The notes under the pieces were generated by a model, which ran no database searches, was not told the origin of the DNA, and saw only the letters and a list, made by a program, of their open reading frames with translations. From assembly GCA_011523635.1 (NCBI GenBank), contig WTGI01000043.1, positions 36,581 through 100,580 on the forward strand: 64,000 nucleotides of DNA, read 5' to 3'. How positions within the stretch are numbered: position 1 is the stretch's first letter; each line of letters begins with the position of its first letter. Positions 1 to 64,000 of the stretch are shown here, one piece after another. A program made the position numbers and the translations under genes. This DNA comes from Acidimicrobiia bacterium. Its GTDB lineage: Bacteria; Actinomycetota; Acidimicrobiia; Spongiisociales; Spongiisociaceae.

Positions 1-7
1 GGGGATA

Positions 8-316
8 GTGGTCTACCAGGCGCGTATCTCCGTGCGACCGGAGGACAGGGACAGCTTCCGCGCGTCGGTGACGGAGCAGGCTCGTGCGGCCGCAGCAGCG
101 GAACAGGGGCTGCTCCGATTCGACATCAACCAGAATCTCGACCTCGCTACAGAATTCTGGCTCTACAAGGTCCACTCCGATGCCGCCTCGGCGCGCGACC
201 ACGCGGCTGCGCCGTACACGGCTGCTCATCTCGACCGATACGGCGGGTACTACTCGGTCGGATCGCCCAGCCCTATCTCCGGACCGAACATCTGGCCACC
301 CGACGCCGGATGGTGA
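8..316 (+). CDS. Antibiotic biosynthesis monooxygenase (ABM) domain protein
   Basis: ORF with GTG start; short ferredoxin-like ABM pattern (ARISVRPEDRDSFRASVTEQARAAAAAEQGLLRFDINQ...); first gene of a tight + strand run. Confidence 0.7.
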   Translation: MVYQARISVRPEDRDSFRASVTEQARAAAAAEQGLLRFDINQNLDLATEFWLYKVHSDAASARDHAAAPYTAAHLDRYGGYYSVGSPSPISGPNIWPPDAGW

Positions 317-414
317 CCCCACCGGCGCTCGTTAGGATCGGCCATCGACATCGCCGATAGAGGCGAGTGCCGGCAAGGTTGCGGGAGCGGCCGCCCAGAT
401 CTCCAGGGGTTCCC

Positions 415-849
415 ATGTCCGTCCGAAGGTTCACAGAAGTCGAGGCCTACCAGCACGCCGACGACGGCTACTACTACCGCCCGCTGGTGGCCGGGAAGGA
501 GTTGTTCTCCTACGTAGCGCACGTCCCCTCCGGCGGTTACATGCCCCCCGACGCGGAGGAGGCCGAGCTGTTCGAGCTTTCCCTGTTCATGCTGGAGGGA
601 GAACTCGACGGGATACTCGACGAGCAGAGGGTGCCCCTCACCGCCGGTGACGCACTGCACATCCCGAGAGGTATGCCCTTCGGAGTGGAGAACAGGGGAC
701 CGGCGACGGTGTCGTTCGTGCTGAGCTTCGCTCCCCCGCCGCCCAACGTGGACCTCGACACCATGAGACAGTCGGCCATCGACCGGGGGCGGGTGGTCAT
801 CGAGTCCACCGATGTCGAGGACGTGGTCGGCCCGGTCACCTTCCCCTGA
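415..849 (+). CDS. Cupin domain protein
   Basis: ORF 367-849 with likely ATG at 415 (MSVRRFTEVEAY...); cupin motif region GELDGILDEQRVPLTAGDALHIPRGMPFGVENRG. Confidence 0.75.
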   Translation: MSVRRFTEVEAYQHADDGYYYRPLVAGKELFSYVAHVPSGGYMPPDAEEAELFELSLFMLEGELDGILDEQRVPLTAGDALHIPRGMPFGVENRGPATVSFVLSFAPPPPNVDLDTMRQSAIDRGRVVIESTDVEDVVGPVTFP

Positions 850-884
850 GAGAACCGTCCGGTCGGCCGCCCAGCGGTGATCCG

Positions 885-1880
885 ATGAGCACGGCAAGGT
901 CCTTCCGGGACGAGCATCGCACCGTCGACGCCTGCGGCGCCACGCTGGCCGGGACCCTTACCCTTCCGACCACGAAGGGTCCCTGGCCGGTAACGCTCCT
1001 CCTCGGCGGCACGTTCTCGGATCTGAGGGATGCGGACGTGGATCCCAGGCTGTGGCCCGGAGTGCCCAAGCGCGGCATGTACGCAATCCTCGCCCGCGGG
1101 CTGGCTGAAGCCGGTGTCGCCTCGTTCCGCTTCGACCGCCGTGGCGCCGGTGAGAGCACGGGAGAGTTGGGAGTCGAGCGCGCCCAGGAGGTGGCTGACG
1201 CCGGGACCGTATGGCAATGGGTCCGATCCCTTCCCGAGGGTAACGGCAGAGCGGCGATGCTGGGCCACAGCGCCGGCGCCTACGTGCTGTGCCGGGTGGC
1301 GCTCGAGGTCGCTCAGCCCGACGCGGCGGTGCTGCAGGGTGCCCTGTACCGGACGATCGCCCAACTGCTCGAATACAACTACGGCCTGGTGCGCGCCTAT
1401 CTGAACCGTGGCGAGCCCCACATCGCATGGGTGAAGCAGCACTCCCCCAGGGCCTACGAGGATGCGATGATGATGGACGCCGTAGTCAGCGCCATCGAGA
1501 ACCGCGAGCCGGTGGCCGTGGCCGAGATCGACGGCGTGACCGCAAGCCGCGACCTGGCGCGTCTCCGGTACGACCTGGACCTCCCTCCTGAGGACCAGTT
1601 CCGCCATCTGGCGGCCCCCACCCTCGTGCTGCATGCCTCCGAGGACCTCAACGTCCCGGTGGAGGACGCCTTCGACACGGTCCGTGCTCTCTGGGCGGCC
1701 GGGAACAGGGATGTCGAGCTACGGATAGTCCCGGAAGCCAACCACTCCTTCCAGTTGGACGCCGAGGACTACGTCACCCGGGTACGAGAGAAGATCACGA
1801 TGCAGAACTTCGGCCGCCCGTTCCATCCGCTCTATCCCCATGCCGTCATCGATTTCCTGTCGAGAAAGCTCCTCGCGTAG
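885..1880 (+). CDS. Alpha/beta hydrolase
   Basis: RFDRRGAGES, nucleophile elbow GHSAGA, C-terminal HASEDLNVP and NHSF. Confidence 0.85.
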   Translation: MSTARSFRDEHRTVDACGATLAGTLTLPTTKGPWPVTLLLGGTFSDLRDADVDPRLWPGVPKRGMYAILARGLAEAGVASFRFDRRGAGESTGELGVERAQEVADAGTVWQWVRSLPEGNGRAAMLGHSAGAYVLCRVALEVAQPDAAVLQGALYRTIAQLLEYNYGLVRAYLNRGEPHIAWVKQHSPRAYEDAMMMDAVVSAIENREPVAVAEIDGVTASRDLARLRYDLDLPPEDQFRHLAAPTLVLHASEDLNVPVEDAFDTVRALWAAGNRDVELRIVPEANHSFQLDAEDYVTRVREKITMQNFGRPFHPLYPHAVIDFLSRKLLA

Positions 1881-1924
1881 GCGAACCGAGGACCGCTAGT
1901 CTCAGACAGCCGACTGCGCGGTCC

Positions 1925-3376
1925 GTGCCGGCCCAAGCGTCAGGAGCTTCGATCAGTCCAGCACCGACATCCTGTGACCTGCTCGTCAAGGGAGGTTCAG
2001 TAGTCACCGTCGATGACCGCCGGCGTGTGATCGATCCCGGGGCCGTGGCGGTCACCGGAGACCGCATCGTCGAGGTGGGCACGGTCGAGGATCTGAGCCA
2101 CTACCAGGGCACCAGGGTAATAGACGCGTCAGGTTGCGCGGTACTGCCTGGGTTCGTCGACACGCATCAGCACCTGTTCCAGTACCTGACGCGGGGCCTC
2201 GGAGAAGGCTTGGAACTGTGGCCGTGGTTGTCGGACTTCATGTGGCCGGTCACCACCGCCATCTCCATCGATGAGGCCAGGATCGGCGCTCAACTCGGCG
2301 CGGTGGAGGCCGCTCGCTCCGGTGTCACCACCGTGCTCGACAACCACTACGCCCCTACCGACTTCGCATCCACCCTCGCCGTGGCGGACGCCATCGAGGC
2401 GGTCGGGCTGCGAGGGGCCGTCGCCAGGGGCATGACCGGCGAGCTGACCGGGATGGCGGTCAAGCACGGCCTGGCGGGCGAGTTGTTCCGCTACTCCAAC
2501 CAGGAGGAGATCGACATCACCCGGGCCTGTATCGAGGCCCGCCCCGCCGGCGCCCGGGTAGGCGTCTGGCCGGCGCCCCTCAACATCATCTACGTCAGCC
2601 AGGATCTCGTGGTCGATGCCGTCGGTCTGGCACACGAGAAAGGCGTCGGTTGGCACTCGCACTGTTCGGAGGCTGCGAACGACCCGGTCTTCTATCTCGA
2701 GGAGTACGACCGCAGGCCGGTGATGTGGCTGGCGGAACAGGGGCTCTTGGGCCGGGGCGCCACCCTGGCCCACGGGATCTTCCTCGACGACCGCGAGGTC
2801 GAACTCGTCGGGGACTCCCGAACCGGTATCGCCTACTGCCCGATCTCCCACCAATACATAGCCTTGGGGGTGATGTGCCTCCGCGACCTGCGCGACGCCG
2901 GCGCCACCGTCGCGCTCGGCCTGGACGGAGGCAGTGGGCACCGGCTGGACATGTTCGCCTGCATGAAACAGGCGGTCCTCCTCCAGCGCGTCCATTCCCG
3001 GAACCCCACGGAGTCGAACGGTGAGGAGGCGATCGAGCTGGCCACCCGTGCCGGCGCCGAGTACATGGGGATCGAAGCCGGTGTCATCGCGCCGGGAAAG
3101 CTCGCGGACCTGGTGATCGTCGATCAGTCCGCTCCCCACCACTCGCCGCTCCACCGCACGGTGGCTTCCGTCGTCTACTCGACCGCCCCCGCCGATGTGA
3201 CCCATACGATCGTCGGCGGCGATGTCATCTTCGAGAACGGCGCCTGTACGATGGTGGACGAAGCGGCCGTCGTCGAGGAAGCGAATGGTCGCGCCGCAGA
3301 TCTCGTCGCCCGGGCCGGGCTCACCCCCCTGCTCGAACCGTGGCGAATTACCGCAACGCCCTCGGACGAGGCTTAG
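1925..3376 (+). CDS. Amidohydrolase (chlorohydrolase / deaminase-like)
   Basis: VLPGFVDTHQHLFQ, HSHCSEA, LAHGIFLDD, GLDGGSG metal-site motifs. Confidence 0.85.
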   Translation: MPAQASGASISPAPTSCDLLVKGGSVVTVDDRRRVIDPGAVAVTGDRIVEVGTVEDLSHYQGTRVIDASGCAVLPGFVDTHQHLFQYLTRGLGEGLELWPWLSDFMWPVTTAISIDEARIGAQLGAVEAARSGVTTVLDNHYAPTDFASTLAVADAIEAVGLRGAVARGMTGELTGMAVKHGLAGELFRYSNQEEIDITRACIEARPAGARVGVWPAPLNIIYVSQDLVVDAVGLAHEKGVGWHSHCSEAANDPVFYLEEYDRRPVMWLAEQGLLGRGATLAHGIFLDDREVELVGDSRTGIAYCPISHQYIALGVMCLRDLRDAGATVALGLDGGSGHRLDMFACMKQAVLLQRVHSRNPTESNGEEAIELATRAGAEYMGIEAGVIAPGKLADLVIVDQSAPHHSPLHRTVASVVYSTAPADVTHTIVGGDVIFENGACTMVDEAAVVEEANGRAADLVARAGLTPLLEPWRITATPSDEA

Positions 3377-3522
3377 TCCCCGGGTCCGATACTGCGGGAG
3401 ACGGGCTTCGCCTGACCGGTGGGAGCAGTTATGTTCTATATGATCCGGACCTCGCATGGTGATTCCTCGGTACCAGGACGAGTCGCCGCGCGGGCTTGAC
3501 AGCTGTCTCGAAAGGAACACCG

Positions 3523-4488
3523 ATGGGCGAAATCGAAGCGACTTGGGACTTTCGCGACCCGTACCTCTGGATGCAGAAGACTGCCAGGAGTTCGCTACCG
3601 CCCCTGATCATCACCGCGGCCATCAGCGGCGGCGGCCATGGCAAGGAGTCGAATCCGGCCCTACCGGAGACCCCGGAGGAGCAGGCGGAGGAAGCCCGGA
3701 GGGCATACGAGGCCGGCGCGTCGCAGATACACGTGCATGTGCGCGATCCCGACGACTGGAGTCAATGCACCGGCAACCCCGACGACTACGGGAAGGTCAA
3801 CGGGATGATCCGGGAGTTGTGCCCGGATGTGATCATCAACAACAGCACCGGCGGCGGTCCCACCCTGACCACGGAGGAACGTTACTCGCCGCTGTTCGCC
3901 GACCCTGCCCCTGACGTGGCCACTCTCAACCTGGGTCCTTTCGTGTCCAAATTCACCATGCCCGAGCGGCCGTCCGACCTTCCCCATCCCCGCGGGCCGG
4001 TCGAATACGACATGTGCAGCGGCACGACCTACGGTGAACTGAACCACTACGCGTCCGTGATCGCCGAGCGCGGGATGAAGCCGGAGTTGGAGATCTACGA
4101 CCCGGGCCAGTACTGGGTCCTTCGTGATCTGATCTACAACGACAACGTGACGCCCCCTTACATGGTGCAGTTCGTCCTGGGCGCCCAGACCGCGTCGTTC
4201 CCGACCCCCGCCAACCTCATGTCGCTCATCAGCGAACTCCCGGCCGGAGCGCTGTACTCCGTGATCGGCACCGGGCCGTTCCAGATCCCGATGAACGTCC
4301 TGGGAATCCTGCTCGGAGGCCATGTGCGGGTCGGCTTGGAGGACAACATCTACTACCGGCGGGGCGAGAAGGCCACCGGCAACGCCCAGCTGGTGAGCCG
4401 TATCCGGAGGATCGCCGAGGACATGAACCGCGAGATCGCCACCCCCGCCCAGGCCCGCCAGATGCTGGGCCTCCCGCAGGTCGCATGA
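3523..4488 (+). CDS. Beta-keto acid cleavage enzyme family (BKACE, DUF849)
   Basis: IITAAISGGGHGKESNPALPETPEEQAEEARRAYEAGASQIHVHVRDP ... VRVGLEDNIYYRRGEKATGNAQLV; ATG at 3523 inside ORF 3496-4488. Confidence 0.9.
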   Translation: MGEIEATWDFRDPYLWMQKTARSSLPPLIITAAISGGGHGKESNPALPETPEEQAEEARRAYEAGASQIHVHVRDPDDWSQCTGNPDDYGKVNGMIRELCPDVIINNSTGGGPTLTTEERYSPLFADPAPDVATLNLGPFVSKFTMPERPSDLPHPRGPVEYDMCSGTTYGELNHYASVIAERGMKPELEIYDPGQYWVLRDLIYNDNVTPPYMVQFVLGAQTASFPTPANLMSLISELPAGALYSVIGTGPFQIPMNVLGILLGGHVRVGLEDNIYYRRGEKATGNAQLVSRIRRIAEDMNREIATPAQARQMLGLPQVA

Positions 4489-5819
4489 ACTCCGGCCCGC
4501 ACCGCCAGATTCTGGACGTAGGCGCGTTCGACGTGTCCGATGTCCGAGCAGGCGACCGGATTGAACTCGCCGACGGCGTCCTCACCATCAACATCGAGGA
4601 GTTGGAGGAACAGCTCTCCGCCGATCCCCATCTTGCCTCCGTCTCCGTGGAGATCATCAGGCCCGGGGAATCGGTCAGGGTGATAAACGCTATTGATGCG
4701 GTGGAGCCGAGGATCAAGGTTGACCCTCCCGGCACGGACTTCTCGGGTCTCCTGACCGTGCCGCAGCTGGTCGGCACGGGAACCACCCACGCGTTGAAAG
4801 GGGTGGCAGTCGTGGAGACCGCCCTTCCGGTACCGGGCGAACCGCGCTACTGGCGGGAGGCCGTCTTCGACATGGCCGGATCCGCAGCCGGGTACTCGCC
4901 TCTCTCGGATCTCATCAACGTGGTGGTCTCCTGTGAACCGACCACGGAACTGCTCGAGAGCGAGGACCGTCCCACCAACGTCTTCGAGGGGACGCCTGAG
5001 GCTGTCGAGTACAACAAGGCGGTCCGGCTCGCAGGCCTCAAGGCGGCCCGGTACCTGGCGGAGACGACCCTCGGGAAGACACCCGACCGGGTGGACACCT
5101 ACGACCTGGCCCCGTCGCCGGTCAACGGGCTACCCGCGGTCGTGTACCTGTACCAGCTGGCCATCCCGTTCCTGCATGGCGAGATCGCTCCCGGTGCCGG
5201 GGCGATCGGCGGCGCCGCCCACTTGCCCACCCCGATCCACCCGAACGAGCTGCTCGACGGGGCTCTGGTGTGCGGCTGGAACGCTATCGCGTGCATGCGG
5301 GAACTCACCTACACGGTGCAGAACCACGCCATCATCGAAGATCTCTACGCCCGCCACGGCAAGGACATCGACTTCCGGGGAGTCGTCCTCTTCACCAACG
5401 GCGACACCCGCGCCGCCAAGGAACGCCTCGCCAACCACGCGGCCAACCTGGCGATCATGATGGGCGCCGAAGGGGCGCTGATCAACTACGCCGGCGGCGG
5501 GCATCCCGCCGTCGACGCCATGATGATCTGCAGGAACCTGGAGCGCCGGGGGGTGACGACAACAATGCTGTCGATGGAGATGGCGGCCAACCCGGGCGAA
5601 TCCGGCTTCGTCCACTTCGTTCCGGAAGCCGATGCCATCGTGAGCACCGGAAACTACGAGGAGACCGTCCTCTTCGAGCCCGTGGAGCGGGTGATCGGTG
5701 GTGATGCGCTGATCCGGATCGAAGGAGACCCGTCCGGTGCGTTCGAGGCCCCGCTGGCCATCATCATGGCCAGCACCCACCAGTTCGGCGGAACGCGTAT
5801 ACGCGGCGAGGAGTACTGA
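4485..5819 (+). CDS. Glycine/sarcosine/betaine reductase component B, GrdE-like proprotein
   Basis: ATGA overlap with preceding gene; GrdE-like regions AHLPTPIHPNELLDGALVCGWNAIACMRELTYTVQNHAIIEDLYARHGKDIDFRGVV and MEMAANPGESGFVHFVPEADAIVSTGN. Confidence 0.85.
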   Translation: MNSGPHRQILDVGAFDVSDVRAGDRIELADGVLTINIEELEEQLSADPHLASVSVEIIRPGESVRVINAIDAVEPRIKVDPPGTDFSGLLTVPQLVGTGTTHALKGVAVVETALPVPGEPRYWREAVFDMAGSAAGYSPLSDLINVVVSCEPTTELLESEDRPTNVFEGTPEAVEYNKAVRLAGLKAARYLAETTLGKTPDRVDTYDLAPSPVNGLPAVVYLYQLAIPFLHGEIAPGAGAIGGAAHLPTPIHPNELLDGALVCGWNAIACMRELTYTVQNHAIIEDLYARHGKDIDFRGVVLFTNGDTRAAKERLANHAANLAIMMGAEGALINYAGGGHPAVDAMMICRNLERRGVTTTMLSMEMAANPGESGFVHFVPEADAIVSTGNYEETVLFEPVERVIGGDALIRIEGDPSGAFEAPLAIIMASTHQFGGTRIRGEEY

Positions 5820-5829
5820 GAGGTAACCG

Positions 5830-7140
5830 ATGGCGAGAATCGTCCACTATCTCAACCAGTTCTTCGGGGGACTGGGCGGGGAAGAACAGGCAGGTATGGG
5901 ACCGGTCACCGAACCGGGTCCGGTGGGTAGCGGTCGCGGCCTGACCCGCTTCCTGGAAGGCGAGGACCGGATCGTCGGGACCGTCATCGGCGGTGACAAC
6001 TACATGGCGCAAGGCGGGAGCCGTGCGGTGGACGAGGTGATCGGGTTGATCTCCGGGTTCGATCCGGACGTCGTGGTGGCCGGCCCGGCCTTCGGGTCCG
6101 GACGCTACGGCCTGGCCTGCGGCGCGGTCTGCAAGGCGGTGATGAAACACCTCGGCGTGCCGGCGGTCACGGGACTCCATCCGGATAGCCCGGGCGCCGA
6201 CGAGTACCGGGCCTGGGTCCCGATCCTCACCACCGCCGAGACAGCCGCAGGCATGACTACCGCACTCCAGCACCTGGCGCGTCTGGCGTCGAAGCTGGGA
6301 CGGGGTGAAGCGCTCGGCAATGCCGCGGAGGAGGGCACCCTCACCAAGGGCCTCCGCCGCAACACGTTCGAGGATTTGCGGGGCTCCACGCGGGCGATCG
6401 ACATGCTGCTCACCAAGATGCGTGAAGAGCCCTTCCTAACGGAGTGGCCGCTCCCCAGCTACGAGCCCGCCGAAGCCTCCGAGCCGATCGCCACGGGCGC
6501 CCCATTCCGGCTGGCGCTGGTGACCGAGGCGGGGATAGTCCCGGCGGGCAACCCCGACCGGCTGCCGTCGGGATGGGCGACCGACTGGCTGAGATACCCC
6601 ATCCAGGACCGGGAAGGCTTCGCCGAGGGCGAGTTCGAGTCGGTGCACGGTGGCATCGACACCAGCTTCGCCAACCAGGACCCCGACCGCCAGGTACCCC
6701 TCGACGCCGCCCGGTCCATGGAGCAGGCGGGCCGGTTGAGCCTCCACCCCGAACTGCTGAGCACCACGGGCAACATGGGCACCCTGCGCGACATGACCCG
6801 CATCGGCGCCGAGATGGGGCGCGCCCTGATCGCCGACGGGGTTCAGGCCGCCATCGTGGGTTCGACCTGAGGAACAGGGACGCGTAGCGGGTCTACGCTC
6901 GCCAAGTCGATCGAGAACCAGGGCATTCCGGCGGCGCTGGTCACGGCGCTGGTCCCGCTGGCCGAGTCCGTGGGCGTACTCCGGATCGTCCAGGGCAAGG
7001 CCGTCACCCATCCCTTCGGCGATCCGGAGCTGGACGCGGCCGACGAGATGGAGTACCGACGCCGGGTCGTGGAGACCGCCATCTCGGCACTCGAGGCCGA
7101 GGTCTCCGAGCCCACGGTCTTCGACGTGGCAGTGTCCTAG
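5830..7140 (+). CDS. Glycine/sarcosine/betaine reductase component B, GrdB-like selenoprotein (in-frame TGA at 6868-6870 = Sec347)
   Basis: ORF track stops at 6870, but (7138-5830)/3 = 436 so the frame continues to TAG 7138-7140. Translation across TGA: ...QAAIVGST-U-GTGTRSGSTLAKSIENQGIPAALVTALVPLAESVGVLRIVQGKAVTHPFGDPELDAADEMEYRRRVVETAISALEAEVSEPTVFDVAVS. N-terminus IVHYLNQFFGGLGGEEQ is GrdB-like; canonical GrdB carries STUGTCTRCG at this position. Confidence 0.9.
6871..6898 (+). promoter_or_regulatory. Candidate bacterial SECIS element downstream of UGA 6868-6870
   Basis: 11-nt spacer (6871-6881), then a 17-nt hairpin GCGTAG-CGGGT-CTACGC (6882-6898) with perfect 6-bp stem and G-rich loop; same spacing and length as the upper stem-loop of the E. 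coli fdhF SECIS. Confidence 0.8.
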
Positions 7141-7173
7141 GACCGCACCGGGCCCGGACCGCAGCGTTCGGTT

Positions 7174-8073
7174 TCAGCCGATCTTGTAAATGCTGGCGGC
7201 GGAACCGCCAAGGATCGCCTCCATCTCGTCATCCGAGAACGGAGCGGCGCCCCGTCGAGCGGCTACCTCGTTGACGCTCCGGTACACGTCCGGGACGGTT
7301 GACTCCTCCCGACCTACACGTACCTTGTCGCTGTTGTTGGACCCGTACAGCACCCGGTCGAGGGCGGACAGCGATCGGAACTTCTCCAGCGCCCCGTAGA
7401 GGGGCTCCGGACCCATCTCCGAATAGTGGTACATATCCGCGTAGAAGTTCGGATGCTTTGCAACCATGAGGATGCATTGATCGATCCACGGCACTCCTAG
7501 AGCCACGATGAGCTTCAAGTCCCGGTAGCGACGGCCGACCTCGTCGATGAGCACCGGATCGGCGTGTACCAACTTGGCGGTGATGGTCGGGGTCCAACCC
7601 GTGAAGATGTGCACCGGGATGTCCAGTTCGATACACCGCTCGTAGATCGGGTCGAGCCGGCGATCGTTGGGCGAGTAATGCTGGTAGGACGCCACGAGCT
7701 TGACGGCGCGGAAGTCCAACTCCAGGACACAGCGGTCGATCTCCTCCAGCGCTGCCGCGACGTCACGGATCGGGTCCACGCAAACAACCCCCTTGAGGCG
7801 ATCCGGGAACATTGCCACCTGCTCGGCGGTGTAGTCGTTGGGAACGAACACCTCATGTTCCTCCGGAAAGTCCGGGTGCCACGTGGTGCGGCGGAGGTCG
7901 GCGCCCTGCACGAGACCCACATCGACTCCGGACCGGTCCAGCAGGTCGACCATCCAGGCCCCGTCGGTCGACCCGAAGACGCCCCCGTACGGGCGGTATA
8001 TCTCGGTCATCCACCAGTCGGGAACCTGGCTGGGCGTCTCGGTCAGATGAAGGTGGCAATCAACCGTGACCAT
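7174..8073 (-). CDS. Amidohydrolase_2 / TIM-barrel metal-dependent hydrolase (ACMSD-like)
   Basis: N-terminal MVTVDCHLHLTET, C-terminal LYGSNNSDK; convergent to the reductase operon. Confidence 0.8.
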   Translation of the reverse strand: MVTVDCHLHLTETPSQVPDWWMTEIYRPYGGVFGSTDGAWMVDLLDRSGVDVGLVQGADLRRTTWHPDFPEEHEVFVPNDYTAEQVAMFPDRLKGVVCVDPIRDVAAALEEIDRCVLELDFRAVKLVASYQHYSPNDRRLDPIYERCIELDIPVHIFTGWTPTITAKLVHADPVLIDEVGRRYRDLKLIVALGVPWIDQCILMVAKHPNFYADMYHYSEMGPEPLYGALEKFRSLSALDRVLYGSNNSDKVRVGREESTVPDVYRSVNEVAARRGAAPFSDDEMEAILGGSAASIYKIG

Positions 8074-8137
8074 CGATCCCTCTCCTGCCCCTGATCGGTT
8101 CTTCAATCAAATCTACCCCTCCGGCACGGTGGACGGC

Positions 8138-8304
8138 CTAGTGGTCTGTCTGCGAACAACCGGGTGCTCTGGCGGCCATCGGCGCCCCGTCGCTGCGTTC
8201 CGCTTCCTCAACGTACCCTGCGGGTACGCCTTCGTCAGCGGGCCTTGCGAGGAACACCGCTGCCGACGCCATACCTCACCGCCATTCCACAGACAGACCA
8301 CTAG
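8138..8304. repeat. MITE-like palindromic element with perfect 15-bp terminal inverted repeats
   Basis: CTAGTGGTCTGTCTG (8138-8152) and CAGACAGACCACTAG (8290-8304) are exact reverse complements; internal hairpin CGTACCC-TGC-GGGTACG (8212-8228); no credible ORF inside. Confidence 0.75.
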
Positions 8305-8738
8305 AGCTGGATGAACTCGAGCCAGTTGCCCTCCGGATCCTGGAAGTAGACCACGCCCCAATCGTCACCATCCGGGGTCTTCGAGAAGATCGGCTTGGTA
8401 ACGAAGGAAACGCCCTTGCCCACCAGCTCCTCGTGGGCCTTGTCCAGGTCGTCCACCAGGAAACAGACGTGCGTCGCTCCCAGCTTGTTCAACTCGACGT
8501 GACCGTCGCTCGAAACGGGTTCCAGGTACCGGATGAGTTCGAGCATGTGGCCGTCATCCCCGAGACCGAGGAAGACCTCGGTACGGCGCGCTCCCGGTAT
8601 TCCGGCGTGATCGCCTTCGGGTCCCGCCTCCATCTCGTAACGTTCGAGGATGGTCAGGCCGAGATCTTCGGTGTAGAACCGCAACATCTCGTCGAGGTCC
8701 CGGACCACGATTCCCGAATGGTTGAAGCTGGTGATCAC
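8301..8738 (-). CDS. VOC / glyoxalase family protein
   Basis: FNHSGIVVRDLDEMLRFYTEDLGL ... ATHVCFLVDDLDKAHEEL ... YFQDPEGNWLEFIQL. Confidence 0.9.
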   Translation of the reverse strand: MITSFNHSGIVVRDLDEMLRFYTEDLGLTILERYEMEAGPEGDHAGIPGARRTEVFLGLGDDGHMLELIRYLEPVSSDGHVELNKLGATHVCFLVDDLDKAHEELVGKGVSFVTKPIFSKTPDGDDWGVVYFQDPEGNWLEFIQL

Positions 8739-8801
8739 GGCGCGCCCTTCGATCTTGGTGACGCTGGGGATGGTAGACCGCGGGCGGACGGGGTGACCGG
8801 A

Positions 8802-9656
8802 TCACCCGTCTCCGCGCGACCTCGGCCCGCCGGGTTCGGGTTGGAACGGACCGTCGCGAGCGTCGAGAAACGCCCTGGTTCCTCCCCGGCGATATGCCTC
8901 GTTGAGGTGCCGAACATCGGACGAGTCGCCGGAAGCATGGGCGATGGTGGCGAGGAACGCCATCACGTTGTGGGCGTTCCGCAGTCCCATCGCCTCCAGG
9001 CCATAGGTGGTGATCGCCTTGTTGAGACGCACCGAATCGGGCGGCACCATAGCGATCCTGGCGGCCAGGGCGTAAGCCCGCTCCAGCAACCGGTCGGCGG
9101 GCGTCACCTCGTTCACGACCCCCATCCGCAACGCCTCCGCGGCGTCGAAGTGGTCGCCGGTGAGCGTGTAGCGGTGGGCGTTCTTCCACCCGGCCAGTAC
9201 GGCGAACAGGATGGACGAACTAGATATCCCCCGGACCTCCGGCTGGCCGAAAGTTGCGTCCTCGGAGGCGATCGTGATGTCCGAGCACAACGCGTACCAG
9301 AACCCTCCACCGAGGCACCATCCGTTGACCGCGGCGATCACCGGTGTCGAGAGTTCCATCACGTGCATGAAGCCCTCCACGCTTCTCTGATTGGTGTCGA
9401 GCCACTGCCGCAGAGAGGCGGCGGTGGTGGCGTCATCACCCGGAACATCCTCATCGAAGTCATAGCCTGCCGAGAACGCCCGTCCGGCTCCGGTCAGGAC
9501 GATCACCCTGATGGCCGGGTCGGAATCGGCGTGGTCGAGCGCGTGGTGGAGTTCCCGTTCGAGCCCGTGCGATAGCGCGTTCATCGCATCGGGACGGTTG
9601 AGGGTGATGGTGGCCACCGCATCGTCCTGGCTGAAGCTGACGAACTCGTAATCCAA
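8802..9656 (-). CDS. Enoyl-CoA hydratase/isomerase family protein
   Basis: TITLNRPDAMNALS, GRAFSAGYDFDED, AAVNGWCLGGGF crotonase motifs. Confidence 0.9.
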   Translation of the reverse strand: MDYEFVSFSQDDAVATITLNRPDAMNALSHGLERELHHALDHADSDPAIRVIVLTGAGRAFSAGYDFDEDVPGDDATTAASLRQWLDTNQRSVEGFMHVMELSTPVIAAVNGWCLGGGFWYALCSDITIASEDATFGQPEVRGISSSSILFAVLAGWKNAHRYTLTGDHFDAAEALRMGVVNEVTPADRLLERAYALAARIAMVPPDSVRLNKAITTYGLEAMGLRNAHNVMAFLATIAHASGDSSDVRHLNEAYRRGGTRAFLDARDGPFQPEPGGPRSRGDG

Positions 9657-9831
9657 CTCGGCGCCTCCCGCGAGACCCGCCCGACCACGATGTGCGACAT
9701 GTTTGCGGAAGCAGATGAAGCGGCCCGCTGTACATGCAGGACAGGCGGTTATTCGATGTTCCTCACACTATCAGCGTCACGGACAGTGTCCCGGGGTCGG
9801 CACTCCGATTAGCGTCACCCCGTTCCAGAGG

Positions 9832-10149
9832 TCAACCGAGCGCGAGCACCGTTTGTAGAGCCGTGTCGACTCCCCATTGTTCTTCTGGTGTGAGATGCCC
9901 GGCGAGGTCCCCGAGGCGCGTAACGTCGACAGCACCGACGTGTTCGACAAGCACCCGGGTCAGGACCCCTTCTATCTCGATCTCTGGTCGGAACGACGCT
10001 GGTCTCGCACTCGTAGACGTGGGTGCCACCAATACTACGGAGCGGGGCAGGAGTGGATCGGCCTGCACGACGACCCCGTACCGGGGTCCGTATTGTTCGT
10101 GCCCCACTCCCTTTGGTAGCCGTAACACGAAGATGTCACCCCGGCGCAC
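9832..10149 (-). CDS. MazF/PemK-type endoribonuclease toxin
   Basis: MRRGDIFVLRLPKGVGHEQYGPRYGVVVQADPL ... VLVAPTST; overlaps the upstream RHH gene by 14 nt. Confidence 0.85.
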   Translation of the reverse strand: MRRGDIFVLRLPKGVGHEQYGPRYGVVVQADPLLPRSVVLVAPTSTSARPASFRPEIEIEGVLTRVLVEHVGAVDVTRLGDLAGHLTPEEQWGVDTALQTVLALG

Positions 10150-10378
10150 GCAGGCTTTCCATGATGCGTGCGGTCGCGAGCATTTCCGCCCTGTCGTCTT
10201 CGTCGGCTTCTAGCTTGGCCGCTTCGGTGGCCAAGGCTTGTTCGCCTCGATGCCGCGCAGCTGTCTCTACCAGGGCCAGCCGGATGGCCTCGGAACGGGT
10301 CAAGCCGGTTCCTTCCAGCTGGTGTAGCGCCCGTGACGCTTGGTCGTCGAGGCGCACTGACAACGCTCGAGAAGGCAT
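10136..10378 (-). CDS. Ribbon-helix-helix antitoxin, partner of the MazF-like toxin
   Basis: 80-aa MPSRALSVRLDDQASRALHQLEGTGLTRSEAIRLALVETA from ATG at 10378, inside longer ORF 10136-10876. Confidence 0.75.
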   Translation of the reverse strand: MPSRALSVRLDDQASRALHQLEGTGLTRSEAIRLALVETAARHRGEQALATEAAKLEADEDDRAEMLATARIMESLRAPG

Positions 10379-10495
10379 ACCCCCAATTGTATCACGGTTT
10401 GTCCTACATTGATGGGCTGGTCCCAAGATTCGGGGCACGAGGAATGCGACCAGCCGGCTGTACACTCGCCGCCATCGCGCCGGGGAGCAGACCGA

Positions 10496-11719
10496 ATGTT
10501 GGAAGATCTGGGTGTCGAGGGGTTCGTCGGAACGCCGTTCCACAAGCGGACGGCAGCAGCCGTCGAGACATCTTCCTGGTTCCCCTGGCCCCCGTACATC
10601 GTTCCCGACATCTATACCGACTTCAGGGAGGAACTGGCGGCGATGCGGACGGCCGCCACCCTCAACGAGATGTCTCCCCTGTCGAAGACCCGCATCCGTG
10701 GGCCCGATGCTCCCCGGCTGGCGAACCGGATCCTCCCCCGGAACGCCCTCACGCAAGAGGTGGGCCAGGTCCTCTACTCGCCGTGGTGCAACGAGGAGGG
10801 GAAGATGGTGGCGGACGGCCTCGTCTTCCGTTTCGGCGAAGAGGAGTACGTGTTCGTAGCCGGGCCCCAGGAACAATGGTTCACGATGACCGCCGCCGGG
10901 CTCGACGTCGAGGTCGAGGACATCAGCCCGTCGATCGGCATCCTCGCCCTACAGGGGCCCAAGTCGACCGAGGTCCTGGAGCGTGCGACCGGCCGGGACT
11001 GGTCCTCCCTGGGGTTCTCCCGGATGGCAAAGACCGAAATAGGCGGAGCGAGCGTGGATGTGAGCCGCCAGGGCTTCACCGGCGAGGTCGGCTACGAGCT
11101 ATGGGTATCGCCGGAGGGCGCCTGCCCGATGTGGGACGCTCTGATGGAGGCAGGGGGAGAGTACGGCCTCCGCCCCGCCGGGGAGTATGCGATCGACATC
11201 GCCCGGGTGGAAGCAGGCCTGCTGATCATCGGGGCCGACTACATGGGAGCCGGGCCTGATCCGACCCCGCCCGTCGACGACCCTACCCAGATGCGCGAGT
11301 GCTCCCCGTTCGAGCTTCGATTGGGTCGCTTCATCGACTTCGACAAGCCGGACTTCGTGGGGAGGCAGGCACTTCTGGACGAGCAGGCCGCCGGGGGCGC
11401 CCCTCGACGGATGGTCGGGCTCAGCATCGACTGGCGGGCGATGCTGGAGTATCAACTCGAGCAGGGCGAATTCGTGCAGATGTTTCCCCGGGTGCATGAC
11501 ATGCCGCTACCGGTCATCGACTCGGGCCGGCGGGTGGGATATGCCACGAGCGTCACCTGGGGACCGTCGGTCGGGGTGCTCATCGGCCTCGGCCACATCG
11601 ACAGGGAATCGGCAGGCCTGGGAGCCCAACACACCGTGCTGTGGTCGGCCAACGGTCAGACGGTCGAGATCGCGGCCGAGGTCGTCCCCTTACCGTTCAG
11701 ACCGCACCGGCGCGCCTGA
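10496..11719 (+). CDS. Aminomethyltransferase family protein (GcvT/DmdA superfamily)
   Basis: LQGPKSTEVLERATG, VSRQGFTGEVGYELWVSPEGA, RVEAGLLIIGADY, DFVGRQAL; start ATG 10496. Confidence 0.85.
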   Translation: MLEDLGVEGFVGTPFHKRTAAAVETSSWFPWPPYIVPDIYTDFREELAAMRTAATLNEMSPLSKTRIRGPDAPRLANRILPRNALTQEVGQVLYSPWCNEEGKMVADGLVFRFGEEEYVFVAGPQEQWFTMTAAGLDVEVEDISPSIGILALQGPKSTEVLERATGRDWSSLGFSRMAKTEIGGASVDVSRQGFTGEVGYELWVSPEGACPMWDALMEAGGEYGLRPAGEYAIDIARVEAGLLIIGADYMGAGPDPTPPVDDPTQMRECSPFELRLGRFIDFDKPDFVGRQALLDEQAAGGAPRRMVGLSIDWRAMLEYQLEQGEFVQMFPRVHDMPLPVIDSGRRVGYATSVTWGPSVGVLIGLGHIDRESAGLGAQHTVLWSANGQTVEIAAEVVPLPFRPHRRA

Positions 11720-11842
11720 TGGGCGGGCGGACCGGAGTGCCTGGTGGAGGCGGTTTCCGGGACCGGATGAAGCGTTGTGGGGCCGACGGGGTTTGATTCC
11801 CTCAGGACTTGTAGCTGTAGCTCCCCAAGCGAGAGTGCTGCT

Positions 11843-12376
11843 GTGAGCGTCGTGATCTCGAGAAGCACCGCGGAGTTGACCCCTTCGGAGGCCGCCCGTA
11901 TCAGGACCCTCCTCGACGGGGCATTCGAGGGCAGGTTCACGGATGCGCTCTGGGGCCAGGCGCTCGGAGGAGTGCACTTCTTCGTCGAGGAGGATGGCGT
12001 CCCGATCTCCCATGCTTCGGTCGTTCCCCGCGTCCTGGCCGTTCGAGACCGTGAGATCAACACGGGGTACGTCGAAGCGGTCGGCACGCGGCATAGCGAT
12101 CGGCGCCAGGGCCTGGCCCGGAGCGTTCTTGCCGCGGCCCGGCGTCACATCGAGGACACGTACGAGCTCGGAGCCCTGCATTCCGTGCTGCCAACCTTCT
12201 ACGAGCACCTGGGGTGGGAGCGCTGGCGCGGCCCCACCTTCGTGCGGACGGACTCGGGTCTGGAGCGGACTCGAACGGACGACGGGTGCATCCACATCTG
12301 GCGCGTCGAGGCCGGGGCCGCCGTGGACCTCGATGATCCGATCAGCTGCGAGTGGCGTCCCGGCTTCGTCTGGTAG
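11843..12376 (+). CDS. Aminoglycoside 2'-N-acetyltransferase-like GNAT (AAC(2')-I family)
   Basis: GAFEGRFTDALWGQALGGVHFF ... GYVEAVGTRHSDRRQGLARSVL ... YELGALHSVLPTFYEHLGWERWRGPTFV ... CEWRPGFVW closely follows the mycobacterial AAC(2')-I pattern; GTG start proposed (ORF opens at 11777). Confidence 0.75.
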   Translation: MSVVISRSTAELTPSEAARIRTLLDGAFEGRFTDALWGQALGGVHFFVEEDGVPISHASVVPRVLAVRDREINTGYVEAVGTRHSDRRQGLARSVLAAARRHIEDTYELGALHSVLPTFYEHLGWERWRGPTFVRTDSGLERTRTDDGCIHIWRVEAGAAVDLDDPISCEWRPGFVW

Positions 12377-12413
12377 AGGAGCGCGGGAGCCGCCGGGGCT
12401 AGGGTTCGAGCCG

Positions 12414-13340
12414 ATGGATGATCGACCTGCGCCTCAGGCACCTCGTTTCGGGGTCGTCGTGCCGTCCAGCGGGGACCTCGCCGAGCCGGAATCCATGGTC
12501 GCCGTCGCCCGTCGGGCGGACGAGCTCGGGTTCGACTCGATCTGGGCGATCGACCACATCGTCATCCCGGCCTCAGGCGTTTACGTATTCGGCGAGGACG
12601 TCTACGACCAGTTGGTGGTGCTCGCCCACCTGGCAGCGGTCACCGAGCGGGTCCGGCTGGGCACGAGCGTCATGGTGGTGCCCTACCGCCACCCCATCGT
12701 CGCGGCCAAGATGCTCGCCACCATCGACGCGTTGTCCGGCGGGAGGCTGATCCTCGGAGTGGGGTCGGGGTGGCTCGAGGAGGAGTTCGATGCGCTCGGC
12801 GCCGACTACCCATCCCGCGGTGCGGTGACGGATGAGGCGCTGGACACCTTCGTCAGCCTGTGGACGCGCCGCGACGAAGGCCGTTCGGCAAGGTTCGAGA
12901 AGATCCGGTTCGCGCCGACGCCTGCCCAGGATCCCCATCCCCCCATCCTCATAGGCGGCAACAGCCGCCGCGCCATCCGGCGGGCGGTGGAGTTGGGTCA
13001 AGGCTGGCACCCCACGACGGTTCTCAGCGAGGCTGAGCTCGTCGCCCTCGTCGACCATTTGCGGACGAGTTGGGAGGCGGCGGGACGCCGGGGGGAGCCC
13101 GAGATTGCGCTGGGGATCCCCGTTTTCGTCACAGAGACGCCGCCGGATCCCGAGGAGACGTGGCTGGGCGCACGGATGGTGGCGGGATCACCCGTGGAGA
13201 TCGTTGCCGAGCTTCGGAAGCTCGCCGAGTTCGTGACGCATTTCGTCATCCACGTGGTGGCTCGCAACCACGAGGAGTTGTTCGCCCAACTCGAGTTGAT
13301 AGCCCGGGACGTCCTTCCAGGTGGTCGGCTACGCTCGTGA
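12414..13340 (+). CDS. LLM class (F420-dependent type) oxidoreductase
   Basis: FGVVVPSSGD, ADELGFDSIWAIDHIVIP, RVRLGTSVMVVPYRHPIVAAKMLATIDALSGGRLILGVGSGW. Confidence 0.9.
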   Translation: MDDRPAPQAPRFGVVVPSSGDLAEPESMVAVARRADELGFDSIWAIDHIVIPASGVYVFGEDVYDQLVVLAHLAAVTERVRLGTSVMVVPYRHPIVAAKMLATIDALSGGRLILGVGSGWLEEEFDALGADYPSRGAVTDEALDTFVSLWTRRDEGRSARFEKIRFAPTPAQDPHPPILIGGNSRRAIRRAVELGQGWHPTTVLSEAELVALVDHLRTSWEAAGRRGEPEIALGIPVFVTETPPDPEETWLGARMVAGSPVEIVAELRKLAEFVTHFVIHVVARNHEELFAQLELIARDVLPGGRLRS

Positions 13341-13369
13341 ACCGGCGCGGTGAGAGGAGGAGAGGACCG

Positions 13370-14752
13370 ATGGCTCGGGACTTCGTTCGTGCTTTCAACG
13401 AGAACATCGGCGTGAACACCTCGGGTCGGCTCCAGGTCGAGGACGTGGACGCCACCGAGCTCGCCGAGAGGTTCGGAACGCCCCTCTACGTCATCTCGGA
13501 GAACCAGATTCATGCCAACGTCAAGAAGTGGCACGATGCGTTCGCGTCGGGATACCCCCGGTCCGAGATCCTCTTCGCCACCAAGGCCAACAACAACCTC
13601 AGCGTGAGGCGCATCTTCACCCTGGCCGGAGCCGGCGGAGACGCGTTCGGTCCGGGTGAGCTGTACCTGACGCTGCTAGCCGGTACCGATCCCGATCAAG
13701 TCGTTCTCAACGGATTCAACAAGCGGGATGAGGAGATCCGGATGGCCATCGAGGCCGGCGTCGCCATCCACCTCGATGCACCCGACGAACTCGATGACGT
13801 GATCCGGGTGGCTCGCGATCTCGGGATGAGAGCGCGCATCGGGATGCGGACGAGGTTGTTGTTGCACGACCTCGACGATATGGAGGCGGACTGGCCGCCC
13901 GGGATCAAGATCGGACCCGGCGTTCGCGAGATCAACAAGTTCGGGATCGCCCTCGACGATCTAGAGACGGTGTGCGAGCGCGCCCTCCGCGCCCCCGAAG
14001 TCGAGCTGGTCGGGCTCCATCACCACGTCGGTCGCTGGGCGCCCGACCTGAGGGTCCACGAGGCGGTCGTGAAGGACCAGATGGAGGCCGCCGGAGTGCT
14101 CAGGGACCGGTTCGGATGGGTACCCGAATACTTCGACTTCGGCGGCGGCTTCGCGTGGGGAAGGCCGGAAGGTCACGGGCCCATGGGATTCGACCGCGGC
14201 TCTCCGACCGCAGAGGAGTTCGCCGCGGTGATGACGGCGCTCTTCCGCGAGGGGCTCGACGCCCACGGACTCGGTGAGCCCCGGCTGATGATCGAGCCCG
14301 GACGCGGGATCTCGTCCGACATCGGCATCCTCCTGTCCCGGGTCGGCATGAGGAAATCGTTCTCCGACGTGGGCCAGACCTGGATCGGACTCGACGCGAG
14401 CGAGAACCACCTGCTCAACATCCTGTCGGGCGGTTTCTACTACCACCCGGTCGTGACGGACCGGGTCAACGAGACCCCCACCGAGACGGTCAACCTGGGA
14501 GATCCGCTGTGCTGGTTCGGCAACCTCGCCCTCAACGTCCAGCTTCCACACGTGGAGCGCGGCGACGTCGTGGCGTTCCTGGACACCGGCGCCTACTGCG
14601 AGAGCAAGAGCCTGCAGTTCAACTCGATGCCCCGTCCGGCAACCGTGCTGGTCTCGGGTTCGAAGACCGAACTCATCACCGAGCGGGAGGTGCTCCAGGA
14701 CGTCACGAGGCGCTTCCGCCTGCCTGCCCGGCTGATGCCCGGGCCGACCTAG
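13370..14752 (+). CDS. Diaminopimelate decarboxylase-like PLP enzyme (fold III)
   Basis: FGTPLYVISENQIHANV, FATKANNNLSV, LHHHVGRWAPD, FDFGGGF, MIEPGRGISSD, LDTGAYCESKSLQFN. Confidence 0.8.
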   Translation: MARDFVRAFNENIGVNTSGRLQVEDVDATELAERFGTPLYVISENQIHANVKKWHDAFASGYPRSEILFATKANNNLSVRRIFTLAGAGGDAFGPGELYLTLLAGTDPDQVVLNGFNKRDEEIRMAIEAGVAIHLDAPDELDDVIRVARDLGMRARIGMRTRLLLHDLDDMEADWPPGIKIGPGVREINKFGIALDDLETVCERALRAPEVELVGLHHHVGRWAPDLRVHEAVVKDQMEAAGVLRDRFGWVPEYFDFGGGFAWGRPEGHGPMGFDRGSPTAEEFAAVMTALFREGLDAHGLGEPRLMIEPGRGISSDIGILLSRVGMRKSFSDVGQTWIGLDASENHLLNILSGGFYYHPVVTDRVNETPTETVNLGDPLCWFGNLALNVQLPHVERGDVVAFLDTGAYCESKSLQFNSMPRPATVLVSGSKTELITEREVLQDVTRRFRLPARLMPGPT

Positions 14753-14821
14753 CCCGCCGATGGCATTGCCGAGCCGAGCACGGCCTGACAACCGCCCATC
14801 ATGCGATGAAAGAGAGAGCCC

Positions 14822-16369
14822 ATGACCACCAATGGCCCACGCTCCGAGTTGGTTCTCCACTGGCCCGGTAGTCCGCCGTCCTTCAACCCGTTCTCCAACC
14901 TGTCGATGCCGAGCTGGTTCCCCATCTGGTTCATCTTCGACCAGCTCGTCAACCTCGACGGAGAAGCTCGGGTCGGTCCCCAGCTCGCGGAGAGCTGGGA
15001 CGTTTCGGCCGACGGGCGCCGGTACACCTTTCACCTTCGCCGTGGCGTGACCTGGCACGACGGCGCACCCTTCAGCGCCGAGGACGTCGCCTTCACGTAC
15101 ACGATGCTCGTCGACCCCAGATCGACGAGCAGGTACCAGTCGCTGGCGCTTCCGATCAAGGGCGCCGAGGCGTACGCCGCGGGCGACGCGGCGACGGTCG
15201 AGGGCATCAGCGTGCTAGACGACTACACAGTCGTGATGGAACTGGCCGAACCGCACTTCGGTTTCCTCGCCACGATGGCTTTCCCGATCGTCCCGAAGCA
15301 CCTCCTCGAGAACGTGGCCACGGGCGAGCGGGTCGAGGACACCGAATGGTCGCTCCGGTCACCCGTCGGAACCGGGCCCTTCCGGATCTCCTCCTACGAG
15401 CCCGGGGGAGACGCCGTTTTCGTCGCCAACGAGGCGTACTGGGGCGGGAGTCCGAAGCTCGACGGCCTGGTGCTTCGCAGGCTCGACGACGATGCCGCTC
15501 TCGTGGCGTTCGCCGCCGGGGACATCGACGTCATGTTCATCGACGCGCTCGATGCCGACCGGGTGAGAGAGCGTCCGGGCGCCAGAGTCGAGGCGTTCCG
15601 GACCTGCGAATGGCGCACGATCATCTTCAACCACAGCCATCCGGCGCTGGGCGACCGGAGGGTGCGCGAAGCGGTCGTCCGCGCCCTCGACCGCGAGGCC
15701 ATCGTCCGCGACGTTTACAAGGGAATGGGCGAGGTGATCGGCTCGCCGCTCATCATGCCCGAGTGGGCGGTGAACCACCGCCTCGACTCGCAATACCCGT
15801 ACGACCCCGAAGGCGCAAGGGCGCTGCTCGCCGAGGCCGGGTTCGCCGAGGGTTTCAGGGTCGATCTGGTCACGGGCCCGGGCGCCATCCCGGCCCGTCA
15901 CAATGCTCCGTTCCTGGGAGAGGTCCAGCGTTACCTCGCCGACATCGGCATAGACCTCGTGCTCAACATCAAGCCGATCGTGGAGTACGTCTACGACTAC
16001 GAGAACTCCCGCTTCGACGTGTACACCTGCTGCGGTGCTTCCGGTCCCGACCCGGACTTCACCGCGATCTACTTTCACTCTTCGTCGATGCCGCCGAAGG
16101 GCTCCAACGGCGCTCGCTATGTCAGCGCGGAAGCCGACGAGCTGCTGCTACGCGGCCGCGCGACCGCCGATCCCGAGGAGCGAGCCGCCGTGTATCACCG
16201 CTACGCCGAGGTGCTGACCCACGACCTGCCGTGGGCGGCGCTGTGGCACGAGAACCGGGTCCTGGCCCTGGCCGAGGGCGTCGGCGGAGACTTCACCGAG
16301 TTGGGCATGTCTTGGCTGCCCGGGACGATTCCGGGATCGTGGCAATGGACCAAGAACGGGGCCGGCTAG
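14822..16369 (+). CDS. Family 5 (Opp/Dpp-type) extracellular solute-binding protein without visible signal peptide
   Basis: PQLAESWDVSADGRRYTFHLRRGVTWHDGAPFSAEDVAFTY ... HDLPWAALWHENRVLA; N-terminus MTTNGPRSELVLHWPG has no signal sequence or lipobox. Confidence 0.85.
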   Translation: MTTNGPRSELVLHWPGSPPSFNPFSNLSMPSWFPIWFIFDQLVNLDGEARVGPQLAESWDVSADGRRYTFHLRRGVTWHDGAPFSAEDVAFTYTMLVDPRSTSRYQSLALPIKGAEAYAAGDAATVEGISVLDDYTVVMELAEPHFGFLATMAFPIVPKHLLENVATGERVEDTEWSLRSPVGTGPFRISSYEPGGDAVFVANEAYWGGSPKLDGLVLRRLDDDAALVAFAAGDIDVMFIDALDADRVRERPGARVEAFRTCEWRTIIFNHSHPALGDRRVREAVVRALDREAIVRDVYKGMGEVIGSPLIMPEWAVNHRLDSQYPYDPEGARALLAEAGFAEGFRVDLVTGPGAIPARHNAPFLGEVQRYLADIGIDLVLNIKPIVEYVYDYENSRFDVYTCCGASGPDPDFTAIYFHSSSMPPKGSNGARYVSAEADELLLRGRATADPEERAAVYHRYAEVLTHDLPWAALWHENRVLALAEGVGGDFTELGMSWLPGTIPGSWQWTKNGAG

Positions 16370-17913
16370 CGAGCCCCGTCGTTCCGATCGGCCAGGATCG
16401 CCGCCGCGCAGTTGTAGCCGGGCGCCCCGGTCACCTCGCCGCCGGGATGCGTACCGGCGCCGCATAGGTACAGCCCGGCGACCGGGCTCCGCCATCCACC
16501 GGAGCCCGGGAACGGTCGTCCGGTGAAGAACTGGCCGGGGAGATGGTCACCGTGATGGATGTCCCCGTCCGGCATGCCCAGCCTCTGTTCCAGGTCGGCC
16601 GGCGTGAAGAGGACGTAGTCGACGAGCGCCCTGCGGAAGTTGGGCACGTACTCGGTGATCCGGTCGATCAGGTCTTCCGCGACGGGGGTGCGGAGCTCGT
16701 CCCACGTTCCGTTCTCGGGAACCGGTGGTGCGTACAGGACGAGGGCCGATACCGCGTGACCCCCCGGTGGCGCGCTGGCCGGGTCGAGCGCGGTGTGCGT
16801 CCCCAGCTGGATGACGGGGTCCCTCGCCGGACGGCCGGCGGCACAGTCCTCCCAGGCCGAGATGTAGTGGTCGATCGACCGGGTGATCCGCATGTACGAC
16901 CCCGCCGCCGGGTCGTGGTCGGGACCCAGATAGCGTGAGAGGTCCATCGGTTCCCGAAGGGCCGCGTGCAGCTTGAGGTAGCCGATCGTGCTCGAGATCC
17001 CCTCCACCCTGCCGAGAAACGACGGGTCCAGTACCCCGGGATCGACGAGCCGCGTATAGGTCGCCCGCGGGCTCAGGTTGGACACGACGATGCCGGCATC
17101 GAGACGGCTCCCGTCCCCCAGCTCCACCCCGGCCGCTCCCCGATCGCCCACCAGGATCCGTTTCACTGAGGCATCGGTGGTGATCTCCGCCCCAGCCCCG
17201 GCTGCCGCCTCGGCCATCGCGGAGGCGAGGGCGCCCATGCCGCCGACCGGAAGCCCGGCCCAATCCGGCTCCAGCGGAACCGAGGCCCAAGCGATTTCGA
17301 GCGGTGATCCGGGCTGTCGCGGGTCGGCAGGCGCCGCTATGTAGGCACCCTGGACGGCCTCGTCGGCAAAGTGATCACGCACGAGCGACGCCATGTCCGC
17401 CGTCCGAAGGGTGTCGTACAGGTCGGGATCGCCCAGCAGGGCGGACCGAGCACGCAGCTCCGACTCGGATGGAGGTTCACGCAACACGAACGGCTCGTAG
17501 AGCGCACCCGCCCGCTCCCACAATGCCGACCAGTCCGTCAGACGGGCCGACGACCCCGCGGCGAAGGACTCGAGATCGGCGGCGGTGCGGCCCAGGTCAC
17601 TCCACTGTTTGAGAGCGCGGCCGTCGGGATAGAGCCGCAGCACGGTCGGCTCCGGCATGCGGATGGTGACACGTCCGGCGAGCCCCATGTCCCGGATCAC
17701 CGGTCGTTGCAGGCCCCACAGCCGGAACGCGCACGTGGAAAAGCGAAACCCGTCAATGAGTTCTTCGGTGGCTACAGCACCGCCCACGAGGCTGCGCGCT
17801 TCGAGGACCTGCACCCGGAGTCCGGCACGCGCCAGGTAGAACGCCGCCACCAACCCGTTGTGCCCGGCCCCCACGATGACGACATCGGCGCCGGTCCTCG
17901 TCGAGCCCCTCAC
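16366..17913 (-). CDS. FAD-dependent oxidoreductase (phytoene desaturase-like family)
   Basis: DVVIVGAGHNGLVAAFYLARAGLRVQVLEAR and C-terminal SPVAGLYLCGAGTHPGGEVTGAPGYNCA. Confidence 0.9.
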   Translation of the reverse strand: MRGSTRTGADVVIVGAGHNGLVAAFYLARAGLRVQVLEARSLVGGAVATEELIDGFRFSTCAFRLWGLQRPVIRDMGLAGRVTIRMPEPTVLRLYPDGRALKQWSDLGRTAADLESFAAGSSARLTDWSALWERAGALYEPFVLREPPSESELRARSALLGDPDLYDTLRTADMASLVRDHFADEAVQGAYIAAPADPRQPGSPLEIAWASVPLEPDWAGLPVGGMGALASAMAEAAAGAGAEITTDASVKRILVGDRGAAGVELGDGSRLDAGIVVSNLSPRATYTRLVDPGVLDPSFLGRVEGISSTIGYLKLHAALREPMDLSRYLGPDHDPAAGSYMRITRSIDHYISAWEDCAAGRPARDPVIQLGTHTALDPASAPPGGHAVSALVLYAPPVPENGTWDELRTPVAEDLIDRITEYVPNFRRALVDYVLFTPADLEQRLGMPDGDIHHGDHLPGQFFTGRPFPGSGGWRSPVAGLYLCGAGTHPGGEVTGAPGYNCAAAILADRNDGAR

Positions 17914-17918
17914 GGGCT

Positions 17919-19373
17919 TCAGCCCACGATCGGCCAGGTCGTGAAGCTCCCCGGTCCCACTTCGTTCTCGAAGCCGGAAGCGGCTGCATCGATCTGGCGA
18001 TACGCCTCCGCCGCGTCGAAGCGCGTGAAGCGGCCCCGGTCGTAGACGGCTTCCCCGTCGATGATGACCGTGTCGACCGTGCGGGATTGCCGGTAGAACA
18101 CCAGGCTGTCGACGGGATCCTGGAATCTGGGGTGCGATTCGGGCCGATCCAGGGAGTGGATCACGATGTCGGCGCGCTTACCGACTTCGAGCGACCCGAT
18201 CTCGTCCGCCATGCCAACGGCCGCTGCGCCGTGCAGTGTTGCCATCTCGAGGATCGTCTCCCCCGTGAAGACCGGCATCTCGTTCCGGACCTCGCGGAAC
18301 CCGACCGCGGCGAGATACATCTGCCGCCCCACGTCGCGCCGTGCGCTCACTCCGTCGGACCCGAGCCCGACCGTCAGACCGGCGCGCACCATTTCCGGGA
18401 AACGGCCCATCCGCAGGGCTCCCATACCCCGGCGCACCGAGGCCGTGGGACAGTGGACGACGTGAGTGCCGGACTCGATCGTGAGCTCCAGTTCACGCTC
18501 GTCGAGGTGGATCATGTGCACGAGCGTGAGCCCCGGCCCGAGGATTCCGAGGTCGGCTAGGTGTTCGAGGGGTCGCTTTCCGTGCTCGTCGAGCGAGGCA
18601 CTGACCTCCTCGGGTCCCCAGGACTGATGCATGATCATGGGCACCCGGTGCTCGCTTGCCAATTCCCTGGCGCGGACGAGCAGCTCGTCGGTGTTCCGCC
18701 CGCTGCCGAACATGTTGACGACGCCCCTCACCCGTCGCTCGCTGTGGAAGGGGTGATCCTCGATCTGGCGCCGCAGTCGTTCGAACGCCTCATCGGTGCT
18801 CACCCCGAGGATGTCGATCTCCGACTGCGGCATCGAGCCGAACCGCGGGTCCTGGAGCTCCTCGGCATCGATCTCGAGGTTGCCGTCGATGAGAAAGTGG
18901 CCGGGGAAGCCCCGGATACCGACCATCTCGAGGGCGCGCACCTCGTCCTCCAGCCAGAAGGCGCTCCCGGTATCGGCGAACATCGTCGTGCCGTTGGCGA
19001 TCATCTCCATTGACGAGATGAGCGTGCCGAAGTGATCCATCTCGGGTGAGCGGGCATCCCACAGGGCCAGCTCCAGATCGCTCCAGTCGGCGGTGTGTTT
19101 GGGTGCGAACCCGCGGATCAACTCCTGGCTGTTGACGTGAACGTGGGCATCGACGAATCCGGGGTGAACGAGGGCGCCCCGCAGGTCGCGTTCCGCGGCG
19201 CCGTCAGGCACCGTCACCTCGTCGTCCGGCCCGATCGCGACGATCCGGCCGTTGCCGATCGCGATCGAACCGTCCAGCAGGATGCGGCGATCGGGATCCA
19301 TGGTGATGATGTGACCGTGCCGCAGCACGGTGTCCACGCCGGTGGCCGGGCGCCCTTCGCCGGCAGCCGTCAT
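17919..19373 (-). CDS. Amidohydrolase (cytosine deaminase/chlorohydrolase-like), copy 1
   Basis: LVHPGFVDAHVHVNSQELIRGF, MHQSWGPEEVSASLDEHGKRPLEHLADLGILGPGLTLVHMIHLDE, GLGSDGVSARRD. Confidence 0.9.
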   Translation of the reverse strand: MTAAGEGRPATGVDTVLRHGHIITMDPDRRILLDGSIAIGNGRIVAIGPDDEVTVPDGAAERDLRGALVHPGFVDAHVHVNSQELIRGFAPKHTADWSDLELALWDARSPEMDHFGTLISSMEMIANGTTMFADTGSAFWLEDEVRALEMVGIRGFPGHFLIDGNLEIDAEELQDPRFGSMPQSEIDILGVSTDEAFERLRRQIEDHPFHSERRVRGVVNMFGSGRNTDELLVRARELASEHRVPMIMHQSWGPEEVSASLDEHGKRPLEHLADLGILGPGLTLVHMIHLDERELELTIESGTHVVHCPTASVRRGMGALRMGRFPEMVRAGLTVGLGSDGVSARRDVGRQMYLAAVGFREVRNEMPVFTGETILEMATLHGAAAVGMADEIGSLEVGKRADIVIHSLDRPESHPRFQDPVDSLVFYRQSRTVDTVIIDGEAVYDRGRFTRFDAAEAYRQIDAAASGFENEVGPGSFTTWPIVG

Positions 19374-20806
19374 GTCACAACGGGCCAGCTCGAGAAGCGA
19401 CCGGGCCCGACGATGGATTCGAACTCCGCCGCTAACGCATCCATCGCCTCGTAGGCGTCGGCCGGATCGAAGCGGGTGAACTTACCGTCTTCGAGTACGG
19501 CCTCGCCGTCGATGTACACCGTGTCGACGGTGGCCGACTGCCGGTAGAAGATCAGGTTGTCGACGGGGTCCTGGAACCGCGGGTGAGCTTCGGGCCGGTC
19601 CACCGTGTGGATAACGATGTCGGCGCGCTTGCCGGGCTCGATCGATCCGACCTCGTCGCTCATCCCGAGCGCCGCCGCGCCGTGGATCGTCGCCATCTCG
19701 AGGACCGTCTCGCCGGTCAGCACCGGGATGTCGTCCCGGGTCTCGCGAAACCCGACTGCGGCCAGGTACGCCTGGCGAAGCACATCGCGCTTCCCGCTGT
19801 ATCCGTCGGAGCCCAGACCTACCGGCACGCCGGCGGCGATCATCTCCGGATGTTTTCCCACTCGCAGGGCACCCATGCCTCTGCGCACGGATGCCGCGGG
19901 GCAATGCACCACGGCGCACCCGGATCCGATGATGAGCTCCACCTCTTTCTCGTCGAGGTGAATCATGTGTACCAGGGTGAGGCCGGGTCCGAGCATGCCG
20001 AGGTCGGCCAGGTGCTCGATCGGCCGCTTTCCATGGACGCGCAGTGACCCCGTGACCTCTTCGGGGCCCCACGACTGGTGCATGATGATCGGAACCCGGT
20101 ACTCCTCGGCCAGTTCCATGCATTCGCCGTAGAGCCGATCGGTGATCCTCCCGGAGCCGAACAGGGTGATGGCGCAACGCACCCGCCCCCCGCCGGCGAA
20201 AGGGTAGGCCTCGAGTTGCTCACGCAGCAGCACCAACGCCTCGTCCGTCGGGGTCGAGAGCGCCTCGATCTCCGACGGAGGCATCGAACCGAAGCGGGGA
20301 TCGGCAAGCTCCTCCTCGTCCACTGCCAGGTATCCGTCGAGGATCGAATAACCAGGAAGCCCGCGGAGGCCGACCGTCTCCAGGGCCCGGACGGTCTCAG
20401 CGAGCCACTTCGAGCCCCCCGTGTCCGAATAGAGGGTCGTCCCGTTGATCACCATCTCCATGGCATCCAGCAAGGTGCCCAGGTATTCGGACTCGGGTGA
20501 CCGGACGGGCCAGAGAGCGTGCTCCACGACCTCCCAGTTGGCAGTGTCCTTGGGAGTGAACCCGCGGATCGCCTCCATTGCGCCGGCATGAGCGTGTGCG
20601 TCGATGAGGCCGGGATGGACCAGCCCGCCGCGCAGATCCTTCACGAGCGGAGCCGTGTAGGCAGCGGTCACATCCCGGTCCGGCCCCACGGCGACGATCC
20701 GGTCTCCGCGAATGGCGATGGTGCCGTCGGTGAGGATACGTCGCTGCGGGTCGACCGTCAGGATGTGCCCGTGGCGCAGCAGGAGATCGACCTGCTCCGG
20801 CTCCAC
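19370..20806 (-). CDS. Amidohydrolase, tandem paralogue copy 2
   Basis: MHQSWGPEEVTGSLRVHGKRPIEHLADLGMLGPGLTLVHMIHLDEKE nearly identical block to copy 1; 4-bp overlap at 19370-19373. Confidence 0.9.
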   Translation of the reverse strand: MEPEQVDLLLRHGHILTVDPQRRILTDGTIAIRGDRIVAVGPDRDVTAAYTAPLVKDLRGGLVHPGLIDAHAHAGAMEAIRGFTPKDTANWEVVEHALWPVRSPESEYLGTLLDAMEMVINGTTLYSDTGGSKWLAETVRALETVGLRGLPGYSILDGYLAVDEEELADPRFGSMPPSEIEALSTPTDEALVLLREQLEAYPFAGGGRVRCAITLFGSGRITDRLYGECMELAEEYRVPIIMHQSWGPEEVTGSLRVHGKRPIEHLADLGMLGPGLTLVHMIHLDEKEVELIIGSGCAVVHCPAASVRRGMGALRVGKHPEMIAAGVPVGLGSDGYSGKRDVLRQAYLAAVGFRETRDDIPVLTGETVLEMATIHGAAALGMSDEVGSIEPGKRADIVIHTVDRPEAHPRFQDPVDNLIFYRQSATVDTVYIDGEAVLEDGKFTRFDPADAYEAMDALAAEFESIVGPGRFSSWPVVT

Positions 20807-20833
20807 GGCCTCTCCCTCCGCCCCGCCTGCCGC

Positions 20834-21775
20834 CTACGACCCGACGAGCCAGCGGCGGGGGTTGTCCCGGATGATCTTGTTGATCGTCTCTTCCGTAATG
20901 CCCAGCTCGCGCAGCGTCGGGATGACCGTCTCGGAGATGTACACGAAACCAGGACCGCCGTGGATCTTGAACTGGGGGAACTTGCAGGTGTCGTGGGAGA
21001 GCAGGATGTAGTCCTCGTGCCCCCTGTCGACCAACTCCTTCACGGTGTTCATGATGTGCTCCTCGAAGGTCTTAAGAGCACCGTACTGTCCGCAGTTGTC
21101 GAACATGATGAGGGCCCCTCGGGCGATGAGGCCTTCGAGGAACTCCATGTGGGGATAGGAATCGCAATGGCCGATCGCCACCCGCGATATGTCCACATCC
21201 TCTTCCTCGAAGATCGTCAGGATGTCGGGTGCGACCGGGCCGATGGCGTGGATCGCGCCCAGGGCGAGTCCGGTCTCCTTGTGGGCCCGCGCCGCCGCTC
21301 GCAGCACCCTCTCCTCCGCCGGAGCCACCCAGGTCTTCTCCACACCGATCTCGCCGATCACTCCGGGCTTGATGCCGGTCCCGTCGACACCGTCGGTGAT
21401 CTCTCCGATGAGCTGGTCGGCGAGCGATCCGACGGTGCGTCTCTCGATGACATCCTCGGGCCGGTAGTAGTTGCCCCGATACCATCCGCAGCCCATCACG
21501 ATCTGGACGCCCGTGTTCTCCGAAAGCGTGCGGAGGCGCTCCGGCGACCGGCCGATGTCCGGTACAGTCAGGTCGACGAGGGTGGTTCCGCCCAGTTCTC
21601 CGAAAGCCGCGACCTCGGCCGTGACGATCCGGTCGTCGTCGAACTGGTCGGGGAAGTCGTAGCGGTACGACGCCTGGCGCAGCTGGCAATAGGGATGCTC
21701 ATGGGGAAGCACGTAGCCGAGTTGGTCTGCTGGTATGGGCCCCAGAACGGTCATCACGCTTCCTGGATCCGACAT
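20834..21775 (-). CDS. Phosphotriesterase family protein (PTE-like lactonase/hydrolase)
   Basis: MTVLGPIPADQLGYVLPHEHPY, GVIGEIGVEKTW, IGHCDSYPHMEF, ILLSHDTCKFPQ. Confidence 0.85.
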   Translation of the reverse strand: MSDPGSVMTVLGPIPADQLGYVLPHEHPYCQLRQASYRYDFPDQFDDDRIVTAEVAAFGELGGTTLVDLTVPDIGRSPERLRTLSENTGVQIVMGCGWYRGNYYRPEDVIERRTVGSLADQLIGEITDGVDGTGIKPGVIGEIGVEKTWVAPAEERVLRAAARAHKETGLALGAIHAIGPVAPDILTIFEEEDVDISRVAIGHCDSYPHMEFLEGLIARGALIMFDNCGQYGALKTFEEHIMNTVKELVDRGHEDYILLSHDTCKFPQFKIHGGPGFVYISETVIPTLRELGITEETINKIIRDNPRRWLVGS

Positions 21776-21912
21776 GATCCCTCTCCTGCGTTGCTTGCTG
21801 ACACCGCGACAGTAAACGGGGCCGGGTCAGCGCGTCAACCGGTCCCGCACGCCGGTACTTCAGGCTCCCGCGGTGGCGTTCTTGGGCAGGAGAACGGCAT
21901 GGAAGGCCCGCC

Positions 21913-22917
21913 GTGACGCGCCCGCTAGTCGCGGGCGTCGAAGGTCCCGACACGCCATCTCGCGACTGGTCCATCGAGCGCGACCTGCTCGATGCGGCGG
22001 GCGCCGCCCTCGTGACGTCCATCTGCGCGAGCGAGGAGGAGGCGGCCGCGGCCTTGCGCGACGCCGACGCCGGGCTCGTCCACACGAGCCCGATCACCGA
22101 GGTAATCCTGAACGTCGCCTCGAGATGCCGCGCCTTGATCCTCGGCGGCGTCGGCCACGAGCACGTGGATCTGGAGCTTGCCGCCGAGCGCGGGATCGCG
22201 GTCGCCAACGTGCCGGACTACTGCGTCGAGGAGGTGTCGGATCACGCCCTCGCGCTGCTTCTGGCCCTAGCCAGAGGCCTGATCCCCTTGGATGCGAGCA
22301 GCCGTCGGGGCGATTGGAACCATCTGGGCGGAGGCAGGCTCACACGCATCCGGGGATGCCGGCTCGGTCTCTACGGATTCGGCCGTATTGCTCGCCGGCT
22401 CGCGGACAAGGCACGTGGTATCGGGCTCGCGGTCATGGCGTTCGACCCATACGTCGACCGCTCAGAGATGGAGGAAGCCTCGGTGACGCCGGCGGAGAGC
22501 CTGGCTCAGCTTCTCGGCTCTTCGGACTTCGTGTCGCTGCACACCCATCAGACGCCGGAGACGGAGAACGTGATCAACGCAGCTTCGATCCGGCTGATGA
22601 AACCGGGGGCCCGGCTCATCAACGTGTCGCGTGGCGCCCTGATCGAGGAGGGGGCACTCTACGAGGCCCTCCGCTCCGGGCACCTCGCGGGGGCGGCCCT
22701 CGACGTGATGGCCGTGGAGCCGTTCGACATAACCAGCCCGCTTCTGCGGCTCGACAACCTGGTCGTCACGCCGCACGCCGCGTGGTACTCGGAGCAGTCC
22801 GGCCGCGAGCTGAGCAGAAAGATGGTGGGCGCAGCGATCCAGGCCCTACGAGGCGAGCTTCCCGACCACACGATCAACGCACAAGCAGAGCCACGCTTCC
22901 CATGGCTCGATTCGTAG
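21913..22917 (+). CDS. D-isomer-specific 2-hydroxyacid dehydrogenase (CtBP/SerA-like)
   Basis: GCRLGLYGFGRIARRLADKARGIG, FVSLHTHQTPETENVINAASIRLMKPGARLINVSRGALIEEGAL; GTG start. Confidence 0.9.
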   Translation: MTRPLVAGVEGPDTPSRDWSIERDLLDAAGAALVTSICASEEEAAAALRDADAGLVHTSPITEVILNVASRCRALILGGVGHEHVDLELAAERGIAVANVPDYCVEEVSDHALALLLALARGLIPLDASSRRGDWNHLGGGRLTRIRGCRLGLYGFGRIARRLADKARGIGLAVMAFDPYVDRSEMEEASVTPAESLAQLLGSSDFVSLHTHQTPETENVINAASIRLMKPGARLINVSRGALIEEGALYEALRSGHLAGAALDVMAVEPFDITSPLLRLDNLVVTPHAAWYSEQSGRELSRKMVGAAIQALRGELPDHTINAQAEPRFPWLDS

Positions 22918-23085
22918 AGGTACCGGAGCCGAGCAGCATTACTTCCGGCGGTGGTCTTGCTTCCGATAGCAATTGCCGGGTACAGACCCGCGGGGCGTGA
23001 ACAGCCATCTCGCACCGCAAAGATCGACCGGCCAATCACAAAGTAACCTCGTCAGAGGGATTATGGGGATCGGGTGGGGTGTTGC

Positions 23086-23110
23086 GGTGGAGCTGAGGGA
23101 TTTGAACCCC
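23086..23110 (-). repeat. tRNA-Ala 3'-end fragment (putative att-site remnant)
   Basis: GGTGGAGCTGAGGGATTTGAACCCC matches the T-arm/acceptor 3' end plus CCA of tRNA-Ala at 24760-24785 with a single 1-nt gap. Confidence 0.7.
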
Positions 23111-23214
23111 GAACGCCTTTCCACTGTGTTTCCCCTGTTAGATAGGGTTTCCGCTCCCCTCGGTGACACTCTCGGTAACACCATTCCCTCCCGGATCGGT
23201 CGGACTCCCTCGGC

Positions 23215-23691
23215 CTAGTAACCCGCGCACTTCCCGGACTCGTGTGTCCCGTCATGGTTCGTGCCTGGGTGGGTGTGCTTCGGGTGTCCCGCGTGCCAAT
23301 GGGTACAAGTTCCCGAAGGTGGCGGCGTGGTCGTGGTAGTTGTAGTGGTCGTGACCTCAACTTCGTCCGCAACCATGCTGTGGAGTAGTGCCATCATGTC
23401 GGCGCGGGTGAAGTCCGGGTTGCTGAACTGATCGTCACCGTTGGCACCGAGCACCTGGTCGTAGAACCGTGCCATGAAGATCAGGGCATGACTCCGGCTC
23501 AACGGCTCATCCGGCCGAAACGTACCGTCTCCATACCCGAGGGTAATCTCGTTATCCGCTGCCCACTCGATAGCTTCCACGGGGTGGTCGTGTGTCACAT
23601 CGGTGAACCGACTGTGGGCCGCGAGAGCGCCGCCTGCGATAACCAGGACCATCAGGCCACCTAATACCCACCCAAACTTCTTACGCCTCAT
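23215..23691 (-). CDS. Secreted single S-layer-homology (SLH) domain protein with Thr-rich linker and His/Cys-rich C-terminal module
   Basis: MRRKKFGWVLGGLMVLVIAGGALA signal/TM, RFTDVTHDHPVEAIEWAADNEITLGYGDGTFRPDEPLSRSHALIFMARF, then TTTTTTTTTTPPPSGTCTHWHAGHPKHTHPGTNHDGTHESGKCAGY. Confidence 0.75.
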   Translation of the reverse strand: MRRKKFGWVLGGLMVLVIAGGALAAHSRFTDVTHDHPVEAIEWAADNEITLGYGDGTFRPDEPLSRSHALIFMARFYDQVLGANGDDQFSNPDFTRADMMALLHSMVADEVEVTTTTTTTTTPPPSGTCTHWHAGHPKHTHPGTNHDGTHESGKCAGY

Positions 23692-23746
23692 TTGATGGCC
23701 CTCCGGTCTTCGGTCAAGCGATGAATTTAGTCGCCTCTCACCCGTC

Positions 23747-24738
23747 TCAGGATGAGAGATCACGCCCAGCCGTTCCATCTGTTCCACCAGATCCTCCTTT
23801 TTCGAGATCGAGGCCCACGGCATCCGCCGCCGTCTCGAAGGTTGCTCCCGCCTCGATCAGGCTGGCGATCGCCCTAGCGTTGCCCGTCACGTCCGAGGCC
23901 CTGAGCCCTCTCCAGGACAGGGAGACGTCTTGCCCCATCTTCCGGGCCAGTTCCTCGGTCACCAGATCCCCAAGAGGCGATATCACGCCGTGAAATGTGA
24001 TGCGCCATGCTTCCCGCAGAGCCGCCGAGTCACTGGATCCGAACCCGAACATTTGCGGGGGGATACCGCACGCCGCCAAGACCTCCCGGGTAGCCGATTC
24101 GCAGAGCTTCACCAGAGCATCCGGGGGAGAGGCCCCGAGCCGTTGAGGTGTCCAGCCTCCGCTCGGTGACGTCTGCGGGGCTTGTTCGGTCCACTGGCCG
24201 CTCGATTGCGATTCCACCACCGCCAGGGCCCTGGCGAGAGTCTTCAGGTCTTCCTTCAGCTTCCGCACGGTCGGGTCTTCCCCGTCGACCGGGATCGGCA
24301 ACAGGTAGCCCCTAGTCCCTGCCACCTCGTCTCCTAGAGCGTGCACCAGCTCGGCCGAGAGCCGCCCGGCCATAGCCGCCGACTCGATCGGGCCGACCCC
24401 GTACCAGGCCGCTCCGGGTGGGTGGAATAGCGAAGGTGGATCACGTCCTGGGCCCGATACGTCTTCCGGGTCCCGCCGTCCGGGCCCGCCAGTTCGACCG
24501 AACAACGCCAGGACTCCGGGTCATAGGTTCCCGTGATATCCCATGAGGAAGCAGGAACCAGCCGGAGATCCCCTGTGGCAACCAGGACAACCTCACCGCC
24601 CCGGATCAGCGCCCGGCCCGCCATTGCTCTGGTCCTGGTGTCGAAGGCTCTCCGGATTACCCAGGGCGACCGCACCGTCTCGAAAGTTCCCCCTGGATCG
24701 GCATCTCCCCTGCTAACGGCCTGATTTTGAGACAACAT
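23747..24738 (-). pseudogene. Frameshifted phage portal protein remnant (HK97-like)
   Basis: Two overlapping − strand ORFs in different frames read as one protein: N-part RALIRGGEVVLVATGDLRLVPASSWDI...YRAQDVIHLRYSTHPE (24334-24738), C-part AAWYGVGPIESAAMAGRLSAELV...TREVLAACGIPPQMFGFGSSDSAALREAWRITFHGVISPL (23747-24505); frame break near 24410-24430. Confidence 0.7.
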
Positions 24739-24761
24739 GGGACGAAAGGTCTTCGTGGTGG

Positions 24762-24835
24762 TGGAGCTGAGGGGATTTGAACCCCTGACCCCCTCGTTGC
24801 GAACGAGGTGCTCTGCCGAACTGAGCTACAGCCCC
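24762..24835 (-). tRNA. tRNA-Ala (anticodon CGC), CCA encoded at 24759-24761
   Basis: Reverse complement GGGGCTGTAGCTCAGTTCGGCAGAGCACCTCGTTCGCAACGAGGGGGTCAGGGGTTCAAATCCCCTCAGCTCCA folds as a 74-nt cloverleaf; anticodon loop TTCGCAA. Confidence 0.95.
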
Positions 24836-24893
24836 TGGAGGAGCCTCCATTCTACCCGCCTCTCAGGCGGGGAAACACAACCGGGGAAGGAAC

Positions 24894-25532
24894 TCAATCA
24901 GGCTCGCGCCGGGTGTGGAAGGCGGCAATGTCCTGCCGGAGACGGTCCGCCACCAGGGCCGAGGTCAGATCGGCCCTGCTCCGTTCCGTGAGGCTGCGGG
25001 CGACGTCGGTGGTACGGCGCAGGCCGCCGGTCATGCCGTCGGGATAGTCGAGCGAGGCCAGGAGGTCCACCACCTCGTCCATGATCTCCAGCAGCCGCTC
25101 CGCCTCGGCGAAATCTCCCGCTCTCAGCTGATCGAGGAGCCTGCGCCTCAACTCCCCCACGGCTTCGCCCAGGCCGTTGAGATAGGGCGCCATCCGCGTT
25201 CCCAACTCCGAGGCCGCCGGAAGCTCGTCCCCCCTGGCCATGGCCAGGAACAGATGCGCCTCGGCGTACTCCTTGGCCGCGTCGTTGAGGATCCCGATCC
25301 TGATGTCGGGATGATCTGCGATGGCGGCGGCCGATTCGGCCAGCAATTTCCCGGCCTCGGCCAGCATCGCCCCGGCTTCGTTCAACTCACCCCGATGACC
25401 GGCGCGGATCGCCTTGGCGGACAACCGAATGACCCGCCGCCCGTTGGAGATAGCCACCTCCCGGGCCGCGAACTTGGGATCCAACTCGGCTCGCGCCGCC
25501 TTCTCGATGGGGGACAGGTCTGGCTTGCTCAC
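24894..25532 (-). CDS. Translin-like family helical protein
   Basis: All-helical; C-terminal GLRRTTDVARSLTERSRADLTSALVADRLR resembles the translin RR-DVARSLIEKTRGDLT signature. Confidence 0.6.
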   Translation of the reverse strand: MSKPDLSPIEKAARAELDPKFAAREVAISNGRRVIRLSAKAIRAGHRGELNEAGAMLAEAGKLLAESAAAIADHPDIRIGILNDAAKEYAEAHLFLAMARGDELPAASELGTRMAPYLNGLGEAVGELRRRLLDQLRAGDFAEAERLLEIMDEVVDLLASLDYPDGMTGGLRRTTDVARSLTERSRADLTSALVADRLRQDIAAFHTRREPD

Positions 25533-25538
25533 CGGGAT

Positions 25539-25619
25539 CTAGTGGTCTACCCGAGAAACGACTTGGTGTGTTCCGGCGGCCATCGACCTTCTCCGGACAG
25601 ACGGATGGGCGGGCACTAG
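25539..25619. repeat. Possible degenerate copy of the 8138-8304 palindromic element
   Basis: Starts CTAGTGGTCT, shares GGCGGCCATCG at a similar offset and ends CACTAG; left end partly conserved, right inverted repeat weak. Confidence 0.4.
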
Positions 25620-26086
25620 TGGCGCTGCACGACCTTTATCGCCGAGTAGTCGCGGGTGGGGGCAACGTAGTCATGGTCGGCGAACAGGGCGTTCACGTCT
25701 TCGCGGAAAGCCCGTATCCGGCGCAGCATCATGATGTACCAGACGAACACCGCATCCGCGATGACGTGTATCAGGAGCATCCACAGGCTATTGAGAACGA
25801 ACCAGCCGGCCAGGCTGGCTACGGCAGCGCCAAAGAGAACCGCCGCCGCCCGGCGCCGGCGGGCCAGCACGGCTTCTCGATGGGAAACGGTGTTGTCCTC
25901 CTCGCCCGACCGGGCCAGGACCCGCCCCATCATGCGGCCCATTCCGGCTTCGGAGTTCGATCGCTGGAGGGGTCGGAAATCCGGGCGTGTGGCGCTTGGG
26001 TTTTGAGTGGCGCGATCGGCCCACCATCTTGGGATGAGGAACATAGCCCAGACAGCCGCGACTGCCAGAAATAGAGCCCAAGGCAT
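25616..26086 (-). CDS. Two-TM membrane protein resembling actinobacterial GlpR/SepX-type proteins next to moeA
   Basis: N-terminal TM WALFLAVAAVWAMFLIPRWW, central RRRR stretch, second hydrophobic region; moaC-moeA-galU context. Confidence 0.5.
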   Translation of the reverse strand: MPWALFLAVAAVWAMFLIPRWWADRATQNPSATRPDFRPLQRSNSEAGMGRMMGRVLARSGEEDNTVSHREAVLARRRRAAAVLFGAAVASLAGWFVLNSLWMLLIHVIADAVFVWYIMMLRRIRAFREDVNALFADHDYVAPTRDYSAIKVVQRH

Positions 26087-26197
26087 GTCCGAGGCCGTCT
26101 CCCGGATCCGCTAACCGGGAGTGCAGCTTATACCCGAGCCGGGCGGAAGCCAAGGATTTCAGGACCCGGGTTAGCCTCCGCGGCGGCGGGGGGTGGG

Positions 26198-26686
26198 CTA
26201 CCCGCCGAGACCGGGGGCGGACCACTCTCCCGACCGTCCGCCCGCCTTGTGCAGCAGACGCACGCTCTCGATCCGGGCGCCCCGCTCCACCCCTTTGATC
26301 ATGTCGTACAGGGTCAGCGCCGCCACGGCCGCCGCGGTCATGGCCTCCATCTCCACCCCGGTACGGTCGGCGTTGCGCACCGTCGTCCGGATGCGGGCCG
26401 CTGAGGAGACCCTGTCAATCTCTACCGCCACCTCGGACAGCGAGATCGGATGGCACAGCGGGATGAGGTCCGAGGTCTTCTTGGCGCCCATGATCCCGGC
26501 CAGGCGGGCAGTGCCGATGGCATCGCCCTTGGGCAGGGCACCCTCGAAGATCAGGTCGAGCGTGGCGCCGGACATGGACACCCGGGCTTCTGCGGTGGCC
26601 AGACGTTCCGTAACCGCCTTGTCCCCCACGTCGACCATCCTGACTCGGCCCCGGGCGTCGGTGTGGGTCAGGCCTCGCTCACCCAT
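26198..26686 (-). CDS. moaC: Cyclic pyranopterin monophosphate synthase
   Basis: [56 protein letters not shown]. Confidence 0.95.
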
Positions 26687-27911
26687 CGAGAACCTCCGAT
26701 GCGGTCCGAGCCTCCGGCGACCGGAACAGCTCGATAGTGATCGGGTCACCGGCCTGCACCCTCCCGGTGCCCACGGGAATGACCGCGAAGGCATCGGCCC
26801 GGGCCAGCGCGGAGAGGACGTTGGACGACTGCCCGCCGCTGCTCCGGGCCAGCGTTACCCCGTCCTCGACTTCGGTGAACACTCGGGCGAAGACCGTCTT
26901 GGCCGGATCGGTCCGCCAGGCCCCGGCGGCCCGGGCCTCGGCCTGGGCACGGAACACGGCCCGGCATCCCATCATTTGCAGGAGGGCGGGGCGGGCGAAC
27001 TGCTCGAACGCCACCATCACCGACACAGGATTGCCGGGCAAGCCCAGAAGGGGCGTCCCCTCGATGTGGCCGAAGGCGAAGGGCTTGGCGGGCTGCATCG
27101 CCACCTTCCAGAAGTCGATCGTGCCGAGTTCCCGGAGGATGATCTTCACGAGGTCGTACTCCCCCATCGACACGCCGCCCGACGTCAGCACCATGTCGGC
27201 CTCACCGGCGCCCCGCTCCAGGGTGTTACGGAGCACGTCGGCGTCGTCTCCCACGATGCCCAGGTCGACGACCTCCACCCCCAACTCGTCCAGCATGGCC
27301 GCCAGGAGCGGCCGGTTGGTGTCCCGGATCTGGCCTGGACCCAGGTTCCCGGTCTCCGGCGGCAGGACCTCGTCTCCCGTGGACAGCATCGCCACCCTGG
27401 GCCGGCGATGCACTCTCGGGCTCACGCCCAGCGACGCAAGCACGGCCAGATGTGGGGGCGTGAGCCGCTCCCCCGCGGCGAACACGGGCTCCCCTGCCGC
27501 CAGGTCTCCGCCGGCGGGCCGGACCGCCGTGCCGGCAGGCGTGGCCGCCATGATCCGCACACCGTCCGGCAAGGGCGCCGTGTCCTCGACCTTGACCACC
27601 GTGTCGGCGCCCTCCGGCATGGGCGCGCCGGTCATGATCTTGATGGCCGCACCGGAACTTACGGCCTGATGCGCGACATGGCCCGCCGGGACGTCCTCGA
27701 GAAGCCGCAGGGTCACCGGCCCCTCCTCGACGTCGGCGCCAAGCACCGCGTACCCGTCCATGGCCGAATTCGTGAAGGGTGGGACGTCGTGGGGCGCCAC
27801 CACCGGGCGGGCAAGGCCTAGCCCCAGGGCATCCCACACGGGAAGTTCGAGCACCGGAAGGGCTTGAACGGCAGCCAGCACGTCTCGTTGGGCCTGCTCT
27901 AGAGAGCGCAT
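26679..27911 (-). CDS. moeA: Molybdopterin molybdenumtransferase / gephyrin-like
   Basis: [62 protein letters not shown]. Confidence 0.95.
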
Positions 27912-27915
27912 GGGG

Positions 27916-28734
27916 TCATTCCACCAGAAGATCGTCGACTATGGACCGGTAATCATCACGGTAGGCGGGGTCGGCGAGACCGAGGACGGTATTCGCCCGC
28001 AGGTATCCGAGCGGGTTCCCGACATCTAGCAGTTCCACGTCGGCCACGTAGGCCCGGCACCGGCCTGCGCGGGCGAGGGAGTCGACGGCGTCGGTGAGCT
28101 GTATCTCGCCGCCGTAGCCGGGGCCGATGCCCGTTAGGTGATCGAACACGTCGGGCATGAACAGGTAGCGGCCATGAATCGCGTAGTTGGAGGGGGCCCG
28201 GGCCGCACCCGGCTTCTCCACCGCCCCCCGGATCTCCATCACCGAACCGGACACGGCGGAGCGGGGAATGACCACTCCCTTGGCGCCTAACACCTCATCG
28301 GGCAGCCTCCGGACGTATACCACGGAGGTCTTCGAGTCGGCGGCCCGAGCCAGGTGGATGAGGAGGTCCTCACGAGGACGGATCAGGTCGTCGGCCAGCA
28401 TCACGAAGAAGGGCCGCAGGCCGATGGCTTCCCGGCCGGCCAGCACCGCATGGCCCAGCCCCTTCGCCTCTTCCTGGACGACGGCTCGGACCTTGATACC
28501 GGAGAGGCCGGGCAGGAATCGTGACTCGTCGAAGTGCCGCTCGATGATCGCTCCCCCGTCGGGATCGACCACCACCACCACCTCCGTCACCCCGGCCCGG
28601 GCCGCCTCCTCGACCACCCACTGGATACTGGGACGATCCACGACCGTCAGGAGAGCCTTCGGGATGGCGTTGGTGGCGGGCCGCATCCGCGTACCGCGGC
28701 CGGCGGCCGGGACCAGTGCTACGTCGACCTTCAT
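27916..28734 (-). CDS. galU: UTP-glucose-1-phosphate uridylyltransferase
   Basis: LVPAAGRGTRMRPATNAIPKALLTVVDRPSIQWVVEEA. Confidence 0.95.
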   Translation of the reverse strand: MKVDVALVPAAGRGTRMRPATNAIPKALLTVVDRPSIQWVVEEAARAGVTEVVVVVDPDGGAIIERHFDESRFLPGLSGIKVRAVVQEEAKGLGHAVLAGREAIGLRPFFVMLADDLIRPREDLLIHLARAADSKTSVVYVRRLPDEVLGAKGVVIPRSAVSGSVMEIRGAVEKPGAARAPSNYAIHGRYLFMPDVFDHLTGIGPGYGGEIQLTDAVDSLARAGRCRAYVADVELLDVGNPLGYLRANTVLGLADPAYRDDYRSIVDDLLVE

Positions 28735-28756
28735 CGCGGCGTAACCGTCCGGCGCA

Positions 28757-29339
28757 TCAGGCGAGCCGGTTCTCGGTGCCGGAGCGGAGCCGGCTCAGGT
28801 TGGAGCGATGGCGGAAGACGATCAGCGCCATCATCAACGCGAACCAGGCCACGGTCCGGGGTGGTTGGCCGGTGAGCAGCAAGGCGGGGATGGAAACCAC
28901 CGCCGCCGCCAGGGACCCGACCGCCGAGACACGCGAGACCGCCAGCGCCACCCCGTACACGATCACCATGGCCACCATGACCAGAGGCGCCACGGCCAGC
29001 ATCACTCCGCCAGCCGTCGCCACTCCCTTCCCTCCGCGGAACCGGTGGTAGACCGGGTAACAGTGACCGAGAACCGCCCCCAGGCCGGCCACGGTTCCGA
29101 TCGTGGGCGACCAGGCGAGCGACCCGACCAGTGCGGGCACGAAACCCTTGGCCAGATCGACCAGGTAGACGGCGGCTGCCGGACCCTTACCGATCGCACG
29201 GAGCACGTTGGATGCGCCGGGATTTCCGCTCCCTACCTGCCGGATGTCCACTCCCCGGCCCCGGGACACGACCAGAGCCATGTTGATACCGCCCAGTAGA
29301 TAGGCTCCGACGAATAGGGCGATAGCACCGATCAGCATC
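28757..29339 (-). CDS. plsY: Glycerol-3-phosphate acyltransferase PlsY
   Basis: [42 protein letters not shown]; start ATG near 29339. Confidence 0.9.
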
Positions 29340-29534
29340 TCCGCCGAGTCTAGGAGTGTGCTGAAAAATGTCCCATTGGCGGCATGGCCGGAAACGGAAC
29401 CCCGGGCCGAGGTAATGCGGGCCGGCCATCCCCTTCTTTTCCCGCATGCTTCTAGGAGCGTGCTGGTATGATCCCGCCGGCAACGGTCCACCGTCGCGGG
29501 CCGTTCCCCCCAGTCCCGACCGGAGTACCTGCGA

Positions 29535-29843
29535 ATGCCCACGTATGTCTATCAGTGCCAGGAGTGCGGTCACCGGTTCGAGATCTTCCAGAGCTTCTCC
29601 GCGGATCCGCTCGATACCTGCCCGGAGTGCCAGGAGGTCGCCCTGCGCAAGGTGCTGTTTCCCGCCGGAGTGGTCTTCAAGGGGTCTGGTTTCTACGTCA
29701 CGGACTCCCGTACTTCGAAGCCATCCACCTCCGGGAAGAAGGAAGGCTCCGCCGACAAGAAGGACAAGAAGTCGGACAGTACCTCCAACGGCGCCGCATC
29801 CAAGAAGGAACCCGCCAAGGCAGGCGCCAAGAACGACCGCTAG
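29535..29843 (+). CDS. FmdB-family zinc ribbon protein
   Basis: MPTYVYQCQECGHRFEIFQSFSADPLDTCPECQEVALRKVLFPAGVVFKGSGFYVTD. Confidence 0.95.
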   Translation: MPTYVYQCQECGHRFEIFQSFSADPLDTCPECQEVALRKVLFPAGVVFKGSGFYVTDSRTSKPSTSGKKEGSADKKDKKSDSTSNGAASKKEPAKAGAKNDR

Positions 29844-29941
29844 TGCTGCCGGCCTCCTCGGCGCGCCGGGTCCGAGAGGATAAGGATCGACCGGTCGATG
29901 CCTACGGCCCGGTACGATTCCTGCGGATACAGGTGATGTGA

Positions 29942-30526
29942 ATGAGAGGCGTGGTCGGGATCATCCTGGCGGGCGGTGAGTCGCGACGCATGGGGAGCGA
30001 CAAGGCCCTGGTCGAGGTGGGCGGCCGCCCGATGGCGGGATGGGTGGCCGAGGCGATGGCCGGATTCGACAAGGTCGTGATGGTGGGGCGCCGCCGGGGC
30101 GTGGCGGGCTTGGAGGCGATTCCCGACCTGCAACCCGGCCCGGCCGGACCCTTGAACGGACTCCAGACGGCGCTGGATGTCTTCAGATCCCCCGTGGTAG
30201 CGGTGGCGGTCGATCAACCGCTGGTGCGATCCGGCACGCTGGAGCGGCTGGCCGAGTGGGCCGCGACCAACCAGACAGCCGTCTGTGTCGACGAGCGCCC
30301 GCAGGTGACCTGCGCCGCCTACTCAGCGGACTGCCTTGACGAGGCCACCCGGGTCCTCCGCTCGGGAGGGTCGATACAGCAGATGCTCCGGTCGGTGCCC
30401 TGGACCCGATTGGATCGGAAGGTCTGGTCGTCCTGGGGAGAGGACGGCCGGTCGTGGTTCTCCATGGACTCCCCGGACGCCATCGTCGCGGCCGAGCGGC
30501 GCTTCCGCGTCAGCCTCCTCGACTAG
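29942..30526 (+). CDS. mobA: Molybdenum cofactor guanylyltransferase
   Basis: GIILAGGESRRMGSDKALVEVGGRPM; PLNGLQTAL; VAVDQPLV. Confidence 0.9.
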   Translation: MRGVVGIILAGGESRRMGSDKALVEVGGRPMAGWVAEAMAGFDKVVMVGRRRGVAGLEAIPDLQPGPAGPLNGLQTALDVFRSPVVAVAVDQPLVRSGTLERLAEWAATNQTAVCVDERPQVTCAAYSADCLDEATRVLRSGGSIQQMLRSVPWTRLDRKVWSSWGEDGRSWFSMDSPDAIVAAERRFRVSLLD

Positions 30527-30596
30527 AAGAGGCCGGGTACCGGAAGGCGCGACAAGCCTCTTCAAGGTGGGCCGGAACGGCGATACGTTGCGGCCT

Positions 30597-31145
30597 GTGC
30601 TCTGGTTAACCCGTCCTCCATACCTGCGCTGGTCGCTCGTCGGCCTGCTGGTCATCATCAGCCTCTGGGTGGAGATACGCCCCACCTCGAGCGTCAGCCA
30701 CCCCTACGTTTCCCGTGACGTGGCCCGGGGGGAATCGGTGGAAGGCGTTCTCGAATGGCGGACCGTGGCCGGCGGCGTTCTCGAGCCGGTCTTGGGCACC
30801 GGGTTCGCCGACCGTGACCTCACGGCGGGCCATCCCCTCCTGCCCGGCGACACCACCGATGCTCCGATCGCGGTTCCACCCGGTTGGTGGCTCTTGGATG
30901 TTGCCGTGCCGGCCGAGACCACGGCCGGGATGAGCGTCCAACTCGTGATCCTCCCCCCGTCGGGCGAGCGGGCCCTGCCGCCCATCGGCGGCCTGGTGAC
31001 CAGCGTCCGTCCCGGTGAATACCAGAGCGACGGTCTGGTCGGTTCGGTGGCCTTCCCTCCCGACCGGGCGGCCACCGCGGCGGTGGCGATCGCCGAGGAC
31101 CGGGTCTCCGTGCTGATCGAGGCCCGCCGTGACCGGGGCGGATAG
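30597..31145 (+). CDS. SAF-domain-like membrane-anchored protein
   Basis: GTG start inside ORF 30336-31145; N-terminal TM then SRDVARGESV...FADRDLTAGHPLLPGD SAF-like pattern. Confidence 0.55.
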   Translation: MLWLTRPPYLRWSLVGLLVIISLWVEIRPTSSVSHPYVSRDVARGESVEGVLEWRTVAGGVLEPVLGTGFADRDLTAGHPLLPGDTTDAPIAVPPGWWLLDVAVPAETTAGMSVQLVILPPSGERALPPIGGLVTSVRPGEYQSDGLVGSVAFPPDRAATAAVAIAEDRVSVLIEARRDRGG

Positions 31146-31225
31146 AGCGGCCCCAACTATCGATGGCCACTGCCCACCGACCATCAACCACGTCTTGCGG
31201 GATCTTCCGGGTACTCTCCTGAGGC

Positions 31226-31990
31226 ATGCTGGAAGCCGTGGTCTGGGGACTCGTCCAGGGCATCACCGAGTTCCTGCCGGTCTCGTCGAGCGGGCACCTG
31301 CGGATCATCCCCGACCTCTTCGGGCTCGAACCCCCCGATCTGTCCACGTCGGCGATCCTCCACCTGGGCACGCTTGCCGCCGTCGTCGCGTACTACCGCC
31401 GGGATGTCGCCTGGATAGTGGGCGGGCTCAGGCGGGATCCGGTCGCCCGGCAGATGGCGGCCATGGTCGTGGTCGCGACGGTCCCGGCCGGGATCGTCGG
31501 GTTGCTGTTCTCATCGGCCATCGAGAGTTTCCAAGAGTCCGCTTCCGGCGTGGGGGTGGCGCTGGTGGCCACCGGTGCGGTGCTGTTCCTGACCCGGTTC
31601 GTCAGCCGTGGTTCCGGGAGGGCCGAGGATCTCACTACCGGGAACGCGGTCGTGATCGGACTGAGCCAGGCGCTGGCTCTGTTGCCCGGAATCTCCCGGT
31701 CGGGGATGGTCATCACCGCCGGAATTCTGCGGGGAGTGTCGCCCGAGGAGTCCGGACGGTTCGGCTTCATCATCGCCATCCCGGCCATCCTCGGCGCCGG
31801 CCTGCGGGAGTTCATCGACCTGGGCCCGGCCTCGACCCTGTCGATCGAGCTGTTGGTCGCGACGCTGGTGGCGGGCGTGTGCGGATACTGGGCCATCAAG
31901 TTCCTGATCGACCGCCTCGCCCGCGGGAGCCTCGTGCCATTCGCCGTCTACTGCGTGGGAATCGGGCTCGTCACCCTGATCTGGCTCTAA
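31226..31990 (+). CDS. uppP: Undecaprenyl-diphosphatase
   Basis: GLVQGITEFLPVSSSGHLRII and LLPGISRSGMVITAGILRGVSPEESGRFGFI. Confidence 0.95.
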   Translation: MLEAVVWGLVQGITEFLPVSSSGHLRIIPDLFGLEPPDLSTSAILHLGTLAAVVAYYRRDVAWIVGGLRRDPVARQMAAMVVVATVPAGIVGLLFSSAIESFQESASGVGVALVATGAVLFLTRFVSRGSGRAEDLTTGNAVVIGLSQALALLPGISRSGMVITAGILRGVSPEESGRFGFIIAIPAILGAGLREFIDLGPASTLSIELLVATLVAGVCGYWAIKFLIDRLARGSLVPFAVYCVGIGLVTLIWL

Positions 31991-32037
31991 GACAGCCGGT
32001 CGCCTGAGCGTTAAATGGCAAGCCGGCTGGTGTGAGA

Positions 32038-33129
32038 TCAGCCGATCCGAAGCTCCGGGTGCATCCTGATGCGAGGTCGGGTTGCGATGAGACGGCGGGC
32101 CAGGTCATCGAAGGCATGGACCGCCTCGCTGCCGGGCGCGGCCACTTTGACCGGGTCGCCCCGGTCGGCGCCCGATCGCATGGCCTCCAGGATCGGGATC
32201 TGCGCCAGGAGGTCGACACCCGTCGCCTCGGCCAGGTCGGCTCCGCCGCCCGATCCGAAGATCTCGTAGTGCTTGCCGTCATCACCCACGAACCAGCTCA
32301 TGTTCTCGACCACCCCGATGACCTTCTGGTCGACCCGATCCGCCATCCGAGCCGCCCGGGACGCCACCCGGCTGGCGGTGGGCTGGGGCGTGGTCACCAG
32401 GAGGACGCGTGCCCTGGGCACGAACTGGGATATCGATATGGCGATGTCGCCCGTTCCTGGGGGCATGTCGATGAGCAGGAACTCGGGCTCGTCCCAGAAG
32501 ACGTCGGTCAGGAACTGCTCCAGGGCTTTGTGGAGCATGGGCCCCCGCCAGACCACCGCCTGACCGTCCGGCACGAAGTAGTCGATCGAGATGACCGACA
32601 CCCCGTGGGCGCGGAGCGGGATGATCGAGTCGGCGATCACCGCGGGTGCTCCCTCGGCGCCCAGCATCTTCGGGATCGAGTATCCCCATACGTCGGCGTC
32701 GATCACCCCGACGGTGTGACCCAGGCCGGCCAGGCTCACCGCCAGGTTGGTGGTTACAGAGGACTTGCCCACCCCGCCCTTTCCGGACGACACCGCGATC
32801 ACGTAGGTCGAGGAGCCGGGACCACCGACAGCCCTCTTCTCTCCCCTCACCCGGCTCATGAGGTCGTCCCGCTGCTCGTCGGTCATCAACTCGTGCCGGA
32901 TCTGGACCGAACGCACCCCGGGAACGGACCGGGCGGCGGATGTGACGGTCTCGATCAGCGCATGTCCCGGTGGGCCGGGTACGGGTAGGAGCACGTCTAT
33001 CACAGCCGCTCCCAGGCGCTTCGTCCGGGCCGAGGTTATGTAACCCAACTCGGCCAGGGGCCGCTGCAGGATGGGATCAATCGTGCTGGCAAGGGTCGAG
33101 GAAAGCGCCTCGGTCTTCGAATCGGTCAT
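32038..33129 (-). CDS. mrp: Mrp/NBP35 family iron-sulfur cluster carrier P-loop ATPase
   Basis: VSSGKGGVGKSSVTTNLAVSLA, DADVWGYSIPKML, LIDMPPGTGD. Confidence 0.95.
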   Translation of the reverse strand: MTDSKTEALSSTLASTIDPILQRPLAELGYITSARTKRLGAAVIDVLLPVPGPPGHALIETVTSAARSVPGVRSVQIRHELMTDEQRDDLMSRVRGEKRAVGGPGSSTYVIAVSSGKGGVGKSSVTTNLAVSLAGLGHTVGVIDADVWGYSIPKMLGAEGAPAVIADSIIPLRAHGVSVISIDYFVPDGQAVVWRGPMLHKALEQFLTDVFWDEPEFLLIDMPPGTGDIAISISQFVPRARVLLVTTPQPTASRVASRAARMADRVDQKVIGVVENMSWFVGDDGKHYEIFGSGGGADLAEATGVDLLAQIPILEAMRSGADRGDPVKVAAPGSEAVHAFDDLARRLIATRPRIRMHPELRIG

Positions 33130-33230
33130 CGGTGGGCCCGCCGGGAGTCGGCTCCATACGATAGTGACCCGGCTATGGCCCGAAATCAGCCCCCAGGCCG
33201 ACAGCAGCGCAGCGAACCTCAGGATCAGAG

Positions 33231-33375
33231 CGTCACCCATGACGCCCTCTGCCTCAAGTTCACGAACCCCACCATTCTCGATGCACAGAACCTCACCCAC
33301 GGCGCCCTGAACCTCAGGCTTAGGACGTCACCCATGACGCCCTCTGCCTCAAGTTCACGAACCCCACCATTCTCG
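33231..33375. repeat. Pair of perfect 50-bp direct repeats (33231-33280 and 33326-33375), period 95 bp
   Basis: CGTCACCCATGACGCCCTCTGCCTCAAGTTCACGAACCCCACCATTCTCG occurs twice identically; similarity extends left to GAACCTCAGG (33214 and 33309). Confidence 0.95.
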
Positions 33376-33765
33376 GACGTCCCCGAACTCGCGAAAGACG
33401 TGCCGAATTCGCGAAAAACCGATGCTCCGCATCGGGCCCCACCCCCGCCACCGCCGCCTGGGTTCGGGAGACGCGCTCGCCTATGTCCCGACTGGGACTT
33501 CTCCCGAGAGTATGTCCCCCGTCCCGACGGTCGGCGTCCCGGATCGCCGGTACGAGGTGCTTGGTCGCAATCATGAGTATGGGGCCACCCTGTGACACTT
33601 CTGGGCCCTCTGGCGATCGGTGCGCGCTGGCGGCCGCTTGATTTCCGACCGGGCGCCGCCGGCACCTGGTCTGGCAAGGCCGGACAATTATCATCAGTAC
33701 GGGTCCCGGGCGTTTCCCAGTGAACGCCCGGCACCGCCAGGACCACCAGCGAGAGAACCGGTACC

Positions 33766-36459
33766 GTGCCCATGAACAACACCTCCTTCTCCAACCCGTT
33801 CGAAGCCGCAGCCACGATCAATACGCCTCTCGGCAACCGGACGGTCCATCGACTCGACGCGGTCCGGGACCACGGAGACATCCAATCGCTCCCCTACTCC
33901 ATCAAAGTCCTGCTCGAGTCGGCGCTGCGCAACTGCGACGGACGGACGGTCACCGAGGAGGACGTGGTGACGCTCGCCTCCTACAACGGTGCCAAGGTTC
34001 CCGAGTCCGAGATCCCCTTCTCCCCCGGTCGCGTGGTGCTGCAGGACTTCACCGGAGTACCCGCCATCGTCGATCTGGCCGCCATGAGGGACGCCATCGT
34101 CCGCATGACCGGCAATCCCTCGTCCGCCCGGAAGGTCAACCCCAGGGTCCCGTGCGACCTGGTGATCGACCACTCCATCCAGGTCGACACGTTCAACTCC
34201 AGCATGGCTCTCCAGATCAACTCCCAGCGTGAGTTCGAGCGCAACCGGGAGCGGTACGAGTTCCTCAAGTGGGGCCAGTCGGCGTTCGACAACTTCCGCG
34301 TGGTGCCGCCCGCCACCGGCATCGTTCACCAGGTCAACCTCGAGTACCTGGCCCGGGTGGTCTGGGACGACGGAGCCACCCTGTATCCCGATTCGCTGGT
34401 CGGGACCGACTCCCACACCACAATGATCAACGGCCTCGGCGTGCTCGGATGGGGCGTAGGCGGGATCGAGGCGGAGGCGGCGATGGTCGGCCAGCCGATC
34501 TTCATGCTGGTTCCGGAGGTGGTCGGGGTCCGGCTCACCGGGCGCCTGCCCGAAGGGGCAACCGCCACCGATCTGGTGCTGCGGGTCACCGAGATCCTCC
34601 GTGAACACGGCGTGGTCGGACGGTTCGTCGAGTTCCACGGACCCGGCCTCGATGCCATGCCGCTGGCCAACCGGGCCACGATCGCCAACATGGCGCCCGA
34701 GTACGGCGCCACCTGCGGCTTCTTCCCGGTCGACCGGCAGACCATCTCCTACCTGGAGTTGACCGGACGCCCGCCAGAGCTGATCGAGACCGTCGAGCAG
34801 TACGCCCGCCTCCAGGGACTGTGGCGGGACGACAGCCACGACATCGTCTATTCATCCCTGATCGAGCTCGACATGGGCGCAATCGAGCCCGCCCTCGCGG
34901 GACCGCGCCGGCCCCAGGACCGCATCGCCCTGGCCGGTATGAAGGACCAGTGGGCGGCGGATCTCGACACCACCTTCGCCGGTCACGGTTACCCCGAGGG
35001 CGCCGACGGGGTGGAGAGCGACGGGGCGACCTTCGACCTGATGGACGGGTCGGTGGTCATCGCCGCCATCACCAGCTGCACCAACACGTCCAACCCGGAG
35101 GTTATGATCGGGGCCGGGCTGCTGGCCCGTAAGGCCCGCCGGCTGGGCCTGACCCGCCGGCCCTGGGTCAAGACCTCCCTGGCGCCCGGCTCCAGGGTGG
35201 TCACCGACTACCTCGGCCGGGCCGGCCTCACCGAAGACCTGGAAGCGCTCGGCTTCTACAACGTCGGTTACGGGTGCACCACCTGCATCGGCAATTCCGG
35301 CCCCCTCCCCGAGCCGATCGCCCGGGCCATCGACAGCCACGACCTGGTGGTCGCGTCGGTCCTGTCCGGCAACCGCAACTTCGAGGGACGCATCAGCCCC
35401 CACATCCGGGCCAACTACCTGGCGTCGCCGCCGCTCGTGGTGGCATACGCCCTGGCCGGGACGGTCGACATCGACCTGACCTCCGAACCGCTCGGGAAGG
35501 ATCCGGCCGGTGACGACATCTACCTCAGGGACATCTGGCCCTCACCAGCCGAGATCGCCCGCATCGTCGGCGGGTCCATCTCGTCGGATCAGTTCACCCG
35601 GCAGTACTCGACCGTGTTCGACGGGTCCCCCGAGTGGCAGGAGATCACCACCCACGCCTCCAACCTGTTCCGGTGGAACCCCGAGAGCACGTACATCCAG
35701 GCCCCGCCGTTCTTCGACGGTCTGACGATGGAGACCGACGCCATCACGCCCATCAGCGGAGCCCGTGTTCTGGTGAAGGTAGGGGATTCGGTCACCACCG
35801 ACCACATCTCCCCGGCGGGCTCGATTCCGGCCGATACGCCCGCCGGTGGGTACCTTCACGAGTCCGGCGTGCCCACCCTGATGTTCAACAGCTACGGGTC
35901 CCGCCGGGGCAACGACCGGGTCATGGCCAGGGGAACCTTCGCCAACCTGCGCGTGCGGAACCATCTGGCGCCGGGAACGGAGGGGGGCTGGACCACCGAC
36001 TTCACCGACGGACAGGTGAAGAGCATCTTCGAGGCCTCGCTGAGCTACCGGGCCGCCGGCACTCCCACCATCGTGATCGCCGGGATCGACTACGGGATGG
36101 GATCGAGCCGGGACTGGGCCGCCAAGGGTCCCTTCCTGCTGGGCGTGAAGGCGGTCATAGCCGAGAGCTACGAGCGGATCCACCGGTCCAACCTGGTGGG
36201 AATGGGGATCCTGCCTCTCGAGTTCATGCCGGGCGACAACGCCGCTTCGCTGGGCCTGGACGGATCCGAGACCTACGACATCGATGTCGACGACTCAGTG
36301 AGACCGAGGCAGCAGCTGACGGTGACAGCCCGGCGGGAGGACGGCTCCGTGACGGCGTTCCAGGCGCTGGCCCGGATCGACACCCCCGTGGAGGTCGACT
36401 ACTACCGCAACGGTGGGATCCTCCACACCGTCCTGAAAGAGATGGCCGCGACGGACTGA
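33766..36459 (+). CDS. acnA: Aconitate hydratase
   Basis: [30 protein letters not shown]-type motif, [38 protein letters not shown]. Confidence 0.95.
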
Positions 36460-36469
36460 CCCGCCGCTC

Positions 36470-37252
36470 CTAACAATCGGCGGCGGTGGAGTAGTCGTGG
36501 ACGAGGAACACCCCTCCGGCCTGATCCGCGGCAACGATCATCTGCCCGAGCGGGGTCGGGAAGGGGCCGTTCATCACCTGGCCACCCAGTTCGGCCACGC
36601 GGCCAGCGGTCTCGACGATGTCGGCGGCGCCGAAGTAGACGCTCCATGACGGAGGAACGTTCTCGGGAGGCTCCATGACACCGGCCACGATCTCGTCACC
36701 GGCCTTGAGCAGCGTGTAGGACATCGGACCCATGTCGGCGGTCTCGGCGGTCAGGCCGAGGACGGCCCCCAGAAACCCGGTCGCCGCGCCCACATCCGGC
36801 ACGTAGAGCTCGCTCCAGCTCATCGTCCCGGGCTCCTTGATCAGCTGTGCGCCCTTATGGTCTCCGGCCTGCCAGAAACCGACGGCAGCACCCTGGTTGT
36901 CCATGATGTAGGCCATCCGACCCGTGGTCATGACGTCGAACGGTCCCGCCAGTCCCCGGCCGCCGGCTTCGATCGCCTTCCGGTAGGCCTCGTCCGCCGA
37001 GTCGACCGCCAGGTAGGTGTTCCATACCGAACGCAGCCCCATCGCCAGCAACTCCGGCGGGGCCGGTCCCAGGCCGGCCACGTTGCAGCCGTCCTTCTGG
37101 GCCATCGAATAGGTCATGTCCGAGTCCGGCATGCCCCGGTCCTCCCAGGTCCAGCCGAACAGTCCTCCGTAGAAGGCCTTGGCGCCCTCCGTGTCCTCGG
37201 CGCTGAGATCCGCCCAGCACGGCTCTCCCTGGGTGTATCCGTCCCTGCGCGG
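36470..37252 (-). CDS. Two-domain VOC/glyoxalase family protein
   Basis: GEPCWADLSAEDTEGAKAFYGGLFGWTWED ... ELYVPDVGAATGFLGAVLGL. Confidence 0.85.
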   Translation of the reverse strand, partial: PRRDGYTQGEPCWADLSAEDTEGAKAFYGGLFGWTWEDRGMPDSDMTYSMAQKDGCNVAGLGPAPPELLAMGLRSVWNTYLAVDSADEAYRKAIEAGGRGLAGPFDVMTTGRMAYIMDNQGAAVGFWQAGDHKGAQLIKEPGTMSWSELYVPDVGAATGFLGAVLGLTAETADMGPMSYTLLKAGDEIVAGVMEPPENVPPSWSVYFGAADIVETAGRVAELGGQVMNGPFPTPLGQMIVAADQAGGVFLVHDYSTAADC

Positions 37253-37687
37253 CATGTTCTCCCGTCCTCCCGTCGAATAGCGCACGGAGTCTAGGAGAGG
37301 GTGAGGACATGCCGAACCCGTCGGGAAGTGATGCGAGCCAGGCCGCCCGGCGCCGACCGTTGCCGAGATAGGAACCGCAAGAACGCGAAAATCGCCGAAA
37401 CCGGGCCCGACCCGGCGGGCCCGGCCCCCGCCACCACCTCCTGGGCTTCTGGGGCGTGGTCGGCCATGCCCATCCCCTTCTGGGGTTTGGATGGGCTCGC
37501 CCCGGACGCGCTCGCTGTTCCCTCGAATGATCGACTGACGCCCTGATACGGTCGATCACCTCGGTGCTTGACGATATGGAACATACGAGCAGGGTGTGAC
37601 ACAGTCGACCTTCTGTGGCGAGAACGCGAAAAATGACGGAACTGTTCCGTCCCATAACTACGGACCGGGCATCACTAGCCTGCGGTC

Positions 37688-38341
37688 GTGGCCGAGTCGA
37701 ACCAGCATCCGCCTACCGACACGGCGCCCGATCCTCCCCCGGAGCAGGCAGGGCGGCAGCGGATGCCGGTGGCCTGGAAGCTTGCCGCCACCGCGGTGGC
37801 GGTCATCGTCATCGCCGGGGCGGCGGTGCTGACCCGTCCCCCGGACTCGCCACGGGGCGATGCCGTCGATTCCGGATCCCTCTCGATCGACGTGGCGGGC
37901 TTCCCGAGAGGCCCGCTGGCCGGAGAACCCGCCCCGGACATGTCCGTGGCGCTGTTCGACGGGTCCACGTTCGTGATGTCCGAGTACCGATCCACCGACG
38001 GGCGGCCCCTGGTGCTCAACCTGTGGGCCAGCTGGTGCGCCCCCTGCCGGATCGAGATACCGGAGTTCTCGCGGGTGGCGGAGCAGAATCCACAGGTGGC
38101 ATTCCTGGGCGTCGCCGTGGAGGATGCGCCCGGGCCCGCCGAGACCTTCGCCACCGAGGTCGGAGCGTCCTACCCGCTCGGAATCGACGACAGCCAGAGC
38201 GTGACGGACAGCTACCCCTTCATGGGGCTACCGGTCACCTACCTGATCGGAGCGGATGGCCTGATCACCCGCCAGGTCAACGGCCAGATCAGCGGCGCCA
38301 CCTTGGAGGCCTTCATCCACCACGATTTCGGCACCCCGTAA
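37688..38341 (+). CDS. TlpA/ResA-type thioredoxin-like protein
   Basis: N-terminal TM; LVLNLWASWCAPCRIEIPEFSRVAEQNPQVAFLGV. Confidence 0.9.
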   Translation: MAESNQHPPTDTAPDPPPEQAGRQRMPVAWKLAATAVAVIVIAGAAVLTRPPDSPRGDAVDSGSLSIDVAGFPRGPLAGEPAPDMSVALFDGSTFVMSEYRSTDGRPLVLNLWASWCAPCRIEIPEFSRVAEQNPQVAFLGVAVEDAPGPAETFATEVGASYPLGIDDSQSVTDSYPFMGLPVTYLIGADGLITRQVNGQISGATLEAFIHHDFGTP

Positions 38342-38370
38342 GCGCCGTTCGGGCGCTTGCAACTCCGGAG

Positions 38371-38871
38371 TTAGCCGGACTCGAGGCGGCGGAAGTCCCG
38401 TTGCCAGTAGAGGAGCGGGCGACCCGGGTCGTACCGGGCGGCGTGTTCCACGTGGCCGATGAAGATGGTGTGATCCCCTGCCTCGGCCGACTCGACCGTG
38501 CGGCATTCCAGGCAGGCGAAGGAGTGCGAGGGCAGGGACAGACCGGCCCCCTCGTACCGGGGCGCCCGCACCGGTAGGCCGCGGAACTTGTCCGGGTCCT
38601 TGGAGGCAAACCGCAGCGCGACGTCGGCGGTGCCCTCCCGGAGCATGTTGACCGTGAAGCCCCCGGCCGCCCGCAGGGCCTCGATGCTGTGCGAGGCATG
38701 GTCGATGCAGATCAGTACCAGGGGAGGAACCAGTGACACGGAGGTGAACGCCGACACCGTCAATCCGTGATGGCGTTCGTCCCAGTAGCTGGTCACGACG
38801 GTCACGCTGGCCGCGAAGTTGGCCATGATGTCGCGGAATACGTCCTCCAGGTTGACCGGATGCGACGACAT
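38371..38871 (-). CDS. Flavin reductase family protein
   Basis: FRDIMANFAASVTVVTSYWDERHHGLTVSAFTSVSLVPPLVLICID ... IFIGHVEHAARYDPGRPLLYWQRDFRRL. Confidence 0.9.
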   Translation of the reverse strand: MSSHPVNLEDVFRDIMANFAASVTVVTSYWDERHHGLTVSAFTSVSLVPPLVLICIDHASHSIEALRAAGGFTVNMLREGTADVALRFASKDPDKFRGLPVRAPRYEGAGLSLPSHSFACLECRTVESAEAGDHTIFIGHVEHAARYDPGRPLLYWQRDFRRLESG

Positions 38872-38929
38872 GTCCCACGCTCCTCTCCGCATCGGGAGGG
38901 TAGCCACCGGATCCCCTAGCCTGAGCGCC

Positions 38930-39385
38930 ATGACCCATCCGGTTCCGGTACACACCGCTCGCGGGTTCGGGGCGGCCGCGGTAGCCCCGCACGAGCTGTC
39001 GACGCTGGCCGCCATCGAGATCATGGCCGGCGGCGGGAATGCCGTCGACGGCGCCATCGCCGCCAATGCGGTGCAGGGGACGGTCGCTCCGGAGACCTGC
39101 GGGATCGGGGGCGACCTGTTCGCCCTGGTGCACCATCCCGGAATGGACTCCCCCGCCTGCCTCAGCTCCTCGGGCCGGGCCGGATCGGGCACCGACGCAG
39201 ACGCTCTCCGCAAAGCAAGTCATACGACCATGCCCCTCTACGGGGCGCCCCCCGTCACCGAGCGGTCTGAGGGAAACAGTGGCGGATCCTCGGGTCGAGA
39301 CCGCTCTCGCCCTAAGCCTCTGAGACCAATCGGCGACTTCAGCCGCGGACCTGGGCCAGGACCGTGGCCCACTCCTCATCCGTAA
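38930..39385 (+). pseudogene. Truncated gamma-glutamyltransferase (N-terminal fragment)
   Basis: AAVAPHELSTLAAIEIMAGGGNAVDGAIAANAVQGTVAPETCGIGGDLFALVHHP ... MPLYGAPPVT matches the GGT N-terminus, then homology is lost; catalytic small subunit absent. Confidence 0.75.
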
Positions 39386-40358
39386 TCGAGGAGATGGCGC
39401 CTCCCATCGAGTAGCACCCGACCCGGTCGAGCACCCCCTCGTAGCGAGCTCTCATGGCCGACCCGAGCCGGTCGACCGGCGCCTCCACCGCGACCTCCGC
39501 AACCACCTCATCGGGGATCAGATCGACCATCCTCTCCCACCGACCCCTCCTCGCCAGCCCGGAGAGCGCCGGGCCAAAATCCCAGCCATGGGCATCGAGA
39601 ACCCGGCTATAGGCCGGAGTGGAAGCGTAGAAGGCGATCTGTCGCCGGACGCCCAGCCGGGACTCCTCGATCTGGCTCTCGTCCCGGCCGGTGACCACCA
39701 TCACCGAAGACACCATCTCCACCTGATCGAGCGAGCGCCCCGCCGCACGCGCACCGGCGCGCATGGCCGGGAGGGTGACCTCTCGCAGATACCGGACGGT
39801 GTGGAAGGGATGGACGTGGTAGCCGTCGCACATCTCTCCTGCCAGCCGCGACATCCGGGGACCGACCCCGGCTATATGGATGGGCACGTCCGGATGGGCG
39901 ATCGGTCCCGGATCGAAGAAGGGAGTCATGAGCGTGAAGGAGTAGTGCTCACCCCGGAAGCGGAGGCGGGTTCCGTTCTGCCAGGTGTCCCAGATGGCCC
40001 TCAAGGCGCCGATGAATTCGGCCATCCGCTCCACCGGCCGGCTCCAGGGCATCGAGAATCGCCGCTCGATGTGGGGCTTCACCTGGGTTCCCAGGCCCAG
40101 CCGGAAGCGGCCTTCTGTGAAGGAAGCGAGATCCCAGGCAGTCTGGGCGACCACCATCGGCGACCGGGCGAACGCCACCGCCACAGAGGTGCCGACCTCG
40201 ACATCCGGGGCTGCGGACGCGGCGGCCATCACCCGGAGGAACGGGTCATGGGCCGTATCGGCCGTGAAGATCCCGTCAAAGCCGAGGGCCCGGGCCCGCG
40301 CCGCCCGTTCCGAAACGGCGCCGAGCGAGTTCTCCTCCAGGTAGTAGTCGATCTTCAA
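39339..40358 (-). CDS. LLM class F420-dependent oxidoreductase
   Basis: KIDYYLEENSLGAVSERAARARALGFDGIFTADTAHDPF, VGTSVAVAFARSPMVVAQTAWDLASFTEGRFRLGLGTQV; TTG start proposed within ORF to 40670. Confidence 0.85.
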   Translation of the reverse strand: MKIDYYLEENSLGAVSERAARARALGFDGIFTADTAHDPFLRVMAAASAAPDVEVGTSVAVAFARSPMVVAQTAWDLASFTEGRFRLGLGTQVKPHIERRFSMPWSRPVERMAEFIGALRAIWDTWQNGTRLRFRGEHYSFTLMTPFFDPGPIAHPDVPIHIAGVGPRMSRLAGEMCDGYHVHPFHTVRYLREVTLPAMRAGARAAGRSLDQVEMVSSVMVVTGRDESQIEESRLGVRRQIAFYASTPAYSRVLDAHGWDFGPALSGLARRGRWERMVDLIPDEVVAEVAVEAPVDRLGSAMRARYEGVLDRVGCYSMGGAISSITDEEWATVLAQVRG

Positions 40359-40491
40359 GGCAACTGCCTCCGGACGCGCTGGTTTCTCCGACGAGGCTAC
40401 AGCAGGCGCGGTCCCCGATCCCAGACACTCTGCGGCCGAGTACCATGGGCGACGAGGTCCTCGCCATCGGAGGTGGCTCCGGGACCGGTGG

Positions 40492-40821
40492 ATGACAACC
40501 GAGAAGAGATGGGCCGTCACCATGAAGAGGTTGCTGAAACTGTTCGCCTTCATCGGGGGAATCGGAGCGGTGGGTTGGCTGCTCCAGAACCGGATCGTGA
40601 CCGTGACCATGAGCCGCGAACCGAGAGAGCCAGAATTGGCACCCGAGCCCACCAACCCGGATTCTCCCAAGACTTACTTCACGGCGGAGGCGAGGGTGAA
40701 CCTCGGCCTCGACGGGGGAACGCCCGAGCCGGAACCCGCTGCCGCCGCTCCGGCCGAGGAAGCGGCGACCGCAACCCCTCCCGAGGATCCGGAGGAAGGC
40801 CAAGTCGTCGCCGACGCCTAG
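40492..40821 (+). CDS. Small single-TM hypothetical protein with acidic Pro/Ala/Glu tail
   Basis: LLKLFAFIGGIGAVGWLLQNRIVTVTM then low-complexity acidic tail. Confidence 0.5.
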   Translation: MTTEKRWAVTMKRLLKLFAFIGGIGAVGWLLQNRIVTVTMSREPREPELAPEPTNPDSPKTYFTAEARVNLGLDGGTPEPEPAAAAPAEEAATATPPEDPEEGQVVADA

Positions 40822-40995
40822 GTTCCGAACCGGCGGCTTGCGGGGAAACCCCATTCCGGCAGACGGCCTCCGGAACCAGAATTCGACCGCGGGAACACCT
40901 GCGAGGTCTGGTGGCCCTTCGTGTCCCGGACTGCTGGCGAGCCCGGCACGCGCCGGTAATAGTTCGCGCCAGTCGACCTCGAGCCGGAGGGCCGG

Positions 40996-42690
40996 ATGAG
41001 CGAATCGAGCCTTACTGTCGCCGAGGCCCTCCTGCTCCGGCTCGGCAAAGCAGGCGTGCCGTACCTGTTCGCGAATGCGGGAACCGATGCCGCACCGCTG
41101 ATCGAGGCCTACGCCCACTTCGATGCCGAGGGCATCGGACCCGTGCCGCAACCCGTAACGGTCGCCCACGAGATGGCAGCGGTCAGCATGGCACATGGAC
41201 ACGCGATGGCGACCGGCGTGCCGTCTGCGGTCTTCCTCCATGTGAGCGTCGGAACGGCCAATGCTGCCTCGGGGATCATGAACGCATCCCGGCAGCGAGT
41301 TCCGATGCTGGTCATGGCGGGCAGAACCCCGGTCCTCGCCGATGGGAGCCCCGGATCGCGTGACATGTACATCCATTGGGCCCAGGAGAGCTTCGACCAA
41401 GCTTCCATGGTCCGTGAGTACACGCGCTGGGACTACGAATTGCGCTACCCGAGCCAGGTGAACGATGTGGTCGACCGGGCACTCGCAGTGGCTACCGCCG
41501 ATCCGGCCGGCCCGGTCTACCTGTCCCTTCCCCGGGAACTCCTCGCCGCACCTGCCACCCCGGCAGTTGACGCCCGGCCACCACGCCTCGGCCCAGCCTC
41601 TACCACCGCCGCAGAGCAGTCCGCGATCGCTCGAGTCGCCGATCTCGTAGCGGGATCCGGAAACCCGCTGGTCATCACCAATTCGCTGGGACGGAACTCC
41701 GGAGCGGTGGCCGCGCTCGTCGAGTTCGCCGAAGCTGCCGGAGCAGGTGTCGTAGAAGTCTTCCGAGAGCGTATGTCCTTTCCTTCCTCGCATCCCCAGC
41801 ATCTCGGATTCGACGCGGTCCCGTTGATCGAGGATGCCGATCTCCTGATCGTCGTCGAAGCGGACGTTCCCTGGTTCCCGCAGGACGCGCCCGCCCCTGA
41901 TGTGCCGGTCGTGCATATCGGTCTCGATCCGATCCGCCGGGACTATCCGATGTGGAACTTCCCGATCAATGTCGCTCTCGGCGGAAGTCCTGTCCATACG
42001 CTGGAGGCGCTCACGGCCGCTGTGAAGGGCAGGCTCGCCGGTGGTTCCCTGCAACGCAGTCTGAACCGGCTGGCCGCGCAACACGCGGAGTCACGGGCGG
42101 GAGCGAGGCGCCGGGCCGAGGCTACGAAGTCGGCCCGGCCCATCGATCCGGCATTTCTCTCCCGCCGCATCGGAGACGCGCTCGCGCCGGACGGAATCGT
42201 CGTCAACGAGTACGACGCCCATTCGGACCAACTCGGGCTCGACCGCCCGGGCAGCTACTACGGCCCGTCGGCGGTCTCGGGGCTCGGCTGGGGCTTCGGC
42301 GCCGCACTGGGAGTCAAGCTCGGGGAGCCGGACCGCACCGTCGTATGCACGCTCGGCGACGGCGCCTATATCTTCAGCAACCCACTGGCCTGCCACCTGG
42401 CGGCCGAGCAACTCGGTCTCGCGCTCCTGGTGGTCGTGTTCAACAACAGCAGTTGGAAGGCGGTGCGCACCGCGGTCCGGAGGATCGCTCCGGGCGGCTG
42501 GGCCGAGACTCCCGGAAAATATCCGCTCACCGATCTCAGCCCGTCACCCGCCTTCTCAGAGGTGGCCTCCGCATGCGGCGCCTACGCGGAAGAGGTGGGC
42601 GATCCCGGCGAACTCGAGGGCGCCCTGGAACGCGCTCTGCTGCAGGTGAGGGAAGGCAGGCAAGCCCTGCTCGACGTGCGCACCACCTGA
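40996..42690 (+). CDS. Thiamine-diphosphate-dependent enzyme (acetolactate synthase / benzoylformate decarboxylase-like)
   Basis: GVPYLFANAGTDAAPLIEA, HEMAAVSMAHGHAMATG, LGDGAYIFSNPLACHLAAEQLGLALLVVVFNNSSW. Confidence 0.9.
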   Translation: MSESSLTVAEALLLRLGKAGVPYLFANAGTDAAPLIEAYAHFDAEGIGPVPQPVTVAHEMAAVSMAHGHAMATGVPSAVFLHVSVGTANAASGIMNASRQRVPMLVMAGRTPVLADGSPGSRDMYIHWAQESFDQASMVREYTRWDYELRYPSQVNDVVDRALAVATADPAGPVYLSLPRELLAAPATPAVDARPPRLGPASTTAAEQSAIARVADLVAGSGNPLVITNSLGRNSGAVAALVEFAEAAGAGVVEVFRERMSFPSSHPQHLGFDAVPLIEDADLLIVVEADVPWFPQDAPAPDVPVVHIGLDPIRRDYPMWNFPINVALGGSPVHTLEALTAAVKGRLAGGSLQRSLNRLAAQHAESRAGARRRAEATKSARPIDPAFLSRRIGDALAPDGIVVNEYDAHSDQLGLDRPGSYYGPSAVSGLGWGFGAALGVKLGEPDRTVVCTLGDGAYIFSNPLACHLAAEQLGLALLVVVFNNSSWKAVRTAVRRIAPGGWAETPGKYPLTDLSPSPAFSEVASACGAYAEEVGDPGELEGALERALLQVREGRQALLDVRTT

Positions 42691-42744
42691 CCCGGGCTAG
42701 CCCCAATTCTTCATGGATCCGGGGGTCTGTCCGGTGAATGGAGT

Positions 42745-42757
42745 GCCCGTTTCGGGC
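42745..42757 (+). terminator. Hairpin GCCCG-TTT-CGGGC downstream of the ThDP enzyme
   Basis: 5-bp perfect stem followed by TCTTG; no long U-tract. Confidence 0.4.
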
Positions 42758-42897
42758 TCTTGACCTGGGGTTATAGCTATCTGGTAGATGCGCTTTGGCC
42801 TCGCGTGACCTTCACCTGCCCGGTGTTGGAGTGGCAGGCATCAATTCATGAGGTCGACGTGCCTGATGTGCGTCGGTGTGGCAGGAAACATCAAGAA

Positions 42898-43884
42898 TCA
42901 GTTGACGGCGCCGAAGCCTCCTCCGGTGTGCCAGAAGACGATGTGGTCGTCGGGGCCGAACCGGCCCTTGCGGATCTCGTTCTTCACTCCGTACATGGCC
43001 TTGCCGGTGTAGGTGGTGTCGAAGAGCAAGCCGGTCAGCCGGGTGGCCTCCATCATGGTCTCCACCAGTTCGTCGTTCACCTTGCCGTAGCCGCCGCAGA
43101 GGTAGTCGTCCACGTACCGGAGGTTCGGCTGCGGCATGTCGCCTCCGAAAGTCTCCACCCCGGCCCTCCAGATCCGATCCACCCGTTCGATCAGGTTCTC
43201 GGCCGGCTCCGAGATGCACAGGGCCACGACCGGATTCCGGAAACCGGTGCGGTCGGCGCCCCAGCCGAAGCCGGAAGTGGTGCCGCCCGACGATCCCGTA
43301 TGGAACATGGCCGCCACGTCAGCGCCTATCACCTCGGGGACCTGACCGACGAACTCGCGAAATCCCAGCGACATACCCCACATCCCCAGCTTGTCGGATC
43401 CGCCCTGGGGCATCACCCACGACTTATGGCCCTGCTCGGCCAACTCGGCCGCGTCCGCAGCCATGATCTCGTCCCGGTCGGGCCACTGTGCCTCGGAGAT
43501 GTAACGGATCTCGGCGCCGGCGAGGGTGTCGATCCTCAGGTTGGCCACCGAGACCTCCGGCTCGTTCCCGTCCGGGGTACGGAGCACCAGCTTCACATCG
43601 AGCCCGAACCGGGCGCCGGCCAGGGCGGTGGCCCGGCAGTGGTTGGACTGGTAAGGACCGCAGGTGATCACGGTGTCGCAGCCGGACTCCATCGCCGCGG
43701 CCATGTGGAACTCCAGCTTGCGCACCTTGTTGCCCGACAGGCCGAAGCCGGTCAGATCGTCACGCTTCACCCAGATATGGGGGCCTCCCCACGCCTCCCG
43801 CAAGCGCGGGAAGTATTGGAGCGGCGTGGGCTTGAAGGCGAGTTCTACCTGCGGGATGGACTGGGTTGTGAGCGTGTCGGTCAT
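42898..43884 (-). CDS. D-cysteine desulfhydrase / ACC-deaminase-like PLP enzyme
   Basis: KPTPLQYFPRLREAWGGPHIWVKRDDLTGFGLSGNKVRKLEF, YQSNHCRATAL, HTGSSGGTTSGF. Confidence 0.9.
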   Translation of the reverse strand: MTDTLTTQSIPQVELAFKPTPLQYFPRLREAWGGPHIWVKRDDLTGFGLSGNKVRKLEFHMAAAMESGCDTVITCGPYQSNHCRATALAGARFGLDVKLVLRTPDGNEPEVSVANLRIDTLAGAEIRYISEAQWPDRDEIMAADAAELAEQGHKSWVMPQGGSDKLGMWGMSLGFREFVGQVPEVIGADVAAMFHTGSSGGTTSGFGWGADRTGFRNPVVALCISEPAENLIERVDRIWRAGVETFGGDMPQPNLRYVDDYLCGGYGKVNDELVETMMEATRLTGLLFDTTYTGKAMYGVKNEIRKGRFGPDDHIVFWHTGGGFGAVN

Positions 43885-43980
43885 ACCCTGGATGATACCT
43901 GCCGGCACCATGCATACCTCTCTTTCCCGGCAGGCGTCGGTGATGATCGAACAGCTGCATCTAGGTTCCCAGGACGCGGA

Positions 43981-44008
43981 ACGACCCGCCCCTCAGAGGG
44001 CGGGTCGT
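43981..44008 (-). terminator. Strong hairpin downstream of groEL
   Basis: ACGACCCGCCC-CTCAGA-GGGCGGGTCGT: perfect 11-bp stem, 6-nt loop; no poly-U. Confidence 0.6.
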
Positions 44009-44038
44009 CCGATGTCTGGTTCGGTCGTCGGAGCGGGA

Positions 44039-46004
<1,966 letters not shown>

Positions 46005-46105
46005 CCGAAGTCCTCCTTGAATAAGGTGGCGTTACGTGCGAGATGCCAACCGGCCGGCCGGGAAAGGCGGACCTGTTGGCAATCTCTCCTTACGATTGCC
46101 AGAGG

Positions 46106-46132
46106 TTAGCAGCCCTTGGGGCGGAGTGCTAA
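46106..46132 (-). promoter_or_regulatory. CIRCE (HrcA operator) element upstream of groES-groEL
   Basis: TTAGCAGCC-N9-GAGTGCTAA versus consensus TTAGCACTC-N9-GAGTGCTAA (16/18). Confidence 0.85.
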
Positions 46133-46266
46133 ACGGGGAAGTGCTGCTCTGCCAAAGCGGCGGTGGTGAGTGGCGGGTCCCCGGATCAGCCGCGCCGGAC
46201 GGAAGGATCGGGTGGCTGGGTCGCTGGTGAGTGCAGAATCTATGATGCGGCGTGGCGGAACGGAGA

Positions 46267-47064
46267 TCAACTCCCGCCGGGGCCGACCGGCAGGCAGATC
46301 ATCCGACCGGACTCGGGATCGGTGAAGATCTTCGCTGCCACGCCGAACACCGTCCGCATCAGCTCGACGGTCAGCACGGCGGAGGGCGCACCGTCCGCCA
46401 CGATCCGGCCTTCGTCCACCACGACGACACGGTCCGCATAGTTCGCCGCATGCACGAGATCGTGGAGCACCATCACGACCGTCATGCCGCCGCTCGCGCA
46501 GAGGGACTCAACGAGGTCGAGAACCTCGAACTGGTGCCGGACGTCGAGAAACGTGGTCGGCTCGTCCAGAAGAAGGGTGCCGGCGCCTTGAGCGAGAGCG
46601 AGCGCGATCCAGGCGCGTTGGCGTTCGCCCCCGGAGAGTTCGTCCAAGGGACGCTCCGCGAAGTCGGTCAAACCCGTGAGGTTGAGCGCAGAATCTACGG
46701 CGAGTGTGCCCTCTTCGCCGAGTCGCCCGAAGAGCCCGGTATGGGGGAAGCGACCCAACTCGACGAGTTCGCGAACGGTCAGACCCGGTGGGCTCGATGG
46801 AGATTGCGGAAGGACGGATACGAGGCGGGCGATACCGCGAGATCCGAAGGTCCGGATGTCCAGCCCGTCGAGGAGTACGACACCTTTCCGCGCCGGAAGC
46901 AGCCGGGCCATCGCCCGGATCACCGTGGACTTCCCCGACCCGTTCGGCCCGACAATGGCGGTGATCGTGCCGTGCCGCAGCCTCAGGTCGAGGCCATCGA
47001 GCACCACCCGTTTCCCGTAGCCGGCGCTGACCTGTGCCAGCCTGATGGGTTCGACGTCGTTCAT
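46267..47064 (-). CDS. FecE-type metal-chelate ABC transporter ATPase
   Basis: AIVGPNGSGKSTVIRAMARLL, LSGGERQRAWIALALAQGAGTLLLDEPTTFLD. Confidence 0.95.
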   Translation of the reverse strand: MNDVEPIRLAQVSAGYGKRVVLDGLDLRLRHGTITAIVGPNGSGKSTVIRAMARLLPARKGVVLLDGLDIRTFGSRGIARLVSVLPQSPSSPPGLTVRELVELGRFPHTGLFGRLGEEGTLAVDSALNLTGLTDFAERPLDELSGGERQRAWIALALAQGAGTLLLDEPTTFLDVRHQFEVLDLVESLCASGGMTVVMVLHDLVHAANYADRVVVVDEGRIVADGAPSAVLTVELMRTVFGVAAKIFTDPESGRMICLPVGPGGS

Positions 47065-48086
47065 CTGGTGCTCCGCCGGATAAGAAAGATGAGCAGTGGC
47101 GCCCCGAAGACGGCCAACACGGCCCCGACGGGAAGCCCCACACGGTACGCCGACGAGGGAATCGGCGGCCTGATGGAGAACGATTGGGCGACGAGGTCAG
47201 CCGCCAGCAGGAGGACGCAGCCGATTAGGGCGGCCAGGGGCAGGACGCGACGCGCGTCGGCGCCGACGATGGCCCGGGCGGCGTTCGGCGCCATCAGGCC
47301 GACGAATGCGATAGCTCCGGAGACACTCACGGCCCCGGCGGCCAAGACCGCGGCCAGCCCGAATAGGGCGACTCGAGCAGGCTGCAACGGGAGGCCGAGA
47401 GCGCGCCCTGATTCGTCGTCAAGCTGGAGGAGGTTGGCGGCGCGGGCAGCAAGCAATCCCGCTGCGATGCCGACAGCGGCCCACGGCAGGGCCAGCCAGA
47501 CGTCGTCCCAGACGCGGCCGTGCAGCGACCCGATGAGCCAGGAGAGGATGTTCCCGAGCGCGTAATTGGAGCGCAGCATGACGATCGCGGTCAGCGATCC
47601 GAGGATCGCGTTGACGATTACCGCCGTAAGGATCAGTCGTAAGGGATCGATGCCTCCGCGCGTCGAACTCACGAAGAGCACCAGTATCCCCCCGGCCAGG
47701 GCGCCGAGGAGCACGATGAACGGAAGCAACCGGCCGGGTTGAGGCAGGCCCCACGTCCCGGCGAGGAAGAGGACGGCAAGGAGAATTCCCCCCGTGGAGA
47801 CGCCTGTGAGCCCGGGCTCGGCGAGGCGATTGCGCATGACGACCTGCAGCAACGCCCCTGATAGGCCCAGCATGCAACCCACCAGGAGCCCGAGGATGGC
47901 GCGAGGCATCCGCAGATCCCAGACGATCGTCCGGTCCGTGGATTCCGTCAATCCGTCCACCAGGGCCCCGATGACACGATCCGGTGGGATCCAGACAGTA
48001 CCCAGTCCGAGGTGGAGGATGAAGAGGGCGACAGCCGCCATGCCTGCCACCAGCACGAGGGCCACGAACGAACGCGTCGATGTCAC
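47061..48086 (-). CDS. FecCD-family ABC permease (1)
   Basis: DLRMPRAILGLLVGCMLGLSGALLQVVMRNRLAEPGLTGVSTGG; GTG start at 48086; 4-bp overlaps on both sides. Confidence 0.9.
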   Translation of the reverse strand: MTSTRSFVALVLVAGMAAVALFILHLGLGTVWIPPDRVIGALVDGLTESTDRTIVWDLRMPRAILGLLVGCMLGLSGALLQVVMRNRLAEPGLTGVSTGGILLAVLFLAGTWGLPQPGRLLPFIVLLGALAGGILVLFVSSTRGGIDPLRLILTAVIVNAILGSLTAIVMLRSNYALGNILSWLIGSLHGRVWDDVWLALPWAAVGIAAGLLAARAANLLQLDDESGRALGLPLQPARVALFGLAAVLAAGAVSVSGAIAFVGLMAPNAARAIVGADARRVLPLAALIGCVLLLAADLVAQSFSIRPPIPSSAYRVGLPVGAVLAVFGAPLLIFLIRRSTR

Positions 48087-49123
48087 GAGCGCTTCAGTCC
48101 CAGATTCTTGCGGCGGAGGAGCACGAGGATCATCGGGGCGGCCAGGAGGGTCGTGCACAGGCCCACCGGAATCTCGCCCGGATAGATAACGACCTTGGCA
48201 AGTACGTCGGACGCCAGCAGCAGGAGCGCTCCGATCACCGTCGCCACCGGAAAGAGAAGTCTCGCATCCGGCCGTTTGACTAGCAGCCGAGCGATGTGTG
48301 GCGTCAGAAGCCCCACCCAGGCGATGGGCCCGGCGACCGCCACGATGCTCCCGACGAGCAGCGCGGCCAGTGCTACGAAGACGCCGCGCATGCGCCTTGC
48401 CGGCATCCCGAGCGATGAGGTGACATCCTCGTCCAACTGGAGCACGTTGGCGCCTCGAGCCAGGAGGAAGGCTACGGGAATCCCCGCGAGCACCCACGGC
48501 CACACGAGCCGGACATGATCCCATGTCCTACCCGAGAGGTTGCCGACCGTGAAAAGGAAGAAGACCCGCACGGCGCCGGATGAGGCGGCGAGGCCGATTA
48601 TCGCGAGGATGATCCCATGGAGGAGCGCGGCGACAGCGACGCCGGTCAGCGCGGCTTGAATCGGTGTTCGCGCCCCCCGCGAGGCCACGAGGACGATCAG
48701 GCCGCCGCCGAGTCCCCCGGCAAGAGCCACGATCGGATGAAGCGCGAACAAGACCGGGGCGTTCAGCAGCAGGATGATTGCCATTGCCAGCGATGCTCCG
48801 GCCGACACGCCGAGCAGCCCCGGCGAGGCCAGCGGATTCCTGAGAACGACCTGAAGGATTGCCCCGGAGAGCCCGAGCGCCGCGCCGGCCAGCAGCGCCA
48901 GGATCAGCCGGGGCAGCCCCAGCTCGCGGACCACGAGCCGTTCGATCCGGCCGCCGGACTCGCCCAGCAAGATGCCGGGAAGTTGCCCGGGCGCCACTCT
49001 CGGCTCGACCGTGCTCAGATGGATTACGGCCAGGGCGGCAAGTGCCGCGAGGATCGCGGCGGCGACGATTACCCGAGTCCAGGACCAGCCCGGAGCCGCC
49101 GCCGCGCCCGGGGGTGCGCTCAA
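48083..49123 (-). CDS. FecCD-family ABC permease (2)
   Basis: LGLPRLILALLAGAALGLSGAILQVVLRNPLASPGLLGVSAGAS. Confidence 0.95.
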   Translation of the reverse strand: MSAPPGAAAAPGWSWTRVIVAAAILAALAALAVIHLSTVEPRVAPGQLPGILLGESGGRIERLVVRELGLPRLILALLAGAALGLSGAILQVVLRNPLASPGLLGVSAGASLAMAIILLLNAPVLFALHPIVALAGGLGGGLIVLVASRGARTPIQAALTGVAVAALLHGIILAIIGLAASSGAVRVFFLFTVGNLSGRTWDHVRLVWPWVLAGIPVAFLLARGANVLQLDEDVTSSLGMPARRMRGVFVALAALLVGSIVAVAGPIAWVGLLTPHIARLLVKRPDARLLFPVATVIGALLLLASDVLAKVVIYPGEIPVGLCTTLLAAPMILVLLRRKNLGLKRS

Positions 49124-50328
49124 GGCAGAGGAGCCGGGAAGTCCTCCGGGTAGATCTTCGGCATCGCCTCGTCGAGCACGAAGTTGGTGCCGTTAATGCC
49201 ACGGGATGTGCCCCAGATAAAGAAGTCCACCTCGTGTACCTCGCCGTTCTGGACCGCTACGAGCTCTCTCCAGATCACATGGTCAACGAGTTGCTCGGAC
49301 ACCGGTTCCGGGGGTGTAGGCCCGAATCCGTACGTCTGGACGAAGATGACGTCGGGGTCGATACCCAGCAACTGCTCCACAGAGAAGCTCGGGAACGGCT
49401 GGTGGATGTCACAGCCGGAGAACTCCGGGGCGTAGACCGCTGCATGGGCCAGCGCATCGACGGCCGGCGTACACACAGTGTCGGCCCCGATGTTCACGTC
49501 GGACCCGTACACGACCATGACGGACCTCTTGGTGGTGACTCCCGCAACATACTGCTCGAGCCGGGACTCGAATGCTGCCACCGCGTCCTCGGCCTCGTGT
49601 TCCATTCCGAGGAGGATTCCGATCTCGACGACATGCGCGAGCATCCCCTCGACACCGACCGGGTTGACGATGAATAGCGGTGCGATGCTCTCGAGTGCGG
49701 CGCGCAGGCCGTCGTGAACGCCGCCGAGCCCGATGACTATGTCGGGGTTCGCCGCAGCGATGTCTTCCAGGCTTGGCTCGAAGAAGGAACCGCTGACGGG
49801 ACCGATTTCGTTCTCGTCCGGTCCCCAGTAGGCCGGATCCCGGTGGAGCAAGTCATTCGCAGCCACGGGCTTGACACCTAGCACGAACATCGTGTCCACG
49901 CAGAGCCCTGTGAGGCAGACAACCCGGACCGCCGGCGCTTCCAGCGTGACCATCGCACCCGTAGCATCCTCGACGCTGGGCGGAGCCGCGGCATCGTCCT
50001 CGTGCTCGTGCTCGTGCTCGTCATCCTCGTGTTCGTGCTCGTCGTCTTCGTGCTCGTGGTGGTCGTCTTCGTGCTCGTCCTCGTCGTCTTCGTGTTCGTG
50101 GTGGTCGTCTTCGTCGTCGTGGTCGTGGTCGTGGGTTGTCGGGGGTGCGGAGGTGGTGGTTGTGGCCGAGGTGGTGGTTGTGGCCTCGGCCATCACGGTG
50201 GTGGCCACCGTGTCGTCGCTCGCTTCGTCTCCGCCACATGCCGCTGCTACCAACACCAGCGCCAGCATCGCGGCGGCGGTCCGGGCTATCCGACCGGGCC
50301 TGGCCCTGGGTACCTGGACACGCAACAT
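49120..50328 (-). CDS. FecB/BtuF-type substrate-binding lipoprotein with His/Asp/Glu-rich linker
   Basis: Lipobox LVAAAC; linker HDHDHDDEDDHHEHEDDEDEHEDDHHEHEDDEHEHEDDEHEHEHEDD; then FecB-like domain (PSLEDIAAANPDIVIGLGG). Confidence 0.9.
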   Translation of the reverse strand: MLRVQVPRARPGRIARTAAAMLALVLVAAACGGDEASDDTVATTVMAEATTTTSATTTTSAPPTTHDHDHDDEDDHHEHEDDEDEHEDDHHEHEDDEHEHEDDEHEHEHEDDAAAPPSVEDATGAMVTLEAPAVRVVCLTGLCVDTMFVLGVKPVAANDLLHRDPAYWGPDENEIGPVSGSFFEPSLEDIAAANPDIVIGLGGVHDGLRAALESIAPLFIVNPVGVEGMLAHVVEIGILLGMEHEAEDAVAAFESRLEQYVAGVTTKRSVMVVYGSDVNIGADTVCTPAVDALAHAAVYAPEFSGCDIHQPFPSFSVEQLLGIDPDVIFVQTYGFGPTPPEPVSEQLVDHVIWRELVAVQNGEVHEVDFFIWGTSRGINGTNFVLDEAMPKIYPEDFPAPLP

Positions 50329-50370
50329 TCCGACTCTCCTTCTCCGGGGTTTCTCCTTCTCCCGAGTACA

Positions 50371-50393
50371 ATAATGAGACTGATTCTCATTAT
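50371..50393. promoter_or_regulatory. Fur/Zur-family-like operator in divergent intergenic region
   Basis: ATAATGAGA-CTGAT-TCTCATTAT perfect 9-bp inverted repeat; resembles the Fur-family TGAGAATGATTATCA core. Confidence 0.7.
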
Positions 50394-50440
50394 CAATCCA
50401 GCCCGCGCCCGTGCGGGCAACGGAGGCGCGAAGACCGCAC

Positions 50441-52177
50441 ATGATGATTCACCGGCGAATCGTGGGACTGACTGTTGGCGTGCGCCCGCTCCTGGGCCTC
50501 TCCATCGCGCTTGGCCTTGCCGTCTCCGCGACCTGGGTTGCCCAGGGCGTGCTCATCGCGCTCGTCGTGCGGCGAATCCTCGACGGCGGTGGCTGGACTG
50601 CGATCGCTGGTTCCGTTGCTGCCGTCGCCAGCCTGACCCTGCTTCGCGCCGCACTGATATTCGCCCGCGAAGTCCTGGCAAAGAAGGTCTCAGCCGTCGT
50701 CAAGACCAAGCTGCGCCTCCGGCTGTTCGCTCAGTTGCTCCTGCTCGGACCCGGTTACCTGGAGCACACGGAGACGGGCAAGGTGCAAGCGACGCTGGTC
50801 GATGGTGTCGAGGCACTCGAGTCGTATGTCGGCTACTACCTGCCCCATGCGGTGGTGTCGGTCGTCGTTCCGATCTGCATCGTCGTGGTCATCCTGGCTC
50901 TCGATCCCCTCATCGGCGTTGTCGTCCTGGCCTTCGCGCTGGCCGTGCCGCTCATCCCCCGGATCTGGGACCGCATCCTCGGCGAGTACGGCCAGCGACA
51001 CTGGGCCGCGTACTCGTCGCTGGATGCGCAGTTTGTCGACTCCATGCAGGGCATGGTCACGCTGAAGGCGCTGAACGCGAGCGAGCGGCGAGGAGACCAG
51101 CTCCGCGCTGCGAGCCAGGCGCTCTACCGAGCCACAATGGCCCAGCTCTCGATCTCGATGATCCGGAACGGACTGGTCGGATTCGCGATGAGCGCAGGCG
51201 TGGCGCTCGCCGTCGGCATCGGAAGTTTCCAGGTCGTTGCCGGCGACCTGGGCATCGCCGCGCTGCTGATCATCCTCTTCCTCTCGGCCGAGTGCTTTCG
51301 ACCGCTCGTCGAACTGGACGCCTACTGGCATGCCGGCTACATGGGCATTTCGGCTTCGACGGGCATATTCGAACTGCTCGATACCGAACCCGGGATTCGT
51401 GACGCGGCCGCCGGGAGGACCGCCACCGCCACATCACCCGGCGGAACGATCGCCCTCCACGGCGTCACGTTTCGCTACTCGAGTGACGCCCGCCCGGCCC
51501 TAGAGGATGTCTCCCTGGAGATTCGCGAGGGCGAGACGGTCGCGATCGTCGGTAGCTCCGGCGCTGGCAAGACCACGGTGGCTTCACTCCTGCTCCGGTT
51601 CTTCGATCCGCAGGAGGGCCGGCTGACGTTCGGCGAGACGGACTTCCGCGACATCCCCCTGGACGACCTGCGGCGGTCCATCGGCTACGTCTCCCAGGAC
51701 ACGTACCTCTTCCACGGGACCATCGAGGACAACCTCCGGATCGGCCGGGACGACGCCACACCGGAGGCAATCCGGGATGCCGCCGGGAAGGCGAACATCC
51801 ACGCATTCATCCAGTCGCTTCCGAGCGGCTACCACACCGTGGTGGGCGAGCGCGGCGCGAAGCTGTCGGGCGGTGAACGCCAGCGCATCGCCATCGCCCG
51901 CGCCCTCCTGAAGGATGCGCCGGTTCTCATCCTCGATGAGGCCACCTCGAACCTCGACGGCGCCAACGAGGCGGCGATCCGGGAGGCACTCGGCCTCCTC
52001 ACGCGAGGGCGGACCACCATCATCATCGCCCATCGCCTCTCGTCAGTCGTCAACGCGGACCGCATCGTGGCGCTAGACAACGGCCGGGTCGCTGAGTCGG
52101 GCCGGCACGGGGATCTCGTGTTGCGCGGTGGCCACTACGCGGAACTGGTTCGCGCCCAGCGGGAAGGCGCCTCATGA
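50441..52177 (+). CDS. ABC exporter-fold protein (TMD-NBD), YbtP/IrtA-like half
   Basis: VAIVGSSGAGKTTVASLLLRFFDP, LSGGERQRIAIARALLKDAPVLILDEATSNLD; start within ORF 50411-52177. Confidence 0.9.
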   Translation: MMIHRRIVGLTVGVRPLLGLSIALGLAVSATWVAQGVLIALVVRRILDGGGWTAIAGSVAAVASLTLLRAALIFAREVLAKKVSAVVKTKLRLRLFAQLLLLGPGYLEHTETGKVQATLVDGVEALESYVGYYLPHAVVSVVVPICIVVVILALDPLIGVVVLAFALAVPLIPRIWDRILGEYGQRHWAAYSSLDAQFVDSMQGMVTLKALNASERRGDQLRAASQALYRATMAQLSISMIRNGLVGFAMSAGVALAVGIGSFQVVAGDLGIAALLIILFLSAECFRPLVELDAYWHAGYMGISASTGIFELLDTEPGIRDAAAGRTATATSPGGTIALHGVTFRYSSDARPALEDVSLEIREGETVAIVGSSGAGKTTVASLLLRFFDPQEGRLTFGETDFRDIPLDDLRRSIGYVSQDTYLFHGTIEDNLRIGRDDATPEAIRDAAGKANIHAFIQSLPSGYHTVVGERGAKLSGGERQRIAIARALLKDAPVLILDEATSNLDGANEAAIREALGLLTRGRTTIIIAHRLSSVVNADRIVALDNGRVAESGRHGDLVLRGGHYAELVRAQREGAS

Positions 52178-53985
52178 CCACGATGGCCAACCCCAGGACC
52201 GCGCCCGCGGCGAGCGGACAGAAGGCGACCCGATTCTCGTCCGGGTTCTGGCAACTCCTCTGGATGATCCGGGGTTACTACGGCCTCATGGCGCTGGCAA
52301 TCGTGACGGGCGTGTTGAACCAGGGCGCCACGATCGCATCCGCGGCGCTCGGCGCCTACATGGTCGGCCAGGTCGCTGTTGGCGCGACCGCCACCGACCT
52401 TCGCACGCCTGCGGTCGCGCTGGGGGCCGCCGTCATCCTTCGGGCTGTAATGGCCTGGGCCGAGATGTGGATAGCGCATGATCTGGCCTACCGGATCCTC
52501 GCCGAACTCCGCGGCCACCTCTACGACGCGCTCGAACGGCTCGCCCCCGGATACCTGATCCGGCGGCGGTCCGGGGACGTGGCGTCTGCCGCTATGGCCG
52601 ACATCGAAACCGCCGAGTGGTTCTATGCCCACACCGTCGGAACGTTCGTAGTGGCCGTCGTGGTTCCGCTCCTGGCGTTCGCCACCCTCGGAGTGATGCA
52701 CTGGACCCTTGCGCTCGTGCTCCTGCCCTTCGCTGTTCTGGTGGCGGGCGCGCCATTCGTGCTGAGGCGTCGCGCCGCCAGGCAGGGCGAGGCGCTGAGG
52801 GCCGACCTCGGCAATCTGAACGCGGAAGTCGTGGACGGCGTGCAGGGCCTGCGCGAACTGGTGGCTTTCGGCTCCCAGCGAAGGTTCCTCGCCAACCTCG
52901 AGTCCCACAGCAACCGGCTCGTCCGCTCGCAGCTGGTCTACGGAATGCGCGCCGGGATCGAGCAGGGCGCCGTCGTGGCCTTCATGAGTTGCGGCATGCT
53001 GAGCGTCGTTGCGGTTGCGGCAAACCACGTTTCCCGTGGTGACCTCGACCCCGCCTACTACCCCGTCGTGATCACGCTCGCCATCTTCGTCTTCATCCCG
53101 ATTCTCGCCATCGCGAATGTGGCCCAGAGCCTCGGGATCGTCTTCGCCTCAGCCGAACGCGCCTTCCACCTGTTGCGCGAACCGGCACCCGTCACAGACG
53201 CGCCGGGGGCCATCCCGCCGGAGTCCGAGGTGGAGCCCCGGGTCACGTTCACGGGAGTGACGTTCGGCTACCCCGGCGGTGGCGATCCCGCTCTCCGGGA
53301 TGTCTCGTTCGAGATCGCGCCCGGGGAGACCGTAGCGCTCGTCGGCCATTCCGGCGCGGGCAAGACCACGTGCGCGAGCCTGCTCATGCGATTCTGGGAC
53401 GCTGACGCCGGGACCATCGCCATCGGGGAACACGACGTGCGCCGGCTGCCCCAGCGCTTCCTTCGAGAGATCATCGCGTGGGTGCCCCAGGACATCTACC
53501 TCTTCAACACCAGCTTGCGGGAGAACATTCGCATGGCGCGCCCCGACGCCACCGACGGCGAGATCGAGAACGCGGCACGGACGGCCCTGGCGCACGAGTT
53601 CATCACCGAGATGCCCCGCGGCTACGACACTGTCGCAGGTGAGCGGGGCGTCCAGATGTCCGGTGGCCAGCGCCAGCGCATCGCGATCGCCCGCGCCCTG
53701 CTGAAGGACTCACCCGTGCTCGTACTCGACGAGGCTGTGTCGAGTCTCGATACTCGCAACGAGCAAGAGCTGAACCTGGCGCTCCATGCCGTCCGTCAGG
53801 GGCGGGCGACACTCGTCATCGCTCACCGGCTATCGACGATTCGCAGCGCCGACCGGATCGTCGTCCTCGAGGAGGGGCGAGTCGTGGAACAGGGCACCCA
53901 TGACGACCTCCTCGCTCACGGCCGCGTCTACCGCCCGCTGATCGCCGCTCAGACCGAGGCGGCCCACCGTGTCTCCATCCAGTAG
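52174..53985 (+). CDS. ABC exporter-fold protein (TMD-NBD), YbtQ/IrtB-like half
   Basis: VALVGHSGAGKTTCASLLMRFWD, MSGGQRQRIAIARALLKDSPVLVLDEAVSSLD; 4-bp overlap with preceding gene. Confidence 0.9.
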   Translation: MTTMANPRTAPAASGQKATRFSSGFWQLLWMIRGYYGLMALAIVTGVLNQGATIASAALGAYMVGQVAVGATATDLRTPAVALGAAVILRAVMAWAEMWIAHDLAYRILAELRGHLYDALERLAPGYLIRRRSGDVASAAMADIETAEWFYAHTVGTFVVAVVVPLLAFATLGVMHWTLALVLLPFAVLVAGAPFVLRRRAARQGEALRADLGNLNAEVVDGVQGLRELVAFGSQRRFLANLESHSNRLVRSQLVYGMRAGIEQGAVVAFMSCGMLSVVAVAANHVSRGDLDPAYYPVVITLAIFVFIPILAIANVAQSLGIVFASAERAFHLLREPAPVTDAPGAIPPESEVEPRVTFTGVTFGYPGGGDPALRDVSFEIAPGETVALVGHSGAGKTTCASLLMRFWDADAGTIAIGEHDVRRLPQRFLREIIAWVPQDIYLFNTSLRENIRMARPDATDGEIENAARTALAHEFITEMPRGYDTVAGERGVQMSGGQRQRIAIARALLKDSPVLVLDEAVSSLDTRNEQELNLALHAVRQGRATLVIAHRLSTIRSADRIVVLEEGRVVEQGTHDDLLAHGRVYRPLIAAQTEAAHRVSIQ

Positions 53986-54244
53986 ACGCCCAGACCCGAC
54001 GCGACCTCCGTTTTGGCCTGCTCCGGAGAACCCCGCAGAACTTGTTTCTCGGCACGCTCTGGCCGGCTCACAGCGGGCGGCACAATACAACTTGGATGTA
54101 CAGTCGTACATGGAACCTCTTGGGAACGGAGGTCAACTCCGGCCACAGGGCTGCGGTGGTTGCCGAACTGGTCGGTGAGAGGTTCTCGGTGACCCCGCAG
54201 CGTAGATTCCCTTCAACGGCGGAAACGAAAGGGTCATTTGAGAC

Positions 54245-54973
54245 ATGTTCCTCTCCCTGCTTTGCGTTGAATCCGATGACGTGCCGGAGCGGATGCTGGT
54301 GGTCGGCGATCCCGACCGCGCCCTGCGGGCGGCCTCGCGGCTCGACGGCGCCACCGAGATAGGTCGCTTCCGGGAATACGTCACCCTGGTGGGCCACCAC
54401 CGGGGGACCCGGGTCGGGGTGTCCTCCCACGGGGTGGGGGCGGCGGGTGCCGCGGTGTGCTTCGAGGAGCTGTTTCTGGCCGGCGTGCAGCGTGTGATCC
54501 GGGCGGGGACCTGCGGAGGCATGCAGGCCGACGTGAGGGACGGCCACCTGGTGATCTCGACCGGAGCGGTGCGCAACGAGGGCTACACCTCCCAGATAGT
54601 GCCCGATGGCTATCCCGCCCTGGCTTCGGTCGAGGTGGTGATGGCGCTGCGGCGCGCCGCCGAGGGCGCCGAGAACATCCACGAGGGAGTGACGCTGACC
54701 AATGCCGCATTCTTCACCCACGACATTCTGGGCTCCCCGGTGGCCATGTGGCAGAAGACCGGAGTGAAGGCGGTGGAGATGGAGGCCGCGGCGCTGTTCG
54801 TGCTGGCCGGACTGGCGGGGAGGCAGGCGGGCGCCATCCTGGCGGTGGACGGCGACCCGCTCGCGCAGAAGAACGAGGACATGGACTACTACAACCCTCA
54901 TCGGGACGTGGTCCGGGACGCAGTGGGTCGGATGATCGACATAGCCTGGGACGCCTTGGTCGACGATCGGTAG
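54245..54973 (+). CDS. Nucleoside phosphorylase (uridine/purine phosphorylase family)
   Basis: MLVVGDPDRA, THGVGAAGA-type SHGVGAAGAAVCFEEL, IRAGTCGGMQ, VKAVEMEAAALFVLA. Confidence 0.9.
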   Translation: MFLSLLCVESDDVPERMLVVGDPDRALRAASRLDGATEIGRFREYVTLVGHHRGTRVGVSSHGVGAAGAAVCFEELFLAGVQRVIRAGTCGGMQADVRDGHLVISTGAVRNEGYTSQIVPDGYPALASVEVVMALRRAAEGAENIHEGVTLTNAAFFTHDILGSPVAMWQKTGVKAVEMEAAALFVLAGLAGRQAGAILAVDGDPLAQKNEDMDYYNPHRDVVRDAVGRMIDIAWDALVDDR

Positions 54974-55059
54974 CCGAACCGCACCCCCTTCCGCTCACCC
55001 ACCCGCAGACATCATCACCCGCGGGTCCGAGCGGCTTGTTACGGCGCCTTCCTACCGAG

Positions 55060-56060
<1,001 letters not shown>

Positions 56061-56064
<4 letters not shown>

Positions 56065-56561
56065 GGCAGCGCCTCCTCGATCAGCCGGAGCCGTTCCCGG
56101 TAACCGGCGCCGGTGATGTCGTGCGCCCACATGATCAGGGCGTCCTCGTCCCGGTAGTAGTGCTTCCGCACCCCCACCGGGGCCATGCCGAACTTCCGGT
56201 AGAAGTCCTGGGCGCGCCGGTTCGAGGCCCGGACCTCCAGGGTCAGGTGCTCGGCGCCTCCCGCCAACCCGACATGCACCAGCGCCAGCATGAGACGGGT
56301 TCCCACGGCGGGCACCGGCGCCGGGCGCTGGGTGGCCAGCGTGTTGATGTGGGCATCGCGTTCCACCAGCATGAGACCGCCGTAACCGACCACCTGCTCC
56401 TCGTAGTCCGCCACCAGATACGACCGGCCCGGAGCGTCCAGCTCCGCCTCGAACACCTCGCGGGACCACGGCATCCGGAAGGTGGCGGCCTCGAGCTCCA
56501 GGATCTGATCCAGGTCCTCCGTCAGCAGGTCCCGGACCACGAGCCCACCGTTCAGGACCAC
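56061..56561 (-). CDS. rimI: Ribosomal-protein-alanine acetyltransferase (GNAT)
   Basis: RDLLTEDLDQILELEAATFRMPWSREVFEAEL ... LEVRASNRRAQDFYRKFGM; GTG start; between tsaD and tsaB. Confidence 0.85.
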
Positions 56562-57256
56562 AGGCCCGCCTCCCGGCGGTGCACCGAGCCGAGCGTGACG
56601 TCCGGCTCCCGCATGTAGAAGGGACGCACCTCCCTGGGATGGCCGAACTCCCCCCGCCCTGCCTTCGAGACCACCATCTCGGCCAGGGCGTCCGCCGACG
56701 GGTAGCGGGGCATACCGGTCCGGACTCCTCGCAATCCGCGCAACACCGAACGCGGGAGGGCCTCCCAATCGCCCACCACCAGGATCTCCCTGGCATCGGA
56801 CTCGAGGATGCCCCGGAACTGCTGGTAACCGACCAGCTCGGGTGGCGCATCCAGCGCCGCGCCGCCGGGGACCGGCTGGTAACCGGCCACCGCCACCTCG
56901 CCGCGGCGTACGTCCACCACCGCCCAGATGTACCTGTGCCCGGTGGTGGCCCGCAGGGCCAGAGCATCCAGCGAGGAGGCGCCCATGATCGGGACGCCCA
57001 GCATCGTGGCCAGGCCCTGGGCGGTGGCGATACCGACCCGGACGCCGGTGAAGAGGCCCGGCCCCACATCGACCACCACGGCATCCAGGTCTCCTGGCTG
57101 CCATCCGGCCTGGGCGAAGCAGAAGTCGATGGCCGGAACGAGGAAGGCATCGTGGTCCCGGCTTCCGGAGCGGCCGGCGGAGGCCACCAGCCGCCTCGAC
57201 TCCACGAGCGCCACCGACGAGGCCCCCGTGGCGGTATCGATACCGAGGATCCTCAC
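56552..57256 (-). CDS. tsaB: tRNA threonylcarbamoyladenosine biosynthesis protein TsaB
   Basis: ILGIDTATGASSVALVE ... VDVGPGLFTGVRVGIATAQGLA. Confidence 0.95.
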   Translation of the reverse strand: MRILGIDTATGASSVALVESRRLVASAGRSGSRDHDAFLVPAIDFCFAQAGWQPGDLDAVVVDVGPGLFTGVRVGIATAQGLATMLGVPIMGASSLDALALRATTGHRYIWAVVDVRRGEVAVAGYQPVPGGAALDAPPELVGYQQFRGILESDAREILVVGDWEALPRSVLRGLRGVRTGMPRYPSADALAEMVVSKAGRGEFGHPREVRPFYMREPDVTLGSVHRREAGLWS

Positions 57257-57732
57257 CTTCGCACGCCCTGGGCCGCTTCCCGCATGGCGGGTTCGAGCCG
57301 GCGGCCGGTCCACGGCTCCGAGGGGCAGAGCCGGATCGTCCGGGTTCCGTCACCGGTACCCTCGATCTCCACCGACAGGCAGGTGTCGGGGAGGCGACCG
57401 GCCACCACATCGCCCCACTCGATGAGCAGCACGCCGTCTCGAGCCGCTTCGATCAGGTCGAGGTCCTCGAATTCACCGGACGAGCCGATCCGGTAGACAT
57501 CGGCGTGGAGCAACGGCATGAACCCGTCCCGGTAGTGGCGGGACAGGACGAAGGTCGGCGACGTGAGCGGCTCCGCCACGCCGATGCCCTCGCCGATGCC
57601 GGCGGCCAGCACCGTCTTACCGGCCCCGAGGGATCCGGAGAGGAGGATTATGTCGCCCGGTTGGACCAACCCGGCCAGGGCCCGGCCGATCCGGCGAGTG
57701 TCGCCCGCGGTGGGCGCCTCGACGACGATCAT
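57253..57732 (-). CDS. tsaE: tRNA threonylcarbamoyladenosine biosynthesis ATPase TsaE
   Basis: LLSGSLGAGKTVLAAGIGEGIGV, LTSPTFVLSRHYRDG, LLHADVYRI, IEWGD. Confidence 0.95.
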   Translation of the reverse strand: MIVVEAPTAGDTRRIGRALAGLVQPGDIILLSGSLGAGKTVLAAGIGEGIGVAEPLTSPTFVLSRHYRDGFMPLLHADVYRIGSSGEFEDLDLIEAARDGVLLIEWGDVVAGRLPDTCLSVEIEGTGDGTRTIRLCPSEPWTGRRLEPAMREAAQGVRR

Positions 57733-58373
57733 CCGAACAGGCCGAGCTGTTCGTAGGAGTCGGGCACATCCGGGGCGCCGGCCTGGGCCTCCGGATCCGC
57801 CAACCGCTCCCGGGCGGTTCGCACCGCCAACTCCAGATCGGCCTTGATGGTCGCCTCCATGGCGGGACCGCTCCGCAATGCCGCCGCGGGATGGAAGGTC
57901 GGGATCACCACCCGCCCCCACCACGGGTACACCTGGCCTCGGGTGCGGGTGATACCCACCGATGTCTTGAGGAGGAGCTTGGTCGAGAAGTTGCCCATCG
58001 TCATGACCACGGCCGGGTCCACCAGCCGGAGTTGGTCGACCAGGAAGTGCTTGCAGGCGTCTATCTCGTCCGGGCGGGGATCCCGGTTGTTCGGAGGCCG
58101 GCACTTCACCACGTTGGCGATGTACACCTCGCTCCGATCCAGACCCACCTCACCGAGAAGCCGATTCAACAGCATGCCCGCCTTGCCCACGAACGGCAGG
58201 CCTTCCTTGTCCTCGTTGTAGCCGGGACCCTCGCCGATGAACATGATGTCCGCCTCGGGCGAACCGTCGGCGAAGACGGCCTGAGTACGTCGTTCGTGAA
58301 GGCGGCAGGCCGTGCAGGTGGCCGCCTGTCCGGCCAGTTCGTCCAGGCGCGCCCGGATCTCCACCCGGGTCAC
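57729..58373 (-). CDS. Family 4 uracil-DNA glycosylase
   Basis: CTACRLHERRTQAVFADGSPEADIMFIGEGPGYNEDKEGLPFVGKAGMLLNRLL, ANVVKCRPPNNRDP, FHPAA. Confidence 0.95.
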   Translation of the reverse strand: MTRVEIRARLDELAGQAATCTACRLHERRTQAVFADGSPEADIMFIGEGPGYNEDKEGLPFVGKAGMLLNRLLGEVGLDRSEVYIANVVKCRPPNNRDPRPDEIDACKHFLVDQLRLVDPAVVMTMGNFSTKLLLKTSVGITRTRGQVYPWWGRVVIPTFHPAAALRSGPAMEATIKADLELAVRTARERLADPEAQAGAPDVPDSYEQLGLFG

Positions 58374-59281
58374 GAGCCGGATTCCGTCCGGTCAGGATCG
58401 TTCTGACGAGCGCCGGTCACCGCCGCGGCGATAGCCCGTCCGGTGGCGACAAAGGCGGCCTCGCCCAACGCATCTGGATCGCCCATCAACTCTCCACAGG
58501 ACACCGCGAACGCCGAGTCGCCATCATATCGGGTGTGGGACGGCCGGATACAGGCTGCCACCGCATCCTGGGACCGCACACACAACCGGAATAGGTCGTC
58601 CCGCTCCAGGCGGGCATCGGTGGCCACCGCCACGAGCGTGGTGTTGGCGTGGGGTGTGACGGCGGAGGCGGCCGGGCCGGGGACCATCTCGCCACCGGTG
58701 AGCGGAGTCCCTTCGAGGGTGAAGACGTCGCCCACCGCGTTGACCACGGCCAGCACGCCGACCGTCGCGGCGCCGACCTCGATCCGGGCGGATCCGAGCC
58801 CGGAGGGCCGGACCGCAGCCGGGCCGCGCCACTGCGAGGTGGTTGCGCCCCGGCCGGCGCCGACCCGCCCCTGACGTACGGGCGCCGGCGAGCGGCTCCG
58901 GTAGGCGAGTGCTCCCTCCGGCGCTCCGGGATGGAAGCCGGATGGTCGATCGAGGTCGTAGATGACCGCGGCGGGGACGATGGGAACCGGGCCGTTGCGG
59001 GTGGGATGCCCCCGGCCGTCGGCGGCCAACTCCCGGACCACCCCGTCCGCTGCGGCCATTCCGAAGGCCGACCCTCCGGTGAGCACCAAGGCCTGGATCT
59101 GCTGGACCCGCATCCCGGGGCCGAGCAGCGCTGTCTCGCGGCTTCCCGGCGCCGCTCCCCTGATCTCCGTCGCCGCCACGTTGGGCTCGGGGAACACCAG
59201 CACGGTGACCCCGGTGCGGTGCTCCTCCGATGTCCAGTGCCCGACCTCCACACCCGGTACCGCGGTAATGGTTTCGTTCAC
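58370..59281 (-). CDS. P1 (DmpA) family N-terminal nucleophile aminopeptidase
   Basis: GVEVGHWTSEEHRTGVTVLVFPE, LVLTGGSAFGMAAADGVVREL, TTLVAVATDARL. Confidence 0.9.
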   Translation of the reverse strand: MNETITAVPGVEVGHWTSEEHRTGVTVLVFPEPNVAATEIRGAAPGSRETALLGPGMRVQQIQALVLTGGSAFGMAAADGVVRELAADGRGHPTRNGPVPIVPAAVIYDLDRPSGFHPGAPEGALAYRSRSPAPVRQGRVGAGRGATTSQWRGPAAVRPSGLGSARIEVGAATVGVLAVVNAVGDVFTLEGTPLTGGEMVPGPAASAVTPHANTTLVAVATDARLERDDLFRLCVRSQDAVAACIRPSHTRYDGDSAFAVSCGELMGDPDALGEAAFVATGRAIAAAVTGARQNDPDRTESGS

Positions 59282-59294
59282 GGCCCACCGCCCC

Positions 59295-60434
59295 TCATGC
59301 CGGCTCCCGGCGGATCACGAAGCTCTCGTTGTTGAACCACACCCGGCCGTAGCGCTGGAGCACCGACCTGGTGCCGTCGTGGTAGGCGCCGAACGTCACC
59401 GCCTCCTCCATCCGTTCCTCGTCGATCTGGGCCACGTAGGCGGCAGCGTTCCAGGCCGCCAGGATCGCGGACGTCCCGATGTGTTCCTTGGCCTCGACCG
59501 GCATGGTCCGCATCTCGTAGCGGAAGACCGACTCCGAGTCATCCCACTCCTCCATCACCAGGTCCCGATCGGCCGGGCTCGACAGTTGGCGGGCCGCCTC
59601 GGCCAGCAGGGCCCGGCGGTCCGTCCGGAAGGGATCCTCGTCCGGCCACAGGGTGTGGATGATCTCCATGCCCGGATCGTGGCCGTAGGCGTGGATCCCC
59701 AGCAGCCGGCCACCGGGAGCCAGCGCCCGGGCCAGGGGAGCGATCACGGTGCGGACCTTGTGCTCGGCCGAGGTACGTGCCCGGTAGGGCTGGGACGCGA
59801 TGACGAGATCGAAGGCTGCCCGGTACGTGCTCGGATCGGGAAGCACCCGGCGAAGGATGAACTCCCGATCCTGGCGATAGATCACATGGACGGCGGGGCG
59901 GACGTAGACCGGGTTGCCCGTCCTGGAGCTGGTCTTCACCTGCCAGTCCTCGGCCAACGTGTCGTGGAGGCTGCGTATCTGCTGGGCGAAGCCGACGGTG
60001 GTGGCGCCCTCCAGAGCGGTGCGCCGCCACGACACCTCGCCCTTACCGGGTCCCGGCCGCAGGTTGGTGGCCTCGCCGTAGGTCATGTTGGTCACCACGA
60101 ACACCATCTCGGGGTGCTCGTGGAAGCGGTCGGGTAGCCGATCGAGAGCGATACGGACGTCCTCGATGCTTATCTCCTTGCCGACCACCAGCCAAGGAAC
60201 GTGGGGGCGGAGCGCATGGAGGCTCCGCATCACCTCGACCAGCACCGTGGCGTCCCCCAGGCCGGCGTCGAACACGCGGAAGGCGTCCGGCCCCGGACCG
60301 ACCAGGCGCGCTTCCCGCGCGATCCGAGCCGCCACCTCTGCCTTCTCCGTGGTAGTGGTGATGAACATCATGTAGGCCGTTCGGGTGTCGAAGAACCGGG
60401 GCCGTCCCCCGCTTGGCCCGTCGACCGTGCTCAT
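59295..60434 (-). CDS. Methyltransferase-like protein (Rossmann, unknown substrate)
   Basis: FRVFDAGLGDATVLVEVMRSL ... LARALAPGGRLLGIHAYGHDPG. Confidence 0.6.
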   Translation of the reverse strand: MSTVDGPSGGRPRFFDTRTAYMMFITTTTEKAEVAARIAREARLVGPGPDAFRVFDAGLGDATVLVEVMRSLHALRPHVPWLVVGKEISIEDVRIALDRLPDRFHEHPEMVFVVTNMTYGEATNLRPGPGKGEVSWRRTALEGATTVGFAQQIRSLHDTLAEDWQVKTSSRTGNPVYVRPAVHVIYRQDREFILRRVLPDPSTYRAAFDLVIASQPYRARTSAEHKVRTVIAPLARALAPGGRLLGIHAYGHDPGMEIIHTLWPDEDPFRTDRRALLAEAARQLSSPADRDLVMEEWDDSESVFRYEMRTMPVEAKEHIGTSAILAAWNAAAYVAQIDEERMEEAVTFGAYHDGTRSVLQRYGRVWFNNESFVIRREPA

Positions 60435-60471
60435 CCGCTCGCCGGACCTCCCACCTGTAACCTCCTGACCG

Positions 60472-61635
60472 ATGATCCTCGATCCCACCGTAGCCCCGCG
60501 GGTTCCCCGCCCGACCTACGTGGAGATCGATCTCGACCAGCTTACGGCCAACTACCGGGCTGTAGAGGCAGCCGTGGCTCCGGCACGGATGCTGCCGGTG
60601 GTGAAAGCCGGCGCCTACGGCCACGGCCTGGTAGAAGTGGCCCGGTTGTTCGAGAGCTTCGGACCGGCCGGGCTGGCGGTGGCATTCCTCGAGGAAGGTG
60701 CGAAGCTCCGGGAGGCCGGGATCGTGTGTCCCATCCTCGTGATGGGGGGCCTGGACACCGCCCAGATTCCCGACTTCCTCCACTTCAGCCTCACCATGAC
60801 CGTCTCCTCTGGACAGGCGGTGGGACCGATCGAGGAGGCCGCCGAACGCCTAGGGACGGTTGCCCGCGTTCATGCCAAGGTGGATACCGGGATGGGGCGG
60901 ATGGGGGTCCGGCCCGAAGGGGCCGCCGAGCTGCTCGACGCCCTGCTCCGCAGTCGGCATGTCGAGCTCGAGGCCGTATACAGCCACTTCGCAACCGCCG
61001 ACGAGCCGGATCCCGCCCAAACCCTTGACCAGATGGCCACCTTCCGCCGGGTGATCTCCTACTTCGGTGACCGGGACCTCCCCATGCCGACGCTGCACCT
61101 GGCCAACTCGGGAGCCGTCCTCCAGCACCCCGGGTCCTACCTCGACCTGGTGCGACCGGGTCTCATGCTCTACGGGGTCTACCCGACCGACAACATCCCC
61201 AGGACGGTCGGGATCGAGCCGGCCCTCACCTGGAGGTCGACGGTGGTGCTGTCGAAGCCGCTCCCCGCGGGGAGCCCGGTCAGCTACGGGGCGACCTGGA
61301 CCCCCGACCGCGACACCCGCATCGTGGTCGTCCCCATGGGATACGGGGACGGCTACCCCCGGCTGCTGTCCAACCGGGGAGAAGTGCTGATCGGGGACCG
61401 GCGCCACCCTGTGGTGGGCCGGGTATGCATGGACCAGTTCATGGTCGACGTCGGACCCGATACCGATGTCCGGGTCGGCGACGAAGTGGCCATCATCGGC
61501 TCCCAGGGCGGGGAGACAATCACGGCCAACGAGCTGGCGGCCTGGGCCGAAACCATCCCCTACGAAGCCCTCACCGGCATCAGCAGCCGGGTCCCCCGCC
61601 GATACCGGGGCTCAGCCGGCGGGCCGAACCAGTAG
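60472..61635 (+). CDS. alr: Alanine racemase
   Basis: EIDLDQLTANYRAVEAAV, VVKAGAYGHGLVEVA, VDTGMGRMGV, GYGDGYPRLLSNRGEVLI, CMDQFMVDVG. Confidence 0.95.
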   Translation: MILDPTVAPRVPRPTYVEIDLDQLTANYRAVEAAVAPARMLPVVKAGAYGHGLVEVARLFESFGPAGLAVAFLEEGAKLREAGIVCPILVMGGLDTAQIPDFLHFSLTMTVSSGQAVGPIEEAAERLGTVARVHAKVDTGMGRMGVRPEGAAELLDALLRSRHVELEAVYSHFATADEPDPAQTLDQMATFRRVISYFGDRDLPMPTLHLANSGAVLQHPGSYLDLVRPGLMLYGVYPTDNIPRTVGIEPALTWRSTVVLSKPLPAGSPVSYGATWTPDRDTRIVVVPMGYGDGYPRLLSNRGEVLIGDRRHPVVGRVCMDQFMVDVGPDTDVRVGDEVAIIGSQGGETITANELAAWAETIPYEALTGISSRVPRRYRGSAGGPNQ

Positions 61636-62538
61636 CTCGACCAGGATCCCGGCAGCCATGGCTACCACGAAGACGTAGCCGCCGAAAACAACCAGCACCT
61701 TGCGGCTGGTCAGCCTGGCCAGCATGACGAACTCGGGAACGTTGGCTCCCGCACCGGCGATGGTGAGCGCCACCACAGCGCCGATCCCGATCCCCGCCGC
61801 TCTGAGACCGTCGGCGATCGGAACGAACAGCTCGGTGTTGATGTAGAAGACCGTCCCGACCGCCGCGGCGGCCGGGATGGCGGCGTCTCCCGACAGGACC
61901 GGCACGCGGGCTACCGTCTCGGCCGGCAGGAACGCGGTGATCCCCAGCCCGATCAGGACGCCCAGCGCGAGCAGCGGGAGCATGGTGCGGAGCAACGCCC
62001 GAGCCGACAGCATGGCGGGACGCCACTCCGTCCGCAACCCCCGCCACGGGCCGGTTCCGATGTCCGGCTCGGGACCCCCATCCACATCCGGCGGGCTCAA
62101 GGGCTTCATGAAGCGTTCCAGATCGACCCGTTCGGCCAGGAGCGCCAGACCCATCGACGCCGCGAACACCACCAGCAGGTAGATGATCGCGGCCGGCAAG
62201 CCCACGATGATCACCAGCGCTCCGAACAGGATCGGGTCCAGGACCGGCGCCGCCACGATGAACGCCGCGTAGCCCGCCGGGCTCACACCCGCCCGCCGGA
62301 GGGAGACCAGCACCGGGATGGCCGAATAGGTGCAGAACGGGGTGATGAAACCGACCCCGATCCCCCGTAGCGCGGCCCCGACCGGCGAGGCGCCCATGAG
62401 CGTCCGGAGACGCTCGTCGCCGACCCGGCGCCGCAGGAGGTTCAGCCCGAAACTGACCCCCACGAACAGCAGGAAGAGTTCGGCGAACAGGACAAGGGCG
62501 TCACGGATCAGCGGGTGCATGGTGGGACTCTCCGCCAC
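61612..62538 (-). CDS. Permease (UPF0718/ArsP-like DUF318 family)
   Basis: GFITPFCTYSAIPVLVSLRRAGVSPAGYAAFIVAAPVLDPILFG; INTELFVPIADGL; 3' end overlaps alr 3' end (convergent). Confidence 0.8.
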   Translation of the reverse strand: MAESPTMHPLIRDALVLFAELFLLFVGVSFGLNLLRRRVGDERLRTLMGASPVGAALRGIGVGFITPFCTYSAIPVLVSLRRAGVSPAGYAAFIVAAPVLDPILFGALVIIVGLPAAIIYLLVVFAASMGLALLAERVDLERFMKPLSPPDVDGGPEPDIGTGPWRGLRTEWRPAMLSARALLRTMLPLLALGVLIGLGITAFLPAETVARVPVLSGDAAIPAAAAVGTVFYINTELFVPIADGLRAAGIGIGAVVALTIAGAGANVPEFVMLARLTSRKVLVVFGGYVFVVAMAAGILVELLVRPAG

Positions 62539-62595
62539 GAGGCCGCCATCGATGCACCTCTCCTGCTATCCACCCGCTCTGTCGGCGCCCGATGG

Positions 62596-63093
62596 CTAGC
62601 GCCGCTTGTACAGCCCCATCAGGCCGGCCTTCTCGAGCGTGTTGAAGTTCAGCATGAACCCGACCACGGCCGGCATCGTATCGGCGTCGACGGGCAGTTC
62701 GGCCACACCCACCGCATGGATGGTGAAGAGGTAGCGGTGTGGGTGGTCGCCCTCGGGAGGGCACGGGCCACCGTACCCGGGCTCGCCGAAGTCGGTACGG
62801 GTCTGTAGCGCGCCGGCGGGTATCCCGGATCCGTCACCGGCACCCGCCGCCAGCTCCGTCACGTCAGCGGGGATGTTGACCACCACCCAGTGCCAGAACC
62901 CCGAACCGGTCGGGGCATCCGGGTCATAGCAGGTGAGGGCATAGCTGGCGGTTCCCTCCGGGGCGCCCGACCAGGAGATCTGCGGCGACCGGTTGCCTCC
63001 GGCGCACCCGAAACCGTACTCCTCCGCCAGGATGTGATCCGGACCCAGATAGTCGCCGTCGTCGAAGTCGGTGGAGGTGATCTGCAACGCCAT
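62596..63093 (-). CDS. YbhB/YbcL (PEBP) family protein
   Basis: GNRSPQISWSGAPEGTASYALTCYDPDAPTGSGFWHWVVVNIPAD ... YGGPCPPEGDHPHRYLFTIHAV. Confidence 0.95.
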   Translation of the reverse strand: MALQITSTDFDDGDYLGPDHILAEEYGFGCAGGNRSPQISWSGAPEGTASYALTCYDPDAPTGSGFWHWVVVNIPADVTELAAGAGDGSGIPAGALQTRTDFGEPGYGGPCPPEGDHPHRYLFTIHAVGVAELPVDADTMPAVVGFMLNFNTLEKAGLMGLYKRR

Positions 63094-63194
63094 GTCGTGT
63101 CTCCTTCCGATGAGCCGCTCGGCCGAGACTACCCCACCACTATCACCCGTGGCACGGGGCAGCCCGGCGGGGAACTCGGTACCCTTTCGCCGGT

Positions 63195-64000
63195 ATGCCA
63201 TCACCGGACGAGCGATCCATCGAAGAGGCACTGGAGCGGATGGACTTCCGCGCCGCCCTGGCCCGGGCCGGCCGGGCGGCGGAGGGAGACCGTGAGCGGC
63301 TCCGCCGCGTCGTCAAGACCCGGCGGCAGGAGGCTGTCAACAGGGCGGAGCACCTGGCGGCGCGGATCCAGTCGATGGCCCGGGCCGACCACTACGAGGG
63401 CTTGTTAGGGCTGGCGGAGGACCCCGAAACTGAACACCTGCTGGCCCTGCTGTCGCAGGAGTTACGCCGGGGCGCCCAGCTGCATCTCGACGGGGCCCTG
63501 CGCCGGCGAACGCGCTACCGGGCCGCAGCTCGGCGGCACATGAAGGCCGCTTCCGAGGCTTTGGTCCTGTTCGACACTAGAACGGCGAGAATCGAGATTG
63601 CCAAGGTGGAGATCCGGTGGCTCGCCGCTGATCAACGCGAGGCGCTGGACAACCTCCGCGCCCAAGCCGAGCGCGTGGCAGCCGAACGCCTCGAGCTGGA
63701 GAGCAGAACGGCCGACGTGCTGCGCGAGCACCTGTCGGAGAACCCCATCCAACCGCCTACGCGCCGACGCCTCAAGCCTCCTGCTTCAAGCTCACGCCAT
63801 GCCAAGAAGAAGCCGACCGAACCACCGGAGGGCGAACCGGCAGGTGCGGCCGCTCCGGCTGGGGAGGGTTCTCCCCGGCAGGCTTCCGGGGCCCGGCCCC
63901 TGTCATCCTGGCAACCGGCGCGACACCGACTAGACTTCATGTTGGCCGGCACTTGGTCTCCCATTATCGGGAACTCACACGGAAATCGCAATGTAGAACA
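63195..64000 (+). CDS. Hypothetical helical/coiled-coil protein, open at the right window edge (absent from ORF track)
   Basis: ATG 63195 reads without stop to 64000: MPSPDERSIEEALERMDFRAALARAGRAAEGDRERLRRVVKTRRQEAVNRAEHLAARIQSMARADHYEGLL...; Arg/Glu/Ala-rich helical then Pro/Ala-rich. Confidence 0.5.
   Translation, partial: MPSPDERSIEEALERMDFRAALARAGRAAEGDRERLRRVVKTRRQEAVNRAEHLAARIQSMARADHYEGLLGLAEDPETEHLLALLSQELRRGAQLHLDGALRRRTRYRAAARRHMKAASEALVLFDTRTARIEIAKVEIRWLAADQREALDNLRAQAERVAAERLELESRTADVLREHLSENPIQPPTRRRLKPPASSSRHAKKKPTEPPEGEPAGAAAPAGEGSPRQASGARPLSSWQPARHRLDFMLAGTWSPIIGNSHGNRNVE

Follow-up and report, generated by a model that had tools for sequence, protein, structure and literature searches.

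An alanine tRNA gene in the genome of an uncultured Acidimicrobiia bacterium (G000) shares its 3' end with a second, isolated copy, and the 1.65 kb bracketed by the two copies hold a broken phage gene and an intact gene for a secreted protein. What left this arrangement behind? The locus lies in a stretch of 64,000 nucleotides that was analysed as a whole (hereafter, the window). The most probable answer, at roughly 0.9, is that a compact phage-like element with its own integrase inserted in the 3' end of tRNA-Ala(CGC) and later lost most of its genes by deletion, the bracketed region being what remains. The original prediction of integration into the tRNA 3' end followed by massive deletion draws support from empty sites in relatives, an occupied site in one of them (G005), the homology of the portal gene and the position of a putative integrase-binding motif.

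The alanine tRNA gene, its repeat and the chromosomal flanks

ARAGORN detects a single tRNA in the window, an intact tRNA-Ala(CGC) on the minus strand (24759..24835), which is also the target gene in G001, G005 and G007 and which would here have been restored by attL. The 3' end of this gene is the att core (attL; 24760..24785, minus strand), held in common with the attR copies of G001, G005 and G007, and the second copy (attR; 23086..23110, minus strand) is one base shorter. The two sequences, GGTGGAGCTGAGGGATTTGAACCCC at 23086-23110 and GGTGGAGCTGAGGGGATTTGAACCCC at 24760-24785, are in direct orientation and agree at 25 of 26 positions, with one missing base; the expected number of matches of such quality in shuffled windows is 0.00. 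The repeat originally described is real. It had been described as including the CCA end, which is correct for the CC of the encoded CCA in the 23086 copy but not for the final A, in place of which the next base is a G.

Outward from the 23086 copy, the sequence runs on into the chromosomal flank in the same way as in relatives with an empty site. The nearest gene on this side encodes a D-2-hydroxyacid dehydrogenase (21913..22917, plus strand; PF02826/PF00389); the same gene adjoins tRNA-Ala in G004 and G008, and in G005 and G007 its neighbour is attR. On the tRNA side, a conserved chromosomal gene (24894..25532, minus strand) adjoins tRNA-Ala in relatives from the same genus, with 89–92% identity. 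In the congeneric genomes G004 (contig C40) and G008 (C51), the dehydrogenase gene is followed by tRNA-Ala within ~55 and ~140 nt, and the gene after the tRNA is the same as in the window; in each, the repeat is present as a single copy, the tRNA itself. The original prediction was open to refutation by element-free relatives that still carry the 23086 repeat, and these two genomes do not. The dehydrogenase flank recurs in G007, where it runs into a core copy of full length with foreign DNA beyond. A second pair of genomes tells the same for this tRNA: in G003 (empty) and G001 (occupied), the outer arm is identical up to the core, where G003 has the tRNA and G001 has a core copy followed by an island. 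The comparison of empty and occupied relatives, all of them draft assemblies, thus identifies the outer side of the 23086 copy as old chromosome and the copy itself as having come with the insertion. The comparison with close relatives that had been suggested for this locus yielded empty sites (G004 and G008) and, in the same tRNA, a phage-like element of the same family (G005).

Next to the tRNA of the window, a segment of 40 nt is ~65% similar by eye to the flank in G003 and was considered as a possible trace of another element. In other families of the order, copies of the tRNA-Ala 3' end, beside or apart from tRNA-Ala genes, bracket 2–10 kb (L041:451-476 and 9976-10001 in G036; L043:6-31 and 3837-3863 in G038; also L040 and L042); these are likely to represent more islands or scars.

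A broken portal gene and an intact SLH gene

The repeats bracket the portal remnant, then the SLH gene, both on the minus strand, and searches that included Pfam and PHROG found no integrase between the att copies, in agreement with the original description. The portal remnant (23747..24693, minus strand) is broken twice: the first ~55 codons are missing, and a frameshift near 24,41x splits the rest between two frames. With the portal protein of G004 as the tblastn query, residues 56-157 align to 24693-24406 at 45% identity and residues 130-360 to 24487-23810 at 52% identity; identity to the G005 portal is 32–36%. An HMM search of this ORF against portal families, proposed as a check of the predicted frameshifted portal remnant, gave a match to PF04860 (E 3.3e-7) with a score of 30.3 bits, below the curated cut-off of 39.1, and a match to PHROG 12 (portal) at 3e-4; the assignment holds because the remnant is homologous to the complete portals of the relatives, so that the decisive evidence is comparative. 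In the Pfam search, PF04860 finds neither of the intact portals, that of G004 or that of G005, and the family would therefore be missed by Pfam alone. An AlphaFold2 model of the G004 portal was discarded (pLDDT 36).

Used as a query, the G004 portal found no relative among viral contigs and only G004 itself in the genome collection; among the 296 genomes of the class, it retrieved only G000, G004, G005 and a 61-residue piece in G246, so that by this portal search the family is rare (4 of the 296). Besides the remnant of the window, broken portals of this family stand isolated in two other genomes, at L053:9716-10596 (G013:C146) and L074:11345-11524 (G246:C69), and it seems that fragments of the portal are what decay tends to leave. 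Between the portal remnant of the window and the G004 portal, dN/dS is ~0.27. The 65 nt between the remnant and the tRNA 3' end (24694..24758), the probable deletion junction, match no integrase, phage gene or arm motif.

The SLH gene described between the repeats is there and intact (23215..23691, minus strand; PF00395, E 1.6e-11); it encodes a secreted protein of 158 aa with a His-rich C-terminus and properly begins at 23691, not 23823. Its homologues are 76% identical in G005 (C28) and 75% identical in G007 (C35), the latter having a different domain inserted before the shared His-rich tail. The comparison with G005 gives dN 0.155, dS 1.30 and dN/dS of ~0.12, and that of the SLH domain with G007 gives dN/dS of 0.20; by these substitution rates, the gene looks to be under constraint. 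It may be retained cargo of the element; no SLH gene was seen inside any intact element. The His-rich C-terminal tail, CTHWHAGHPKHTHPGTNHDGTH (window:23215-23310; L032, L033 and L057), is common to otherwise unlike secreted proteins of the genus, with or without SLH domains.

Relatives of the probable lost element and the proposed course of its decay

Two related elements indicate what may have been lost. In G005, the same tRNA is followed on contig C26 by genes for an integrase (PF00589, with central and arm-binding domains), terminase, capsid-like protein, protease, connector and portal, and then by the contig end; the other boundary, a 33-nt core copy beside the dehydrogenase gene, lies on contig C38, the element running off the contig ends. 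The element of G004 is complete (10,354 bp; L052:7594-17958 on G004:C32) and occupies another site, between dop and pup (names assigned from the sequences in this analysis), where it is bounded by the 11-bp repeat TTTCGCGGACA; this site is empty in six genomes of the genus, G000 included. Its genes encode integrase, terminase (large subunit; PHROG 9, E 2e-46), a capsid-like protein, an S78 prohead protease (E 1e-12), connector, a head-completion protein (E 2.8e-6) and a portal protein of 362 aa; the portal is assigned by homology and the capsid by position only, without an HMM match. Among the ORFs called, with part of the small ORFs scanned, no tail gene was recognised. Compared gene by gene, the elements of G004 and G005 are mostly 30–51% identical. 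In the G004 element, the portal is the gene nearest to the distal att, 265 nt away, so that a remnant that keeps the distal end (portal, cargo and attR), as in the window, is what would be expected.

The locus would then have formed in two steps. A phage-like element would have entered the 3' end of tRNA-Ala(CGC), its integration restoring the tRNA at attL and leaving a copy of the 3' end at attR (23086-23110). A later deletion, of some 8.6 kb as estimated from the G005 map, would have removed the attP arm on the tRNA side together with the genes for integrase, terminase, capsid and protease, and would have cut 55 codons from the start of the portal gene. The attR-proximal end would have survived, and with it the remaining portal gene (now frameshifted), the SLH gene as intact cargo and an attR arm that carries the putative integrase-binding motif. 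We infer the deletion event; among the points that weigh against the proposed course are that an intact form of the window allele was not seen among the relatives, that the portal remnant is nearer to the portal of G004, from a different site, than to that of G005, from the same site, and that the SLH gene does not occur in any intact element seen.

The strongest competitor is a composite origin, in which two or more elements would have used this tRNA successively and recombination between them would have brought together att sites, SLH gene and portal piece of different descent. The islands at tRNA-Ala(CGC), a hotspot, differ among G001, G005, G007 and G010, and an integrase ~55% identical to that of G005 follows the same tRNA in G001, G007 and G010. 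In G001 and G007, an Hma-type defence set lies on the attR side of the island: HmaA, HmaB and HmaC were identified in G007 (L031:10082-20000 and L045; G007:C40), where the island's own tyrosine integrase adjoins the tRNA, and G001 has the same first two Hma genes (L051:8735-16001; G001:C151). The variety of islands would favour a mixed origin. So would an additional, gene-bearing segment of ~620 nt that separates attR from the dehydrogenase gene in G005, and the location of the SLH relatives of G005 on a contig without phage genes. However, the window contains only two att copies, no internal boundary is visible, and the portal and SLH genes are 55 bp apart on one strand; the composite origin is the less likely reading.

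On the inner side of attR, the window and G005 match at 18 of 22 positions, 52 and 46 nt from the core, respectively, a similarity that was equalled in 4 of 300 shuffles and is only moderately unusual when taken alone. In the window, this segment contains a paired heptamer, GTGACAC-N5-GTAACAC (23163..23181), with the heptamers 12 bp apart; the pair is the only match to the motif in the window (expected 0.00). The pattern GTGWCAC-N5-GTRWCAC was written after the window and one G005 arm had been seen; it then also matched the other arm of G005, on the integrase side, whose sequence had played no part in its formulation. Among 16 genomes, G000 has it once (in the scar, 52 nt inside attR), G005 has it on the two arms of the element and nowhere else, and G018 has it once, in a housekeeping region. 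Its position and spacing, together with the arm-binding domain of the integrase, mark the pair as a probable integrase site of the arm type, from the attP that would have been lost.

The same motif bears on whether the scar can still move. As a non-autonomous element, it could be excised by an integrase acting in trans, given that neither att core has been lost, nor the attR arm motif, and that the genome has one intact tyrosine integrase of the same family (L076:1589-2737 on G000:C35), 50% identical to the tRNA-Ala integrase of G005. On the tRNA side of the window, though, no arm motif was found, the attR core is one base short, and the integrase in question is not beside a tRNA, so that continued mobilisation appears quite improbable. 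With the attL arm gone and the attR core shortened, the scar is probably immobile at present. An assembly chimera of a phage contig and the tRNA locus, conceivable for a draft genome of 91 contigs, was rejected as very improbable on the grounds that the locus is embedded 40 kb deep in a contig of 100.6 kb, with synteny on both flanks, and that the attR arm motif is specific to elements of tRNA-Ala. The remaining idea is that no element ever entered the site and that the repeat at 23086 matches by chance or is a second tRNA gone degenerate (short 3'-half matches being common among tRNAs, whose T-arms are conserved). It has next to no chance of being right: the match is confined to the 3' 25 nt, tRNA detection gives nothing at that position, the expected number of matches is 0.00, and the empty sites, which do not have the copy, refute it.

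The probable scar among known mobile elements

With no integrase of its own between the repeats, and with structural genes that are incomplete, down to the broken portal, the region is filed as a remnant and not as a prophage; it combines a direct repeat at the far boundary, single-copy empty sites on the same flank and a phage structural gene inside. It is well established that tRNA genes can be hotspots for unlike cargo, e.g. the asn-tDNA of Klebsiella (PMC4891358), and with the prophages and islands of such sites the locus shares the tRNA 3' end as core, the direct repeat at the far end, strain-varying cargo and integrase-encoding relatives in the site, whereas the window has lost the integrase and most genes, and the host belongs to an uncultured lineage of Acidimicrobiia. 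In the literature on ICEs, elements that have kept their att sites and lost the integration genes are known as CIMEs (PMC5704250). The window likewise has two att cores (that of attR one base short) that bracket cargo without an integrase, but the scar derives from a phage-like, not a conjugative, element, and the damage to the attR core and the attL arm makes mobilisation unlikely.

The element of G004 is comparable to the capsid-forming PICIs (defined in PMC10690885; tyrosine-integrase PICI candidates of Mycobacterium also occupy tRNA genes, PMC10654092) in that its 10.35 kb encode integrase, terminase, capsid-like protein, protease, connector and portal, with no recognised tail gene; it differs from them in having the portal after the capsid and protease, and it is known from its genes alone, with the capsid assigned by position only. 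By gene content, elements of this type may be satellites. It is tentatively suggested, as a reading with somewhat less than even chances, that the parent belonged to an undescribed, tail-less, capsid-encoding satellite family of Acidimicrobiia, in which the portal follows the capsid and integration is either at tRNA-Ala or between dop and pup, and that the window holds a fossil of it whose host-surface SLH cargo is still under selection.

The scar itself is a case of ordinary prophage decay, a new instance of a familiar fossil in a little-studied bacterial group, and alone leaves the general understanding unchanged. It does provide a clean and checkable example of how a prophage decays in a tRNA hotspot: within one genus of an uncultured lineage, the site occurs empty, occupied and scarred, and the same tRNA-Ala(CGC) alternately houses an Hma defence island and elements of the phage-like type. 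Outside the window lies something less ordinary, a rare and compact family of head-gene elements without recognised tail genes; possibly tail-less, this family is a better lead than the scar.
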